From Anaerolineales bacterium (GTDB lineage: Bacteria; Chloroflexota; Anaerolineae; Anaerolineales; UBA6663), in assembly GCA_020845955.1 (NCBI GenBank), contig JADLEU010000364.1:75958-120439 (forward strand): a stretch of 44,482 nt of DNA. Reading direction: 5' to 3'. Below, piece after piece: positions 1 to 44,482 of the stretch. The position numbers and the translations under genes are program-made. How positions within the stretch are numbered: position 1 is the stretch's first letter; each line of letters begins with the position of its first letter. The notes below the pieces were generated by a model. The model was given only the letters and a program-made list of their open reading frames with translations, was not told the DNA's origin and made no database searches.

Positions 1-1123
1 TCTGGATGACGCGCGCGTTGTAGCGCGCGACCAGCACGCCCAACACCTCCAGGGTGCTCAGGTTGCGGACCGGCATGCTGAAATACACCTCGCCCTGCGC
101 GGCCCCGGGCTCAAAGTGAATAGTTGAGACATAGGACTGTCCCGAGCGTAGGACCTGCCGGAAGTAGTCCTGGCCGGCGTGATCGGCGCCGAGGTCGACC
201 GCCGTGGTCGACTGCAGCACCACGCCCTGGAGATCCAGCAGCAGGTAAGCGCTGGAGCGCGTATCGCGCCGCTGCCAGATCGCCAGGGTGGCGCGCAGCT
301 CGCGTTCGGCCGAGCTGCCGGCTCGGACCTCGGGCGGCAGATCTAGATAGGCCCGCAGGACCGGCTGCTGGGCTTGGCTCTGCACGATGCCGCGCGTGTT
401 TTCAAAGAACGTGTCGAGGCTGAGGGCGGTTTGGGCGGCCGCGCCGCGCAGCGCTTCGTTGGCGGCGTTGGTAAGGGCCTGCCGCGCGCTGCGGTAGTTG
501 AGTCCGGCCAGCACGGACAGCGGCACCAGGGCGACGCCCAGAAACGCGATGATCAGCTTGGCCCGCAGGCTGAAGTCGGCTAGCAGCCGCAGCAGGAAGA
601 TCAAGAAGACTACCGCAAGGATGGCCGCAATGGCGGGAGTGGCGGCTTCGAGCTGGAGAGCGGTGACACGGTAGGCCAGGGCGCTCGCGGCCGCCTGATC
701 CAGCGCCAGGCCGGCGAGGCCGTTGGCGACGGCGGCTAGCAGCGCCGCCCACAGGCCGCGTCGCGACAGGTTGCCGCTGGCCAGGCCCAGGGTGAGGAGC
801 GGCCCGATCGCGGCCATGGCCGGGCCGAGGTTACGCACCAGGCAGTTGATGGCCAGGAGCGTGACCAGGAAGGCGCCAATGGTCAGCCCAACGCCCAGGC
901 GGCCGCGGCCGCGGCCGGCTAACCACTGGCCGGCCAGGGCCGCGAGCCCAAAGCCTAGAACGACGCCCGCCACCGCATAGAGCTGCCAGGCCCTGCTGGT
1001 GACGGCCAGGTACCAGGAGACGGCCTCATAGACGATGATGCCGGCCAGCATGATCCGCACGGCGCGCCGCGCGTGGACCGCCGCGGCGGGCGCCCGCGAA
1101 GGCGCGGCTGGCGTGGGCGTCAT
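1..1123 (-). CDS. Membrane sensor protein with dCACHE-like domain, C-terminus beyond window
   Basis: The reading frame is open from an ATG at 1123 to the left edge (374 codons, no stop), so the gene is incomplete. A Shine-Dalgarno-like TGGAG lies 9 bases upstream of the ATG. Residues about 22-180 hold several hydrophobic stretches, compatible with a multi-pass MASE-like membrane sensor. A further membrane segment at about 188-208 is followed by an extracytoplasmic region (about 209 onward) resembling the start of a Cache domain: a helix, then SSAYLLLDLQGVVLQST and a DYF/GQSYVS stretch typical of dCACHE folds. The missing part probably carries HAMP, GAF and possibly an output domain; this is inference from the family. 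It lies 154 bases downstream of the transmitter-less sensor at 1278-3254 on the same strand, and its Cache part looks like that neighbour's, so they may be paralogues. The ligand is unknown. Confidence 0.75.
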   Translation of the reverse strand, partial: MTPTPAAPSRAPAAAVHARRAVRIMLAGIIVYEAVSWYLAVTSRAWQLYAVAGVVLGFGLAALAGQWLAGRGRGRLGVGLTIGAFLVTLLAINCLVRNLGPAMAAIGPLLTLGLASGNLSRRGLWAALLAAVANGLAGLALDQAAASALAYRVTALQLEAATPAIAAILAVVFLIFLLRLLADFSLRAKLIIAFLGVALVPLSVLAGLNYRSARQALTNAANEALRGAAAQTALSLDTFFENTRGIVQSQAQQPVLRAYLDLPPEVRAGSSAERELRATLAIWQRRDTRSSAYLLLDLQGVVLQSTTAVDLGADHAGQDYFRQVLRSGQSYVSTIHFEPGAAQGEVYFSMPVRNLSTLEVLGVLVARYNARVIQ

Positions 1124-1187
1124 GGCTGCTGCTCCAGGATTACGGGCAGTCTCGATGTCGTCATACTCAGGCCAATGCCATGCCAGC

Positions 1188-1198
1188 TTCTAACCAAA
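1188..1198 (-). promoter_or_regulatory. Shared 11-base motif, copy 1
   Basis: Read on the minus strand this is TTTGGTTAGAA, about 65-75 bases upstream of the edge sensor start at 1123. The identical 11-mer occurs at 4241-4251, directly upstream of the promoter of the receiver-receiver-sensor operon. It is AT-rich within GC-rich DNA and both copies lie in intergenic DNA before sensory genes, so a common regulator site is plausible. No clear -10/-35 pair is seen at the matching distance here. Confidence 0.35.
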
Positions 1199-1217
1199 CT
1201 TGGGATGGCGCTTTTTG

Positions 1218-1230
1218 CGACACAGTGTCG
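1218..1230. repeat. Short perfect palindrome CGACAC-A-GTGTCG
   Basis: Two perfect 6-base arms around one base, in the intergenic DNA between the sensor gene ending at 1278 and the edge gene starting at 1123. There is no T-run in the direction of transcription, so an operator is more likely than a terminator. The function is not known. Confidence 0.3.
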
Positions 1231-1277
1231 TTTCGGTTGGGCGCCCGGCCGCCTGCGAGTGTGGCCGTTAGAGAACG

Positions 1278-3254
1278 TCAGACGCCTATTGGTCCGCCGC
1301 TGCTGCCGGGATAGCTGCTGGCAGCAGCAGGATCCCCATTCCGTTGGGCAGAGGCCGGCAGAGCGTCTGCCGGTCCGCTGCCCAACAGCGCCTCGGCTTC
1401 GGGTGCCAGGCGCACGACGACTTTGCGCGCTCCGAATACCTGCCCAAGCTCAGACGCCGTGCGGTCGAGAATAGTCTGGGGCGACAGCGCGCTGTGAATG
1501 CGGGCCGTGAGACCGGCCACGCGCTGCTCCAACTGCGCCACCCGCTCCTGGCGGGCGAACAGACGGCCGTTTTCGATCGCGATGGCAAGCTGGTCGGACA
1601 GGATCTGCAGCACCTCGATGTCGGCCTGGTTGAAGGCGTTCAGGCTCCGGCTCTGCACGTCGAGCGCGCCGATCAGGCGGTCGCCCACGCGCAGCGGCAA
1701 GGCCGCCTCCGAGCGCGTTTCGGGCAGCAATTCGTTCTGGAAATAGACCGCGTCGCCGGCGACGTCCAGGGCAATACGCGCCCGGCCGTTGGCCGTTACC
1801 CAGCCGACCAGCGAGTTAGAGCCGACGGGCAGGCGATAGCCGCTGGCCTTGAGCTGCGCGCCCACCCGGCCGGTCGCCTCCCGCAGCCCGGCAAAGGCGC
1901 CGCTCTCATCCAGCAAGAAGACCGACACGTGGTAATAGTCGAAGCGGTCGCCGATGAGGGCGACGGCCTGGCGCAGCAGGTCGTCGGTGTTCAGGATCGA
2001 CGTCGCCGAGCGGCCGATTTCGGCCGCCGCGGCCAACTGCCGCGTGCGGTCCGCGACTTTGGCCTCCAGGTCCTGATACAGGCCGCGCAGCTCCGTGCCC
2101 ATGCTGTTGAAGGCCTGCGCCAGAAGCCCGATCTCGTCCTGGCGATCGACTTTGACGGCCGCGGCCAGGTCGCCGCCGGCCATGCGCAGGGCGGCCTCGG
2201 TGAAGGCCTGCAGCGGACGGGTAATGCGCCGGGTGAAGAAAACCACTCCCAGCGCGCTAATGGCGATGGCGCCGAACGCGATGGCGGCCAGCACGCTGCC
2301 AAAGCGGTTGAGCGGCGCAAACGCATCGGCCGTGCTTTCTTCGACCAGCAGCGCCAGCTGGTAGGCGGGCAGCCAGCGGAAGGCGCCCAGGACCTCGACC
2401 CCATTGGGGTCAGGATAGATGGCGCTGCCGTTCTGCTGCTGCCCGCGGGCGCGCTCGACCCCAAGGCTGTTGGGCAGCGTGCCGGGCGCTGTCACAAAGC
2501 TGCCAAGCTGGTAGCCGTCGTGGGTGACCACGTAGGCGCGGCCGGTGCTGCCCAGGCCGGGGCTGGGCGCGACGATGTCGAGCAACTGCTCGTCGCGGAC
2601 GAAGCCGTAGACGAGGGCGATGGCCTGGCCGCCGGCGCCGAACACGGGCGCCGCGACCAGCACCTGTACGTCGTTCATGCGCTGATCGAAGGCGGGCGCG
2701 AAGAGCACGGCGTTCTGGCGGGCGCGCGCCAGATCGGGGGGCTGCAGAAAGGTCTGCCCAATAAAGCGGTCGTACTGGAGGGTAAGGGTCGATAGCCGCA
2801 CGACCCCGTCGGCGGGCCCGGCCAGCATGACGGCTTCGTAATTCGGATTGCTGTTGAGGAAGGTCTGGAAGCGCCGGACGATGGGCTCCGGTCCCAGGCG
2901 GCCGGCCAGGTATTGCTCGACATCGGCGGCGTTTTCAGCCGTGCGCGCCAGGGTGTTGACGTCGTCGACGCGCGAGTCGGCCCAGGCCTCGATCTGAGCG
3001 ACCTTGAGGGTGGCCAGCGAGGTCAGTTGGGCAGTGGCCTGCCGGATCAGGTCGGCGCGCACCTGGTTGTAGATGAGATAGGCGAAGACGCCCAGCGGGA
3101 TCAGGATCAGAGGCAGAAAGACCAGCAGCAATTGCCGGGCCAGGCCGCCCCGCGCGCGCGGCGCCTGCCCGCCCACGCGCTGGCTCCGAAGTACCGAGCT
3201 GGTCCAGGGACTCGACACCGGCTTTTGCCTCTCTGCCTCATGCGCCAGGCCCAC
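1278..3254 (-). CDS. dCACHE-HAMP-GAF sensor without a kinase module
   Basis: A 658-residue membrane sensor. One membrane helix at about 41-63 precedes a large extracytoplasmic dCACHE region (about 65-310), a second helix at about 320-341, a HAMP linker (about 342-393, with the DEIGLLAQAFNSM signature), a short coiled coil, and a GAF domain (about 420-562). The C-terminal 95 residues start like a second GAF domain but stop early in low-complexity sequence. No H-box, HATPase, GGDEF or methyl-accepting region is present, so output must pass to another protein. The gene starts 16 bases after the receiver gene upstream, so the two receiver proteins (3271-4134) are likely partners in one operon. 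GTG at 3254 gives the longest form; GTG at 3218, preceded by GAGAGG, is a plausible alternative start. Confidence 0.85.
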   Translation of the reverse strand: MGLAHEAERQKPVSSPWTSSVLRSQRVGGQAPRARGGLARQLLLVFLPLILIPLGVFAYLIYNQVRADLIRQATAQLTSLATLKVAQIEAWADSRVDDVNTLARTAENAADVEQYLAGRLGPEPIVRRFQTFLNSNPNYEAVMLAGPADGVVRLSTLTLQYDRFIGQTFLQPPDLARARQNAVLFAPAFDQRMNDVQVLVAAPVFGAGGQAIALVYGFVRDEQLLDIVAPSPGLGSTGRAYVVTHDGYQLGSFVTAPGTLPNSLGVERARGQQQNGSAIYPDPNGVEVLGAFRWLPAYQLALLVEESTADAFAPLNRFGSVLAAIAFGAIAISALGVVFFTRRITRPLQAFTEAALRMAGGDLAAAVKVDRQDEIGLLAQAFNSMGTELRGLYQDLEAKVADRTRQLAAAAEIGRSATSILNTDDLLRQAVALIGDRFDYYHVSVFLLDESGAFAGLREATGRVGAQLKASGYRLPVGSNSLVGWVTANGRARIALDVAGDAVYFQNELLPETRSEAALPLRVGDRLIGALDVQSRSLNAFNQADIEVLQILSDQLAIAIENGRLFARQERVAQLEQRVAGLTARIHSALSPQTILDRTASELGQVFGARKVVVRLAPEAEALLGSGPADALPASAQRNGDPAAASSYPGSSGGPIGV

Positions 3255-3270
3255 GCCCCTGGCCGGAGGC

Positions 3271-3741
3271 CTAGCTCACTTCCCAGACGGGCTCGCCGCG
3301 CAGCATCCGCCGGATCTGGTCGGGAAAGCGGTCAGGATCGAGCGGCTTGCCCAGGAAGCCGTCAAAGCCGGCGGCGCGGGCCCTGGCCATCTGTTCCTGG
3401 CTGGCTTCGGCCGTGACGGCCGCGACCATGGTGTCCTTCAGCCGGCGCGTGGCGCGAACTTTCGCCAGGGCGGCATAGCCGTCTTCGTAGGGCAGGCGGA
3501 TGTCCATCAAGATCAGGTCGATCTTGGGCAGCGTGTCGGCGAACTCCACGACCTGCCAGCCGGAGGTCTTCCATTCGCAGCGGGGGACGCCCATGTAGGC
3601 CAACATCCGCGCCATCAACACGAAGTTGGAGACGTTGTCTTCGACGATGAGGACCGTGGCATCCTTAGGGAGGATGGGCTCACGAGCTTTCGGTGACGGG
3701 TTGTCTGACATACCTCGCTGGCAGCGCGCCCCCGCGTCCAT
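3271..3741 (-). CDS. Receiver-only response regulator
   Basis: A CheY/DivK-like stand-alone receiver domain. Acidic pocket residues occur in LIVEDN (about 31-36), the phospho-acceptor is D80 in ILMDIRLP, the conserved Thr is in AAVTAE, and the Lys is K132 in GKPLDP. There is no DNA-binding or enzymatic output domain. The start is uncertain: ATG at 3741 is 15 bases after the upstream receiver gene and has AAAGG at a long spacing, while ATG at 3711 (residue 11) has GAGGT almost touching it. It lies between the other receiver and the dCACHE sensor, so it probably relays or competes for phosphoryl groups from a kinase encoded elsewhere. Confidence 0.88.
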   Translation of the reverse strand: MDAGARCQRGMSDNPSPKAREPILPKDATVLIVEDNVSNFVLMARMLAYMGVPRCEWKTSGWQVVEFADTLPKIDLILMDIRLPYEDGYAALAKVRATRRLKDTMVAAVTAEASQEQMARARAAGFDGFLGKPLDPDRFPDQIRRMLRGEPVWEVS

Positions 3742-3756
3742 CGCCGCTGCGTGCCT

Positions 3757-4134
3757 TTAACTTTCTAGGAAACGAGCGATCTGGCGCGGCAGTTGATCCA
3801 CGTCGATGGGCTTCTGAATGTAGCCATCACAGCCGGCGGCCAGCGTTTTCTCACGATCACCTTTCATTACGTTTGCAGTCAAGGCCACGACCTTCACTCG
3901 TTCCATGCCCGGCGTGGCCTTCAGGCGGGCCGTGGTGGTGTAGCCGTCAATCTCGGGCAGGTTGATGTCCATCAGGATCAGGTCGGGGCGCTGCGCCAGC
4001 GCCTTCCGGAAGCCATCGTGCGCATTGGCGGCTTCCAGCAGGGTGTACCCCTCGGCCTCCAGCACGCGCTTCACGAGCATCCGGTTGTCGGCATTATCCT
4101 CAATGTACAGAATGCGGTTGTTGACGGCGGGCAT
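3757..4134 (-). CDS. Receiver-only response regulator, DivK-like
   Basis: A 125-residue single receiver domain of standard length. It shows the IEDN acidic pair, phospho-acceptor D56 in LILMDINLP, the ALTAN Thr and K108 in QKPIDV. The sequence resembles DivK and cell-cycle type receivers, with GYTTTARLKATP after the acceptor. It is the first gene of a three-gene operon with the second receiver and the transmitter-less sensor, and a strong promoter lies 73-101 bases upstream. The ribosome site is weak (GTGA before ATG). With no output domain it must act by protein contact. Confidence 0.9.
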   Translation of the reverse strand: MPAVNNRILYIEDNADNRMLVKRVLEAEGYTLLEAANAHDGFRKALAQRPDLILMDINLPEIDGYTTTARLKATPGMERVKVVALTANVMKGDREKTLAAGCDGYIQKPIDVDQLPRQIARFLES

Positions 4135-4206
4135 GAATTGTCACTCGTACCGATTGGTTGGCCGACGCCTGGGTTGTGAAATGCAGAATTGCGGCCTGGT
4201 TGTGCC

Positions 4207-4235
4207 ATTATCTACCAATCCGAACGAATTGTAAA
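4207..4235 (-). promoter_or_regulatory. Sigma70-like promoter for the receiver-receiver-sensor operon
   Basis: On the minus strand: -35 TTTACA (plus 4230-4235), a 17-base spacer, and -10 GATAAT (plus 4207-4212). Each hexamer matches five of six consensus bases. The predicted start of transcription is near 4200, giving a leader of about 65 bases before the ATG at 4134. Confidence 0.6.
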
Positions 4236-4240
4236 CTGCT

Positions 4241-4251
4241 TTCTAACCAAA
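4241..4251 (-). promoter_or_regulatory. Shared 11-base motif, copy 2, next to the -35 box
   Basis: Minus-strand TTTGGTTAGAA lies five bases upstream of the -35 hexamer, a position typical of an activator site. It is identical to the copy at 1188-1198 upstream of the other membrane sensor gene. The cognate factor is unknown. Confidence 0.4.
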
Positions 4252-4256
4252 GGATT

Positions 4257-4274
4257 CCACGACCGCTGTCGTGG
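4257..4274 (-). terminator. Hairpin after the Ser/Thr kinase gene
   Basis: A perfect 7-base stem (CCACGAC / GTCGTGG) with a 4-base loop starts 3 bases after the kinase stop codon. Downstream on the minus strand is AATCCTTTGG, a weak T-rich tail. It probably ends or reduces transcription before the receiver promoter. Confidence 0.4.
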
Positions 4275-4277
4275 GCG

Positions 4278-6434
4278 CTAGGGCAGGGTGCAGCCGCCGC
4301 CTGGGAACAAGCCGCCGTTGCCTGCCGGATCGAAGTAGAAATCCTTCGAGATCTGGGTCAGGGTCCCGTCGTCCACCAAACGCAGGTTGTAGGGCTTGGG
4401 GAAACAGCGGCGCGAAATGATGTTGTAATACATTGCCTCGCCCGGGTTGAACGCGCCAATCTGCTGGCCGTCGACGTACAGCGTCATGCGACCGCTGCCG
4501 CCAACCCAGCCCAGCCGGGTCGTGCAGTTGTAGTCCATGCCGCCGTCGCCCTGGTAGTTGCAGCCCACGTACGCGGACGGGTAGATATCGCTCAGGCCGG
4601 CCGCGGCCGGAGTCGGCGAGGCGGGCGGCGGCGGGGGCTGGGTGGGCACGGGCGTGGCGGCCGGCCGCTGGGTGGCGGCGGCAACGTACTTGAACGTGAA
4701 GGTCAGCGGCTGCCCGATGGCGGCATCGCCGGGGCGGCGCAACTCGAAGGTGCGCGTAATGTCTCCGGGCTGGCGGCGGCCGGGCCAGTCGAACGACACT
4801 TCGGCCGTCGCCGCGGGGGCCAGGCCGGGCACTGGCACGGAAAAAGGCCGGGCATTCGCGGGCAGGTTGAGCTCGACCAGGAGCGTGCCCTCGGGATAGG
4901 CGCAGGTGCCCGAGTTGCTCAAGGTGAGGACCTTGTTGACCCCGGCGCCGGCGGTAAGGGTGCGACCGTCGGGGGGCTGCTGGTCGACCAGCGCATAGTC
5001 AAAGGCACAGGCCGCGGCGGTGGCGGTCAGGTCGGGCGTGCTGGTCGATGTGGCGGAGGCCACCGCGGCCTGGAGGGCGGCCTGCGTCTGCTGCAAGGAA
5101 GCCAACTGGGTGCTGACCCGGTCGGGCGTGGCCGTGCTATTGTCGCGCGTGGCGGAGGGCGCCGAGGTGGCAGTGGCTTCCGGCGGTGTGGTCTCGCTGA
5201 CGGCCGCGACCGCCGTGGTGCGGGTGGATGCGGGGGTTTCGGTGGCGCGATCGAGCAGGCCAAAGCCGCCGGTGAAGGCAAAGGCCCCGCCGCCCAGCAC
5301 GAGCAGCAACACCAGAACGCCGGCGACGGCCAAGAGCGGGACGGGCAGGCGGCGCGCGGCGGGCAGGGCAGCGGTCGGCGGCGCCGCGACCGTGGCCGTG
5401 CCCGCCGGCGGGCGGGCCACCACGGTAGCGCCGGCCGGGCTGAGCTTGGTGGCGGCGGCCTCCGCTGACGGGCCGGAAGCGCCCAACTGGGTCGCCTCGG
5501 TGGGGCGGGCGGCGAGGGCGGCGCTGGTGGGCATGGCCACGGTGGCCGCGTGGGCAGCGGGACCGGCCGCCATCGAGGCCGGCGGGATGGCGATCATCTG
5601 GGCCGTGTCGAGGTCATCGAGCTGGGCCAGCATCGCGTCGGCCGACGGGAAGCGGTCGTCGGGACCCTTGGCCATGCTCTTAAGGATGATGCGCTCCATG
5701 CCTTCCGGCAGGTCGGGCTGGACGGTGCGCGGCAGGGGCAGGGGCTCATTGACGTGCTTGAGCATCACCGCCAGGGGCGTATCGGCCTCGTAGGGCAGCT
5801 GGCCGGTGGTCAACTGATAAAGCATGACGCCCAGGGCGTAGATATCGGAGCGGTGGTCGCCGGGCCGGCCCAGGCTTTGCTCGGGCGACATATAGGCGGG
5901 CGTGCCAATAGTGGCGCCGGTGACGGTGTAGCTGGGACCGGTCAGGATCTTGGCGATGCCGAAATCGGTAAGGATGACGCGGCCGCCGGTGTCGAGCATG
6001 ACGTTGGCCGGTTTCACGTCGCGGTGGATCATCTGGCGCTTGTGGGCGTAGGCCAGGGCCTTGCCGACCTCGCGCACGATGTGGACCGCCTCGGCCAGCG
6101 GCAGGGTCTGACCGGCGCGGGCCAGGTTCTCCAGGTGCGTTTTGAGCGTGCCGCCTTCGATGTATTCCATCACCATGTAAGGCGTGCCGTTGTGCACGTC
6201 GAAATCGTAGACCTGGACGATGTTGGCATGGCGCAACGCAGCGACGTTCTTGGCCTCGCGCTCGAAGCGGGCGATAAAGTCCTGGTCCGCGGCCAGGAAG
6301 GGGTGCATCAGCTTGAGGGCGACGTAGCGGTCGAGGTTGGCCTGGTAGGCCTTGTAGACCTCAGCCATGCCGCCGCGGCCGAGATGCTCGATGATGCGAT
6401 AGCGGCCGATTGTCTGTCCTACTGGGTTGCCCAT
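4278..6434 (-). CDS. PknB-type Ser/Thr protein kinase with NBR1-like outer domain
   Basis: A 718-residue membrane kinase. The cytoplasmic kinase domain (about 11-275) is intact: Gly loop GRGGMAEVY (19-27), ATP-binding K41, catalytic HRDVKPAN (137-144), DFG (157-159) and APE-like motif PAYMSPE. An Ala/Pro/Thr linker that may be phosphorylated leads to one membrane helix (about 364-386). The outside part has a Thr/Ser/Pro linker, an immunoglobulin-like domain resembling the NBR1 four-Trp/Ig family (about 476-585), a proline-rich spacer and a C-terminal module (about 613-718) with five Cys. A possible promoter (TTGCGG, 17 bases, TACAGT; plus 6443-6471) puts the transcript start only a few bases before the ATG, and no ribosome site is seen, so the mRNA may be leaderless. 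PASTA repeats are absent, so the signal is probably not peptidoglycan in the usual way. Confidence 0.92.
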   Translation of the reverse strand: MGNPVGQTIGRYRIIEHLGRGGMAEVYKAYQANLDRYVALKLMHPFLAADQDFIARFEREAKNVAALRHANIVQVYDFDVHNGTPYMVMEYIEGGTLKTHLENLARAGQTLPLAEAVHIVREVGKALAYAHKRQMIHRDVKPANVMLDTGGRVILTDFGIAKILTGPSYTVTGATIGTPAYMSPEQSLGRPGDHRSDIYALGVMLYQLTTGQLPYEADTPLAVMLKHVNEPLPLPRTVQPDLPEGMERIILKSMAKGPDDRFPSADAMLAQLDDLDTAQMIAIPPASMAAGPAAHAATVAMPTSAALAARPTEATQLGASGPSAEAAATKLSPAGATVVARPPAGTATVAAPPTAALPAARRLPVPLLAVAGVLVLLLVLGGGAFAFTGGFGLLDRATETPASTRTTAVAAVSETTPPEATATSAPSATRDNSTATPDRVSTQLASLQQTQAALQAAVASATSTSTPDLTATAAACAFDYALVDQQPPDGRTLTAGAGVNKVLTLSNSGTCAYPEGTLLVELNLPANARPFSVPVPGLAPAATAEVSFDWPGRRQPGDITRTFELRRPGDAAIGQPLTFTFKYVAAATQRPAATPVPTQPPPPPASPTPAAAGLSDIYPSAYVGCNYQGDGGMDYNCTTRLGWVGGSGRMTLYVDGQQIGAFNPGEAMYYNIISRRCFPKPYNLRLVDDGTLTQISKDFYFDPAGNGGLFPGGGCTLP

Positions 6435-6617
6435 GGCGGCGTACTGTAGCGTGATTAAAGATTGTCCGCAAGTTGGGTTGGGCGGGCCGAAGCCAGTGGG
6501 CGAAAAGCGGCAGGCACGCGAAGCGGGCGCCCGGATCTCGGCAGCGGGTGTCGAGGGTGTCGAGGCTGCCGGCGGGCGGGGGCTCGGCCAGCGGGGGGCG
6601 GACGGCGGCGCCTCGCG

Positions 6618-7925
6618 CTACGCCGGCCGGGGCAAGGTGAAGCACAAGGCGGTGCCCTGGCCGGGCGGGCTCTCGACCCAGATGCGGCCGCCGTGGGCCT
6701 CGACCAGGCCCCTGGCAATCGCCAGGCCCAGGCCGGCGCCGCCGCTGAGGGCGCCCGCGCGGGCCTCGGCGCGCGTGCGGGCAGCGTCGCCGCGGTAGAA
6801 GCGCTCGAAAACGCGCGGCAGGTCGGCGGGCGGGATGCCTTCGCCGCTGTCGCGGACCGTGACCAGGACCTCGCCGGGGCGCGCCACGGCGCTCAGCTCG
6901 ATGCGGCCGCCGGGCGGTGTGTGGCGGATGGCGTTCTCGACCAGATTGCCCAGCACCCGGCTGATCTTGTCGGACGCCATCCAGACCGGGTCGACGCCCG
7001 GCGCGATGGCGCCGGTGAGTGTCACCTGGCGGGCCTGGGCGCGGGCGCCGAAAGCGGCCAGCGTGTCGGAGATCAGGTCGGAGAGCGCGCTGGCCTCGGC
7101 GCGCAGCGCCAGGCTGCCGGCATCCATCTGGGCCAGCTCGAACAGGTCGTCGATCAGGGCGCTCATGCGGCTGACTTCGGCCTGCGACTGCTGGAGGTAG
7201 CGGGCGACGCCCGGCGGGTCGCTGACCACGCCGTCGGCCAGCGCGTGCAGCATGGCGCGCAGCGAGGCCAGCGGGGTGCGCAGGTCATGCGAGGCCCAGG
7301 CCACCAGGTCGCGGCGGGCGGCCTCCAGCGCGCGCTGGTCGGCGTCGGCCCGCTCGAGGCGGGCGGCCATGGTGTTGAAGGACCGCGCCAGGTGGGCGAC
7401 CTCGTCCTGGCCGGGCACGTCGACGCGCACGCCGAAATCGCCCTCGGCCAGGCGGCCGGCGGCGTCGCTCATGGCGCGCAGGGTGTGGGTAATGGAGGCC
7501 GAGACGAAGTAGCCAAAGGAGACGGAGATGCCGCCGGCGAAGACCAGCAGCAGCCCGGCCAGGGTCAGGTCGTGGGCGTTGAGGAACATCATGCGCGCGG
7601 TGAGCCAGACGTTGAGCAGGGTCAAGGCCGCGGCGATGACGTAGCCGAGGGTGAGGGTTTGGGCCAGGCTGCGGAACCGGCGCCACCAGCCCAGCCGGTG
7701 CGAGACCAAGCCGATCAGGGCCGAGCCGCCGCCGGTGATGGCGAACAGCAGCGCCAGGAACAGCACGTCGTTGAGCGGCGGCCGCAAGACGGCTACCGCC
7801 AAGGCGACGGTGAGGGCAGAGGCGGCCAGGATGCCGAACAGGTAGGCGCCCAGGCGCCGCCCCCCTGCCCGACGCGCGCGGCCGGCGCTCAGCGCGCGGT
7901 GGCCGCCAGCGGCCTCAGCCTTCAA
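6618..7925 (-). CDS. Two-component sensor histidine kinase (HAMP, HisKA, HATPase)
   Basis: About 435 residues from a TTG at 7925, which overlaps the response regulator stop by 11 bases; GTGGGG upstream may serve as ribosome site. Longer in-frame starts lie inside the regulator gene and their translation there looks like an out-of-frame shadow. Four hydrophobic segments occupy the first ~150 residues, so the protein is mostly membrane-embedded with little extracytoplasmic sensor. A HAMP domain follows, then the H-box WASHDLRTPL, N-box NLVENAIRHT, G1 RDSGEGIPP, F-box VFERFYRGD and G2 GAGLGLAIARG. This is a standard OmpR-partner kinase, translationally coupled to the regulator at 7915-8658. Its signal is unknown. 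Confidence 0.88.
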   Translation of the reverse strand: MKAEAAGGHRALSAGRARRAGGRRLGAYLFGILAASALTVALAVAVLRPPLNDVLFLALLFAITGGGSALIGLVSHRLGWWRRFRSLAQTLTLGYVIAAALTLLNVWLTARMMFLNAHDLTLAGLLLVFAGGISVSFGYFVSASITHTLRAMSDAAGRLAEGDFGVRVDVPGQDEVAHLARSFNTMAARLERADADQRALEAARRDLVAWASHDLRTPLASLRAMLHALADGVVSDPPGVARYLQQSQAEVSRMSALIDDLFELAQMDAGSLALRAEASALSDLISDTLAAFGARAQARQVTLTGAIAPGVDPVWMASDKISRVLGNLVENAIRHTPPGGRIELSAVARPGEVLVTVRDSGEGIPPADLPRVFERFYRGDAARTRAEARAGALSGGAGLGLAIARGLVEAHGGRIWVESPPGQGTALCFTLPRPA

Positions 7926-8658
7926 ACTTGTACCCCACGCCCCACACGGTGAGGAGGTGGCGCGGCTGGGAGGCATCGGCCTCGATCTTCTCGCGCAGGC
8001 GGCGAATGTGGACGGTGACGGTGGAGGGGTCAACGTTGAACTCCTGGCCCCAGACGCTGTCGAGCAGTTGGGTGCGGGTGAAGACCTGGCGCGGGTAGCG
8101 GGCGAAGAACCAGAGTAGGTCAAATTCCTTGGCGGTTAGGCTGATGGGCTCGCCGCGGACGGTGACGGCGCGGGCGGCGGGGTCGAGGCTGAGGCGGTCG
8201 AAGGCGAGGACCTGGCCGGGCGGCTGGCCGGCCGCGCCGGCGCGGCGCAGCACGGCATGGATGCGCGAGACCAGCTCTTGGGGGCTGAAGGGCTTGGCTA
8301 GGTAATCGTCGGCGCCCAGGTCAAGGCCGCGGATGCGGTCGCTGGTTTCGCCGCGGGCTGTGAGCATGATGATGGGGATGCGCTGGCGCAGGTCGCGGGC
8401 GTCGCGCTGGGCCGGCCGGGGGATGCGGATCTGGCGGGCCAGGGTCAGGCCGTCGATGCCGGGGAGCATCAGGTCGAGGACGATCAGGTCGGGCAGGTCG
8501 TCAGGGCCGGCCAGGGCGTCGAGGGCGGTGTAGCCGTCGGCCGCTTCGCGCACGCGAAAGCCGTCGCGCTCGAGGTAGCGGCGGATGACGTCGCGGATGG
8601 TGGCTTCGTCGTCTACGACCAGGATGGACTTGGGGAGCGGAGGGTCAGGCAAGACCAT
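7915..8658 (-). CDS. OmpR/PhoB-family response regulator
   Basis: 247 residues. The receiver domain (about 11-135) has VVDDE, phospho-acceptor D62 in VLDLMLPG, LTAR and AKPF. It carries an extra ~12-residue insertion after RQIRIP that most PhoB-type receivers lack. The C-terminal winged helix (about 150-245) has the family motifs LTAKEFDLLWFFARYP, VFTRTQLLDSVWG, the STVTVHIRRLREKIE recognition helix and TVWGVGYKFEG. It is the first gene of the regulator-kinase operon; ATG at 8658 has no clear ribosome site. Two ATTACG repeats 11 bases apart (8681-8697) upstream could be an autoregulatory box. Confidence 0.93.
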   Translation of the reverse strand: MVLPDPPLPKSILVVDDEATIRDVIRRYLERDGFRVREAADGYTALDALAGPDDLPDLIVLDLMLPGIDGLTLARQIRIPRPAQRDARDLRQRIPIIMLTARGETSDRIRGLDLGADDYLAKPFSPQELVSRIHAVLRRAGAAGQPPGQVLAFDRLSLDPAARAVTVRGEPISLTAKEFDLLWFFARYPRQVFTRTQLLDSVWGQEFNVDPSTVTVHIRRLREKIEADASQPRHLLTVWGVGYKFEG

Positions 8659-8680
8659 GGGCGCAGGTTAGCGGGGATTC

Positions 8681-8697
8681 ATTACGCCTGGATTACG
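8681..8697 (-). promoter_or_regulatory. Possible OmpR-type direct-repeat box
   Basis: Two copies of CGTAAT (minus strand) repeat with an 11-base period, 23-39 bases upstream of the response regulator start. OmpR/PhoB-family regulators commonly bind direct repeats with a 10-11 base period, so autoregulation is possible. An 11-mer overlapping one repeat (GGATTACGGGC) also occurs at 1137-1147. Confidence 0.3.
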
Positions 8698-8723
8698 GGC
8701 GGAAGCTGGAAGCCGGAGGCGGG

Positions 8724-8745
8724 GAAAAGAGCGCCCCGGGGGCGC
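8724..8745 (-). terminator. Rho-independent terminator of tRNA-Gly
   Basis: On the minus strand a GC-only stem (GCGCCCC / GGGGCGC around a single C, so the loop must open a few pairs) is followed directly by TCTTTTCC. It lies about 18 bases downstream of the tRNA 3' end and separates it from the response regulator operon. Confidence 0.65.
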
Positions 8746-8762
8746 CGGGGCTGGGGGGCGAG

Positions 8763-8834
8763 AGCGGGTGATGGGACTCGAACCCACGACATTTTGCTTG
8801 GGAAGCAAACGTTCTACCACTGAACTACACCCGC
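8763..8834 (-). tRNA. tRNA-Gly (anticodon CCC)
   Basis: A complete cloverleaf on the minus strand: acceptor GCGGGTG pairs with CACCCGC, D arm TAGTTCAGTGGTAGAA, anticodon stem TTTGC/GCAAA with loop TTCCCAA (anticodon CCC, reads GGG), and T arm GTGGGTTCGAGTCCCAT. The discriminator base is U73, usual for bacterial glycine tRNA. CCA is not encoded. It has its own promoter and terminator. Confidence 0.95.
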
Positions 8835-8854
8835 GCAAGGGCCTAATTTACGGC

Positions 8855-8883
8855 ATTCTAGCACAGTCGGACCCTCGCAGCAA
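8855..8883 (-). promoter_or_regulatory. Promoter of tRNA-Gly
   Basis: Minus strand -35 TTGCTG (plus 8878-8883), 17-base spacer, -10 TAGAAT (plus 8855-8860). Initiation near 8848 gives a leader of about 14 bases, as expected for a tRNA transcript. Confidence 0.6.
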
Positions 8884-8975
8884 TGCCCGCTTACCGCTCC
8901 GGGCGTGGCCTCGACGCAACGCCAGCGCAATCTGAGATGGGCAAGCTTACGAAGGTGCGCGCCGCTTCGCGGCGC

Positions 8976-9004
8976 TTGACTTTGAGTAGCACTTGTGCTA
9001 ACGT
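8976..9004 (+). promoter_or_regulatory. Candidate promoter with internal palindrome for the IclR operon
   Basis: TTGACT (8976-8981) and TAACGT (8999-9004) are 17 bases apart. The palindrome TAGCAC-TT-GTGCTA (8987-9000) fills most of the spacer and touches the -10. Binding there would block RNA polymerase, fitting autorepression by the IclR protein encoded 30 bases downstream. The -10 is weak. Confidence 0.5.
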
Positions 9005-9033
9005 TTTCGCATTGCTGAATATGGTTCGTATAT

Positions 9034-9909
9034 ATGAACACCCAGGTCCGGCGCTTGCCGGTTGACGAAGGTTCCGCGCATCCGCACAAGGTAGCCGGCT
9101 ATGTCCGTTCGGCCTGGCGCGCCCTGGCGGTGTTGGAAACCGTCGCTGAGGCGCCGGCGGGCCTCGCGCTGCGCGAGATCGTGCAGGCCCTCGAGCTTCC
9201 GCCCAGCAGCGCGCACGGTTTGTTGGTGACCTTGACCGAAGCGGGCTACTTGCGCCGAGAACCCAGCACCCTGCGCTACCGTCTCGGCCCGCGGCTCGGC
9301 AAGCTGTTTCAAGCCTTCCAGGCGCAGACGGATATCGTGGCGCTGGCGGCGCCAGTGATGGACCGGCTGCGCCAGGCGACCGGCGCCACGGTCAGCCTGA
9401 CGGTGCGGCAGGACGATCAGGTTGTCTTCGTCGACAAACGGGCAGCCGACGGCCAGGTTCAGATTGTCAACCCCGTTGGCACGCGGCTGCCAGCCCATGC
9501 GACTGGCTGCGGAAAGGCGATGCTGGCGGCCTTGCCGGACTCCACCTGGGAAGCGCTGTACCCCCAGGAAGCCCTATCACAGTGCACACCCTATACGCTC
9601 GGCAGCCGCGCGGCCCTGCGGCGGGCGCTGGCGGCAGCCCGCCAGCGCGGCTACGCCTTCGACGAACAAGAATCGGAGCTGGGAGTGTGGGCCGCCGCGG
9701 CTGCGATCCGCGACGTGCAAGGCCGGCCCGCGGGCGCGCTGAGCGTTTTCATGCCGCTGTTTCGGGTCACTCGCCGCCAGCGCTCGGAGTGGGGTCAACT
9801 GGTGCGGAAGGCCGCGGGCGAGGTGAGCGCTGCGCTCGGCTACGCCGGCGCTGCGGTCCCCACCGGCCGACGGGCGCCGGCCCTCAAGAAGACGGAGATA
9901 CCTTTGTGA
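9034..9909 (+). CDS. IclR-family transcriptional regulator
   Basis: 291 residues. The N-terminal winged helix (about 24-85) contains LREIVQALELPPSSAHGLLVTL and the wing AGYLRRE. The C-terminal IclR effector domain (about 100-275) has the typical VDKRAADGQVQIV, the ATGCGKAMLA segment, the ELGVWAAAAAIRD motif and a PAGALSVFMP strand. IclR proteins bind small metabolites and control catabolic operons. Its stop overlaps the start of the CoA-transferase alpha gene by three bases, so it probably controls that operon and itself. No strong ribosome site precedes the ATG. The N-terminal extension of ~20 residues is poorly conserved in this family. Confidence 0.92.
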   Translation: MNTQVRRLPVDEGSAHPHKVAGYVRSAWRALAVLETVAEAPAGLALREIVQALELPPSSAHGLLVTLTEAGYLRREPSTLRYRLGPRLGKLFQAFQAQTDIVALAAPVMDRLRQATGATVSLTVRQDDQVVFVDKRAADGQVQIVNPVGTRLPAHATGCGKAMLAALPDSTWEALYPQEALSQCTPYTLGSRAALRRALAAARQRGYAFDEQESELGVWAAAAAIRDVQGRPAGALSVFMPLFRVTRRQRSEWGQLVRKAAGEVSAALGYAGAAVPTGRRAPALKKTEIPL

Positions 9910-10856
9910 AGACCGCCGATTTTGTGGAGGCGCGCCGCCGCCTGGGCGAGAAATCGCTCAAAACGACGGAGAAACTCACGACGCTGGCCAAAGCCGTCAA
10001 CCTGGTCCGCGATGGCGACCATGTAGCCTTCGGCGGGTGCATGTTCACGCGCACGCCGCTGGCCTTAGCGATGGAGATCCTGCGCCAGGGCCGCACCGGC
10101 CTGACCATTTCCAAGAACCTGATGTGTTACGAGGGGGAGTGGTTCATGGCGGTCGATGCGGCGCAAAACGTGATCACAAGCTGGCTGGGGATCGGCCTGC
10201 CGTGGGGCATCTCCCGGATTTTGCGCGAGAAGGGCGAAAGCGGGCAACTGCGGCTAGAAGACTGGAGCCACATGGGCCTGGGCATGCGCTATCGAGCGGG
10301 CGCCATGGGGCTGCCGTTTCTGCCGACGCTGACGATGCTTGGTTCGGGCCTGGCGGAGGTCACCGAGACGCGCAGCATGGCCTGCCCCTTCACGGGCCAG
10401 ACGTTGAACCTGGTGCCGGCCCTGTTCCCGGATGTAGCGCTGCTCCACGTGCATCGCGCCGATCGCTACGGCAACTGCCAGATTGACGGCTATCCTTTCA
10501 TGGATGCGGACATTGCCGCTGCCTCAACCACCGTGCTGGTGACGGCCGAAGAGATCGTCGACGAGGACGAGATCCGCCGGCATCCCGATCGAACCGCCAT
10601 TCCGGGCTTCATGGTGGACGCCGTCGCGCACGTGCCCTACGGGGCCTATCCGCACGAGATGCACGGGCTGTACGTGGCGGATTACGCCCACTACGACACC
10701 TACGTCGATGCCATCAAGGCGCGCGGCACCGGCGCGATTCGTGAGTACCTGGACCGCTTTGTGTATGGGGCCGCCTCGCACGAAGCGTACCTGGCGCTGT
10801 TCGACGGCGAGGTGCTCAAACGCAACGAGCAGGACGCCAAGGAGCTGCTGGGATGA
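9906..10856 (+). CDS. CoA-transferase alpha subunit, GctA-like
   Basis: 316 residues from GTG at 9906 (GGAG 9 bases upstream); the start overlaps the IclR stop as GTGA. Family I CoA-transferase alpha fold: DGDHVAFGGCMFTRTPLALA near the N-terminus, the GLPFLPTLTMLGSGL segment and the ADRYGNCQIDG turn. The C-terminal EEIVDEDEIRR, IPGFMVDAV and VPYGAYPHEMHGLY closely recall glutaconate CoA-transferase subunit A. With the beta subunit it would move CoA from an acyl-CoA donor to a carboxylic acid. The real acid is unknown; glutaconate itself is only the best-known family substrate. The steroid-ring hydrolase pair IpdAB shares this fold, but the beta subunit here keeps the transferase glutamate. 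Confidence 0.87.
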   Translation: MKTADFVEARRRLGEKSLKTTEKLTTLAKAVNLVRDGDHVAFGGCMFTRTPLALAMEILRQGRTGLTISKNLMCYEGEWFMAVDAAQNVITSWLGIGLPWGISRILREKGESGQLRLEDWSHMGLGMRYRAGAMGLPFLPTLTMLGSGLAEVTETRSMACPFTGQTLNLVPALFPDVALLHVHRADRYGNCQIDGYPFMDADIAAASTTVLVTAEEIVDEDEIRRHPDRTAIPGFMVDAVAHVPYGAYPHEMHGLYVADYAHYDTYVDAIKARGTGAIREYLDRFVYGAASHEAYLALFDGEVLKRNEQDAKELLG

Positions 10857-11617
10857 CGCGCGACTACACCCCAAGCGAGCTGCTGACGGTGATGGCCAGC
10901 CGCGAGATGGTAGGTGTCAACACCATCTTTGCTGGCGTGGGCATTCCGCTCCTGGCGGCTATTCTTTCCCAGCGCACCCACTCGCCGGGGCTGACGATCA
11001 TCGTGGAAGGCGGCTCGATTGGGCCGGAGGTGATCCCCGGCAAGCTGCCCATCTCGACCAACGAGATGCGGCTGTCGCATCGCGCGCAGATGCTGCTGGG
11101 GATTAACGAGGTCTTCCTGCTGACGCAGCGCGGGTTTCTGGAAGTGGGCTTTATGGGCGGCGCGCAAATTGACCGCTTCGGGAACGTCAACACCACCGTC
11201 GTCGGCCCGTATGAAAAGCCCAGGCTGCGGCTGCCCGGCAGCGGCGGGGCGAACGACATCATCTCGCTCTGCCGGCACACCGTGCTCGTGACGCCGCACG
11301 AGCGGCGCCGCTTTGTGCCCAAGGTCGATTTTGTGACCAGCCCGGGCTGGCTGGACGGCGGCGACTCGCGCGCCCGATCCGGGCTCATCTTTGGCGGCGT
11401 CAGCCGGGTCGTGACTGACCTGGGGCTCTTTGGCTTCGAGGCCGGCACCAAAGCGATGCAGATCGCCAGCCTGCACCCGGGGGTGAGCCTGGAGCAGGTG
11501 GTGGCGAACACCGGGTTTGAGTTGATCATTCCCGGGACCATTCCGGTTACGGCCGAACCGACCCAGGAAGAACTCGATACGGTGCGGGCGTTGGATCCCG
11601 ACCGCCGTTTCCTCTAA
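10853..11617 (+). CDS. CoA-transferase beta subunit, GctB-like
   Basis: 254 residues, starting in a four-base ATGA overlap with the alpha gene. E52 in IIVEGGSIG aligns with the catalytic Glu of GctB that forms the glutamyl-CoA thioester. Other family blocks are GVGIPLLAA, MGGAQIDRFGNVNTT, RLPGSGGAND, HERRRFVPKVDFVTSPGW and ANTGFEL near the C-terminus. Keeping the glutamate argues for true CoA transfer rather than an IpdB-like hydrolase. Co-transcription with alpha and the LLM oxidoreductase (19 bases downstream) points to one pathway step set. Confidence 0.88.
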   Translation: MTRDYTPSELLTVMASREMVGVNTIFAGVGIPLLAAILSQRTHSPGLTIIVEGGSIGPEVIPGKLPISTNEMRLSHRAQMLLGINEVFLLTQRGFLEVGFMGGAQIDRFGNVNTTVVGPYEKPRLRLPGSGGANDIISLCRHTVLVTPHERRRFVPKVDFVTSPGWLDGGDSRARSGLIFGGVSRVVTDLGLFGFEAGTKAMQIASLHPGVSLEQVVANTGFELIIPGTIPVTAEPTQEELDTVRALDPDRRFL

Positions 11618-11636
11618 TCGAAAGGAGAAGCGTCTC

Positions 11637-12602
11637 GTGGTCACGCAATATGGCCTGGCTGTTCAGAATTTCGTTGGCCCCAAGCAGATTCCCGACGTGG
11701 ATGAAATCCTGCGCTACTGCATTCGGGCAGAAGAGCTCGGCTTCGAATCCGTGTGGGTATTCGACCACCTGCTGCTGGGTGTCGATCCGGCCTTTCCGAT
11801 TTTGGAGGCGTTTACGACGCTGACCGCCATTGCCACGCGCACTTCGCGCATCGGGCTGGGCACGGGGGTGATGGTGCTGCCCCTGCGCAACCCGGTCTGG
11901 GCGGCCAAAACCATGGCCAGCGTCGACCAGATCTCGAAGGGCCGCCTGATCTTGGGCGCCGCCTCGGGCTGGTACTCGCGCGAGTTTGATGCCGCCGGCG
12001 TGCCCTTCAACCAACGGGGCAAGTTGTTCGAACGCAACCTCGACATCATCCTGAAGCTGTGGAGCGGAGAGCCGGTGACCTACCGGGACGATGAACTTAA
12101 CCTGCGTGAAGCCGTGTGCCACCCGCGGCCCTATCGCCAGCCGCGCCCGCCGGTGCTCATCGGCGGCTACGTCGACCGAGTCCTCAAGCGCGTGGCGCGC
12201 GAAGCCGATGGCTGGCTCACGTACGCCTATACCCCCGAGGGCTTCAATAAGTCGTGGGCCAAGATCAAGGCGTTTGCGCAGGAGTACGGGCGCGATCCGA
12301 AGACGATCACCGCGACCAACCAGGTGGCCATTTACGTCGGCCCGCCCGCGGCGGAGGCCGACAAGGACATGCGGCATTGGCTGACCACCGAGTGGGACTT
12401 CGCCGCCTGGAGCGATTCGACCGTCGATCATGCCGTGCGCGGCACGGTGGACGAGTGCCTCGAGCAGCTCAAGCCATTTGTCCAGTCGGAGCTTGACCGG
12501 ATCATCTTCATCCCCTATCGTTATCAGCCGGAGCAGATCGAGTTGTTGACTAAGGAGATCATCCCGCGCCTGCAGGCCGAGGTCGCCGCGGCCCAGCGTT
12601 GA
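11637..12602 (+). CDS. LLM-class flavin/F420-dependent oxidoreductase
   Basis: 321 residues from GTG 11637 with AAAGGAGA ideally placed. Luciferase-like TIM barrel: AEELGFESVWVFDHLLL, the LGTGVMVLPLRNPVWAAKTMASVDQISKGRL block split across 68-98, GAASGWYSREFDAAGVPF, and PVLIGGYVDRVLKRVAREADGW. These features fit the F420-dependent LLM subgroup better than bacterial luciferase or SsuD, but the cofactor cannot be settled by eye. It is the last gene of the IclR operon. It could oxidise an alcohol or acyl-CoA intermediate, or act as a monooxygenase; a sulfonate route is conceivable given the TauE/SafE gene in the cluster. Confidence 0.85.
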   Translation: MVTQYGLAVQNFVGPKQIPDVDEILRYCIRAEELGFESVWVFDHLLLGVDPAFPILEAFTTLTAIATRTSRIGLGTGVMVLPLRNPVWAAKTMASVDQISKGRLILGAASGWYSREFDAAGVPFNQRGKLFERNLDIILKLWSGEPVTYRDDELNLREAVCHPRPYRQPRPPVLIGGYVDRVLKRVAREADGWLTYAYTPEGFNKSWAKIKAFAQEYGRDPKTITATNQVAIYVGPPAAEADKDMRHWLTTEWDFAAWSDSTVDHAVRGTVDECLEQLKPFVQSELDRIIFIPYRYQPEQIELLTKEIIPRLQAEVAAAQR

Positions 12603-12671
12603 GGGCCGGGCCTGGCGGACGAGACCGGCCGCTGCCCCGGCGGAAGACAAGCATTGTTGCCGCTGTCGTGG

Positions 12672-12715
12672 TCAGACCTCTACCTCTCCTCCCCTATGTA
12701 AGTCTATACGTCTGA
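12672..12715. promoter_or_regulatory. Widely spaced inverted repeat upstream of the GntR gene
   Basis: TCAGAC (12672-12677) and GTCTGA (12710-12715) form perfect 6-base arms 32 bases apart, in the AT-richest part of the 177-base gap before the GntR gene. They could be half-sites for the FadR-type dimer or chance. No convincing -35/-10 pair was found. Confidence 0.2.
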
Positions 12716-12779
12716 TCGGGCGCGAGAGCGGCAGCCGCCCAACGGGTTGGCGGGCAGGGTCAGCGGCCAGGGATCCTTG

Positions 12780-13544
12780 ATGAGCGAGAACGATTCGGGC
12801 AGCCCATTGTTCAGAGCCATACAGCACACGTCTGTGGCGGAGGCGTTTCGCCAGCAGCTGCTCGCCCTGATCCGCGAGGGCCGCCTGAAGCCGGGGACCA
12901 AGCTGCCGCCCGAGAAGGCGCTCATCGTCGAGTTCGGCGTGAGCCGGCCGGCGCTGCGCGAGACCATTCACACCCTGGTCGGCCTGGGCTTGCTGGAGGT
13001 GCGGCGCGGCCAGGGCACCTACGTGCGCGAACCCACCTCGGCCGCGGCCATTCGCCCCGATGTGGCGGCGCTGCTCCTGCAGTCCGAGGGCCTCAAGGAC
13101 CTGCAAGACATCCGCCGCATCCTGGAACCTGAACTGGCCGCCCGAGTTGCGGTGCGCGCCACCGAAGAAGAGCTAGACGAGCTCGAGGCGCTGCTCGACG
13201 ATATGGAGCGCACCATCGCGCGTGACGGCAGCACCTTCGAGCCGGCCTGGGCCTTCCACGCCGGCCTGGCACAGGCGGTTGGGAATCCGGCCCTGACCAC
13301 GATCATGGCGATCCTCTACGAGATGCTGCGGACCGCCGAGGCGCCGCTGTATGAGCGGCACTTCGACGCGCGCGGAGACCTGGAGGCGCACCGGCGCCTG
13401 CTGAGCGCCATCCGCACGCGCGAGCCCGCGACGGCCCGGGGGGCCATGCTGCAGCACATCAACGTGGTCGCCGATGGCCTCAGCCAGGCCTTGGAGAAGG
13501 CCGCGGCGCAGCGGGCGCCCGCCGGCCTGGAAGGCGCCGGCTGA
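12780..13544 (+). CDS. GntR/FadR-family transcriptional regulator (FCD domain)
   Basis: 254 residues from ATG 12780, preceded by AGGGAT at good spacing; a TTG further upstream lacks this support. The N-terminal GntR winged helix (about 12-75) shows the family sequence LIREGRLKPGTKLPPEKAL, FGVSRPALRETI and the wing VRRGQGTYV. The C-terminal all-helical FCD domain (about 95-235) has RRILEPELAARVA, AFHAGLAQAVGNP and the His residues of the usual metal/effector site in HRRLLSAI and HINVVADG. FCD regulators answer to organic acids or sugar acids. It heads the aminotransferase/importer gene run and most likely controls it. Confidence 0.9.
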   Translation: MSENDSGSPLFRAIQHTSVAEAFRQQLLALIREGRLKPGTKLPPEKALIVEFGVSRPALRETIHTLVGLGLLEVRRGQGTYVREPTSAAAIRPDVAALLLQSEGLKDLQDIRRILEPELAARVAVRATEEELDELEALLDDMERTIARDGSTFEPAWAFHAGLAQAVGNPALTTIMAILYEMLRTAEAPLYERHFDARGDLEAHRRLLSAIRTREPATARGAMLQHINVVADGLSQALEKAAAQRAPAGLEGAG

Positions 13545-13574
13545 CCCCGGCATGGCCCAAGAGGAGTTGTGCTC

Positions 13575-14933
13575 ATGATCCAACCCGGCGCGAATGTGCT
13601 CTACGGCAACCTCGGTCACCAGTACGTGACGCTGGTGCGGGGCGAGGGCGTGTACGTGTTTGATGATCACGGCCGGCGCTACCTGGATGCCATCGGCGGC
13701 GTGGGCGTGGTGAACATTGGGCACGGGGTGCCAGAGGTGGTGGAGGCCATCGCCGACCAAGCCCGGCGGCTGGCCTTCAGCTACGGCGGTCTGATGGACA
13801 ACGAGCCGCGCCAGCGCCTGGCGCGCAAGCTGCAGGCCTGGGCGCCGCGCGGCATGGGCCAGACTAAGACGATTTTCACCTCAGGCGGGGCGGAGGCAAA
13901 CGAGGCCGCGCTTAAGCTGGCTTACCAGTACCACTGGGAGCGGGGCAACCGCAGCAAGTACAAGGTGATCGGCCGGTGGCAAAGCTATCATGGCAATACG
14001 GTCGCCACCCTGTCGATGAGCGGCCGGACCTCGTGGCGCCGCATGCACACGCCCTACCTGCTCGACTTTCCGCACATCCAGCCGCCCTACTGCTACCGCT
14101 GCCCCTTCGGCCTCAGCTGCAGCGAGTGTGGGGTGGCCTGCGCCCAAGAACTGCGCCGGGTGATCCGGCAGGAGGGGCCGGAGAAGATCGCGGCCTTCAT
14201 TGTCGAGCCGGTCATCGGCACGTCGATGTCGGCGGTGGTGCCGCCGCCCGAGTATTACCCGCTGGTGCGCGAGATCTGCGACGAATACGATGTGCTGCTG
14301 ATCTGTGACGAGGTGATGAGCGGCCTGGGGCGCACCGGGGCGAACTGGGGGATCGATCACTGGGGGGTGACGCCCGACATCATCACCACCGCCAAGGGCA
14401 TCTCGGGCGGCTACGTGCCGCTGGCCGCGACGATCTTGAGCGAGAAGGTCTGGCAGGCCATCGCGGCCGGCAGCGGGCACGTGATGCACAGCACCACCTA
14501 CGGCGGCAACCCGCTGGCGTGCGCGGCCGGTGTGGCCACGCTCAACTACATCGAGGCGCACGACCTGGTGGCCCGCGCCGGGCGCATGGGCGGGCTGCTG
14601 CTGGAACGGCTGCGCGAGCTGCAGCAGGAATCTCCTTACATTGGCGACGTGCGCGGCCTGGGCTTGTTCGCCGGGCTGGAGCTGGTGCTCGATAAGGCCA
14701 CGCGCCAGGCGCCGCCGCCCGAGTGGAACCTCGGCGAGCGGATCGAGATCCGGGCGATGGAGTACGGGCTGCTGGTGCTGGCCGGTGTGCCGGGCTTGGT
14801 CGACGGCGTGGCGGGCGAGCACCTGGAGTTGGTGCCGCCCTACACCATTGACGAGGAACACATCGAGTTCATCGTGGCTACGCTCCACCGCAGCATCAGC
14901 GAGATCTTCGCCGAGCAGTTGGGGGCTGGCTGA
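13575..14933 (+). CDS. Class III PLP-dependent aminotransferase
   Basis: 452 residues from ATG 13575 (AGAGGAG eight bases upstream, better than GTG 13569). Fold-type I, class III signature: FTSGGAEANEAALKLA, YHGNT, EPVIG, the LLICDEVMSGLGRTG strand (D245) and PLP lysine K274 in TTAKGISGGYVPLAA. The class covers omega-amino acid, taurine, beta-alanine, GABA and alanine-glyoxylate transaminases, so the exact amino donor is not fixed. A Cys-rich insert at 173-189 (C-x2-C-x5-C-x2-C-x3-C) could bind a metal or an Fe-S cluster. It sits between the GntR regulator and the aldolase-like gene and probably acts on the imported compound. Confidence 0.9.
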   Translation: MIQPGANVLYGNLGHQYVTLVRGEGVYVFDDHGRRYLDAIGGVGVVNIGHGVPEVVEAIADQARRLAFSYGGLMDNEPRQRLARKLQAWAPRGMGQTKTIFTSGGAEANEAALKLAYQYHWERGNRSKYKVIGRWQSYHGNTVATLSMSGRTSWRRMHTPYLLDFPHIQPPYCYRCPFGLSCSECGVACAQELRRVIRQEGPEKIAAFIVEPVIGTSMSAVVPPPEYYPLVREICDEYDVLLICDEVMSGLGRTGANWGIDHWGVTPDIITTAKGISGGYVPLAATILSEKVWQAIAAGSGHVMHSTTYGGNPLACAAGVATLNYIEAHDLVARAGRMGGLLLERLRELQQESPYIGDVRGLGLFAGLELVLDKATRQAPPPEWNLGERIEIRAMEYGLLVLAGVPGLVDGVAGEHLELVPPYTIDEEHIEFIVATLHRSISEIFAEQLGAG

Positions 14934-14971
14934 GCGAGCAGGCGCTGGGCCGCGCCGGAAAAGGATGATTG

Positions 14972-16012
14972 ATGACGGGTATGGTAGATCTGCGGAGCGA
15001 CACTGTCACCCTGCCGTCGCCGGCGATGCGCGAGGCCATGTACCGGGCGGAGGTGGGGGACGACGGTTATGGTGAAGACCGCACCGTGCAACGCCTGCAA
15101 GAGTTAGCGGCCGAGAAGACGGGCAAGGAAGCGGCGCTGCTCGTGCCTAGCGGGTGCATGGCCAACCTGGTCGCGCTGCTGGTGTATTGCCAGGGACGCA
15201 GCGAAGTCATCCTGGGGCGTTCGACGGACATGTACATTTACGAAGTCGGGGCCATGTCTTTCGTGGGCGGCATTCACCCAGCGCCGCTGGAAAACGGCCG
15301 CGACGGCACGCTCGACCTGGCCGAAGTGGAACGGGCGATACGAATTCCGGACGTTCACTTCCCGACAACCCGGGTCATCTGCCTGGAAAACACCCACTGC
15401 CTGGCCGGCGGGGTGCCATTGGGCCTGGACTATCTGGCGGCGGTGCGGGCCCTGGCCGATCGGCGCCGCCTGCCCGTTTATCTCGACGGCGCGCGGGTAT
15501 TCAATGCCGCCCTGGCATTAGGGGTCGAGGCGCCGGCGGTGACGCGCTTTGTCGACGCGCTCATGTTCTGTCTATCGAAGGGCCTGGGCGCCCCGGTGGG
15601 TTCGATGATCTGCGGCAGCCGCGCGTTCATCGACGAGGCCCGGCACTATCGCAAAATGCTGGGCGGCCAAATGCGCCAGGCCGGGTTCCTGGCGGCCGCC
15701 GGCATCGTGGCGCTCGAGACCATGATCACCCGCCTGGCTGACGACCACCGCAACGCGCAATTGCTGGCCAGTGAGCTGGCCGGGGTGGAGGGCCTGGCCC
15801 TGCTGCGAGCCGAGCCGCCCACCAACATGGTCTTCTTCCGACCCAACCGTCCCGGGCCGAGTGTCGAGGCGCTGGCCGCGCGGCTGGAGGCCACGGGCCT
15901 GCAAGTGCTGCCCATGGGCGATTGGCTGCGGGCCGTGACACACTACGGGATCGAGGCCGGCGACGTGCGCCAGGCCGCGCGCCTCATCCGCGCCGCGGTC
16001 GCGGCCCCATAA
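14972..16012 (+). CDS. Threonine aldolase-like PLP enzyme
   Basis: 346 residues from ATG 14972 (AAGG seven bases upstream). Low-specificity threonine aldolase fold: VDLRSDTVTLPSPAMREAM, GDDGYGEDRTVQRLQ, VPSGCMANLVAL, LENTHCLAGGVPLGLDYL, DGARVFNAA and PLP lysine K203 in LSKGLGAPVGS. Family enzymes split beta-hydroxy-alpha-amino acids to glycine and an aldehyde. One oddity: the His that normally stacks on the PLP ring (SH/AH before the YEVGA block) is Asp here (D87 in STDMYIYEVGA), so the reaction may differ. It lies 38 bases after the aminotransferase and 23 bases before the M20 gene. Confidence 0.83.
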   Translation: MTGMVDLRSDTVTLPSPAMREAMYRAEVGDDGYGEDRTVQRLQELAAEKTGKEAALLVPSGCMANLVALLVYCQGRSEVILGRSTDMYIYEVGAMSFVGGIHPAPLENGRDGTLDLAEVERAIRIPDVHFPTTRVICLENTHCLAGGVPLGLDYLAAVRALADRRRLPVYLDGARVFNAALALGVEAPAVTRFVDALMFCLSKGLGAPVGSMICGSRAFIDEARHYRKMLGGQMRQAGFLAAAGIVALETMITRLADDHRNAQLLASELAGVEGLALLRAEPPTNMVFFRPNRPGPSVEALAARLEATGLQVLPMGDWLRAVTHYGIEAGDVRQAARLIRAAVAAP

Positions 16013-16035
16013 TCACTTCAGCGGAGGCAACCCAC

Positions 16036-17319
16036 ATGGACAGTGCTACCCAAGAGAAGATCATCCGGGCGGTCGACGAGTATCAGTCGGACGTGACGGG
16101 CTTCCTGCAGCGGCTGGTCCAATTCAACAGCGTCACCGGCCATGAGCCCGAAATCCAGGCCTTTGTGGCCCAGACGTTGCGCGGCATGGGACTGGAGGTG
16201 GACGTGTTCGAGCCGGAGGTCGAGGCCCTGCGCCGCTACCCCGGCTTCCTTGAGCCTGAGCTGCTGTTCAGCGGGCGCTGTAACGTGGTGGGCGTTTGGA
16301 AGGGCACGGGCGGCGGCAAGTCGCTGCTGCTCAACGGGCACGTCGACACGGTGCCGCTTGAGCCGATCGACCAGTGGGTCGACGGGCCGCTCTCGGGCGC
16401 CATCCACGATGGCAAGATCTGGGGGCGGGCCACGTCCGACATGAAGGGCGGCCTGGCGGCCATGACGATGGCGGTGACGATCTTGCAGCGGCTGGGCCTG
16501 CACCCCAAGGGTGACGTGATCCTCGAGTACGTCGTCGACGAAGAGCGCACCGGGCTGGGCACGCTGGCCTGCGTCCACCGCGGCTACACGGCCGAGGCCG
16601 GGATCAGCTGCGAGACGAGCGATATGGAGATCATGCCGGCCTGTATCGGCCGGATGTGGTTCACGGTGCGGTTGCGCGGCAAGCCGGCCGGCATTTCAGC
16701 CCGTTGGGAAGGCGTGAGCTCGATCGATAAGGCGATTAAGATCGTGCAGGCGGTGGACGATCTGGAGAAGATGCGCATTCAAGACCTGCATCATCCCCTC
16801 TACCCTGACAATCGTGGGGCGCTGCCGTGCGCGGTGACCGTTTTCAATGCCGGCACCTTCCCCAGCATCACGCCCGAGACCGCGGTGTTGCGGGGCAGCC
16901 TGGGGCTCATGCCCTACGAGGATCCCAAGCTCGTCGAGCAGCAGCTGCGCGAGCAGATTGAGCGCGTCGCGCGCGCGGACCCGTGGCTGCGAGATCATCT
17001 GCCCGAGGTCACGACCGAGGGCGGCTATGTAGCTGCCGGCGCCGAAATCCCGGTGGACCACCCGATTGTCCTGGCGACCCAGGCAGCGTATCAGACGGTC
17101 ACGGGCGGGCCAGCGGTGATCGGCGCTCGCAAGGGCGCGGCGGACACCCGTTTTCTCATTCACGAGGGCGCCACGCCGACGCTGATCTTTGGCCCTGGCC
17201 TGACGCCGCAAATGCACGCCATGAATGAGTACGTGCCCGTGGAGAACCTGCTGACGGCCACTAAGGTGTTGGCTTTGACGATCCACGACTGGTGCAACCG
17301 GGCACCGCGCGCGGACTGA
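16036..17319 (+). CDS. M20-family metallopeptidase/amidohydrolase (ArgE/DapE type)
   Basis: 427 residues from ATG 16036 with GGAGG well placed. Di-zinc M20 motifs: NGHVDTVP (metal His, then Asp), ATSDMKGG (bridging Asp), VVDEERTG (catalytic Glu and metal Glu) and the C-terminal GLTPQMHAMNEYVPVE (metal His). The lid domain lies between about residues 200 and 325. Relatives remove N-acyl or N-carbamoyl groups or cut small peptides; ArgE, DapE and succinyl-diaminopimelate desuccinylase are the usual names. Here it may release the free amino acid for the aminotransferase or aldolase. The exact substrate is unknown. Confidence 0.9.
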   Translation: MDSATQEKIIRAVDEYQSDVTGFLQRLVQFNSVTGHEPEIQAFVAQTLRGMGLEVDVFEPEVEALRRYPGFLEPELLFSGRCNVVGVWKGTGGGKSLLLNGHVDTVPLEPIDQWVDGPLSGAIHDGKIWGRATSDMKGGLAAMTMAVTILQRLGLHPKGDVILEYVVDEERTGLGTLACVHRGYTAEAGISCETSDMEIMPACIGRMWFTVRLRGKPAGISARWEGVSSIDKAIKIVQAVDDLEKMRIQDLHHPLYPDNRGALPCAVTVFNAGTFPSITPETAVLRGSLGLMPYEDPKLVEQQLREQIERVARADPWLRDHLPEVTTEGGYVAAGAEIPVDHPIVLATQAAYQTVTGGPAVIGARKGAADTRFLIHEGATPTLIFGPGLTPQMHAMNEYVPVENLLTATKVLALTIHDWCNRAPRAD

Positions 17320-17483
17320 GCGGCCGGGCGCCGGGCGGCCAGGACCCCGACGGGCCCGATCTGCAACCCGGCGCCGTGGGCCGCCAACCTGGGTCAGGAG
17401 GCCGTATGTAGAGTGATGAAAGGCTGCCCAGCTGCTGGGAAGTGGATCCACTGAATCCGTTGTCCAACACAGGAGGAGTCACC

Positions 17484-18806
17484 ATGTCGCACTTGCGGAT
17501 CCCCGCCATTAGCTTGTTGCTGATTAGCCTGCTGCTCGGCGCCTGTGTGTCTACCGAGGCGCCCGCGGCGACCACCCAGGCCCCGGCCGCAACGGCCGCC
17601 GCCACCGCCGAGCAAGTGACCGTCGTCAAGATCGGCTCGCCGTTACCTCTTACGGGCTCACTGGCCGCCACTGGAGTGGCCAGCCGCGATGCGGAGCTGT
17701 TCGCCGCGGACATCATCAACGGCGATTACCCAGACCTCAACCTGCCTTTGGCCGCCGGAGAAGGTCTGCCCAACTTGGGCGGCGCTAAGCTCGAGATTGT
17801 CTTTGGCGACCACCAGATGGACCCGGAAAAGGGCGCCAGCGAGACCGAGCGCCTGATCACCGAAGAGCATATCGTGGCCGTGGTGGGGGCCTACGCCAGC
17901 GCGGTGAGCGCCACCTCCAGCCAGGTGACCGAGCGCTATGGCATTCCCTTCGTCAACGGCCAGTCGACCTCAACGGCACTGCACACCCGCGGCTTCAAGT
18001 GGTACTTCCGCACGACGCCGCACGACGGCATGTTCTCGGAGGCCATCTTCAAGTTCCTGCAGGACATGCGCGACACGAAGGGGGCCGACATCACGACCGT
18101 GGCGACCATCTTCGAGAACACGCAATACGGCTCGGGGTCGAGCCGGTCGCAGAACGACCTGGCAGCCCAATACGGCTTCGAGGTCGTGGCCAACATCCCC
18201 TATCCGAGCGGCACGGCCGACATGACCGCCGAGGTTCAGTCGCTGAAGGCGGCCAACCCCGACGTGGTCCTGCCGTCGTCGTACGTGGCCGATGCCATCC
18301 TGATGGTGCGGACCTTCGAACAGCTCGACTTCCAACCGCAGGCCATCGTCGCCCAGGGGGTTGGCTTCACCGAGGCATCGTTCCTCGAGACGGTCGGCGC
18401 GCAGGGCGACTACATCCTGTCGCGCGAGGTGTTTGCGGCCGACCTGGCAGAAAAGAAGCCGATCATCAAGACCGTCAGCGACATGTTCCAGGAGCGTTAC
18501 GGGCACAAGATGGAAGGCGCCACCGCCCGCAGTTTCACGGCCGTGCTCGTGCTGGCCGACGCCATCAACCGCGCCGGCTCCACCGACCCGGAAGCCATCC
18601 GCCAGGCGCTGTTAGCCACTGACATCCCGGGCGACCAGCTGATCATGCCCTGGCCAGGGGTGAAGTTTGACCCGGCGACCGGACAAAACATCGCCGGCAG
18701 CGGCATTGTGGTGCAGGCCCAGGAGGGGCAATACCACACCGTCTGGCCGTTCGACCTGGCCACGCGTGACGTCGTTTGGCCATTCCCGGCCTGGGGTGAT
18801 CGCTAA
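17484..18806 (+). CDS. ABC importer substrate-binding lipoprotein (LivJ/LivK type)
   Basis: 440 residues from ATG 17484 with the strong site ACAGGAGGAG. A lipoprotein signal peptide ends in lipobox LLGAC (lipidated C21), followed by an Ala/Thr-rich linker. The mature part is a type I periplasmic-binding (Peripla_BP_6) fold: VVKIGSPLPLTGSLAATG, DHQMDPEKGASETERLI, VVGAYASAVSATSSQVTERYGIPFVNGQS and a hinge around DVVLPSSYVADA. Relatives bind branched-chain amino acids, amides, urea or aromatic acids. It is the binding component for the LivHMGF genes downstream; a large hairpin separates it from livH, which often lets the binding protein be made in excess. Confidence 0.93.
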   Translation: MSHLRIPAISLLLISLLLGACVSTEAPAATTQAPAATAAATAEQVTVVKIGSPLPLTGSLAATGVASRDAELFAADIINGDYPDLNLPLAAGEGLPNLGGAKLEIVFGDHQMDPEKGASETERLITEEHIVAVVGAYASAVSATSSQVTERYGIPFVNGQSTSTALHTRGFKWYFRTTPHDGMFSEAIFKFLQDMRDTKGADITTVATIFENTQYGSGSSRSQNDLAAQYGFEVVANIPYPSGTADMTAEVQSLKAANPDVVLPSSYVADAILMVRTFEQLDFQPQAIVAQGVGFTEASFLETVGAQGDYILSREVFAADLAEKKPIIKTVSDMFQERYGHKMEGATARSFTAVLVLADAINRAGSTDPEAIRQALLATDIPGDQLIMPWPGVKFDPATGQNIAGSGIVVQAQEGQYHTVWPFDLATRDVVWPFPAWGDR

Positions 18807-18825
18807 ACCGCCCCTGGAGTCCATG

Positions 18826-18870
18826 GCGAAACGCCAGGCCGGCCAGGCAAAGAGCCGGCCTGGCGTTCGC
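18826..18870 (+). terminator. Large intercistronic hairpin between binding protein and permease
   Basis: Left arm 18826-18843 and right arm 18854-18870 pair over 17 bases with one bulged A (core ACGCCAGGCCGGC / GCCGGCCTGGCGT) around a 10-base loop. No T-run follows, so full termination is unlikely. Such hairpins commonly protect the 3' end of the binding-protein message from exonucleases. Confidence 0.6.
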
Positions 18871-18895
18871 CGCACAGCGGAGAGGCTGGGGCAAC

Positions 18896-19765
18896 ATGCT
18901 TGATGGGACCATTATCGCTCAGACCCTCCTGTCGGGGGTGCTGATCGGGTTTATCTACGCGCTGGTCGCGGTCGGCTTGACGCTGATCTACGGCGTCATG
19001 GACATCGTGAACTTCGCGCACGGCGAGTTCTTGATGTTGAGCATGTACGTGGTCTTCTGGCTATACGCGCTGGCGGGCCTGGATCCGATGGTCTCGCTGC
19101 CGATCAGTGTGGCGGTCATGTTTGTCGTGGGGGTCGTCACGCACAAGCTTGTCGTGCGGCCGGTGCTGCGGGCGCCCATGTCCGCTCAGATCTTTGTCAC
19201 CTTTGGGCTGATGGTGTTCATGCGCAACGGGGCGCAGTTTCTGTGGTCGCCCAACTACCGCCTGATCCAGACTCCGCTGGTGGCGGGCCGGCTGGAATTG
19301 TTCGGGCTGTTCGTGGGCAAGCCGCAGTTGGTGGCCGCGCTTGGCGCGCTGATCACCACCGGGCTGGTCTTCTGGTTCCTCAAACGCACCGAAACCGGGC
19401 GGACGCTGCAGGCCGTGGCCGAGGACCAGGACGCCGCCGCGCTGATGGGCATTAACCCCGATCGCACGTTCATGCTGGCCTGGGGGATTGGCGCGGCCTG
19501 TGTGGGCGTGGCCGGCGCGCTGCTGGCCAACTACTATTACATCTTCCCGACGGTCGGCAACACCTTTGTTCTAATGGCCTTCGTGGCCGTGGCGCTGGGC
19601 GGCTTCGGCAGCGTGCCAGGCGCGCTGCTGGCCGGCGTCATCATCGGCGTGGTCGAGGTGTTGACAGGGCTGTTTATCAGCCCGGCCTTCAAGAATATCA
19701 CGGCCTACGTCCTCTACATGGTGGTGGTGTTGGTCCGGCCGCGCGGCTTGCTCGGCGAGTGGTGA
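18896..19765 (+). CDS. livH: Branched-chain amino acid-type ABC permease, LivH
   Basis: 289 residues, eight or so membrane segments. LivH hallmarks: GVLIGFIYALVAVGLTLIYG, DIVNFAHGEFLMLSMY, the cytoplasmic EAA-like loop TGRTLQAVAEDQDAAALMGI, and GGFGSVPGALLAGVIIGVVE near the C-terminus. It forms the inner-membrane channel with LivM. GTGAAAGGAG after its stop leads straight into livM. The gene name reflects the family only; the cargo is unknown and may not be a branched-chain amino acid. Confidence 0.93.
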   Translation: MLDGTIIAQTLLSGVLIGFIYALVAVGLTLIYGVMDIVNFAHGEFLMLSMYVVFWLYALAGLDPMVSLPISVAVMFVVGVVTHKLVVRPVLRAPMSAQIFVTFGLMVFMRNGAQFLWSPNYRLIQTPLVAGRLELFGLFVGKPQLVAALGALITTGLVFWFLKRTETGRTLQAVAEDQDAAALMGINPDRTFMLAWGIGAACVGVAGALLANYYYIFPTVGNTFVLMAFVAVALGGFGSVPGALLAGVIIGVVEVLTGLFISPAFKNITAYVLYMVVVLVRPRGLLGEW

Positions 19766-19776
19766 AAGGAGACACC

Positions 19777-20814
19777 GTGGCCGACACGACCTTGACCGAG
19801 GGAGCCGCCGGGGCGCCTGCGCGGAAGCCGTTCCCGTTGGCCGGCGTGGCTGTGCCGCTGCTGGCGCTGGCGCTGCTGGCCTACCCGTTTGTCTTTCGGC
19901 TGCCGTTCCAGCACAACCTGATGATCCTGGTATTCCTGTATGCCTCGCTTGGCCAGGCCTGGAACATCCTGGGCGGTTACGCTGGCCAGTCTTCCCTGGG
20001 CCACGCGGCGTTTTTTGGCGTGGGCGCGTACGCCTCCAGCCTGCTGCTGGTCAAGTTCGGCATTGTGCCCTGGGTGGGCATGCTGGCCGGCGGGCTCGTG
20101 GCCGTGGCGCTCTCGTTGCTCATCGGTTACCCAAGTTTTCGCCTGAAAGGCCACTATTTCGTCATTGCCACGATCGTCCTGGCCGAGATCATATATATCC
20201 TGTTCACCAACTGGCCCTTCGCGGGCGGGGCGGAAGGCCTGTTTCTGCCCTTGCTCCCCGAAGGGGTGGTCAACTTCGAGTTTCACTCGAGCAAAATCCC
20301 CTACTACTACATCATCTTCGCCATCCTGGCGGTGGTCACGACGGTGGTGTTCTTCGTCGAGCGCTCGAAGCTGGGCTTCTACTTCCGGGCGATCCGCGAA
20401 GACCCAGATGCCGCCCGCAGCCTGGGGATCGACATCACCCGCTATAAGCTGATTGCGATGGCCCTCAGCGCCTTTTTCACCGGCGTGTGCGGCACTTTTT
20501 ACGCCCAGTTTGTGCTGTTTATCGAGCCGAACAATTCGCTGAACTTCATGCTGTCGGTGCTGATCATGCTCATCCCGGTCTTCGGCGGCAGCGGCACGCT
20601 CTGGGGGCCGATCCTGGGCGCCTTTATCCTGATCCCGCTGTCAGAGTTTACGCGCGTCTACCTGAGCGGCGCCGGCCGGGCAATCGACCTGACGCTGTAT
20701 GGACTGCTGATCATGCTCGTGGCCATCTTTGAGCCGCGCGGGTTGTGGGCCGTGGTCACCCGGTTTCGTTCAAGAGAGACACTCAAATGGCGCTTTTGGA
20801 AGTCACAGGTCTGA
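19777..20814 (+). CDS. livM: Branched-chain amino acid-type ABC permease, LivM
   Basis: 345 residues from GTG 19777 with GAAAGGAG ideally placed. Family features: SLGQAWNILGGYAGQSSLGHA, FFGVGAYASSLLL, SFRLKGHYFVIATIVLAEI, the loop SKLGFYFRAIREDPDAARSL, and FGGSGTLWGPILGAFILIPL. It is the second channel subunit, pairing with LivH. Its 3' end overlaps the livG start by 28 bases, so translation of the two is probably coupled. Confidence 0.93.
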   Translation: MADTTLTEGAAGAPARKPFPLAGVAVPLLALALLAYPFVFRLPFQHNLMILVFLYASLGQAWNILGGYAGQSSLGHAAFFGVGAYASSLLLVKFGIVPWVGMLAGGLVAVALSLLIGYPSFRLKGHYFVIATIVLAEIIYILFTNWPFAGGAEGLFLPLLPEGVVNFEFHSSKIPYYYIIFAILAVVTTVVFFVERSKLGFYFRAIREDPDAARSLGIDITRYKLIAMALSAFFTGVCGTFYAQFVLFIEPNNSLNFMLSVLIMLIPVFGGSGTLWGPILGAFILIPLSEFTRVYLSGAGRAIDLTLYGLLIMLVAIFEPRGLWAVVTRFRSRETLKWRFWKSQV

Positions 20815-21515
20815 CGAAGAACTTCGGCGGCCTGGCCGCCAATCAGGACATCACGCTTTCGGTTGAGGACGGCACGATCGTCGGCCTGATCGGCCCGAAC
20901 GGAGCGGGCAAGACGACCCTGTTCAACACGATTGCCGGCCTGTATGCGCCGGACGCGGGCCGGGTGGTGTTCGCCGGCGCCGACATCACCGGTTGGCCGC
21001 CGGAACGGGTTTGCCGGGCCGGCATCGGCCGCACGTTCCAGATCACGAAGTCATTCCGGCAGATGACCGTGCTGGAGAACGTCATGGTCGGCGCCTTTCT
21101 GCACACGTTCAGCCCGCGCCAGGCGCGCCAGGCGGCCCTGGCCGCCATCGAGAAGACGGGGCTGCTCAGCCGCAAGGACATGCTGGCTGGGAACCTGACG
21201 GTGGCGGATCGGAAGCGGCTGGAAGTGGCCCGAGCCCTGGCCACCCGGCCACGCATGCTCATGCTCGACGAGGCCATGGCCGGCCTCAACCCCAAGGAGC
21301 GCCAAGAGGCGGTGGAACTCATCCTGTTCCTCGCCCGCGAAGGCACCACGATCCTCCTGGTGGAACACGTCATGGAAGTCGTCATGCCCATCTCGCACCG
21401 CCTGGTGGTGCTCGACTACGGCAAGCAAATCGCCGAGGGCAAACCTGAGGCGATCGCCCGCGACGAGCGGGTGATTAAGGCTTACCTGGGAGAAAGATAT
21501 CGTGCTCCAGGTTAA
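20787..21515 (+). CDS. livG: ABC transporter ATP-binding protein, LivG
   Basis: 242 residues from ATG 20787, inside the end of livM. Walker A GPNGAGKT, Q-loop GIGRTFQITKSF, Walker B MLMLDEAMAGL and switch His in LLVEHVMEVV are all present. The ABC signature is degenerate: NLTVADRKRLEVARAL replaces the usual LSGGQ-type sequence, as is common in LivG. It energises the LivHM channel together with LivF, whose gene starts inside its last 14 bases. Confidence 0.93.
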   Translation: MALLEVTGLTKNFGGLAANQDITLSVEDGTIVGLIGPNGAGKTTLFNTIAGLYAPDAGRVVFAGADITGWPPERVCRAGIGRTFQITKSFRQMTVLENVMVGAFLHTFSPRQARQAALAAIEKTGLLSRKDMLAGNLTVADRKRLEVARALATRPRMLMLDEAMAGLNPKERQEAVELILFLAREGTTILLVEHVMEVVMPISHRLVVLDYGKQIAEGKPEAIARDERVIKAYLGERYRAPG

Positions 21516-22206
21516 CGACATCTTCGTCGCCTATGGCGGCACGCCCGCGCTGCACGGGGTGAGCTTCGAGGTGCCCGCCGGTCAAATCGTTTCGATTGTC
21601 GGCTCGAATGGCGCCGGCAAGAGCACGATCCTGCGCGCCATTTCAGGCATGCTCAAACCGACACGCGGCGTCATTGAGTTCCTGGGCGAGCCCATCCAGC
21701 GTTTCCCGGCCTTCCGCATTGTCCAGCGGGGTATCGCCCACGTCCCGGAGGGGCGGCGCCTGTTCAGCAAGCTGAGCGTCTTCGAGAACCTGTTGGTAGG
21801 CGCCTATACCAAGAAGTCGCCTACCTTTCGGCAGAAAACCCTCGAGCAGATCTTCTCCATATTCCCGCGCCTGAAGGAGCGCCAGTCGCAGCGGGCTGGC
21901 ACCCTGAGCGGCGGCGAGCAGCAAATGCTGGCCATTGGGCGCGCCCTCATGTCGGAACCCAAGCTCCTGATGCTAGACGAACCCTCGCTGGGCATCATGC
22001 CGGTTCTGGTGGACCGGCTGTTCGACGTCATCAAGGAAATCAACCAGTCGGGCATCACGGTCTTGCTGGTGGAGCAAAACGTGCAGCGCTCCCTGGAGAT
22101 TGCCCACCGCGCCTACGTCCTGCAGACAGGCGAAATCGTGCTGCGGGGCACCGGGCAGGAATTACTCGCCAGCGAACAGGTGCGCGGAGCCTATCTGGGG
22201 CTGTAG
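21502..22206 (+). CDS. livF: ABC transporter ATP-binding protein, LivF
   Basis: 234 residues from GTG 21502, overlapping livG by 14 bases; GGAGAAAG precedes it. Walker A GSNGAGKST, Q-loop and LivF-typical AHVPEGRRLFSKLSVFENL, canonical signature TLSGGEQQMLAIGRAL, Walker B LLMLDEPSLGI, and switch His replaced by Gln in LLVEQNV, which is normal for LivF. The sequence ends the importer operon proper; a 108-base gap leads to the creatininase-family gene. Confidence 0.94.
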   Translation: MLQVNDIFVAYGGTPALHGVSFEVPAGQIVSIVGSNGAGKSTILRAISGMLKPTRGVIEFLGEPIQRFPAFRIVQRGIAHVPEGRRLFSKLSVFENLLVGAYTKKSPTFRQKTLEQIFSIFPRLKERQSQRAGTLSGGEQQMLAIGRALMSEPKLLMLDEPSLGIMPVLVDRLFDVIKEINQSGITVLLVEQNVQRSLEIAHRAYVLQTGEIVLRGTGQELLASEQVRGAYLGL

Positions 22207-22314
22207 GCCCCCGCGACAGCGCCTTAAGAAGAACCGCCAGCCCACCCGGATCCGGCGCTAACCGCGGTCCCCGGACGGGGCGGTGGCCGCACACACGCCG
22301 GAGCGGATCGGAGG

Positions 22315-23076
22315 ATGGCCGTGCCCTGGTTACACGAGATGAGTTGGCCCGAGGTCGAGGCCTACCTGCAGGAGAAAGACATTGTGCTGCTGCCTGTCGG
22401 CAGCACCGAGCAGCATGCCCGGCATGCGCCGCTGGGCACCGACACCTTCATTGCGGCCCGGCTGGCCGAGGAGGCTGGGCAGCAAGCGGACGTGGTATGT
22501 GCCCCGCCGCTGCACTTCGGCTGGAGCCCGCACCACATGGTGCTGCCGGGAACAATCAGCATCGAGGCCCCAATCCTGCAGGGCCTGGTCTTCCAGATCG
22601 TGAAGTCGCTGGCCCATCATGGCTTCCGCCGCTTCGTCCTGGTGAATGGGCATCGTATTGCCAACCTCCCCTGGCTGCAGCTCGCCGCCGAGCAGGCCCA
22701 ACGCGAGCTTGGCGTGAGGGTGGTCATCTTCGATCCGGCCTTTATGCAAAAGGAAATCGTGCCTGCCTTGGGCTTTGGCAAGGTGGGGCATGCCGAAGAG
22801 ATCGAGACCTCTCAGCTGATGCACCTGCGGCCCGAGCTCGTTCGGATTGACCTGGCGGTTGATTCCGAACCGCATCCACAAGCGCTGTATGAGCCGGACC
22901 CCAACTTCGCCGGCGATACCCTGTGCTATGTGCCCAGCACGCTGGCCCAGATGGAGCGAGTCGCCAGAACGACAGGCGGCAGCACGGGCCAACCCTCTAA
23001 AGCCGACGCTGCCCTCGGCCAACGCCTGCATGCGCATCTGGTGAAGCGCTTGGGTCAGGTCATCAGTCAGCTGTGA
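22315..23076 (+). CDS. Creatininase-family amidohydrolase
   Basis: 253 residues. Family metal-binding motifs: GSTEQHARHAPLGTD (Glu, His, Asp ligands) and HAEEIETS near 165. The usual NGHGGN motif reads NGHRIAN here, which keeps the His but loses the Gly-Gly turn. The strand LLPVGS and LHFGWSPHHMVLPGTIS are also family blocks. Relatives hydrolyse creatinine, formamidopyrimidines (ArfB, MftE peptidase) or other cyclic or linear amides. Its place after the importer suggests it opens or trims the imported substrate. ATG 22315 directly abuts GGAGG; GTG 22321 has ideal spacing and may be the true start. Confidence 0.85.
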   Translation: MAVPWLHEMSWPEVEAYLQEKDIVLLPVGSTEQHARHAPLGTDTFIAARLAEEAGQQADVVCAPPLHFGWSPHHMVLPGTISIEAPILQGLVFQIVKSLAHHGFRRFVLVNGHRIANLPWLQLAAEQAQRELGVRVVIFDPAFMQKEIVPALGFGKVGHAEEIETSQLMHLRPELVRIDLAVDSEPHPQALYEPDPNFAGDTLCYVPSTLAQMERVARTTGGSTGQPSKADAALGQRLHAHLVKRLGQVISQL

Positions 23077-23215
23077 TGATGACAGAAAGGCTGGGGACGA
23101 GAGGCGCGCGCACAGGCCAGCGGCGCTACCCGGGCAACAGGCCTGGCGCACCCAACGCTACCAAGACCGCACGGGTGCTCTGGGGCTGAGCCTATGCTGA
23201 TGGCGGAGTCATAGC

Positions 23216-23998
23216 GTGACATCAGTCAGTCAGCCGCCGGGGTCGCTGGCCGCCGTGATGCTGCTGCTGGCGTTCCTGATCGGGCTGGCGCGCGGCGGTT
23301 TCAGCAGCCTGGGGCCGCTCACGACCCCCCTCTTGACGCTGGTCATGCCCAACGTCGCCACGGCCGTTGGAACGCTCGTGCCGATGTTCATTGTCGGCGA
23401 CATTGTGGCCCTGCGCAGCTATTGGCGGCGGTGGGACGCTCAGCGTCTGCGGCGGCCCGTCGCGGCGGCGGTGTTTGGGGTCATGGCTGGATCGTTCCTC
23501 CTGGTGCGACTGCCCGTGGAGGTCCTGCGCGCGGCGCTGGCCCTATTCACCATTGCCGCCGTTGGCTATAAGCATTTGACTGCCGGTGAGCATGCCTGGC
23601 TGCGGCACCAGTCACGGCCCTGGCATGGGTGGGCGGCAGGGGCACTGGCAGGCCTGGCTTCCGCCATGTTCAATGCCGGCGCATCGCCGTACAACACCTA
23701 CCTGCTGGTCGAGCGGCTATCGCCTACGGCCTTCACCGCGACGAGTGTGGTCTTCTTTGCCGTGCTGAACTGGGTCAAGCTGGGCGTGCTGTGCCTCCTC
23801 AACCCACTGCCCGTGCTGTTTACCCAGGTGATTGACCTGCGCTTGCTGCAGTCGCTCTGGTGGACGTTTGCGTTGATCCCGGTTGGAAATTGGATCGGCC
23901 ACTATCTGGTCCAGCGATTGCGGCCGGCCCTGTTTGAAGCCATCGTATCCATATTGCTGCTGGCGACGAGCGCGCTGCTGCTTTGGCAAAATTGGTGA
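23216..23998 (+). CDS. TauE/SafE-family membrane permease
   Basis: 260 residues with about eight membrane helices in two related halves: LIGLARGGFSSLGPLTTPLL near the start and GALAGLASAMFNAGASPY in the second half, each with the small-residue pattern of the family. The TauE/SafE family is linked to export of sulfite, sulfoacetate or other anions. GTG 23216 has CGGAG seven bases upstream. It is the last plus-strand gene of the island, 139 bases after the creatininase-family gene, and may export an anionic end product, for example sulfite. That role is inference. Confidence 0.85.
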   Translation: MTSVSQPPGSLAAVMLLLAFLIGLARGGFSSLGPLTTPLLTLVMPNVATAVGTLVPMFIVGDIVALRSYWRRWDAQRLRRPVAAAVFGVMAGSFLLVRLPVEVLRAALALFTIAAVGYKHLTAGEHAWLRHQSRPWHGWAAGALAGLASAMFNAGASPYNTYLLVERLSPTAFTATSVVFFAVLNWVKLGVLCLLNPLPVLFTQVIDLRLLQSLWWTFALIPVGNWIGHYLVQRLRPALFEAIVSILLLATSALLLWQNW

Positions 23999-24178
23999 GG
24001 CGCGGGCAGGCTCAGGCAAACCGCCGCCGCAAGGCCCACTTCACGACAAGAGAGAATATCGGCAGGCCCGCCAGTGCATTCCTGGCCCCGGCCTGGGCGC
24101 GGCTGGCCTGACAGACGATGGCCTTCAACTCCGGCGCGACCACGTCAAGCTGGCTAGCGGGGGCGCACAGACGCGCGC

Positions 24179-25054
24179 TCACCCGCCGCGGTTGGGGGCG
24201 AAGTCGGCCAACAAGCCGGGCGGGATGCGCACGGGCTGGCCGGTCTGCAGGCTGATCCAGGCATAGCGCACCTGGGCCTGGGCCAGCAGGGCGCGGTCGC
24301 GGGCGCGGGTGATGGTGAACGCGCGCATGGCGCTGGCGTGGCGCGGGTTGTAGAACCACGTGGCAATCTCCAACTCGTCGTCGAGCACCGCCGGCTGCCG
24401 GTACTCGACACGATGGTGGCGGACGACGATGGCGAAGCCGGCCTGCATGGTGCGCTGGACGGGCCAGCCGTGGGCGCGGCCCACTTCAAAGGCACAGTCG
24501 CTGATGTAGACCAGGTATTGCGCGTTGTTGACGTGGCCGGCCGCGTCGATGTCTTGCCAGCGCGCCTGGCGACGCACGGCGAAGGCGCCGGGCGGCGGGG
24601 GCGGGGTGGGGGGGAAGGGCCCGCGCCGCTGGGCGGGGGGCGGGCGGCCGTCTGGGAAGAAGGCCGCGATCATCTCGGGAGGCACGGTGGCGGGCCGGCC
24701 GGTGGCGTTTTCCAGGTAGACCCAATCCGTGCTGGCGCGGGCGACCAGGCCGCCGGTGGCAGCGTTGGAGAGCTCGTAGGCCCGGCGCGAGCGCACCCGG
24801 CGGACGTCCTCTACCCAGGTTTTGACGCGGACCGCGTCGCCATAGCGCAGCGGGCTGAGGTATTCGATTTCGGTCTCCCGCACCCGCCAGTGCGCGCCGA
24901 GGGCGGCATAGCGAGCCAGGTCGTAGCCGGCTGCGGCCGAGGCGTCGATGGCGGTTTCCTGCACGTAGCGCAGATAGTTGGCGTTATTGACGTGGCCATA
25001 GGCGTCACACTCATAGTGGCGAATGCGAAATGTGCGCTCGTGAACAAGTGGCAT
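24179..25054 (-). CDS. Double-hotdog acyl-CoA thioesterase (4HBT/FatA-like)
   Basis: 291 residues made of two tandem hotdog domains. Domain 1 (about 5-125) carries CDAYGHVNNANYLRYVQE and domain 2 (about 155-285) carries QDIDAAGHVNNAQYLVYISD; both have the Asp-x-x-GHVNN active-site pattern. A proline-rich linker (about 137-153) joins them. Most bacterial 4HBT thioesterases have one hotdog and dimerise; a fused pair resembles acyl-ACP thioesterases of plants and some bacteria. It probably hydrolyses acyl-CoA or acyl-ACP. It faces the TauE/SafE gene end to end. The 180-base gap (23999-24178) shows no strong terminator. Confidence 0.88.
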   Translation of the reverse strand: MPLVHERTFRIRHYECDAYGHVNNANYLRYVQETAIDASAAAGYDLARYAALGAHWRVRETEIEYLSPLRYGDAVRVKTWVEDVRRVRSRRAYELSNAATGGLVARASTDWVYLENATGRPATVPPEMIAAFFPDGRPPPAQRRGPFPPTPPPPPGAFAVRRQARWQDIDAAGHVNNAQYLVYISDCAFEVGRAHGWPVQRTMQAGFAIVVRHHRVEYRQPAVLDDELEIATWFYNPRHASAMRAFTITRARDRALLAQAQVRYAWISLQTGQPVRIPPGLLADFAPNRGG

Positions 25055-25290
25055 GGCATCTTCTCGATCAATCGCCGGAGGAAACTGGGCGGGTTTACCC
25101 GGCTTCCGGTGGCACGGCTGGGAATGTCAGACGCCGTCCGACAGCGGCATAGGCCGCTCACCGACAGGCGAAATCAGGGAAAGGCCAATTGATTCAGGCC
25201 TGTGCTTGGCGTAATGTATCAGTATATGGCAGACGCGTTCTAGCGGGCTGCTTGGCAACATTGCCAGTGATGGTTGTAAAGGAGAAGCAA

Positions 25291-25563
25291 ATGATCAACT
25301 TTATCGTATGGATTATCGTGGGCGGCATTATCGGCTGGCTGGCCAGCATTGTGATGCGCACCAACGCCCAGCAGGGTACTCTGCTGAACATCGTCGTCGG
25401 GGTTATTGGCGCGTTCCTGGCCGGTCTGGTGCTCTCGCCACTGTTTGGCGTTGGAACTATCAACCAGGGCGATTTTAGCGCGCCCTCACTGGTGATCTCC
25501 CTGGCGGGCGCCATCATCCTGCTGGCGATCGTCAACCTATTCCGGCGCGGCACCGCCCGCTAG
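25291..25563 (+). CDS. GlsB/YeaQ/YmgE-family small membrane protein
   Basis: 90 residues from ATG 25291, with AAAGGAG at ideal spacing. Three hydrophobic segments with the family glycine pattern: FIVWIIVGGIIGWLAS, then IVVGVIGAFLAGLVLSP and LVISLAGAIILLAIVNLFRR. Formerly called transglycosylase-associated protein; members are stress-induced in many bacteria and their biochemical role is unclear. The 236-base gap to the divergent thioesterase gene should hold both promoters, but no convincing pair was seen. Strong hairpins follow its stop. Confidence 0.9.
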   Translation: MINFIVWIIVGGIIGWLASIVMRTNAQQGTLLNIVVGVIGAFLAGLVLSPLFGVGTINQGDFSAPSLVISLAGAIILLAIVNLFRRGTAR

Positions 25564-25571
25564 GCCTGTAA

Positions 25572-25588
25572 AGCCGGTTGGACCGGCT
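25572..25588 (+). repeat. Hairpin AGCCGGT-TGG-ACCGGCT
   Basis: A perfect 7-base stem with a 3-base loop, 9 bases after the GlsB-like stop codon. It is the first of three consecutive inverted repeats between two convergent genes (the second is GCGCC-AGGCT-GGCGC at 25612-25626). Confidence 0.45.
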
Positions 25589-25636
25589 ATTAGGCGTGCC
25601 AGCGCCAGGCTGGCGCCGAGAATCCCCGTGGTCGCC

Positions 25637-25669
25637 CCAGGGCCCAGGCGAAGTGCGCCTGGGCCCTGG
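25637..25669. terminator. Bidirectional hairpin between convergent genes
   Basis: A perfect 14-base stem (CCAGGGCCCAGGCG / CGCCTGGGCCCTGG) around AAGTG. It lies 8 bases from the end of the CBS gene and 74 bases from the end of the GlsB-like gene. There is no T-run on either side, so it may act as a transcript-end stabiliser or through another termination route. Confidence 0.6.
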
Positions 25670-25676
25670 CCATTCA

Positions 25677-26078
25677 TCAGGCTGCTTTGACCAGGTGATA
25701 GACCAGGTCGGCGTCGGAGATGACGGCGATGGGGCGGGCGCGGCCGTCTTCCTGGCGCACCACGACCACCCGATGGATGTGGCGGCTGGTGAGCATGTCG
25801 GCCACTTCGTCGAGCGAATCGCCGCTAGTGACCGTGATAACGTCGTGGCTCATATGGCTGCCGACGCAGCACTCGGCGAGGCTCTTGGCGCCGCGGTAGG
25901 CGCGGAGCATGTCGGTGCGCGTGAAGATGCCGGCCAGGCCGCCTTGCGAGTCGACGACGACCATGGCGCTGATGTCCTCGGCCACCATCTGGCGGGCCGC
26001 GTCCATCAGCGTCGCATGGGGCAGGCAGCTCACGACCCCATAGCGCTTCGCCTCCAGCACCGTCGATGCGAGTTTCAT
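25677..26078 (-). CDS. Two-CBS-domain protein
   Basis: 133 residues from ATG 26078 with TGGGAGG ideally placed; a longer in-frame ATG at 26108 lacks this. Two CBS modules form one Bateman pair: the first around LPHATLMDAARQMVAEDISAMVVVDS with GLAGIFTRTDMLRA, the second around TVTSGDSLDEVADMLTSRHI with VISDADLVYHL. Such pairs bind AMP, ATP, SAM or related nucleotides and report energy state. There is no fused catalytic domain, so it likely regulates a partner. It is transcribed divergently from the LysM gene. Confidence 0.88.
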   Translation of the reverse strand: MKLASTVLEAKRYGVVSCLPHATLMDAARQMVAEDISAMVVVDSQGGLAGIFTRTDMLRAYRGAKSLAECCVGSHMSHDVITVTSGDSLDEVADMLTSRHIHRVVVVRQEDGRARPIAVISDADLVYHLVKAA

Positions 26079-26474
26079 ACGAGCCTCCCAGGCGCGATTG
26101 GGCGACAACAGTCCTACGCCCCAGTCCGGATTCTAACGGTCCTCGGGCGGGCGGCCAAGTGACGAACGGCCTGTTTTGCTCGGCCACGGTCGACATTCAG
26201 GACTGTCACTTCAGCGCCTCACCCCCAGGGGGCACAACCCCGGGCTGATCACTACGAATTCCCGCCGGTTTTGGCCCACGCGCCGCCTTTCAGCCAACTC
26301 GGATGGAACGGCCTGAATTACAGCGGCCCTTGTTGCGGTTAGAGTCAGGTTGGTAGTACAATCGGGATGTCGTCTTGGCAGGCAGCCGCCCGCGGCGTGT
26401 CCCGGCCGGGCCACGCACTGGGCGGCGAGATTCCACGGCGCTGATCGCAGCGCACCTTCTCTCGGGAGGCAGGC
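26079..26474. other. 396-base divergent intergenic region
   Basis: It separates the CBS gene (minus) from the LysM gene (plus). It contains the CBS ribosome site at its left end, the LysM promoter at 26333-26362 and the LysM ribosome site (GGGAGG) at its right end. The middle has only short CG-rich inverted segments near 26221-26245. No coding signal was recognised. Confidence 0.6.
26333..26362 (+). promoter_or_regulatory. Promoter of the LysM-protein gene
   Basis: TTGCGG (26333-26338), an 18-base spacer and TACAAT (26357-26362). The leader would be about 105 bases. The -35 resembles the TTGCNG hexamers found before tRNA-Gly and the Ser/Thr kinase gene. Confidence 0.5.
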
Positions 26475-27686
26475 ATGAAAAATCGCTCGATGCTGATGGC
26501 GGGCGTCCTGGGCGTGGCGCTGGCGCTGGCATTCGTCCTGACGCTGGCAGCCCACGCCGGGACGGCCCAAGCCGCCCCTGCGGCGCAAGAGGGCCAGTTC
26601 ATTACCGTGACGGTCAGGTCGGGCGACAGCCTGGCCAAGTACGCCCGTCTCTATGGCGCGTCGGGCTCGGCGCTGGTGAATGCCAACCACCTGGCCGACC
26701 CGAACCTCATCTTTCCGGGACAGGTAATCGTGATCCCGGTAGTCAGGAGCTCCACGCCCAGCCTGACCACGCCGTTCTTCTACACGGTGCAGGGCGGAGA
26801 TACGCTCAACCGGTTGGCGGCGCGTTTCGAGATGGACCCGAGCGTGATCGCCGTCACGAACGGCTTAAAGGACGACGTGGTGGTGGCCGGCAGCACGCTG
26901 CTGATCCCGGCCGGGCCGCACAGCCACGTGGCGCAGCCGGGGGAAACCCTGCGCAGCATCGCCGGGCTGCACGGCACGACAGTGCTGGTGCTGGCCAACA
27001 ACAACCCGGGCGTGCCAAACCCCGACCTGATCTTCTCGGGGCAGCCGATCTTCATCCCCATCCAGTACAACGCCCAGCCGTTGGGTCTGCACAGCGCCGC
27101 CACGGCGGTGCCCGGCGCGACGGCGGCGCCCGGGGCTACCAACACGCCCGCGCCAGGCCCGACTGCCACGCCGGTGGTGCCGGGATCGGAAAACTGGATC
27201 AAGGTGACGGTGCGCAGCGGCGAGAGCCTGGTCACCTACGTCAGCCGCTACGGCGTCAGCGGCGGCCGCCTTCGGCAGGCGAACCCCTACCTGGCCGATC
27301 CGAACCTGATTTTCCCCGGCGACGTGATCAATATCCCGGTGGCGGTGTCGTTCTCGCCCAGCCGCACGACGCCGTTCTTTTACGTCGTCAAGGCGGGTGA
27401 GACGGCGGACGCGATTGGAGCCAAGTTTGAGGCGGCGGGCAGCACCCTGATAGCGGCCAACCCGGGCGTGGCCTTCAACGCAGGCGCCACGATCCTGGTG
27501 CCGGCCGGGCCGCACCTGTACCGCGTGCGGCAGGGCGATACGCTGGGCACCATTGCGGCCAAGTACGGCACGACGGTGGACTTCCTGCTGACAGGCAACC
27601 AACTGCCCAATCCGAACGCGATCTTCCTGGGGCAGCTGATCTTCGTGCCGACCCAGTACAACCAGAGCCCATTGCCATTCGATTAG
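26475..27686 (+). CDS. Secreted protein with six LysM domains
   Basis: 403 residues from ATG 26475 (GGGAGG five to nine bases upstream). A Sec signal peptide (positively charged start, hydrophobic 7-27, AQA-A cleavage near 34) is followed by six LysM modules at about 43-88, 101-145, 149-195, 242-288, 301-343 and 348-392. A Pro/Thr/Ala linker (about 205-238) splits them three and three. Corresponding modules match across the halves: ADPNLIFPG recurs in modules 1 and 4, TTPFFY opens modules 2 and 5, and IPAGPH / VPAGPH ends them. The gene therefore arose by duplication of a three-LysM unit. LysM binds N-acetylglucosamine polymers. No catalytic domain is attached, so it is probably a wall- or sheath-binding protein. 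Confidence 0.92.
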   Translation: MKNRSMLMAGVLGVALALAFVLTLAAHAGTAQAAPAAQEGQFITVTVRSGDSLAKYARLYGASGSALVNANHLADPNLIFPGQVIVIPVVRSSTPSLTTPFFYTVQGGDTLNRLAARFEMDPSVIAVTNGLKDDVVVAGSTLLIPAGPHSHVAQPGETLRSIAGLHGTTVLVLANNNPGVPNPDLIFSGQPIFIPIQYNAQPLGLHSAATAVPGATAAPGATNTPAPGPTATPVVPGSENWIKVTVRSGESLVTYVSRYGVSGGRLRQANPYLADPNLIFPGDVINIPVAVSFSPSRTTPFFYVVKAGETADAIGAKFEAAGSTLIAANPGVAFNAGATILVPAGPHLYRVRQGDTLGTIAAKYGTTVDFLLTGNQLPNPNAIFLGQLIFVPTQYNQSPLPFD

Positions 27687-27713
27687 GGGACGGCCTGGCT
27701 GCTGAAACGCGCA

Positions 27714-27740
27714 GGGCCGGCACACCGCCGGCCCTGTTTG
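27714..27740 (+). terminator. Terminator between LysM and histidine kinase genes
   Basis: A perfect 9-base stem (AGGGCCGGC / GCCGGCCCT) with loop ACACC is followed by GTTT. It lies 28 bases after the LysM stop and faces the convergent histidine kinase gene, whose stop is at 27757. Confidence 0.7.
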
Positions 27741-27756
27741 CTGCCGGGCAGCTGCT

Positions 27757-29154
27757 TCAGGGCTTGGGCAGCCGGAGCGGCAACCGGATGAGGAAGCGAG
27801 TTTCGCCGGAGCGCGATTTGACCTGGATATCACCCCCGTGTTTGTTGACGATGTTGTAGGCGATGTTCAGCCCCAGGCCGGTGCCGATCCCGGGCGGCTT
27901 GGTAGTGAAGAAGGCTTCGAAGACGCGCGACTGGATCTCGGGCGGGATGCCGGGGCCGTTGTCGGCGATCTCGACGACGATGCCGTCGTCGTCGGGGCAG
28001 GTGGTCAGGCGTACTTCGCCGCTGCCGCCGAGGGCGTCGACGGCGTTGTCGATTATGTTGGTCCAGACCTGGTTCAGCTCGCCGGCGTAGGCCTCGATGC
28101 GCGGCAGACCGGGCGCATAGTCGCGGGTGACGGTGATGGTGGGCTTGAGCTTGTGGCGCAGGATAACGAGCGTGCTGTCGAGACCCTCGTGGACGTTGAC
28201 CTCCTGCACGGGGGCGCGGTCCAGATACGAGTAGCTCTTGACGGCCTTGACGACCTCGGAAATGCGCTCCGAGCCTTTGGCGATCTGGTCGAGCAGGGCA
28301 TAGACCGCGCTGCCCAGGCCGAGTGATTGGGCCAGGACGGCAATCTGCCCGGCTGAGAAATTCTGGCCGAGGCGCTCGAAGTCGTCCATGCCCCAGCCAA
28401 AGCTGACCAGGGTGGGGGCCAGGTTCCAGGCTTCGGGCACGCCGTGGGCCGCGAGCCAGCGCTCCACGGCCGCCTCCAGGTCGGCGCGGCTGAGCGGGTC
28501 GAGCGTCACCAGGGCCGCGGCGTGCTGGGCCATGGCCTGGCGCAGCTGGGTCACTTGCTGGCGCTGGTGGTCGTCGAGCTCGAGCGCGTCGAGGGCGCTC
28601 ATGGCTTGCTGCCAGCTCAGCAGCAGCTCGCGCAGCTGGGCGGTGGCACGGCCGACGGCGGCGGCGGGGTTGTTGATCTCGTGGGCCAGCCCGGCGGCCA
28701 GCGTGCCCAGCCCGGCCATCTTTTCCTTTTCGTGCAGCATGGCCTCGTTCTGGCGCAGCCGGGTGGTGACGGTGCGCAGGATGGCCAGGGCCGCCGTCGG
28801 GCTGGTCGCCAGAACGCGCTCGAACATCTCTTTGGAGAGCGTGAGCAGCCGGCTGGTGCGCAGGGCATGGACGGAGGCCGAGCGCGGGATGTTGTCGAGC
28901 AGCGACATTTCGCCGATGAACTCGCCCGGCCGGCGCACGTCGAGCTTGACGTCGTGGGCGCCGGAGCGCTTGGTGACCTGCAGCTCGCCGTCGAGGAGCA
29001 CGTAGACGGCGTCGCCGGGCGCGCCTTCCTCGATCAGGACGGCGTTCGGCCCGATCTCGATCTGCTGGGCTTGGGCCGCCAACTGCTCGAGGTCGGCCTC
29101 GGGTAGGGCTTCGAAGAGCGGCAGCCTGCGCAGGACGTCGAGCTCATTGCTCAT
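27757..29154 (-). CDS. Histidine kinase with cyclic-nucleotide-binding-like domain
   Basis: 465 residues from ATG 29154; the longer open frame upstream overlaps the zinc-finger gene and reads as low-complexity noise. The N-terminal Crp-type cNMP-binding fold (about 10-125) keeps the phosphate-binding-cassette pattern GEFIGEMSLLDNIPRSASV. The kinase part has H158 in GLAHEINNPAAAV, a long helical insert (about 175-290), N-box NIIDNAVDAL, G1 IADNGPGIPPE and G2 GIGTGLGLNIAYNIV. No membrane segment is seen, so it is a cytoplasmic sensor kinase. It is the last gene of the flavoprotein / zinc-finger / kinase unit and its likely partner is the receiver domain of the flavoprotein. The nucleotide or other ligand is not known. 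Confidence 0.9.
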   Translation of the reverse strand: MSNELDVLRRLPLFEALPEADLEQLAAQAQQIEIGPNAVLIEEGAPGDAVYVLLDGELQVTKRSGAHDVKLDVRRPGEFIGEMSLLDNIPRSASVHALRTSRLLTLSKEMFERVLATSPTAALAILRTVTTRLRQNEAMLHEKEKMAGLGTLAAGLAHEINNPAAAVGRATAQLRELLLSWQQAMSALDALELDDHQRQQVTQLRQAMAQHAAALVTLDPLSRADLEAAVERWLAAHGVPEAWNLAPTLVSFGWGMDDFERLGQNFSAGQIAVLAQSLGLGSAVYALLDQIAKGSERISEVVKAVKSYSYLDRAPVQEVNVHEGLDSTLVILRHKLKPTITVTRDYAPGLPRIEAYAGELNQVWTNIIDNAVDALGGSGEVRLTTCPDDDGIVVEIADNGPGIPPEIQSRVFEAFFTTKPPGIGTGLGLNIAYNIVNKHGGDIQVKSRSGETRFLIRLPLRLPKP

Positions 29155-29161
29155 GCGCGCG

Positions 29162-29416
29162 TCAGACGTCGGTCTTGTCGATGTAGCACCAGCGCCAGGT
29201 CTCGCCGGGCTGTAGGGAGCGGATGATGGGGTGGCCGGTAGCGTGGAAGTGGGCCGTGGCGTGCTTGTTCTTGCTGTTGTCGCAGCAGCCGACGTAGCCG
29301 CATGTGAGGCACAGGCGCAAGTGGTGCCAGCGGTCACCGGTCTTCAGGCAGTCGACGCAGCCCGCGGCGGCGGGCTGGACATCGCGGATCTGGTCGAGGT
29401 GGGTGCATTGACCCAT
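29162..29416 (-). CDS. UBP-type zinc-finger protein
   Basis: 84 residues, almost entirely one zf-UBP (ubiquitin-hydrolase-type zinc finger) domain: C4, H6, C20-x2-C23, C36-x2-C39, C44/C45, then H52, H56 and H62 in HATAHFHATGHP. Eukaryotic homologues bind the free C-terminal Gly-Gly of ubiquitin. The bacterial stand-alone forms have no established role. It lies 7 bases from the kinase gene and 10 bases from the flavoprotein gene, so it is surely co-transcribed and probably an adaptor or zinc/redox-sensitive element of that system. All ligand positions expected for zinc appear present. Confidence 0.9.
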   Translation of the reverse strand: MGQCTHLDQIRDVQPAAAGCVDCLKTGDRWHHLRLCLTCGYVGCCDNSKNKHATAHFHATGHPIIRSLQPGETWRWCYIDKTDV

Positions 29417-29426
29417 GCGGAGGCTC

Positions 29427-31088
29427 CTAAAGCGAGGCGAGATACTTGTGCACGAAGGCCACGGCCATGGCGCCTTCGCCCACGGCCGAGGCCACCCGCT
29501 TGATGGAATTTTGGCGTACGTCGCCGGCCACGAAGATGCCGGGCACGTTCGTCTCTAGCCAGTACGGTTCGCGGTCGAGCGGCCAGCCCTTGGGGCGCTT
29601 GCCGTCGCCCAGCAGGTCGGGGCCGGAGAGGATAAAGCCGTGTTGGTCGCGCTGCACGACGCCGGCGGTCCACTCGGTGTACGGCACGGCGCCGATGAAG
29701 ATGAAGAGCGCCCGGGCCGGCACGGTCTCTTCTTGGCCGGTGTCCACGTGGCAGATGGTGATGGCCTCCAGGTTGTTTTCGCCGTGGACCGCCGTGACGT
29801 GAGAGCACATGCGCTTGGTGATGCCCTCCTCGTCGATCACGCGGTCCACCAGGTACTGCGACATGCTGGAGACCAGCGATTCCCCGCGGCAGACGAGCGT
29901 GACATGGCCGGCGTACTTCGTCAGGTAGAGCGCTGCCTGCGCGGCCGAGTTGCCGGCGCCGACGACATACACGTCGCCGTCGCGGCAGGACAGCGCCTCG
30001 GTCATGGCGGACCCGTAGTAGACGCCAGCGCCGGTGAGGCGGTCGATGCCGGGGACATCGAGCCGGCGGTAGTTGATGCCGGTGGCGATGATCAGAGCAT
30101 GGCAGCTGACCTCGCTGCCGTCAGCCAGCGCCACGAGCTTGTAGGAGCCTTCCAGGCGCAAGCGCTGGGCCTCCTGCGGCCGGAGCAGCTCGGCCCCGAA
30201 ACGCTCGGCCTGGGTGAGCGCGCGCCGCGTGAGATCGGCGCCGCTGATGGCGGTGGGGAAACCCAGGTAGTTCTCGATGGCGGAGCTCTGGCTGGCCTGG
30301 CCGCCGGGGGCGCTGCGCTCGATCATGAGCGTGGCCAGCCCTTCGGAGGCGCCGTAGACGGCCGCCGCCAGGCCGGCTGGCCCGGCGCCGACGATGACCA
30401 GATCATAGAACGGGGTCTTGGTCTGCGTGCGCAGTCCGACCTTTTGGGCCACCTGCATGGTGGTGGGCTGGACCTGGTGGGCGCCGTCGGTGTACAGCAC
30501 GATGGGCAGGTCGGCCCCGGTGCGCTGCATGGAGGTGAGCAGCACTGCGACGCTGGAGTCTGAGTCGGCGTCGAGCCACTGGTAGGGGATCTGGTTGCGG
30601 GCCAGGAAATCCTTAATGTCGTGGCTCTGCCGCGACCAGCGATGGCCGATGACGCGCACGCCGTCGAACCGTGGCCGGTAGCCCGCCTGCCAGTCATCGA
30701 GCATGTCCTGGAGCACCGGGTAGAGACGCTCCTCGGGCGGGTCCCAGGGTTTGAGCAGGTAATAGTCAATCCTGACGTTGTTGATGGCACGGATAGCGGC
30801 GTCGGTGTCGGCGTAGGCCGTCAGCAGGGCGCACTTGGCGTCGGGGTAGAGCTGGCGCGCCTGTTCGAGAAACTCCACGCCCGAGAGGCCGGGCATCTTC
30901 TGGTCGGCCAGGAGCAGGGCCACCGGCTCGTCGCGTAGGCGCAGCTTGCGCAGGGCCTCCAGCGCGCTGGCGCCTGATTCGGCGCGCAGCACGCGATAGT
31001 CCTTGCCGAAGCCTCGGCGCAGGTCGCGCTCGATGGCGCGCAGCACCTCGGCGTCATCATCGATCGTGAATATGATGGGTTTATCCAT
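29427..31088 (-). CDS. Fused receiver / glutaredoxin-like / thioredoxin-reductase-like flavoprotein
   Basis: 553 residues in three parts. The receiver domain (1-130) has FTIDDD, phospho-acceptor D62 in LLADQKMPG and K113 in LLKPW. A glutaredoxin-like segment (about 143-220) has the fold pattern VRVIGHRW...IPYQWLDADSD...LPIVLYTDG, but the CxxC position reads SRQS (152-155). The C-terminal pyridine-nucleotide-disulfide-reductase part (about 228-553) has FAD motif VGAGPAGLAAAVYGASEG, GGQA, ATG, NAD(P)H motif VVGAGNSAAQAAL and FVAGDVRQ. Where thioredoxin reductase has its CxxC there is YGSAMTEA (358-365). It can bind FAD and NAD(P)H but cannot do dithiol exchange at the usual sites, so a sensory or non-thiol reductase role is likely. 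It is the first gene of a three-gene unit with the zinc finger and kinase. Confidence 0.92.
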   Translation of the reverse strand: MDKPIIFTIDDDAEVLRAIERDLRRGFGKDYRVLRAESGASALEALRKLRLRDEPVALLLADQKMPGLSGVEFLEQARQLYPDAKCALLTAYADTDAAIRAINNVRIDYYLLKPWDPPEERLYPVLQDMLDDWQAGYRPRFDGVRVIGHRWSRQSHDIKDFLARNQIPYQWLDADSDSSVAVLLTSMQRTGADLPIVLYTDGAHQVQPTTMQVAQKVGLRTQTKTPFYDLVIVGAGPAGLAAAVYGASEGLATLMIERSAPGGQASQSSAIENYLGFPTAISGADLTRRALTQAERFGAELLRPQEAQRLRLEGSYKLVALADGSEVSCHALIIATGINYRRLDVPGIDRLTGAGVYYGSAMTEALSCRDGDVYVVGAGNSAAQAALYLTKYAGHVTLVCRGESLVSSMSQYLVDRVIDEEGITKRMCSHVTAVHGENNLEAITICHVDTGQEETVPARALFIFIGAVPYTEWTAGVVQRDQHGFILSGPDLLGDGKRPKGWPLDREPYWLETNVPGIFVAGDVRQNSIKRVASAVGEGAMAVAFVHKYLASL

Positions 31089-31112
31089 GAACGTCCTTCA
31101 GGCCCCAATCGC

Positions 31113-32558
31113 CTACAGCGTCTGCACGTCGTGCGGGCCGCTCTCGCGAATGCCGGCCGGCGTGATACGCAGGAACTCGGCATTGGCCTGCAGGTCGGCC
31201 AGGCAGGCGGCGCCCGCGTAGCTCAGGCCCGAGCGCAGCCCGCCGACCAACTGGTGGAGAACGTCGGCGGCCCGGCCGCGATAGGGCACGACGGCCTCGA
31301 CGCCCTCCGGCACGACCTTCTCCCAATCGTCGTCGTCGAGCTGGCCGGGTTTGTCGAGCGCCTGGCGGTCCACGTTGGCAGTGAGCGAGGCCATTCCGCG
31401 AACGACCTTGTAGCGCCGGCCGTCACGGATGACGCTGGCGCCGGGGCTCTCCTCGGTCCCGGCCAGCAGGCTGCCCAGCATCACGGTGCTGGCGCCGGCG
31501 GCCAGGGCCTTGGTCAGGTCGCCGCCATTGCGCACACCGCCGTCGGCCACCAGCGGCACGTCTAGCTCGCGCGCGGCAGCAGCGCAGTCCAGGATGGCCG
31601 TGAGTTGCGGCACGCCAAACCCGGTCACCTGGCGGGTGATGCAAATCGATCCGGGGCCGACCCCGACTTTGACGGCGTCGGCGCCGGCCTCGGCCAGCGC
31701 GCGCACCCCGTCGGCGGAAGCGACATTGCCGGCGATGACGTCGAGGTGCGGGAAGCTCCGCTTGAGGGTCTGCACCATGCGGATGGCATGCTCGGAGTGG
31801 CCGTGGGCGATGTCGACCACGAGCACGTCGGTGCCGGTGGAGGCGCACAGCTCGGCCCGGACCAGGTCGTCGGCGCGCGCCCCTACGGCAGCCGCCACAC
31901 GCAGCCGGCCCTTGCTATCTTTGGCGGCGTGCGGATGGCGGGCCAGCTTGATGATGTCCTGGGCCGTGATCAGCCCGGCGACGCGGCCGTCGGGCAGCAG
32001 CAACGGCAGCTTTTCGACCCGGTGGGCGTGGAGCTGCTGCCGGGCCGATTCGAGGTCGATGCCCGCCGGGGCGGTCACCAGGCGCTCGCGCGTCGTCATC
32101 ACGCTCTCGACCGGCGCCAGCGGATCGGGGGCGAAGAGCACGTCGCGCGTGGTGACCAGGCCCAAGAGGTGGCCGGCGGCATCGACTACCAGCAGCCCGC
32201 CGATCTGGCTGGCTGCCATCTGCTCACGGGCGGTCTGCACGCTGGCGCCCGGCGGCAGCGTGGCCGGGGCCTCGACGATGTGCGATTCGGCGCGCTTGAC
32301 GCGGGCGACCTCGGCCGCCTGTCGCTCGGCGCTCATGAAGCGGTGGATGGCGCCCAGCCCGCCGAGCCGGGCGATGGCAATGGCCATGGGCGCCTCGGTG
32401 ACGGTGTCCATGTTGGCGCTGACGATCGGGATGGCCAGCGTGAGCCGCCGCGTGAGGCGCGCGGCGATGTTGACGGCCGAGCGGCTGGCGACCGACGAGC
32501 GCCTGGGGACGAGCAGTACGTCGTCAAATGTAAGGCCGGGAGTGTCGCGGAGGTGCAT
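31113..32558 (-). CDS. IMP dehydrogenase/GMP reductase-family enzyme with CBS domains
   Basis: 481 residues, normal IMPDH length. The TIM barrel is interrupted by two CBS modules (about 93-205). Catalytic loop C306 in [13 protein letters not shown], substrate-phosphate motifs [11 protein letters not shown] and VMLGSLLAG, and the C-terminal [16 protein letters not shown] match IMPDH. Two points differ. GMGSLGAM reads GMASLTAN, and the region that should carry the catalytic Arg-Tyr dyad (SSDRYF in E. coli) reads [13 protein letters not shown] reductases also lack that dyad, so a CBS-containing GMP reductase (GuaB1-like) is a real alternative. The gene lies 24 bases upstream of the flavoprotein gene on the same strand. 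I would not assign guaB with certainty. Confidence 0.85.
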
Positions 32559-32593
32559 GGTGTCCTTGGGGCGCGGGCGGCCCGGCGGGGAGT

Positions 32594-33664
32594 CTACCTC
32601 GGGTCATTGCGAATTGGCAATCGCTTCCCGGGATGGGAGGCTTCGGTGGCGAGCTGGCCGCAGCCGGCGTTGATGTCGAGGCCACGGCGCACGCGGATGG
32701 TGCAGGGGATGCCGCGCTCGGCCAGCGCCGCCTGGAAGGCTGCCGCGCGCTCGCGGGTGGCGGCCTGGCCGGTGTAGTCGCGGGTGGGGTTGAGCGGGAT
32801 GACGTTGACGTGGCAGGGCAGCCCCGCCGCCAGCGTGGCCAGGGCGCGCGCCTGCTGGGGGGTGTCGTTCTGGCCCTGGATCAGGGCCCACTCGAAGGTG
32901 ACCCGCCGGCGGGTGGCGCCAGCGTAGCGGCGCACGGCGCCGAAGAGCGGCGCCAGAGGATACTTCTTGTTGATCGGCAGCAGCTCGCTGCGCAGTTCGT
33001 CGGTGGCGGCGTGCAGCGAGACGGCCAGGTTGACCTGGCGCTTCTCGGCGGCAAAGCGGTCGATCATCGGCACCAGGCCGACGGTGGAGATGGTGATGCG
33101 GCGCGCGCCGAAGTTGAAGCCGCGCGGGTCGTTGAGGAGGTCGACCGCCGCCATCGTCGCCTCGTAGTTGTGAAAGGGCTCGCCCATGCCCATGACGACG
33201 ATGTTGGTCAGGCGGTCGCCGGCGTGCTTGAGCTCGCGCGCGAAGACCAGCACCTGCTCAACGATCTCGCCGGCGCTGAGGTGGCGGCGAAAACCCATCT
33301 GGCCGGTGGCGCAGAAGACACAGCCCATGGCGCAGCCGGCCTGCGTGGATATGCACGTGGTGCGCCGCCGGGCGTAGCCCATGAGCACGGCCTCGATCTG
33401 GTGCTGGTCGGGCAGGGCGAACAGGTATTTGCGTGTCTGCCCGTCGGAGGAGGCGGCCTCGACCAGCCGCGACAGGCTCGCGAAGCGATACTCGGCGGCC
33501 AGCCGCTGGCGCAGGCGCGTGGGGATGGTGGTGATGGCCTCGGGCGCGGCGGCCAGGTCGTGGTATAGGCTCTGCCACACCTGCAGCGCCCGGTAGCGCG
33601 GCTGGTCCCAGGCGGCGAGTTGAGCCTCGAGCTGGTTGAACGAAAGGTCGTAGATCGAGCGCAT
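32594..33664 (-). CDS. rlmN: Dual-specificity 23S rRNA / tRNA adenine-C2 methyltransferase RlmN
   Basis: 356 residues from ATG 33664; upstream in-frame sequence is out-of-character. Radical SAM enzyme that methylates A2503 of 23S rRNA and A37 of some tRNAs. The [4Fe-4S] motif is C111-x3-C115-x2-C118 in [16 protein letters not shown]. The methyl-carrying and resolving cysteines are expected at C335 ([10 protein letters not shown]) and C104 (TTCISTQAG). Other family blocks are [36 protein letters not shown] and NVIPLNP. A promoter with a short leader is seen at 33684-33711. No ribosome site is visible. Confidence 0.95.
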
Positions 33665-33683
33665 GGGCGGCGGGACGGGGCGG

Positions 33684-33711
33684 CCTATAGCAGATTCCGG
33701 ATGGATGTCAG
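33684..33711 (-). promoter_or_regulatory. Promoter of rlmN
   Basis: Minus strand -35 CTGACA (plus 33706-33711), 16-base spacer, -10 TATAGG (plus 33684-33689). Start near 33677 leaves only about a dozen leader bases before the ATG, which fits the lack of a ribosome site. The remaining part of the 232-base gap (33712-33896) shows no recognised feature. Confidence 0.45.
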
Positions 33712-33896
33712 GCGCGCACTTGGCGCCAACGGATGAGGCAGCGGACGCCCGCGCTGGCATGCCGGTGCAAGTGCCGGCGGAACAGGCGCGCCGCACCGGC
33801 GAGCGGATTGCGCCCAAGGACAATTTCAGGCCACCTGGCCGGAACTCGGTAGACCGGCCTCCGCACAGTGCCCTGCGAAGCACCCCGGTCCAAGCG

Positions 33897-34778
33897 CTAG
33901 GGCCTTCCGTGAGCCTGCAGGGCCGCCAGGGGCTCGAGCGCCGACGCGGGTAATTGGCCCAGCAGCAGGGCGGACAGCTCCACGATGCTGGGCAGGACCC
34001 AGGTGGGCCGGGAGGCGGCCGTGGCCAGGTCGGCGGGTTGCGAGATTCCGCTCAACACCAGCAGGCTGGGCAGCCCGGCGCGCACGGCGCCCAGGATGTC
34101 GGTATCCAGGCGGTCTCCGATGACGACGGTCTCCGCGGCGGTCGTCCCCAGCCGGCGTAGGGCCTGCTGGAACATGATCGGCTCGGGCTTGCCGACGATA
34201 ACGGGCGCCACGCCGGTGGCGATCTGCAGCGCGCCCAGGATGGCGCCGTTGCCATGGGTGATGCCGCGCTCCGTGGGCAAGGTCACATCGGGGTTGGTGC
34301 CGACGAAGCGGGCGCCGGCGCGGATGTTGAGCGTGGCCGTGGCCAGCTTGTCCCACGACAGCCCCAGGTCCATGCCGCAGACCACGGTGCCGGCGGCCAG
34401 GTCATACAGCTCGCACAGGTCGAAGCCGGCCTCGCACAGCGCCTGGCGCACGCCCTGGTCGCCGATGGCGAAGACCCGCCCGGGCTGGCGGCCGTCATTG
34501 GCCGCCGGCGGCTGCTCCCGCAGGTAGAGGGCGGTGGCCTGGGCCGAGGTAAGCACCTCGGCGGCGGAGACCGCGACGCCCATGCCGGCCAGCTTGGCGA
34601 CGAACTGCTCTGGGGTGCGGCTGGCGTTGTTGGTGGCCAGCACGAAGCGCACCTGGCGGGCGCGCAGGGCGTCGAAGAACGCGGCCAGCCCGGGCAGGGG
34701 GCGGTCCCCCGCCCAGAGTACGCCGTCCATGTCGATGATGGCGGCCGGCAGGGCGCGCAGGGTGTGCCAGGGGTCCAC
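33897..34778 (-). CDS. HAD-superfamily phosphatase, NagD-like
   Basis: 293 residues from GTG 34778, one base after the clpX stop (TGACGTG); longer frames run into clpX. HAD motifs: I in AIIDMDGVLWAG (nucleophile and acid Asp), II in LATNNASRTPEQ, III Lys in VGKPEPIMFQQAL, IV in VVIGDRLDTDILGA. The cap is of type C2, as in NagD and 4-nitrophenyl-phosphatase relatives, which hydrolyse UMP, p-nitrophenyl phosphate or damaged sugar phosphates. It is translationally coupled to clpX; why is not evident. Confidence 0.88.
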   Translation of the reverse strand: MDPWHTLRALPAAIIDMDGVLWAGDRPLPGLAAFFDALRARQVRFVLATNNASRTPEQFVAKLAGMGVAVSAAEVLTSAQATALYLREQPPAANDGRQPGRVFAIGDQGVRQALCEAGFDLCELYDLAAGTVVCGMDLGLSWDKLATATLNIRAGARFVGTNPDVTLPTERGITHGNGAILGALQIATGVAPVIVGKPEPIMFQQALRRLGTTAAETVVIGDRLDTDILGAVRAGLPSLLVLSGISQPADLATAASRPTWVLPSIVELSALLLGQLPASALEPLAALQAHGRP

Positions 34779-34779
34779 G

Positions 34780-36075
34780 TCAGGCCGCCTGGTCCAGGGC
34801 TTCGTCGCCCCACCCGGAGGCGCGGCCGTTCTCGCCCAGGAGCAGCGGGCGCGCCTGGCCGGCAATGGCCTCGCCGCAGACGACGACGCGGCGCACGTCG
34901 GAGCGCGACGGCACCTCGTACATCACGTCGAGCAGGGTGCGTTCCAGGATCGAGCGCAGACCGCGCGCGCCAGTCTGGCGCTGCAGGGCGAGCTCGACGG
35001 TGCGCTCGAGCGCGTCGGGCGTGAAGGTGAGCTCGACGCTGTCCATTGCGAACAGGCGCTCGTACTGCTTGACGAGCGCATTGCGCGGTTCGGTAAGCAC
35101 GGCCATCAGGCCGGCGCGGTCGAGCGGCTCGAGCGTGACCACCACCGGCAGGCGACCGACGAACTCGGGGATCAAGCCGTAGCGCATGAGGTCGTCGGGC
35201 GCGACCTGGGCCAGGCGCTCGCGGGTAGTCAGGGTGGCCGGGGCGCGGCGCGCCTTGCCGTTGCCGGACGCCGGGGCCGCCAGCCGCTGGGCGATGACGC
35301 TATCCAGGCCGTCGAAAGTGCCGCCGCAGATAAAGAGCACGCGGCTGGTGTCGAGCTGCAGGAACTCCTGCTGCGGGTGCTTGCGGCCGCCCTGGGGCGG
35401 CACGTTGACGCGCGCGCCCTCGACGATCTTGAGTAGGGCCTGCTGCACGCCTTCGCCGGAGACATCGCGCGTGAGCGAGGGATGGCCGCCGCTCTTGCGG
35501 GCGATCTTGTCGATCTCGTCGATGTAGACGATGCCCTTCTGCGCGCGGACCAGGTCGTAGTCGGCGGCCTGGATCAGGCGGTGCAGGATGTTTTCGACAT
35601 CTTCGCCGACGTAGCCGGCCTCGGTGAGGGCGGTGGCGTCGGCGATGCAGAACGGCACGTCGAGGATGCGCGCCAGGGTCTGGGCCAGCAGCGTCTTGCC
35701 CGAGCCGGTGGGGCCGACCAGCAAGATGTTGCTCTTCTCCAGGTCGGGGTCGCCGGCGCGCGGCCGGTGGGCCAGGCGCTTGTAGTGGTTGTAGACGGCC
35801 ACCGAGAGCACGCGCTTGGCCGGCTCCTGGCCCACGACGTACTCGTTCAGCCGCAGGTAGATCTCCTTGGGCGGCAAGCTGGGGCGCGGCCCGTGGGTAG
35901 GCAGGTCACTGAACAGCACGCCCTCATCTTCGCCCTCGAGCATGGCGTAGCACAGGTCGATGCACTCGTCGCAGATGGCGGCGCCGCCCTGCCCAGCAAT
36001 CAGGCGGACGACGTCTTGCTCCTTACGCCGGCAGAAGGAGCAGCGGGCGATCTCGGGGGCGGCTTTTCTGGGCAT
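34780..36075 (-). CDS. clpX: ATP-dependent unfoldase ClpX, IGF loop not recognisable
   Basis: 431 residues. The N-terminal C4 zinc domain has C12, C15, C35 and C38. The AAA+ core has Walker A GPTGSGKT (121-128), pore loop GYVG (154-157), Walker B IVYIDEID (182-189), [19 protein letters not shown] split around 193-211, and sensor 2 in [11 protein letters not shown]. ClpX threads tagged proteins into ClpP or remodels complexes. In E. coli the loop after HRVETGSG carries IGF, which docks on ClpP; here residues 264-283 read [20 protein letters not shown] with no [LIV]-G-[FL]. So ClpP docking is either done differently or weak. The upstream clpP gene ends in a terminator-like hairpin. AGGAT directly before the ATG is the ribosome site. 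Confidence 0.94.
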
Positions 36076-36114
36076 ATCCTATACTTTACTACGTTCCACG
36101 ATCGGCGAGCGCCG

Positions 36115-36161
36115 AAAATGGGGCTGCGGAGACGAGGCGCGCGCGCCGTCTCCGCAGCCCC
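36115..36161 (-). terminator. Hairpin terminator or attenuator between clpP and clpX
   Basis: A perfect 15-base stem (plus 36120-36134 and 36147-36161; GGGGCTGCGGAGACG / CGTCTCCGCAGCCCC) with a 12-base CG-rich loop, followed on the minus strand by ATTTTC. It lies 54 bases after the clpP stop and 45 bases before clpX, and would reduce clpX relative to clpP. Confidence 0.7.
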
Positions 36162-36215
36162 GACCCCGGTCAAGGGGAACGGCAACGGCCGCGGACCCCG
36201 CGGCCGGCGGCCGGG

Positions 36216-36857
36216 CTAGATGTTGCTTATGGCGCCGTTGCCGCGCACAGCATCTTTCTCGGGGGCCGACATGACGGCGTCAACCACTCCGAGCTCGACG
36301 GCGCGCTCGGCCGTCATGTAGAAGTCGCGGTCGGTGGACTGCGTGATCTGCTCGTCGCTCATGCGCGTGTGCTTCTTGAGGATCTGGTTGATCAGGTCGC
36401 GCATGCGCAGGATCTCGCGCGCCTGAATCTCGATGTCGGAGGCCTGGCCCTGGGCGCCGCCCAGCGGCTGGTGCAGGTGGATGGTGGCATTCGGCAGGGC
36501 GTAGCGCATGCCGGGCGTGCCGGCGCACAGCAAGATGGTGCCGAAGCTGGCGGCCAGGCCCACCGCGACGGTGGAGATGGGGGCCTCGATAAAGTGCATC
36601 GTGTCGTAGATCGCCAGCCCGGCGTTGATCACGCCGCCGGGGCAGTTGATGAACATTTGGATTGGCTTGCGGGTGTCCTCGTGGTTGAGGAATAGCAGCT
36701 GGGCCACGATGACGTTGGCGATCTGGTCGTTGATGGGCGTGCCCAGGAAGATGATGCGCTCCTTGAGCAGCAGCGAATAGATATCGTAGGCGCGCTCGCC
36801 GCGGCCGGTGGTCTCGATGACCATGGGGATAAGGGCTTCGGGTCGCATTCGGCTCAT
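36216..36857 (-). CDS. clpP: ATP-dependent Clp protease proteolytic subunit ClpP
   Basis: 213 residues from ATG 36857; the GGAG six bases upstream favours this over ATG 36869. Catalytic triad S104 in [12 protein letters not shown]129 in IHLHQPLGG and D178 in STDRDFYM. Fold motifs are [19 protein letters not shown] (usual NSPGG reads NCPGG) and the handle helix [18 protein letters not shown]. It forms tetradecamer barrels fed by Clp ATPases. It lies between tig and clpX, the classic order, 36 bases after tig. Confidence 0.96.
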
Positions 36858-36893
36858 CGTCGTCTCCATTCTTGAGCACAGGTACCGGAAGGA

Positions 36894-38369
36894 TCAGGAC
36901 TGGTTGGGCGCCTCGGCCTGGGCCGGCGCGGCGGCCACGCCTGGGCCGGCCTCAGCGGCGGCCGCGGGCGGCGGATTGACTTCTGCAGCGGTCTCGGCCG
37001 TGTCTGCGGCGGCGGTGGCTGGCTCGATCAGGGTCGGCCGCTCGCCCGTCTCGCCCAGGGGGGCGGGCGGCGGCACGGCCTCGCCCTTGCCAATCGCCAC
37101 CAGGCGCTCGACGGCCTTGTTGGTGAGCAGTTCGACGGCCAGCACCCGGCGCGAGTCGTCGGTAGACAACGCCTTGCGCATCTCGCCGGCGCGCTCGCCC
37201 CAGGGTGTGCTGAGGGCCTCGACCCGCTCGTCGACCTCCTCGGCGTCGACGGTCAGACCTTCGAGCGACACGACCCTGCCGAGCACGAGCGAGCGCTTCA
37301 AGCGGCTTTCGGCCACCGGGCGCGACTCGGCGCGCAACTGCTCGCGGGTCTTGTTCTGGATCTTCAAGTAGTCGTCCAGGGTCAGGCGCTGCTCGCGCAG
37401 GCGGCGGTCGAGGTCATTGAGGACATCGTCGAGCTCGTGTTCGAGCAGCATGGGCGGGTAGGTGACCGTGGCCTGGCCGACGAGTTGATCAATAACCTGG
37501 TCGGCGTAGGCGCGCTCCACCTGGCGGCTGGCCTGGCGCTCGAGGTCTTCGCGCACCCTGGCGCGCAGCGCCTCTAGGCTCTCGTAGTCGCCCAGCGAGC
37601 GGGCCAACTCGTCGTCCCACTCGGGGAGCGTGCGGGCCTTGACTTCCTTGACGGCCACCTCGACGTGGGCCGCCTGGCCGCGGAGCGACTCGTTGGCGAA
37701 GTCGTCGGCAAAGGCCAGGTCGAACTTGCGCTCTTCGCCGGCCGACATGCCGACCACCTGCGCGGCGAAGCCGGGCATGGGCCAGTCGGCCTTCTCGTCG
37801 AGCACCAGCGAGACGTCCTGGTCGGCCAGCAGAAAATCCGACGGGTTCTCGCCGGTGTTGAGGAAGGCCTTGGCGTCGAGCGTGACCACGTCGGCCAGTT
37901 GGGCCGGGCGCCCGACCGGCTCGACCACGGCCTGGTGCTCGCGCAGGCGCTCCAACTGCTCCTGCACGGCCTCGCCGCCGACGGACGGCGCTTCGAAGGG
38001 CACGCGCAGCGCGCGGTAATCGCCCAGCTCGACCTGCGGCGCCAGCGGCACCGAATAGGTGAGCACGACCGGCTTGAGCTGGATGTCCTGCAGCTCGCCG
38101 GCCGCGTAGGGTTCGATCTGCTCCCGCTCGAGCACTTCTTTGTAGATGCTCTGGCTCAGGTCTTCCAGGGCAGTCTGATAAAGGGTGTTCTCGCCGAAAT
38201 GGCGCAGGACAACTTCGTAGGGGGCCTTGCCGGGCCGAAAGCCGGGGATGCGATGGCCCTTGGAGATGCGGCGGGCCGCGGCGCGCAGGGCGGGCTGCAG
38301 GCGCTCGTCGTCCACCTCGACGGTGAGCTTGAGCGTGCGGTTTTCTTGAGGCTGGGTGTCGATTTTCAA
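36894..38369 (-). CDS. tig: Trigger factor (ribosome-associated chaperone)
   Basis: 491 residues if started at TTG 38369, which gives MKIDTQPQENRTLKLTVEV, the usual trigger-factor beginning, with AGGA nine bases upstream; GTG 38393 adds eight residues. The ribosome-binding domain holds the signature GFRPGKAP in ISKGHRIPGFRPGKAPYEV. A PPIase (FKBP-like) domain follows (about 150-235) and then the long helical chaperone arms. The C-terminal ~50 residues are Ala/Pro/Thr rich and unlike E. coli. It binds nascent chains at the ribosome exit. A -10 TATAGT and a palindrome lie just upstream. Confidence 0.93.
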   Translation of the reverse strand: MKIDTQPQENRTLKLTVEVDDERLQPALRAAARRISKGHRIPGFRPGKAPYEVVLRHFGENTLYQTALEDLSQSIYKEVLEREQIEPYAAGELQDIQLKPVVLTYSVPLAPQVELGDYRALRVPFEAPSVGGEAVQEQLERLREHQAVVEPVGRPAQLADVVTLDAKAFLNTGENPSDFLLADQDVSLVLDEKADWPMPGFAAQVVGMSAGEERKFDLAFADDFANESLRGQAAHVEVAVKEVKARTLPEWDDELARSLGDYESLEALRARVREDLERQASRQVERAYADQVIDQLVGQATVTYPPMLLEHELDDVLNDLDRRLREQRLTLDDYLKIQNKTREQLRAESRPVAESRLKRSLVLGRVVSLEGLTVDAEEVDERVEALSTPWGERAGEMRKALSTDDSRRVLAVELLTNKAVERLVAIGKGEAVPPPAPLGETGERPTLIEPATAAADTAETAAEVNPPPAAAAEAGPGVAAAPAQAEAPNQS

Positions 38370-38403
38370 CGTGGCTTGTCCTGTCTGGCCCACGACCTGG
38401 GCG

Positions 38404-38427
38404 ACTATAACACGCCAATGGTTGGCG
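38404..38427 (-). promoter_or_regulatory. Possible tig promoter with adjacent palindrome
   Basis: Minus strand -10 TATAGT (plus 38404-38409). The perfect palindrome CGCCAA-CCA-TTGGCG (plus 38413-38427) ends 3 bases from it, within the -35/-10 spacer, and no good -35 is present. The arrangement suggests a repressor or activator site. It does not match CIRCE or other heat-shock operators I know. Confidence 0.4.
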
Positions 38428-38470
38428 CTTCATAAGAAATCTGAGGCCGGGCCGCCTATCCGAACGGGCA

Positions 38471-38486
38471 GGGTCGGCGCCGACCC
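38471..38486. repeat. Perfect 16-base palindrome GGGTCGGC-GCCGACCC
   Basis: In the 160-base gap between the alpha/beta hydrolase stop and tig. It could be an operator or part of a transcript-end hairpin; there is no T-run. Confidence 0.35.
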
Positions 38487-38529
38487 GCGCGAGGATTCTA
38501 CCTGAGAAGCCGCCGCCTGAGAAGGAAGA

Positions 38530-39324
38530 TCAGAGCGACTGGAGGAAGTTGCGCACCTCGGCGTTGAAGGTCAGCGGCTGTTCGAGGTTGACCAGATGCC
38601 CAGCGTCGGGCGCCAGCACCAGCCGGCTGTGGGACAGCCGCTGATACATGGCCTCGGCCTCCGCCGGCGGGATGAGCTGGTCCTCGAGCCCGTGGATGAC
38701 GAGCACCGGCTGGGAGATGCCGGCCAGCAGCCCGGTCGAATCGGGGCGGTGCTTCATGGCCATGAGCGCGCCGAAGATGCCATCGGCGCGCGCGCCGGCC
38801 ATCACCTGGCGGGCGGCGGCCACCAGGCTCGGGTTCTCCGCGTAGGCGCGCGGCGCCAGCATCTTGGGCAGCAGGCCCTCGACGACGGCGGCAGCGCCGC
38901 CGGGCGCCTGGGCCAGAGCGGCGGCCTGGTCGCGGGCGGCCTGGGCCTCGGCCGTATCAGCACCGGCGCGGGTGGCGGCCAGGATCAGCCCGGCCACGCG
39001 CTGGCGGTGGCGGCGCCAGAAGGCCAGGGTGACGTAGCCGCCCATGGACAGCCCGCAGACGACCACCGGCCGCGCCACGCCCATCTCGTCTAGCAGGGCG
39101 GCAACGTCGTCGGCCATCTGGTCCATGGTGTAGGGGCCGGGGGGCGCGTCGGTCTCGCCGTGGCCGCGCAGGTCGGGCGCAATGAGGTGGGCGGCGTCGG
39201 GAAGCAGATCGATCTGCAGCTGCCACAGGCGCCGACTGAGCGGGTAGCCGTGGAGCAGCACCAGCGGTAGGCCGCTGCCGTTTTCGTCGTAGCCCATGCG
39301 GATGTCGGGGAGTTGGGCCCGCAT
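38530..39324 (-). CDS. Alpha/beta hydrolase
   Basis: 264 residues from ATG 39324 (GAGGAGG upstream). Oxyanion motif VLLHGYPLSRRLW, nucleophile Ser in CGLSMGGYV, acid Asp in VIHGLEDQLIPP and His in DAGHLVNLEQP, all in the order expected for the fold. A cap of about 70 residues follows the nucleophile. It resembles 3-oxoadipate enol-lactonase and carboxylesterase relatives, but substrate cannot be given. It stands alone between tRNA-Leu and tig. Confidence 0.9.
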   Translation of the reverse strand: MRAQLPDIRMGYDENGSGLPLVLLHGYPLSRRLWQLQIDLLPDAAHLIAPDLRGHGETDAPPGPYTMDQMADDVAALLDEMGVARPVVVCGLSMGGYVTLAFWRRHRQRVAGLILAATRAGADTAEAQAARDQAAALAQAPGGAAAVVEGLLPKMLAPRAYAENPSLVAAARQVMAGARADGIFGALMAMKHRPDSTGLLAGISQPVLVIHGLEDQLIPPAEAEAMYQRLSHSRLVLAPDAGHLVNLEQPLTFNAEVRNFLQSL

Positions 39325-39408
39325 GCGGCCTCCTCAAACGAGCATCCGCCTGGGCGGGGGCGGCGTCCAGGTGGCCGGGGCAGCCGGTCTGGACGACCGG
39401 CGGATGAG

Positions 39409-39490
39409 TGGGGAAGGAGGGATTTGAACCCTCACGCCTTGCGGCGACGGATCCTAAGTCCGTTCTGTCTGCCAGTTCCAGCACTTCCCC
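39409..39490 (-). tRNA. tRNA-Leu (anticodon UAG)
   Basis: A class II tRNA on the minus strand: acceptor GGGGAAG pairs with CTTCCCC, discriminator A, anticodon stem ACGGA/TCCGT with loop CTTAGGA (anticodon TAG, reads CUN), a long variable arm CGCCGCAAGGCG as for leucine, and T arm GAGGGTTCAAATCCCTC. CCA is not encoded. Confidence 0.95.
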
Positions 39491-39550
39491 GACGGCCGCG
39501 CGGCGCGCGGTGTTTGAGCCGAGAGAACTCGGCGGGAGCAGACGTGGCTT

Positions 39551-39580
39551 ATTTTACCCCGGCAGGCAAGGATGCGTCCA
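39551..39580 (-). promoter_or_regulatory. Candidate promoter of tRNA-Leu
   Basis: Minus strand -35 TGGACG (plus 39575-39580), 18-base spacer, -10 TAAAAT (plus 39551-39556). The leader would be about 54 bases and includes a small hairpin GCCGAG-AGAA-CTCGGC (39518-39533). Confidence 0.4.
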
Positions 39581-39633
39581 GTCGCCTGGCTCACTCGGGC
39601 GTATTACCGCCTGGGGCGAACTCCGTTTCTCCG

Positions 39634-39660
39634 CCCATTCCCAGGAACCCATTCCCGGAA
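39634..39660. repeat. Tandem short repeat upstream of the cytochrome gene
   Basis: CCCATTCCCAGGAA is followed directly by CCCATTCCCGGAA, a tandem repeat with one base missing. In the same 290-base gap the 7-mer CGCCTGG occurs four times (39583, 39608, 39682, 39694). No certain promoter for the cytochrome gene was found. Confidence 0.4.
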
Positions 39661-39780
39661 ATTCGGGGCGCTAGTCCCTATCGCCTGGGAAACCGCCTGG
39701 CGTACAGTGGTGTCAATAGGTCGCTGCACTTATGCGGAACTGGTCAGACTTGGGGCAGAAAACACCTGCGGAGGCGTCCG

Positions 39781-40782
39781 ATGTTCGATGTGGTAGGCGT
39801 TCTGGTCTTGTTTGCGCTGGTTGCTCTATTCGGTTTTCTGGCCACCCGCGCCTGGAAGTTGAAGAATGGGCTCTTGCGGTGGGGCGGCGTGGTCATGACC
39901 GGGCTGCTGGCGGTGATCCCCGCCGCCCTGCTCGTGCTGGCGCTAAGGGGCTTCTACCTGCTGAATCAGCGATTCGACAATCCCGTCGCGGACATACGGG
40001 TGGCCGGGACCCCGGAGCAGATCGCGCGGGGCCAGCAACTGGCCCATCTCTGCACGTCCTGCCATACAACCAACGGCCAGTTTCCGCTCTCTGGCACAAA
40101 CTTTGTCGCCAAGTTCGAGATGCCCCCGCTGGGCACCCTCTATGGCCCCAACCTCACCCCCGGCGGCAATATTGCTGACTGGAGCGACGGCCAGCTCATT
40201 CGCGCCATTCGCGAGGGCGTCCATAAAGACGGACGGTCGCTGCTGGTGATGCCCGCCGACACCCTGCGCAACTTGAGCGACGACGATGTTCAGGCGCTGG
40301 TCGCGTTTCTGCGGTCACAGCCGGCCTCGGGCGAGCCGACCCCCGCCAATCACTTCAGCCTCCTGGGCGCCATCTTTATGAACCTGTCTGATTTTCGCAC
40401 CGTTCAGCCGCCGGTGGCCGGTGTCAGCGCGCCCCCGCCTGGCACGGACGAGTATGGCAAATACATGGTGGATGTTCTCGGCTGCCGTTCGTGTCACGGT
40501 GAACAGCTCGAGGGCAAGGCCGACACCGGCCAACCCGGCCCGCCTCCCGGCCCCAACCTCACCCACATCATCCCACAATGGACGGAAGACCAATTCATGA
40601 CCTTCTTTAACACCGGCCAGTTGCCCGATGGCAGCAGCGTGCCGATCTTAACCCTGTCCAGCGGGTTCTCGTCGCCCCGCATGCCCTGGGATGAAATGCG
40701 GGCGTCGGCCACCGACGATGAACTCAAAGCCATGTATGCCTACCTCCACGGCCTGCCGCCGGTGGACGGGCCCGCTCAGTGA
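39781..40782 (+). CDS. Membrane-anchored dihaem cytochrome c
   Basis: 333 residues from ATG 39781, with GGAGG well placed; longer in-frame starts pass through the tRNA and are not credible. Two N-terminal membrane helices (about 3-22 and 36-59) anchor two cytochrome c domains. Haem-binding CTSCH lies at 91-95 and CRSCH at 235-239, with likely axial Met at M157 (VMPAD) and M301 (RMPWDEM). Each domain has the usual final helix (DDVQALVAFLRS and DDELKAMYAYLHGL). The shape resembles cytochrome subunits of membrane dehydrogenases. It is followed by four small membrane proteins and may pass electrons for one of them. Confidence 0.9.
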   Translation: MFDVVGVLVLFALVALFGFLATRAWKLKNGLLRWGGVVMTGLLAVIPAALLVLALRGFYLLNQRFDNPVADIRVAGTPEQIARGQQLAHLCTSCHTTNGQFPLSGTNFVAKFEMPPLGTLYGPNLTPGGNIADWSDGQLIRAIREGVHKDGRSLLVMPADTLRNLSDDDVQALVAFLRSQPASGEPTPANHFSLLGAIFMNLSDFRTVQPPVAGVSAPPPGTDEYGKYMVDVLGCRSCHGEQLEGKADTGQPGPPPGPNLTHIIPQWTEDQFMTFFNTGQLPDGSSVPILTLSSGFSSPRMPWDEMRASATDDELKAMYAYLHGLPPVDGPAQ

Positions 40783-40795
40783 CCACCCCAGGCGG

Positions 40796-41329
40796 ATGAA
40801 AAGCGGCGCTGCCATGGCGAGCACACTGCGGCCGGCTCTGGCCGTCCTGATCTACCTGACCGACCTCGGCTGGTCCATCGGCAGCTTGATCCCGCTGCAT
40901 CTCCTCTTCACACGCGGGGCCCTGCCGCGCGTGGGCCCGATGACGCTACTCGGCGGACGCTTCGACAGGTTGGGTGACGGCGCCTTCATCGCCGCCGGGC
41001 TGGTCTTCGTGGTGGTCAGCGCACTGAGGGTCCTGGCCGGGCACTGGCTGTCACTCGGCCGGCTGGACGGCGCGGTCCTTGAGCTGATCCTGCTCGGGCT
41101 CAGCGCCATCTTCGGGTATGGCTTCGAGCTTCCTTTGGGGCCGATCTTCGGGATCGCGGAAGTTGTGCTGCTCATGCTCGTGTGGGGCGCCCTGCGCTAT
41201 TGTCACCCAATCAGGAGGAGGACTCCATGGCCATGCAGTCCATCACACCCTGCGCCACCCCGTTCAAGATCGCCTGGGGCATCCTGCTCGCTATCGCCGT
41301 GCTGGCGACCCTCAGCCACTTGGTGCTGA
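40796..41329 (+). CDS. Small membrane protein, C-terminus overlaps next gene
   Basis: No family recognised. ATG 40796 (or 40814) lies just after the cytochrome stop. About four membrane helices are seen in the first ~130 residues, e.g. PALAVLIYLTDLGWSIGSL, GAFIAAGLVFVVVSALRVL and GIAEVVLLMLVWGAL. After HPIRRR the frame runs 103 bases into the next gene and the sequence turns into a Pro/Ser/Arg-rich shadow. Either the natural end overlaps the neighbour or a frameshift has extended it; the credible protein ends near 41215. Confidence 0.6.
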   Translation: MKSGAAMASTLRPALAVLIYLTDLGWSIGSLIPLHLLFTRGALPRVGPMTLLGGRFDRLGDGAFIAAGLVFVVVSALRVLAGHWLSLGRLDGAVLELILLGLSAIFGYGFELPLGPIFGIAEVVLLMLVWGALRYCHPIRRRTPWPCSPSHPAPPRSRSPGASCSLSPCWRPSATWC

Positions 41330-41601
41330 GCTTCGTCATGGCGGGCAACGCCACGCTGTTCCTGGGTTGGGCCGCCTACACCGCCTACGCCGCCGTGGTG
41401 CTGGCGATCCCCTTCCGCCGCGGCGAGCCGTGGGCCTGGTACACGACCTGGATTCTCGTGATCGGGTTCGCCAGCCCGATCCTCTTCGACGCGGCGGTTG
41501 GCCTCTGGTATCTGGGGGCCGCCGGTGTGATGGCCGTGGGCCTGCTCCTGACCCGCCCAGCGTTCTTCGGGGGAGCCGACCGGAGGCGAAACGGGGGCTG
41601 A
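41227..41601 (+). CDS. Small membrane protein with RRGEPWAWY motif
   Basis: 124 residues from ATG 41227, with the strong site CAGGAGGAGGA. Four membrane helices: about 13-33, 40-58, 68-86 and 91-109. The motif RRGEPWAWYTTW between helices two and three matches RQGHRWAWWAMW in the protein at 41728-42195, so the two are probably paralogues. No known family was recognised. It lies in the cytochrome gene run. Confidence 0.75.
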   Translation: MAMQSITPCATPFKIAWGILLAIAVLATLSHLVLSFVMAGNATLFLGWAAYTAYAAVVLAIPFRRGEPWAWYTTWILVIGFASPILFDAAVGLWYLGAAGVMAVGLLLTRPAFFGGADRRRNGG

Positions 41602-41727
41602 CTTGGCGCCGCTGGCGCTTGTCTGAGGGACCCTGCGCTGACGACATTCAAGAGAAAAACGACACCGCCGCCATGCTGACACCCTCGCGCACACCAAACA
41701 ACTGAAGGAAGCAAGGAGGTTTTCGCA

Positions 41728-42195
41728 ATGGCAACCGCGCGTCAGTCGCAAGTAAGAGCCTATCAAGAATACGCCTGGGTCATCCTATTCCTGCTGAGCG
41801 CCTTGCTGGTGGTGACTACGCTGATTGTCGCCGGAGTCGAGGATCACGCCCATGAATTTCAGGCGGACACTGGTGCCACATGGGTTGAATTTACGGCAGC
41901 CTATCCGGGCGTCGCGGACGCCTACGTGCTCACGCAGCGGCTGCTGTATGTGGGGTTCATCAGTCTGGCGCTTTTCGCGCTCATCATCACCTACTTCGGT
42001 GTTCGTCAGGGACATCGCTGGGCGTGGTGGGCCATGTGGCTGCTGCCGGCCGCTCTGGTGTTGACGACGCTGCTATTCCTGCAATCCAGGCGGCCGGAGA
42101 CCGGCGCGGTCTACGGGGGGTTCGCCGCTGTCGCCGTGATCGGACTGCTGCTGCCCATCCGGAAATTCGTTCCGGGGCAATCTCGGCCAGGGTGA
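41728..42195 (+). CDS. Small membrane protein with RQGHRWAWW motif
   Basis: 155 residues from ATG 41728, with AAGGAGG at usable spacing. Four membrane helices: about 17-36, 70-90, 96-116 and 126-145. An ~30-residue outside loop follows helix one (DHAHEFQADTGATWVEFTAA). The motif RQGHRWAWWAMW recalls the protein encoded just upstream. Function is unknown. Confidence 0.75.
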   Translation: MATARQSQVRAYQEYAWVILFLLSALLVVTTLIVAGVEDHAHEFQADTGATWVEFTAAYPGVADAYVLTQRLLYVGFISLALFALIITYFGVRQGHRWAWWAMWLLPAALVLTTLLFLQSRRPETGAVYGGFAAVAVIGLLLPIRKFVPGQSRPG

Positions 42196-42341
42196 CATGG
42201 AGGCAGGAGCGCCTCCTTCGCCCGCCGGCCCGCGCGGGCTTTGGCCGGGATTGGCCTTTCTCTGTGGGCTGGGCCGCTGCAGGTCAGGCTGTAACTCCCA
42301 AGCGGCTCACAACGGCCGAATGGAGCCAAAGGAGATTTCAC

Positions 42342-42875
42342 ATGAATGTGGCAACTCAAGCATTGCCCGCTGATCCCTTGATTCGCGCCGCGGGCGCGCT
42401 CGCCATCGTGAGCGGGATCATCTCGGCGATCGGTGTAGTCTTTCTATTGGCCATGTTTGCCGGCTTCGCGACGCCCTTCAAGAATCTGGGCCTGACGTTT
42501 GGCAGGGCGAATGACATCTGCGTGGCGCTCCAATACGTGCTGACGATCCCCATCGCGCTGGCGCTGCACCGGATTCTCCTGCCGTATAACCCCACGCTGA
42601 TTCGCGTCGCAACCGTCTTGGGCATCGCGATGATGCTGGTGGTCGTCGGGTTGCAGTTGGCGCTGATCTTCGGCGTGCTGGCGTTTGAGCAACAGGTGGT
42701 GTGGGTCTCGCTGGCGATGATTCTTGGGGTGGGCGCCTGGCTAATGATCACCGGCCTGGTGGCGCGCGCCACCGGGCGCCTGCCCAACAGCGTGCTGATG
42801 AGCGGCCTGGCCGTTCCCTATTTTGGCTATCCGGTCTGGGCCTTCTGGCTGGGGCAGCGCCTGCTCGGCTGGTGA
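42342..42875 (+). CDS. Membrane protein of unknown function
   Basis: 177 residues from ATG 42342 with AAAGGAG at ideal spacing. About six membrane helices, e.g. AAGALAIVSGIISAIGVVFL, VLTIPIALALHRIL, VLGIAMMLVVVGLQLALIF and WVSLAMILGVGAWLMITGLV. Related to multi-pass proteins of the DUF4386-like kind in general look, but I cannot assign it. It is the last of four small membrane proteins after the cytochrome gene. Confidence 0.75.
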   Translation: MNVATQALPADPLIRAAGALAIVSGIISAIGVVFLLAMFAGFATPFKNLGLTFGRANDICVALQYVLTIPIALALHRILLPYNPTLIRVATVLGIAMMLVVVGLQLALIFGVLAFEQQVVWVSLAMILGVGAWLMITGLVARATGRLPNSVLMSGLAVPYFGYPVWAFWLGQRLLGW

Positions 42876-43260
42876 TGGGCGCGGCGCCTGTCTGCACCCG
42901 GCGCTTTCGTGAGGTCGCTCGCTGGCGGCCAATCGACAATTCGGCCCACTCACAAGGCCATGAAAAGGCAGCAATCAGGCCAAACACGGGTCATACGATT
43001 GACAATCCAGCAACCGGCGGCCAGGTTATGATCCTTGAAGCGGCGGCGGACAATGCTCATCCCCCCAGGCGCCCCTCACACATTTCGGAGCGCTGGCGAA
43101 GAAGACGTTCACTTCATAACGGACATACGACCACCCGGGCAATTTCAGATCTGGCCGTCATCGAATCAATGATTGTGCTCTTCGCCCGAATTGGGAGGCG
43201 GCTTGGTTATCGAGAACGCTATCCGCAATACAGCCAGGAATTCGCTCGTGAGGTAATCCC
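42876..43260. other. 385-base intergenic region, less GC-rich than its neighbours
   Basis: No gene was recognised. A 78-codon frame (43027-43264) ends on the next start codon but its third positions are not GC-biased as in neighbouring genes, so I treat it as non-coding. GAGGTAA before 43261 is the ribosome site of the following gene. No clear promoter or repeat was seen. Confidence 0.5.
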
Positions 43261-44274
43261 ATGACGGCCAAGCGTCTATTCGCCCTCGCTTCGCAAAGCG
43301 CGGCCAGCATCTTGCCACTTCGTGTGGTCCGCGCTGAGCGCGGCGCCGACGATGCTTCGCGATGGACGGTGGAGTGGGTGCTGACCGGCCAGGACGTGCG
43401 CTGCCTGGAAGTCGATCCCCTGAATCCCGAGGTGGTCTACGCCGGCACGCAGGGCCAGGGCGTGTTCCGCTCGGCGGACGGCGGCTGGAGGTGGCAGCCG
43501 GCGGGTCTGCCGGGCGTGATCGTGAAAGCGCTGGCCGCCAGCCCCCACCAACCCGGCGTCGTCTATGCCGGGACCAAGAGCCCGCCGCTCATCTATCGCA
43601 CCTGGGACGGCGGCCTCCATTGGGAGGAGCTATGCGGATTTCGGCGCGTCCGGGGGCGGTGGTGGTGGCGGTCGCCGGCCGAGCCGCCCTTTACGGCCTA
43701 CGTGCTGGCCCTGGCCATCTCACCCGGCAACCCCAACATTGTGTTGGCCGGAGTGGAACTGGGGGCGGTCGTGCGCAGCGCTGACGGCGGCGAGACGTGG
43801 AGCAACCATCGTCGCGGGGCCGGCCGCGACTGCCATCAACTGCTCTTCCATCCGCGCCAGAGCACCTGGGCTTACCAGGCGCACGGCGGCGGGCCGGCCG
43901 TCAGCCGCGACGCTGGCCTGACCTGGCAACAGCCCAGGGCCGGGCTGCCGGTGCGCTATTGCATCAACGTCGCCGTCGACGCTGAACAGCCAGAACGCTG
44001 GTACGCGGTGGTAGCGCCGATGCTTAAGGCCTACAGCGCCAACGCACAGGCTAGGCTGGTGCGTTCGACCGGCGGCGCCTGGGAGAAGTTGGGCGGCGGC
44101 CTGCCGGACACGTTTGACCGGCTGCCGTTGCTGGCCGGCGACCCGGTCACGCCGGGCCACTTGTACCTGGCCAGCGGTCATGGTGTGGTCTGGCATTCAG
44201 CCGATGGCGGGGACACCTGGCAGCAACTACCCATCAACCTGGGCGATGTCTGGTTCAGGCTCATCGTGTCGTGA
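43261..44274 (+). CDS. BNR/Asp-box repeat beta-propeller protein
   Basis: 337 residues from ATG 43261. At least five Asp-box turns: FRSADGGWRW, YRTWDGGLHW, VRSADGGETW, VSRDAGLTW and WHSADGGDTW, each preceded by a strand of the type VVYAGTQGQGV. These define a sialidase/VPS10-like beta-propeller (WD40/YVTN class). No signal peptide is evident, and the catalytic residues of sialidases were not recognised, so it is more likely a binding or scaffold propeller than a glycosidase. A terminator-like hairpin follows its stop. Confidence 0.85.
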   Translation: MTAKRLFALASQSAASILPLRVVRAERGADDASRWTVEWVLTGQDVRCLEVDPLNPEVVYAGTQGQGVFRSADGGWRWQPAGLPGVIVKALAASPHQPGVVYAGTKSPPLIYRTWDGGLHWEELCGFRRVRGRWWWRSPAEPPFTAYVLALAISPGNPNIVLAGVELGAVVRSADGGETWSNHRRGAGRDCHQLLFHPRQSTWAYQAHGGGPAVSRDAGLTWQQPRAGLPVRYCINVAVDAEQPERWYAVVAPMLKAYSANAQARLVRSTGGAWEKLGGGLPDTFDRLPLLAGDPVTPGHLYLASGHGVVWHSADGGDTWQQLPINLGDVWFRLIVS

Positions 44275-44301
44275 GGAGGCACAGCGGCCCCAAGTGCCTC
44301 C
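44275..44301 (+). terminator. Hairpin after the BNR-repeat gene
   Basis: A perfect 8-base stem (GGAGGCAC / GTGCCTCC) with an 11-base loop starts right after the stop codon. AATTTT follows about 9 bases later, so termination is possible but not certain. Confidence 0.45.
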
Positions 44302-44347
44302 CAACGCGTAATTTTGACAGGCTCCCTGTTATGGGGCGGATGTAACC

Positions 44348-44482
44348 GTGAGCTCTGCGCGCGCGTCCTCAGAGTTGCTCTACTTCACCGAGCGCGGGTC
44401 GGGGCCACCCCTCCTGCTCGTGCATGGGCTGATGGTCACTGGCGAGATGTTCCAGCCGGTGGTCGGGCAGCTGGCCACCCGA
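44348..44482 (+). CDS. Alpha/beta hydrolase, N-terminal part only
   Basis: 45 codons from GTG 44348 run to the right edge with no stop. GSGPPLLLVHGLMVTGEMFQ is the typical oxyanion-loop start (HG) of an alpha/beta hydrolase. The nucleophile and remaining triad lie outside the window. GGGGCGG upstream may be the ribosome site. TTGACA at 44314-44319 could be a -35 but no good -10 follows. Confidence 0.75.
   Translation, partial: MSSARASSELLYFTERGSGPPLLLVHGLMVTGEMFQPVVGQLATR

Follow-up and report, generated by a model that had tools for sequence, protein, structure and literature searches.

A cluster of three co-directional genes in the window (the whole stretch of 44,482 nucleotides of Anaerolineales DNA that was analysed) suggests a so far undescribed form of two-component signalling, in which the controlled target is a redox enzyme and not DNA. 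The genes lie on the minus strand in the order flavoprotein, UBP-type zinc-finger protein and kinase, and an ORF check confirms the gaps of 10 and 7 nt reported in the earlier note. The kinase and the flavoprotein probably work together as a soluble two-component system. Its output would be an NAD(P)H-flavoenzyme lacking disulfide centres, rather than a DNA-binding protein. A full-text search of open-access literature found no published description of the cluster. The features are as follows.

29427..31088, minus strand: REC - Grx-like - TrxR-like flavoprotein, 553 aa (ORF, Pfam, AlphaFold, Foldseek)
30735..31073, minus strand: receiver domain, residues 6-118 (Pfam Response_reg 8e-16)
30903-30905 and 30750-30752, minus strand: codons of D62 and K113 in the receiver domain
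30438..30659, minus strand: glutaredoxin-fold domain without CxxC, residues 144-217 (AlphaFold model; weak mycoredoxin match)
29472..30407, minus strand: TrxR-like FAD/NAD(P) domain, residues 228-539 (Pyr_redox_2 2.7e-37; Foldseek)
30003..30014, minus strand: former TrxR CxxC site, G359-S-A-M362, within the conserved GVYYGxxxTEA motif
29162..29416, minus strand: UBP-type zinc-finger protein, 84 aa (zf-UBP 1.7e-13; PDB 2ida E 7.7e-33)
27757..29154, minus strand: soluble histidine kinase, 465 aa, with cNMP-binding domain, DHp with inserted helical domain, and HATPase; span counted from ATG, the mechanical ORF beginning farther upstream, at 29337
28804..29055, minus strand: cNMP-binding domain, residues 34-117 (cNMP_binding 6.7e-19; canonical phosphate-binding cassette)
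28681..28683, minus strand: predicted phospho-accepting His158 of the H-box (AHEINNP)
28354..28587, minus strand: helical domain between the two DHp helices, approximately residues 190-267 (AlphaFold)
31113..32558, minus strand: guaB (IMP dehydrogenase; TIGR01302, 525 bits), 24 nt upstream of the flavoprotein gene

The receiver of the flavoprotein had been read as phosphorylatable on the strength of D62 and K113, and both residues are indeed invariant in 20 relatives, as are D10, D11 and T90. The AlphaFold model (mean pLDDT 80 for the flavoprotein) includes a glutaredoxin-like fold of the order beta-alpha-beta-alpha-beta-beta-alpha at residues ~144-217, where positions 150-155 read RWSRQS in place of the WCPDC found in CxxC-type relatives. 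The FAD and NAD(P) glycine motifs are retained, and the top PDB folds for the model are thioredoxin reductases (Foldseek).

In 32 unregulated relatives from Chloroflexota, both CxxC centres (Grx WCPDC and TrxR CATC) are intact; every regulated member of the flavoprotein family has lost both. Grx Cys152 and Cys155 occur in CxxC-type relatives only (20/20), and none of the 48 non-redundant members of the CxxC-less group carries the TrxR CATC. A search of that group for a consistent replacement cysteine gave none: Cys occurs at any one position in at most 25 of 47 sequences, and the commonest positions, 367 and 328, have it in about half. C368, which is near-invariant in a 20-sequence set, was rejected as a conserved replacement because it is missing from Chloroflexota relatives. 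A single well-supported branch separates the CxxC-less group from the CxxC-keeping group, whose members have neither kinase nor UBP. The absence of both centres rules out a disulfide reductase identity, and the earlier description of a "reductase module" fails in its usual disulfide sense. The loss of cysteines could equally mean that the protein is a non-enzymatic scaffold.

The kinase matches the Pfam families cNMP_binding (6.7e-19) and HATPase_c (5.8e-26), with no match to Pfam HisKA, and structure comparison aligns its DHp-CA fold with ZraS and HK853. Residues H158, E159, N162, P163, N366, N370, D398, G400, G402, G424, G426 and G428 are invariant among 21 kinase sequences. The DHp hairpin carries a predicted helical insert of ~80 residues, composed of four short helices (pLDDT mostly 85-95) and flanked by helices 119-189 and 268-311. 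PADLOC matches are confined to the cNMP domain of the kinase, with nothing in the flavoprotein or UBP protein. Pycsar or other anti-phage defence was rejected as a role, given that similarity to Pycsar effectors is restricted to this domain. Among phage-labelled records, just two, both unannotated, encode a TrxR relative.

The phosphate-binding cassette of the window kinase, FIGEMSLLDNIPRSA, is canonical, with Glu and Arg present, and the fold of the domain resembles cAMP/cGMP-bound domains (Z ~20 by structure comparison). Calling this domain "cNMP-binding-like" therefore caught the type and understated the window copy. In the source genome, 11 matches to class III cyclases and 16 to cNMP-binding domains make cyclic-nucleotide chemistry plausible for this organism. 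However, a canonical pocket is present only in the window kinase and some Chloroflexota relatives. The cassette is not retained in the Actinomycetota, Acidobacteriota, cyanobacterial and Deinococcus kinases examined, and most other phyla have a degenerate pocket, as do flavoproteins with a fused cNMP-type domain. Thus, a cyclic nucleotide cannot be the signal in all members, and a universal ligand of this kind is ruled out for most phyla. The idea of nucleotide signalling holds for the window and part of its Chloroflexota relatives, not as a general feature.

Gene neighbourhoods argue that the kinase and the receiver belong together. The family kinase is located within 3.5 kb of a receiver-type flavoprotein in 100 of 103 loci, and the linkage extends over six phyla (Chloroflexota, Cyanobacteriota, Acidobacteriota, Actinomycetota, Deinococcota and Pseudomonadota) and persists although gene order varies. 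Among 51 flavoprotein relatives without a detected receiver, which served as a control, only one, itself a contig-edge fragment, has a kinase nearby (by class: cNMP-fused 0/9, other CxxC-less 1/10, CxxC-intact 0/32). The loci counted are not independent of one another phylogenetically, and the Actinomycetota set consists largely of Nocardia; with Actinomycetota left out, a kinase is found at 28/31 versus 1/47 loci (p 1e-16). The first 80 loci came from peptide patterns of the window protein and are biased accordingly, whereas a search of 201 Chloroflexota genomes is free of that bias. There, the flavoprotein is present in 16/16 kinase-bearing genomes and the kinase in 16/19 flavoprotein genomes (Fisher 5e-21), counts in which weaker kinases could be missed because at most eight candidates were scored per genome, at E 1e-70. 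One genome carries two flavoprotein copies (G092), each adjoining its own kinase. Two complete Chloroflexota receiver-type loci have no nearby kinase (L133 and L140), and in the genome of L140 the kinase adjoins a UBP gene on a separate contig. The single Bacteroidota receiver-type locus has the UBP gene and no kinase in view. Because the linkage is specific to receiver-bearing flavoproteins, it supports the proposal that kinase and receiver are partners, and a neighbourhood conserved in other bacteria, which had also been anticipated, is evident for these two genes.

Another set of relatives (CNB-type) has a cNMP-type domain fused onto the flavoprotein itself, with no receiver and no kinase. 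These include proteins named "cyclic nucleotide-binding domain-containing thioredoxin-disulfide reductase" at NCBI (Rhodococcus, Streptomyces, Deinococcus plasmids), which have the same CxxC-less Grx-TrxR core and are often encoded beside UBP, whereas the window cluster has a receiver and a separate kinase instead of the fused domain. Judging from domain composition, the fused cNMP-type domain is the input-domain equivalent of receiver plus kinase on the same enzyme core. The actinobacterial examples reside in a dnaK-grpE-dnaJ-cbpM-clpB-trxA operon, with trxA ahead of the genes for UBP and the flavoprotein.

In the mechanism that we infer, which takes in phosphotransfer, the direction of control, the acceptor of the enzyme, the ligand and the role of UBP, the cNMP-type domain of the kinase would bind a small ligand, which in this organism is probably a cyclic nucleotide, or respond to another cue. 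The kinase would then autophosphorylate His158 and pass the phosphate to D62 of the receiver, and phosphorylation would alter the FAD/NAD(P)H domain via the inactive glutaredoxin fold between them. With neither disulfide centre left, the FAD/NAD(P)H domain would pass NAD(P)H electrons to an acceptor other than a disulfide (oxygen, a quinone or, as in TrxR-like FNRs, a partner protein) or, alternatively, serve as a sensor of redox state. The UBP protein would be an optional zinc-bound adaptor for the flavoprotein.

However, co-localisation alone cannot show phosphotransfer or its direction, and the flavoprotein could instead inform the kinase. The CxxC-less TrxR-like domain would then be a sensor with no catalytic output, reading NAD(P)H/FAD redox state and setting kinase activity through the receiver, while the kinase signals to another regulator. 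Loss of both disulfide centres with no replacement cysteine, along with retention of the FAD and NAD(P) glycine motifs, is compatible with such a sensor. We nevertheless regard it as rather unlikely: no second regulator is consistently linked, and the cNMP-fused relatives have no kinase to inform, which suits the input-to-flavoprotein direction.

If the flavoenzyme is the output of the kinase, two-component control would reach redox metabolism directly. Two-component systems with receiver-EAL, receiver-HD-GYP or CheB regulators likewise have a receiver fused to an effector, together with a linked HisKA-type kinase; in the window cluster the effector is instead an FAD/NAD(P) thioredoxin-reductase-type domain after a cysteine-less glutaredoxin fold. 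We know of no studied two-component system with a glutaredoxin-fold/TrxR-type output, and the open-access literature searched gave none. A more speculative extension, which we put forward only tentatively, is a widespread signalling class wherein a cyclic-nucleotide-gated kinase switches a disulfide-free TrxR-type flavoenzyme via its receiver. The flavoenzyme might produce a redox signal (e.g. peroxide) or pass electrons to a partner, a ubiquitin-independent UBP protein might act as targeting adaptor, and one-component (cNMP-fused) and two-component (kinase plus receiver) forms might be exchangeable. The swap between these forms offers a natural test of such interchange. The distribution covers at least seven bacterial phyla, including several soil or stress-tolerant groups.

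The UBP protein scores 51.1 bits against Pfam zf-UBP, above the gathering score of 22.7. Over ~78 aligned residues its zinc-ligand cysteines and histidines align with those of the bacterial zf-UBP of PDB 2ida, a structure without assigned function, whereas the window gene sits in a kinase-flavoprotein cluster and so provides a defined setting for learning what bacterial UBP fingers do. The gene accompanies CxxC-less flavoproteins regardless of input domain, yet is optional. It lies within 3.5 kb in 2/16 Chloroflexota receiver-type loci, is absent from or not linked to many receiver-type loci, and is also linked to flavoproteins having neither receiver nor kinase. Solitary UBP genes are common across genomes, with no consistent neighbour among those examined. 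An obligatory subunit is ruled out by these observations, and of the earlier proposal that three families co-occur with the finger between two partners, the frequent linkage of UBP stands and its place as a required middle component does not.

The UBP protein might also read a ubiquitin-like tail and so connect the module with a ubiquitin-like or pupylation pathway of bacteria. Its zf-UBP fold, conserved aromatics W30 and W74, and strong conservation would fit this role. However, N47-S48 align with the Arg-Tyr of HDAC6, which we take to be the contacts to the Gly-Gly carboxylate of the ubiquitin tail, and all 36 non-redundant bacterial copies have Ser48. Among the genes annotated beside the clusters, none was recognised as ubiquitin-like. 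On these residues the protein is probably not a ubiquitin binder, and tail reading appears improbable.

The flavoprotein shares its fold and FAD and NAD(P) motifs with low-Mr thioredoxin reductase (TIGR01292; PDB 7jyp, 2q7v), and the Grx-TrxR order with Chloroflexota fusions found here. It differs from both in having lost both CxxC motifs, gained an N-terminal regulatory domain, and become linked to a kinase and often to UBP. Annotation pipelines name such proteins thioredoxin-disulfide reductase or FAD-dependent oxidoreductase, though disulfide chemistry cannot occur. The first of these names implies a conventional thioredoxin or mycoredoxin reductase, here under the control of a receiver, a reading that would agree with the fold, the closest PDB sequences and the trxA gene of the actinobacterial operons. 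We consider it very improbable, because all regulated members lack the CxxC motifs that kinase-less Chloroflexota relatives keep, and because the TIGR01292 score of 233 bits is below the NCBI equivalog cut-off of 343.

TrxR-like ferredoxin/flavodoxin-NADP+ reductases generally lack CxxC. They have the TrxR fold in common with the window flavoprotein (PMC8564101, PMC10294844), which is far less similar to them (~57 bits or less) than to TrxR (171) and ends as TrxR does, without a long C-terminal extension. AhpF likewise places a thioredoxin-fold part ahead of a TrxR-like part, but it retains catalytic cysteines in both (PMC8945050), whereas the window flavoprotein has none in either.

Because guaB is on the same strand 24 nt upstream, the transcription unit may exceed three genes, and guaB is possibly co-transcribed with the cluster while lying outside the conserved unit. 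That the three genes are chance neighbours within a longer housekeeping operon, with no common function, is hardly credible and already contradicted by kinase-flavoprotein linkage across six phyla in differing gene orders and by genome-wide co-occurrence, even though guaB is so close. Further co-directional genes precede guaB.

The earlier note described the cluster at 27757-31088 as a closely joined three-gene unit, and the genes and their gaps of 10 and 7 nt are confirmed. All three are co-directional, and their strand also carries guaB, which ends 24 nt upstream of them.

29427-31088, minus strand: flavoprotein with receiver, Grx-fold and TrxR-fold domains (553 aa)
29162-29416, minus strand: zf-UBP protein, here UBP (84 aa)
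27757-29154, minus strand: soluble kinase (465 aa)
26475-27686: LysM protein gene, next downstream and convergent to the trio

A promoter and terminator search of the cluster found none that were convincing, with counts near shuffled expectation.

The guess that this is a conserved system is borne out, in that the flavoprotein-kinase cluster recurs across phyla with shuffled gene order. Scanning 84,980 species genomes yielded 80 loci from Actinomycetota, Acidobacteriota, Cyanobacteriota and Bacteroidota, with 51-60% full-length identity to the window flavoprotein. The kinase is found at nearly all of these loci and UBP is nearby at most. Plasmid records add carriers from Deinococcus, Caballeronia, Streptomyces, Tsukamurella, Nostoc and Gloeothece, several of which show a 4-nt overlap between the genes for flavoprotein and kinase. 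The window order is flavoprotein-UBP-kinase, Nocardia and Acidobacteria have flavoprotein-kinase-UBP, Actinophytocola and Solirubrobacterales have UBP-flavoprotein-kinase, and the UBP gene of Blastococcus is divergently oriented. Neighbors of kinase-bearing clusters differ from locus to locus. Three cyanobacterial plasmids (L120, L197, L198) carry glgX and an AGE-family epimerase gene upstream of the flavoprotein. In two of them, as in Deinococcus (L121), a low-temperature-requirement A gene lies downstream.

A kinase that acts on the receiver should track this domain and not the flavoprotein core, which also occurs with a cNMP-type N-terminal domain or with none. Using a linkage limit of 3.5 kb or less, a family kinase accompanies the flavoprotein at 100 of 103 receiver-type loci, but at 0/9 cNMP-fused loci, 0/32 loci with intact CxxC centers and 1/10 other CxxC-less loci, the last being a contig-edge fragment. 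Among 201 Chloroflexota genomes, the kinase is present in 16, all of which (16/16) carry the flavoprotein, and the flavoprotein is present in 19 (partial copies counted), 16 of which carry the kinase. Because the Fisher p-values for linkage (1e-35 overall, 1e-16 without Actinomycetota, 2e-10 for Chloroflexota alone) and for genome-wide co-occurrence (5e-21) ignore shared ancestry, we place weight on the phylum spread and gene-order changes. Both the proposed kinase-receiver partnership and the expected co-occurrence of the families thus agree with the data. A frame in genome G145 (L150:4331-5986, minus strand) joins a receiver and Grx-fold to a kinase cNMP domain and DHp. It lacks the TrxR part, the kinase ATPase part is in another frame, and the arrangement may reflect fusion, gene decay or misassembly. 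In Caballeronia (L122:4460-9059) two family kinases flank a single receiver-type flavoprotein, and Deinococcus aetherius (L121:1942-9053) likewise has two for one flavoprotein.

Chloroflexota relatives without kinase and UBP have a WCPDC-type Grx center and a CATCD-type TrxR center, which in the regulated family are replaced by RWSxxS and YYGxxxTEA. With both CxxC centers gone, the "reductase module" of the earlier note is not supported in the usual disulfide sense; judged by its sequence, the flavoprotein is not a disulfide reductase. No replacement is evident, as among 48 non-redundant CxxC-less members a cysteine occupies any one position in about half at most. In the tree, one fully supported branch (length 0.89) splits the CxxC-intact set and one divergent row from the rest. 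The FAD and NAD(P) glycine motifs are retained, and in the structure model residues 144-217 form a complete thioredoxin-type fold, after which the TrxR fold follows.

UBP goes with the flavoprotein core and not with the kinase alone. It adjoins 70/103 receiver-type, 5/9 cNMP-type and 4/10 short CxxC-less flavoproteins, and 0/32 CxxC-intact ones. In Chloroflexota, UBP occurs in 14 of 19 genomes with the flavoprotein versus 30 of 182 without (p 5e-7, shared ancestry ignored). The zinc finger, previously viewed as the middle gene, does adjoin CxxC-less flavoproteins, but its position varies and it is often unlinked in Chloroflexota genomes carrying both. In the Chloroflexota genome G144, UBP adjoins the kinase, with the flavoprotein located on another contig. 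In genome G026, also of Chloroflexota, two of the three partners are naturally fused: one 610-aa open frame (L135:3464-5293, minus strand) encodes the UBP finger together with the kinase and its cNMP domain. Invariant UBP residues include C20, C23, C36, C39, C44, C45, H52, H56, H62 and W30, and W74 is kept in 35/36. Because Asn47-Ser48 aligns with the Arg-Tyr of HDAC6, binding of ubiquitin tails in the known manner seems unlikely. A second, solitary UBP gene of the window's genome (L151:664-969, minus strand; G000:C106) is on a 5-kb contig without flavoprotein or family kinase. Another bacterial setting is found in Deinococcus ficus (L129:4219-6255), where the finger is C-terminal on a cation:proton antiporter.

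The catalytic boxes of the kinase are all intact. In its AlphaFold model, residues 119-189 form a long first DHp helix and residues 195-265 four short helices, followed by the second DHp helix (268-311) and the ATPase domain. The four-helix insert of about 80 residues (window 28354-28587, minus strand) is confidently predicted and conserved across the family, and structural matches cover its flanks. The cNMP-binding assignment suits the window kinase with its canonical pocket, but kinases of most other phyla have a degenerate one. Cyclases and cNMP domains are numerous in the window's genome. A receiver serves as the input domain in L134, a Chloroflexota copy, and in the Nostoc edaphicum kinase (L120:10281-11672), located about 2.6 kb from the flavoprotein beyond a transposase and a bestrophin gene. 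Given these receivers and the degenerate pockets, the input domain is exchangeable.

We found no description of the kinase-flavoprotein-UBP cluster in the open-access literature searched, and a 2008 survey (PMC2602986) labels the zf-UBP mini-proteins of bacteria putative Zn-finger or hypothetical proteins. The individual parts are of known kinds. What appears to be undescribed is their combination, together with the systematic disappearance of both redox centers from the regulated branch. The best reading of the sequences is a two-component system wherein the kinase would signal to the receiver to control a CxxC-less flavoenzyme, with UBP as a putative adaptor. The cNMP-type domain fused directly to the flavoprotein core would be its one-component counterpart.

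Rhodococcus, Nocardia and Streptomyces plasmids carry a dnaK-grpE-dnaJ-cbpM-clpB-trxA operon whose last genes encode UBP and the CxxC-less flavoprotein fused to a cNMP-type domain.

L192:223-9402 (also L193, L196 and L128): dnaK-to-trxA operon ending in cNMP-fused flavoprotein and UBP

Because of this operon and the Clp and Hsp20 genes that adjoin a receiver-less form in Paraburkholderia, a role in stress or protein quality control is the likeliest physiological setting of the flavoprotein core.
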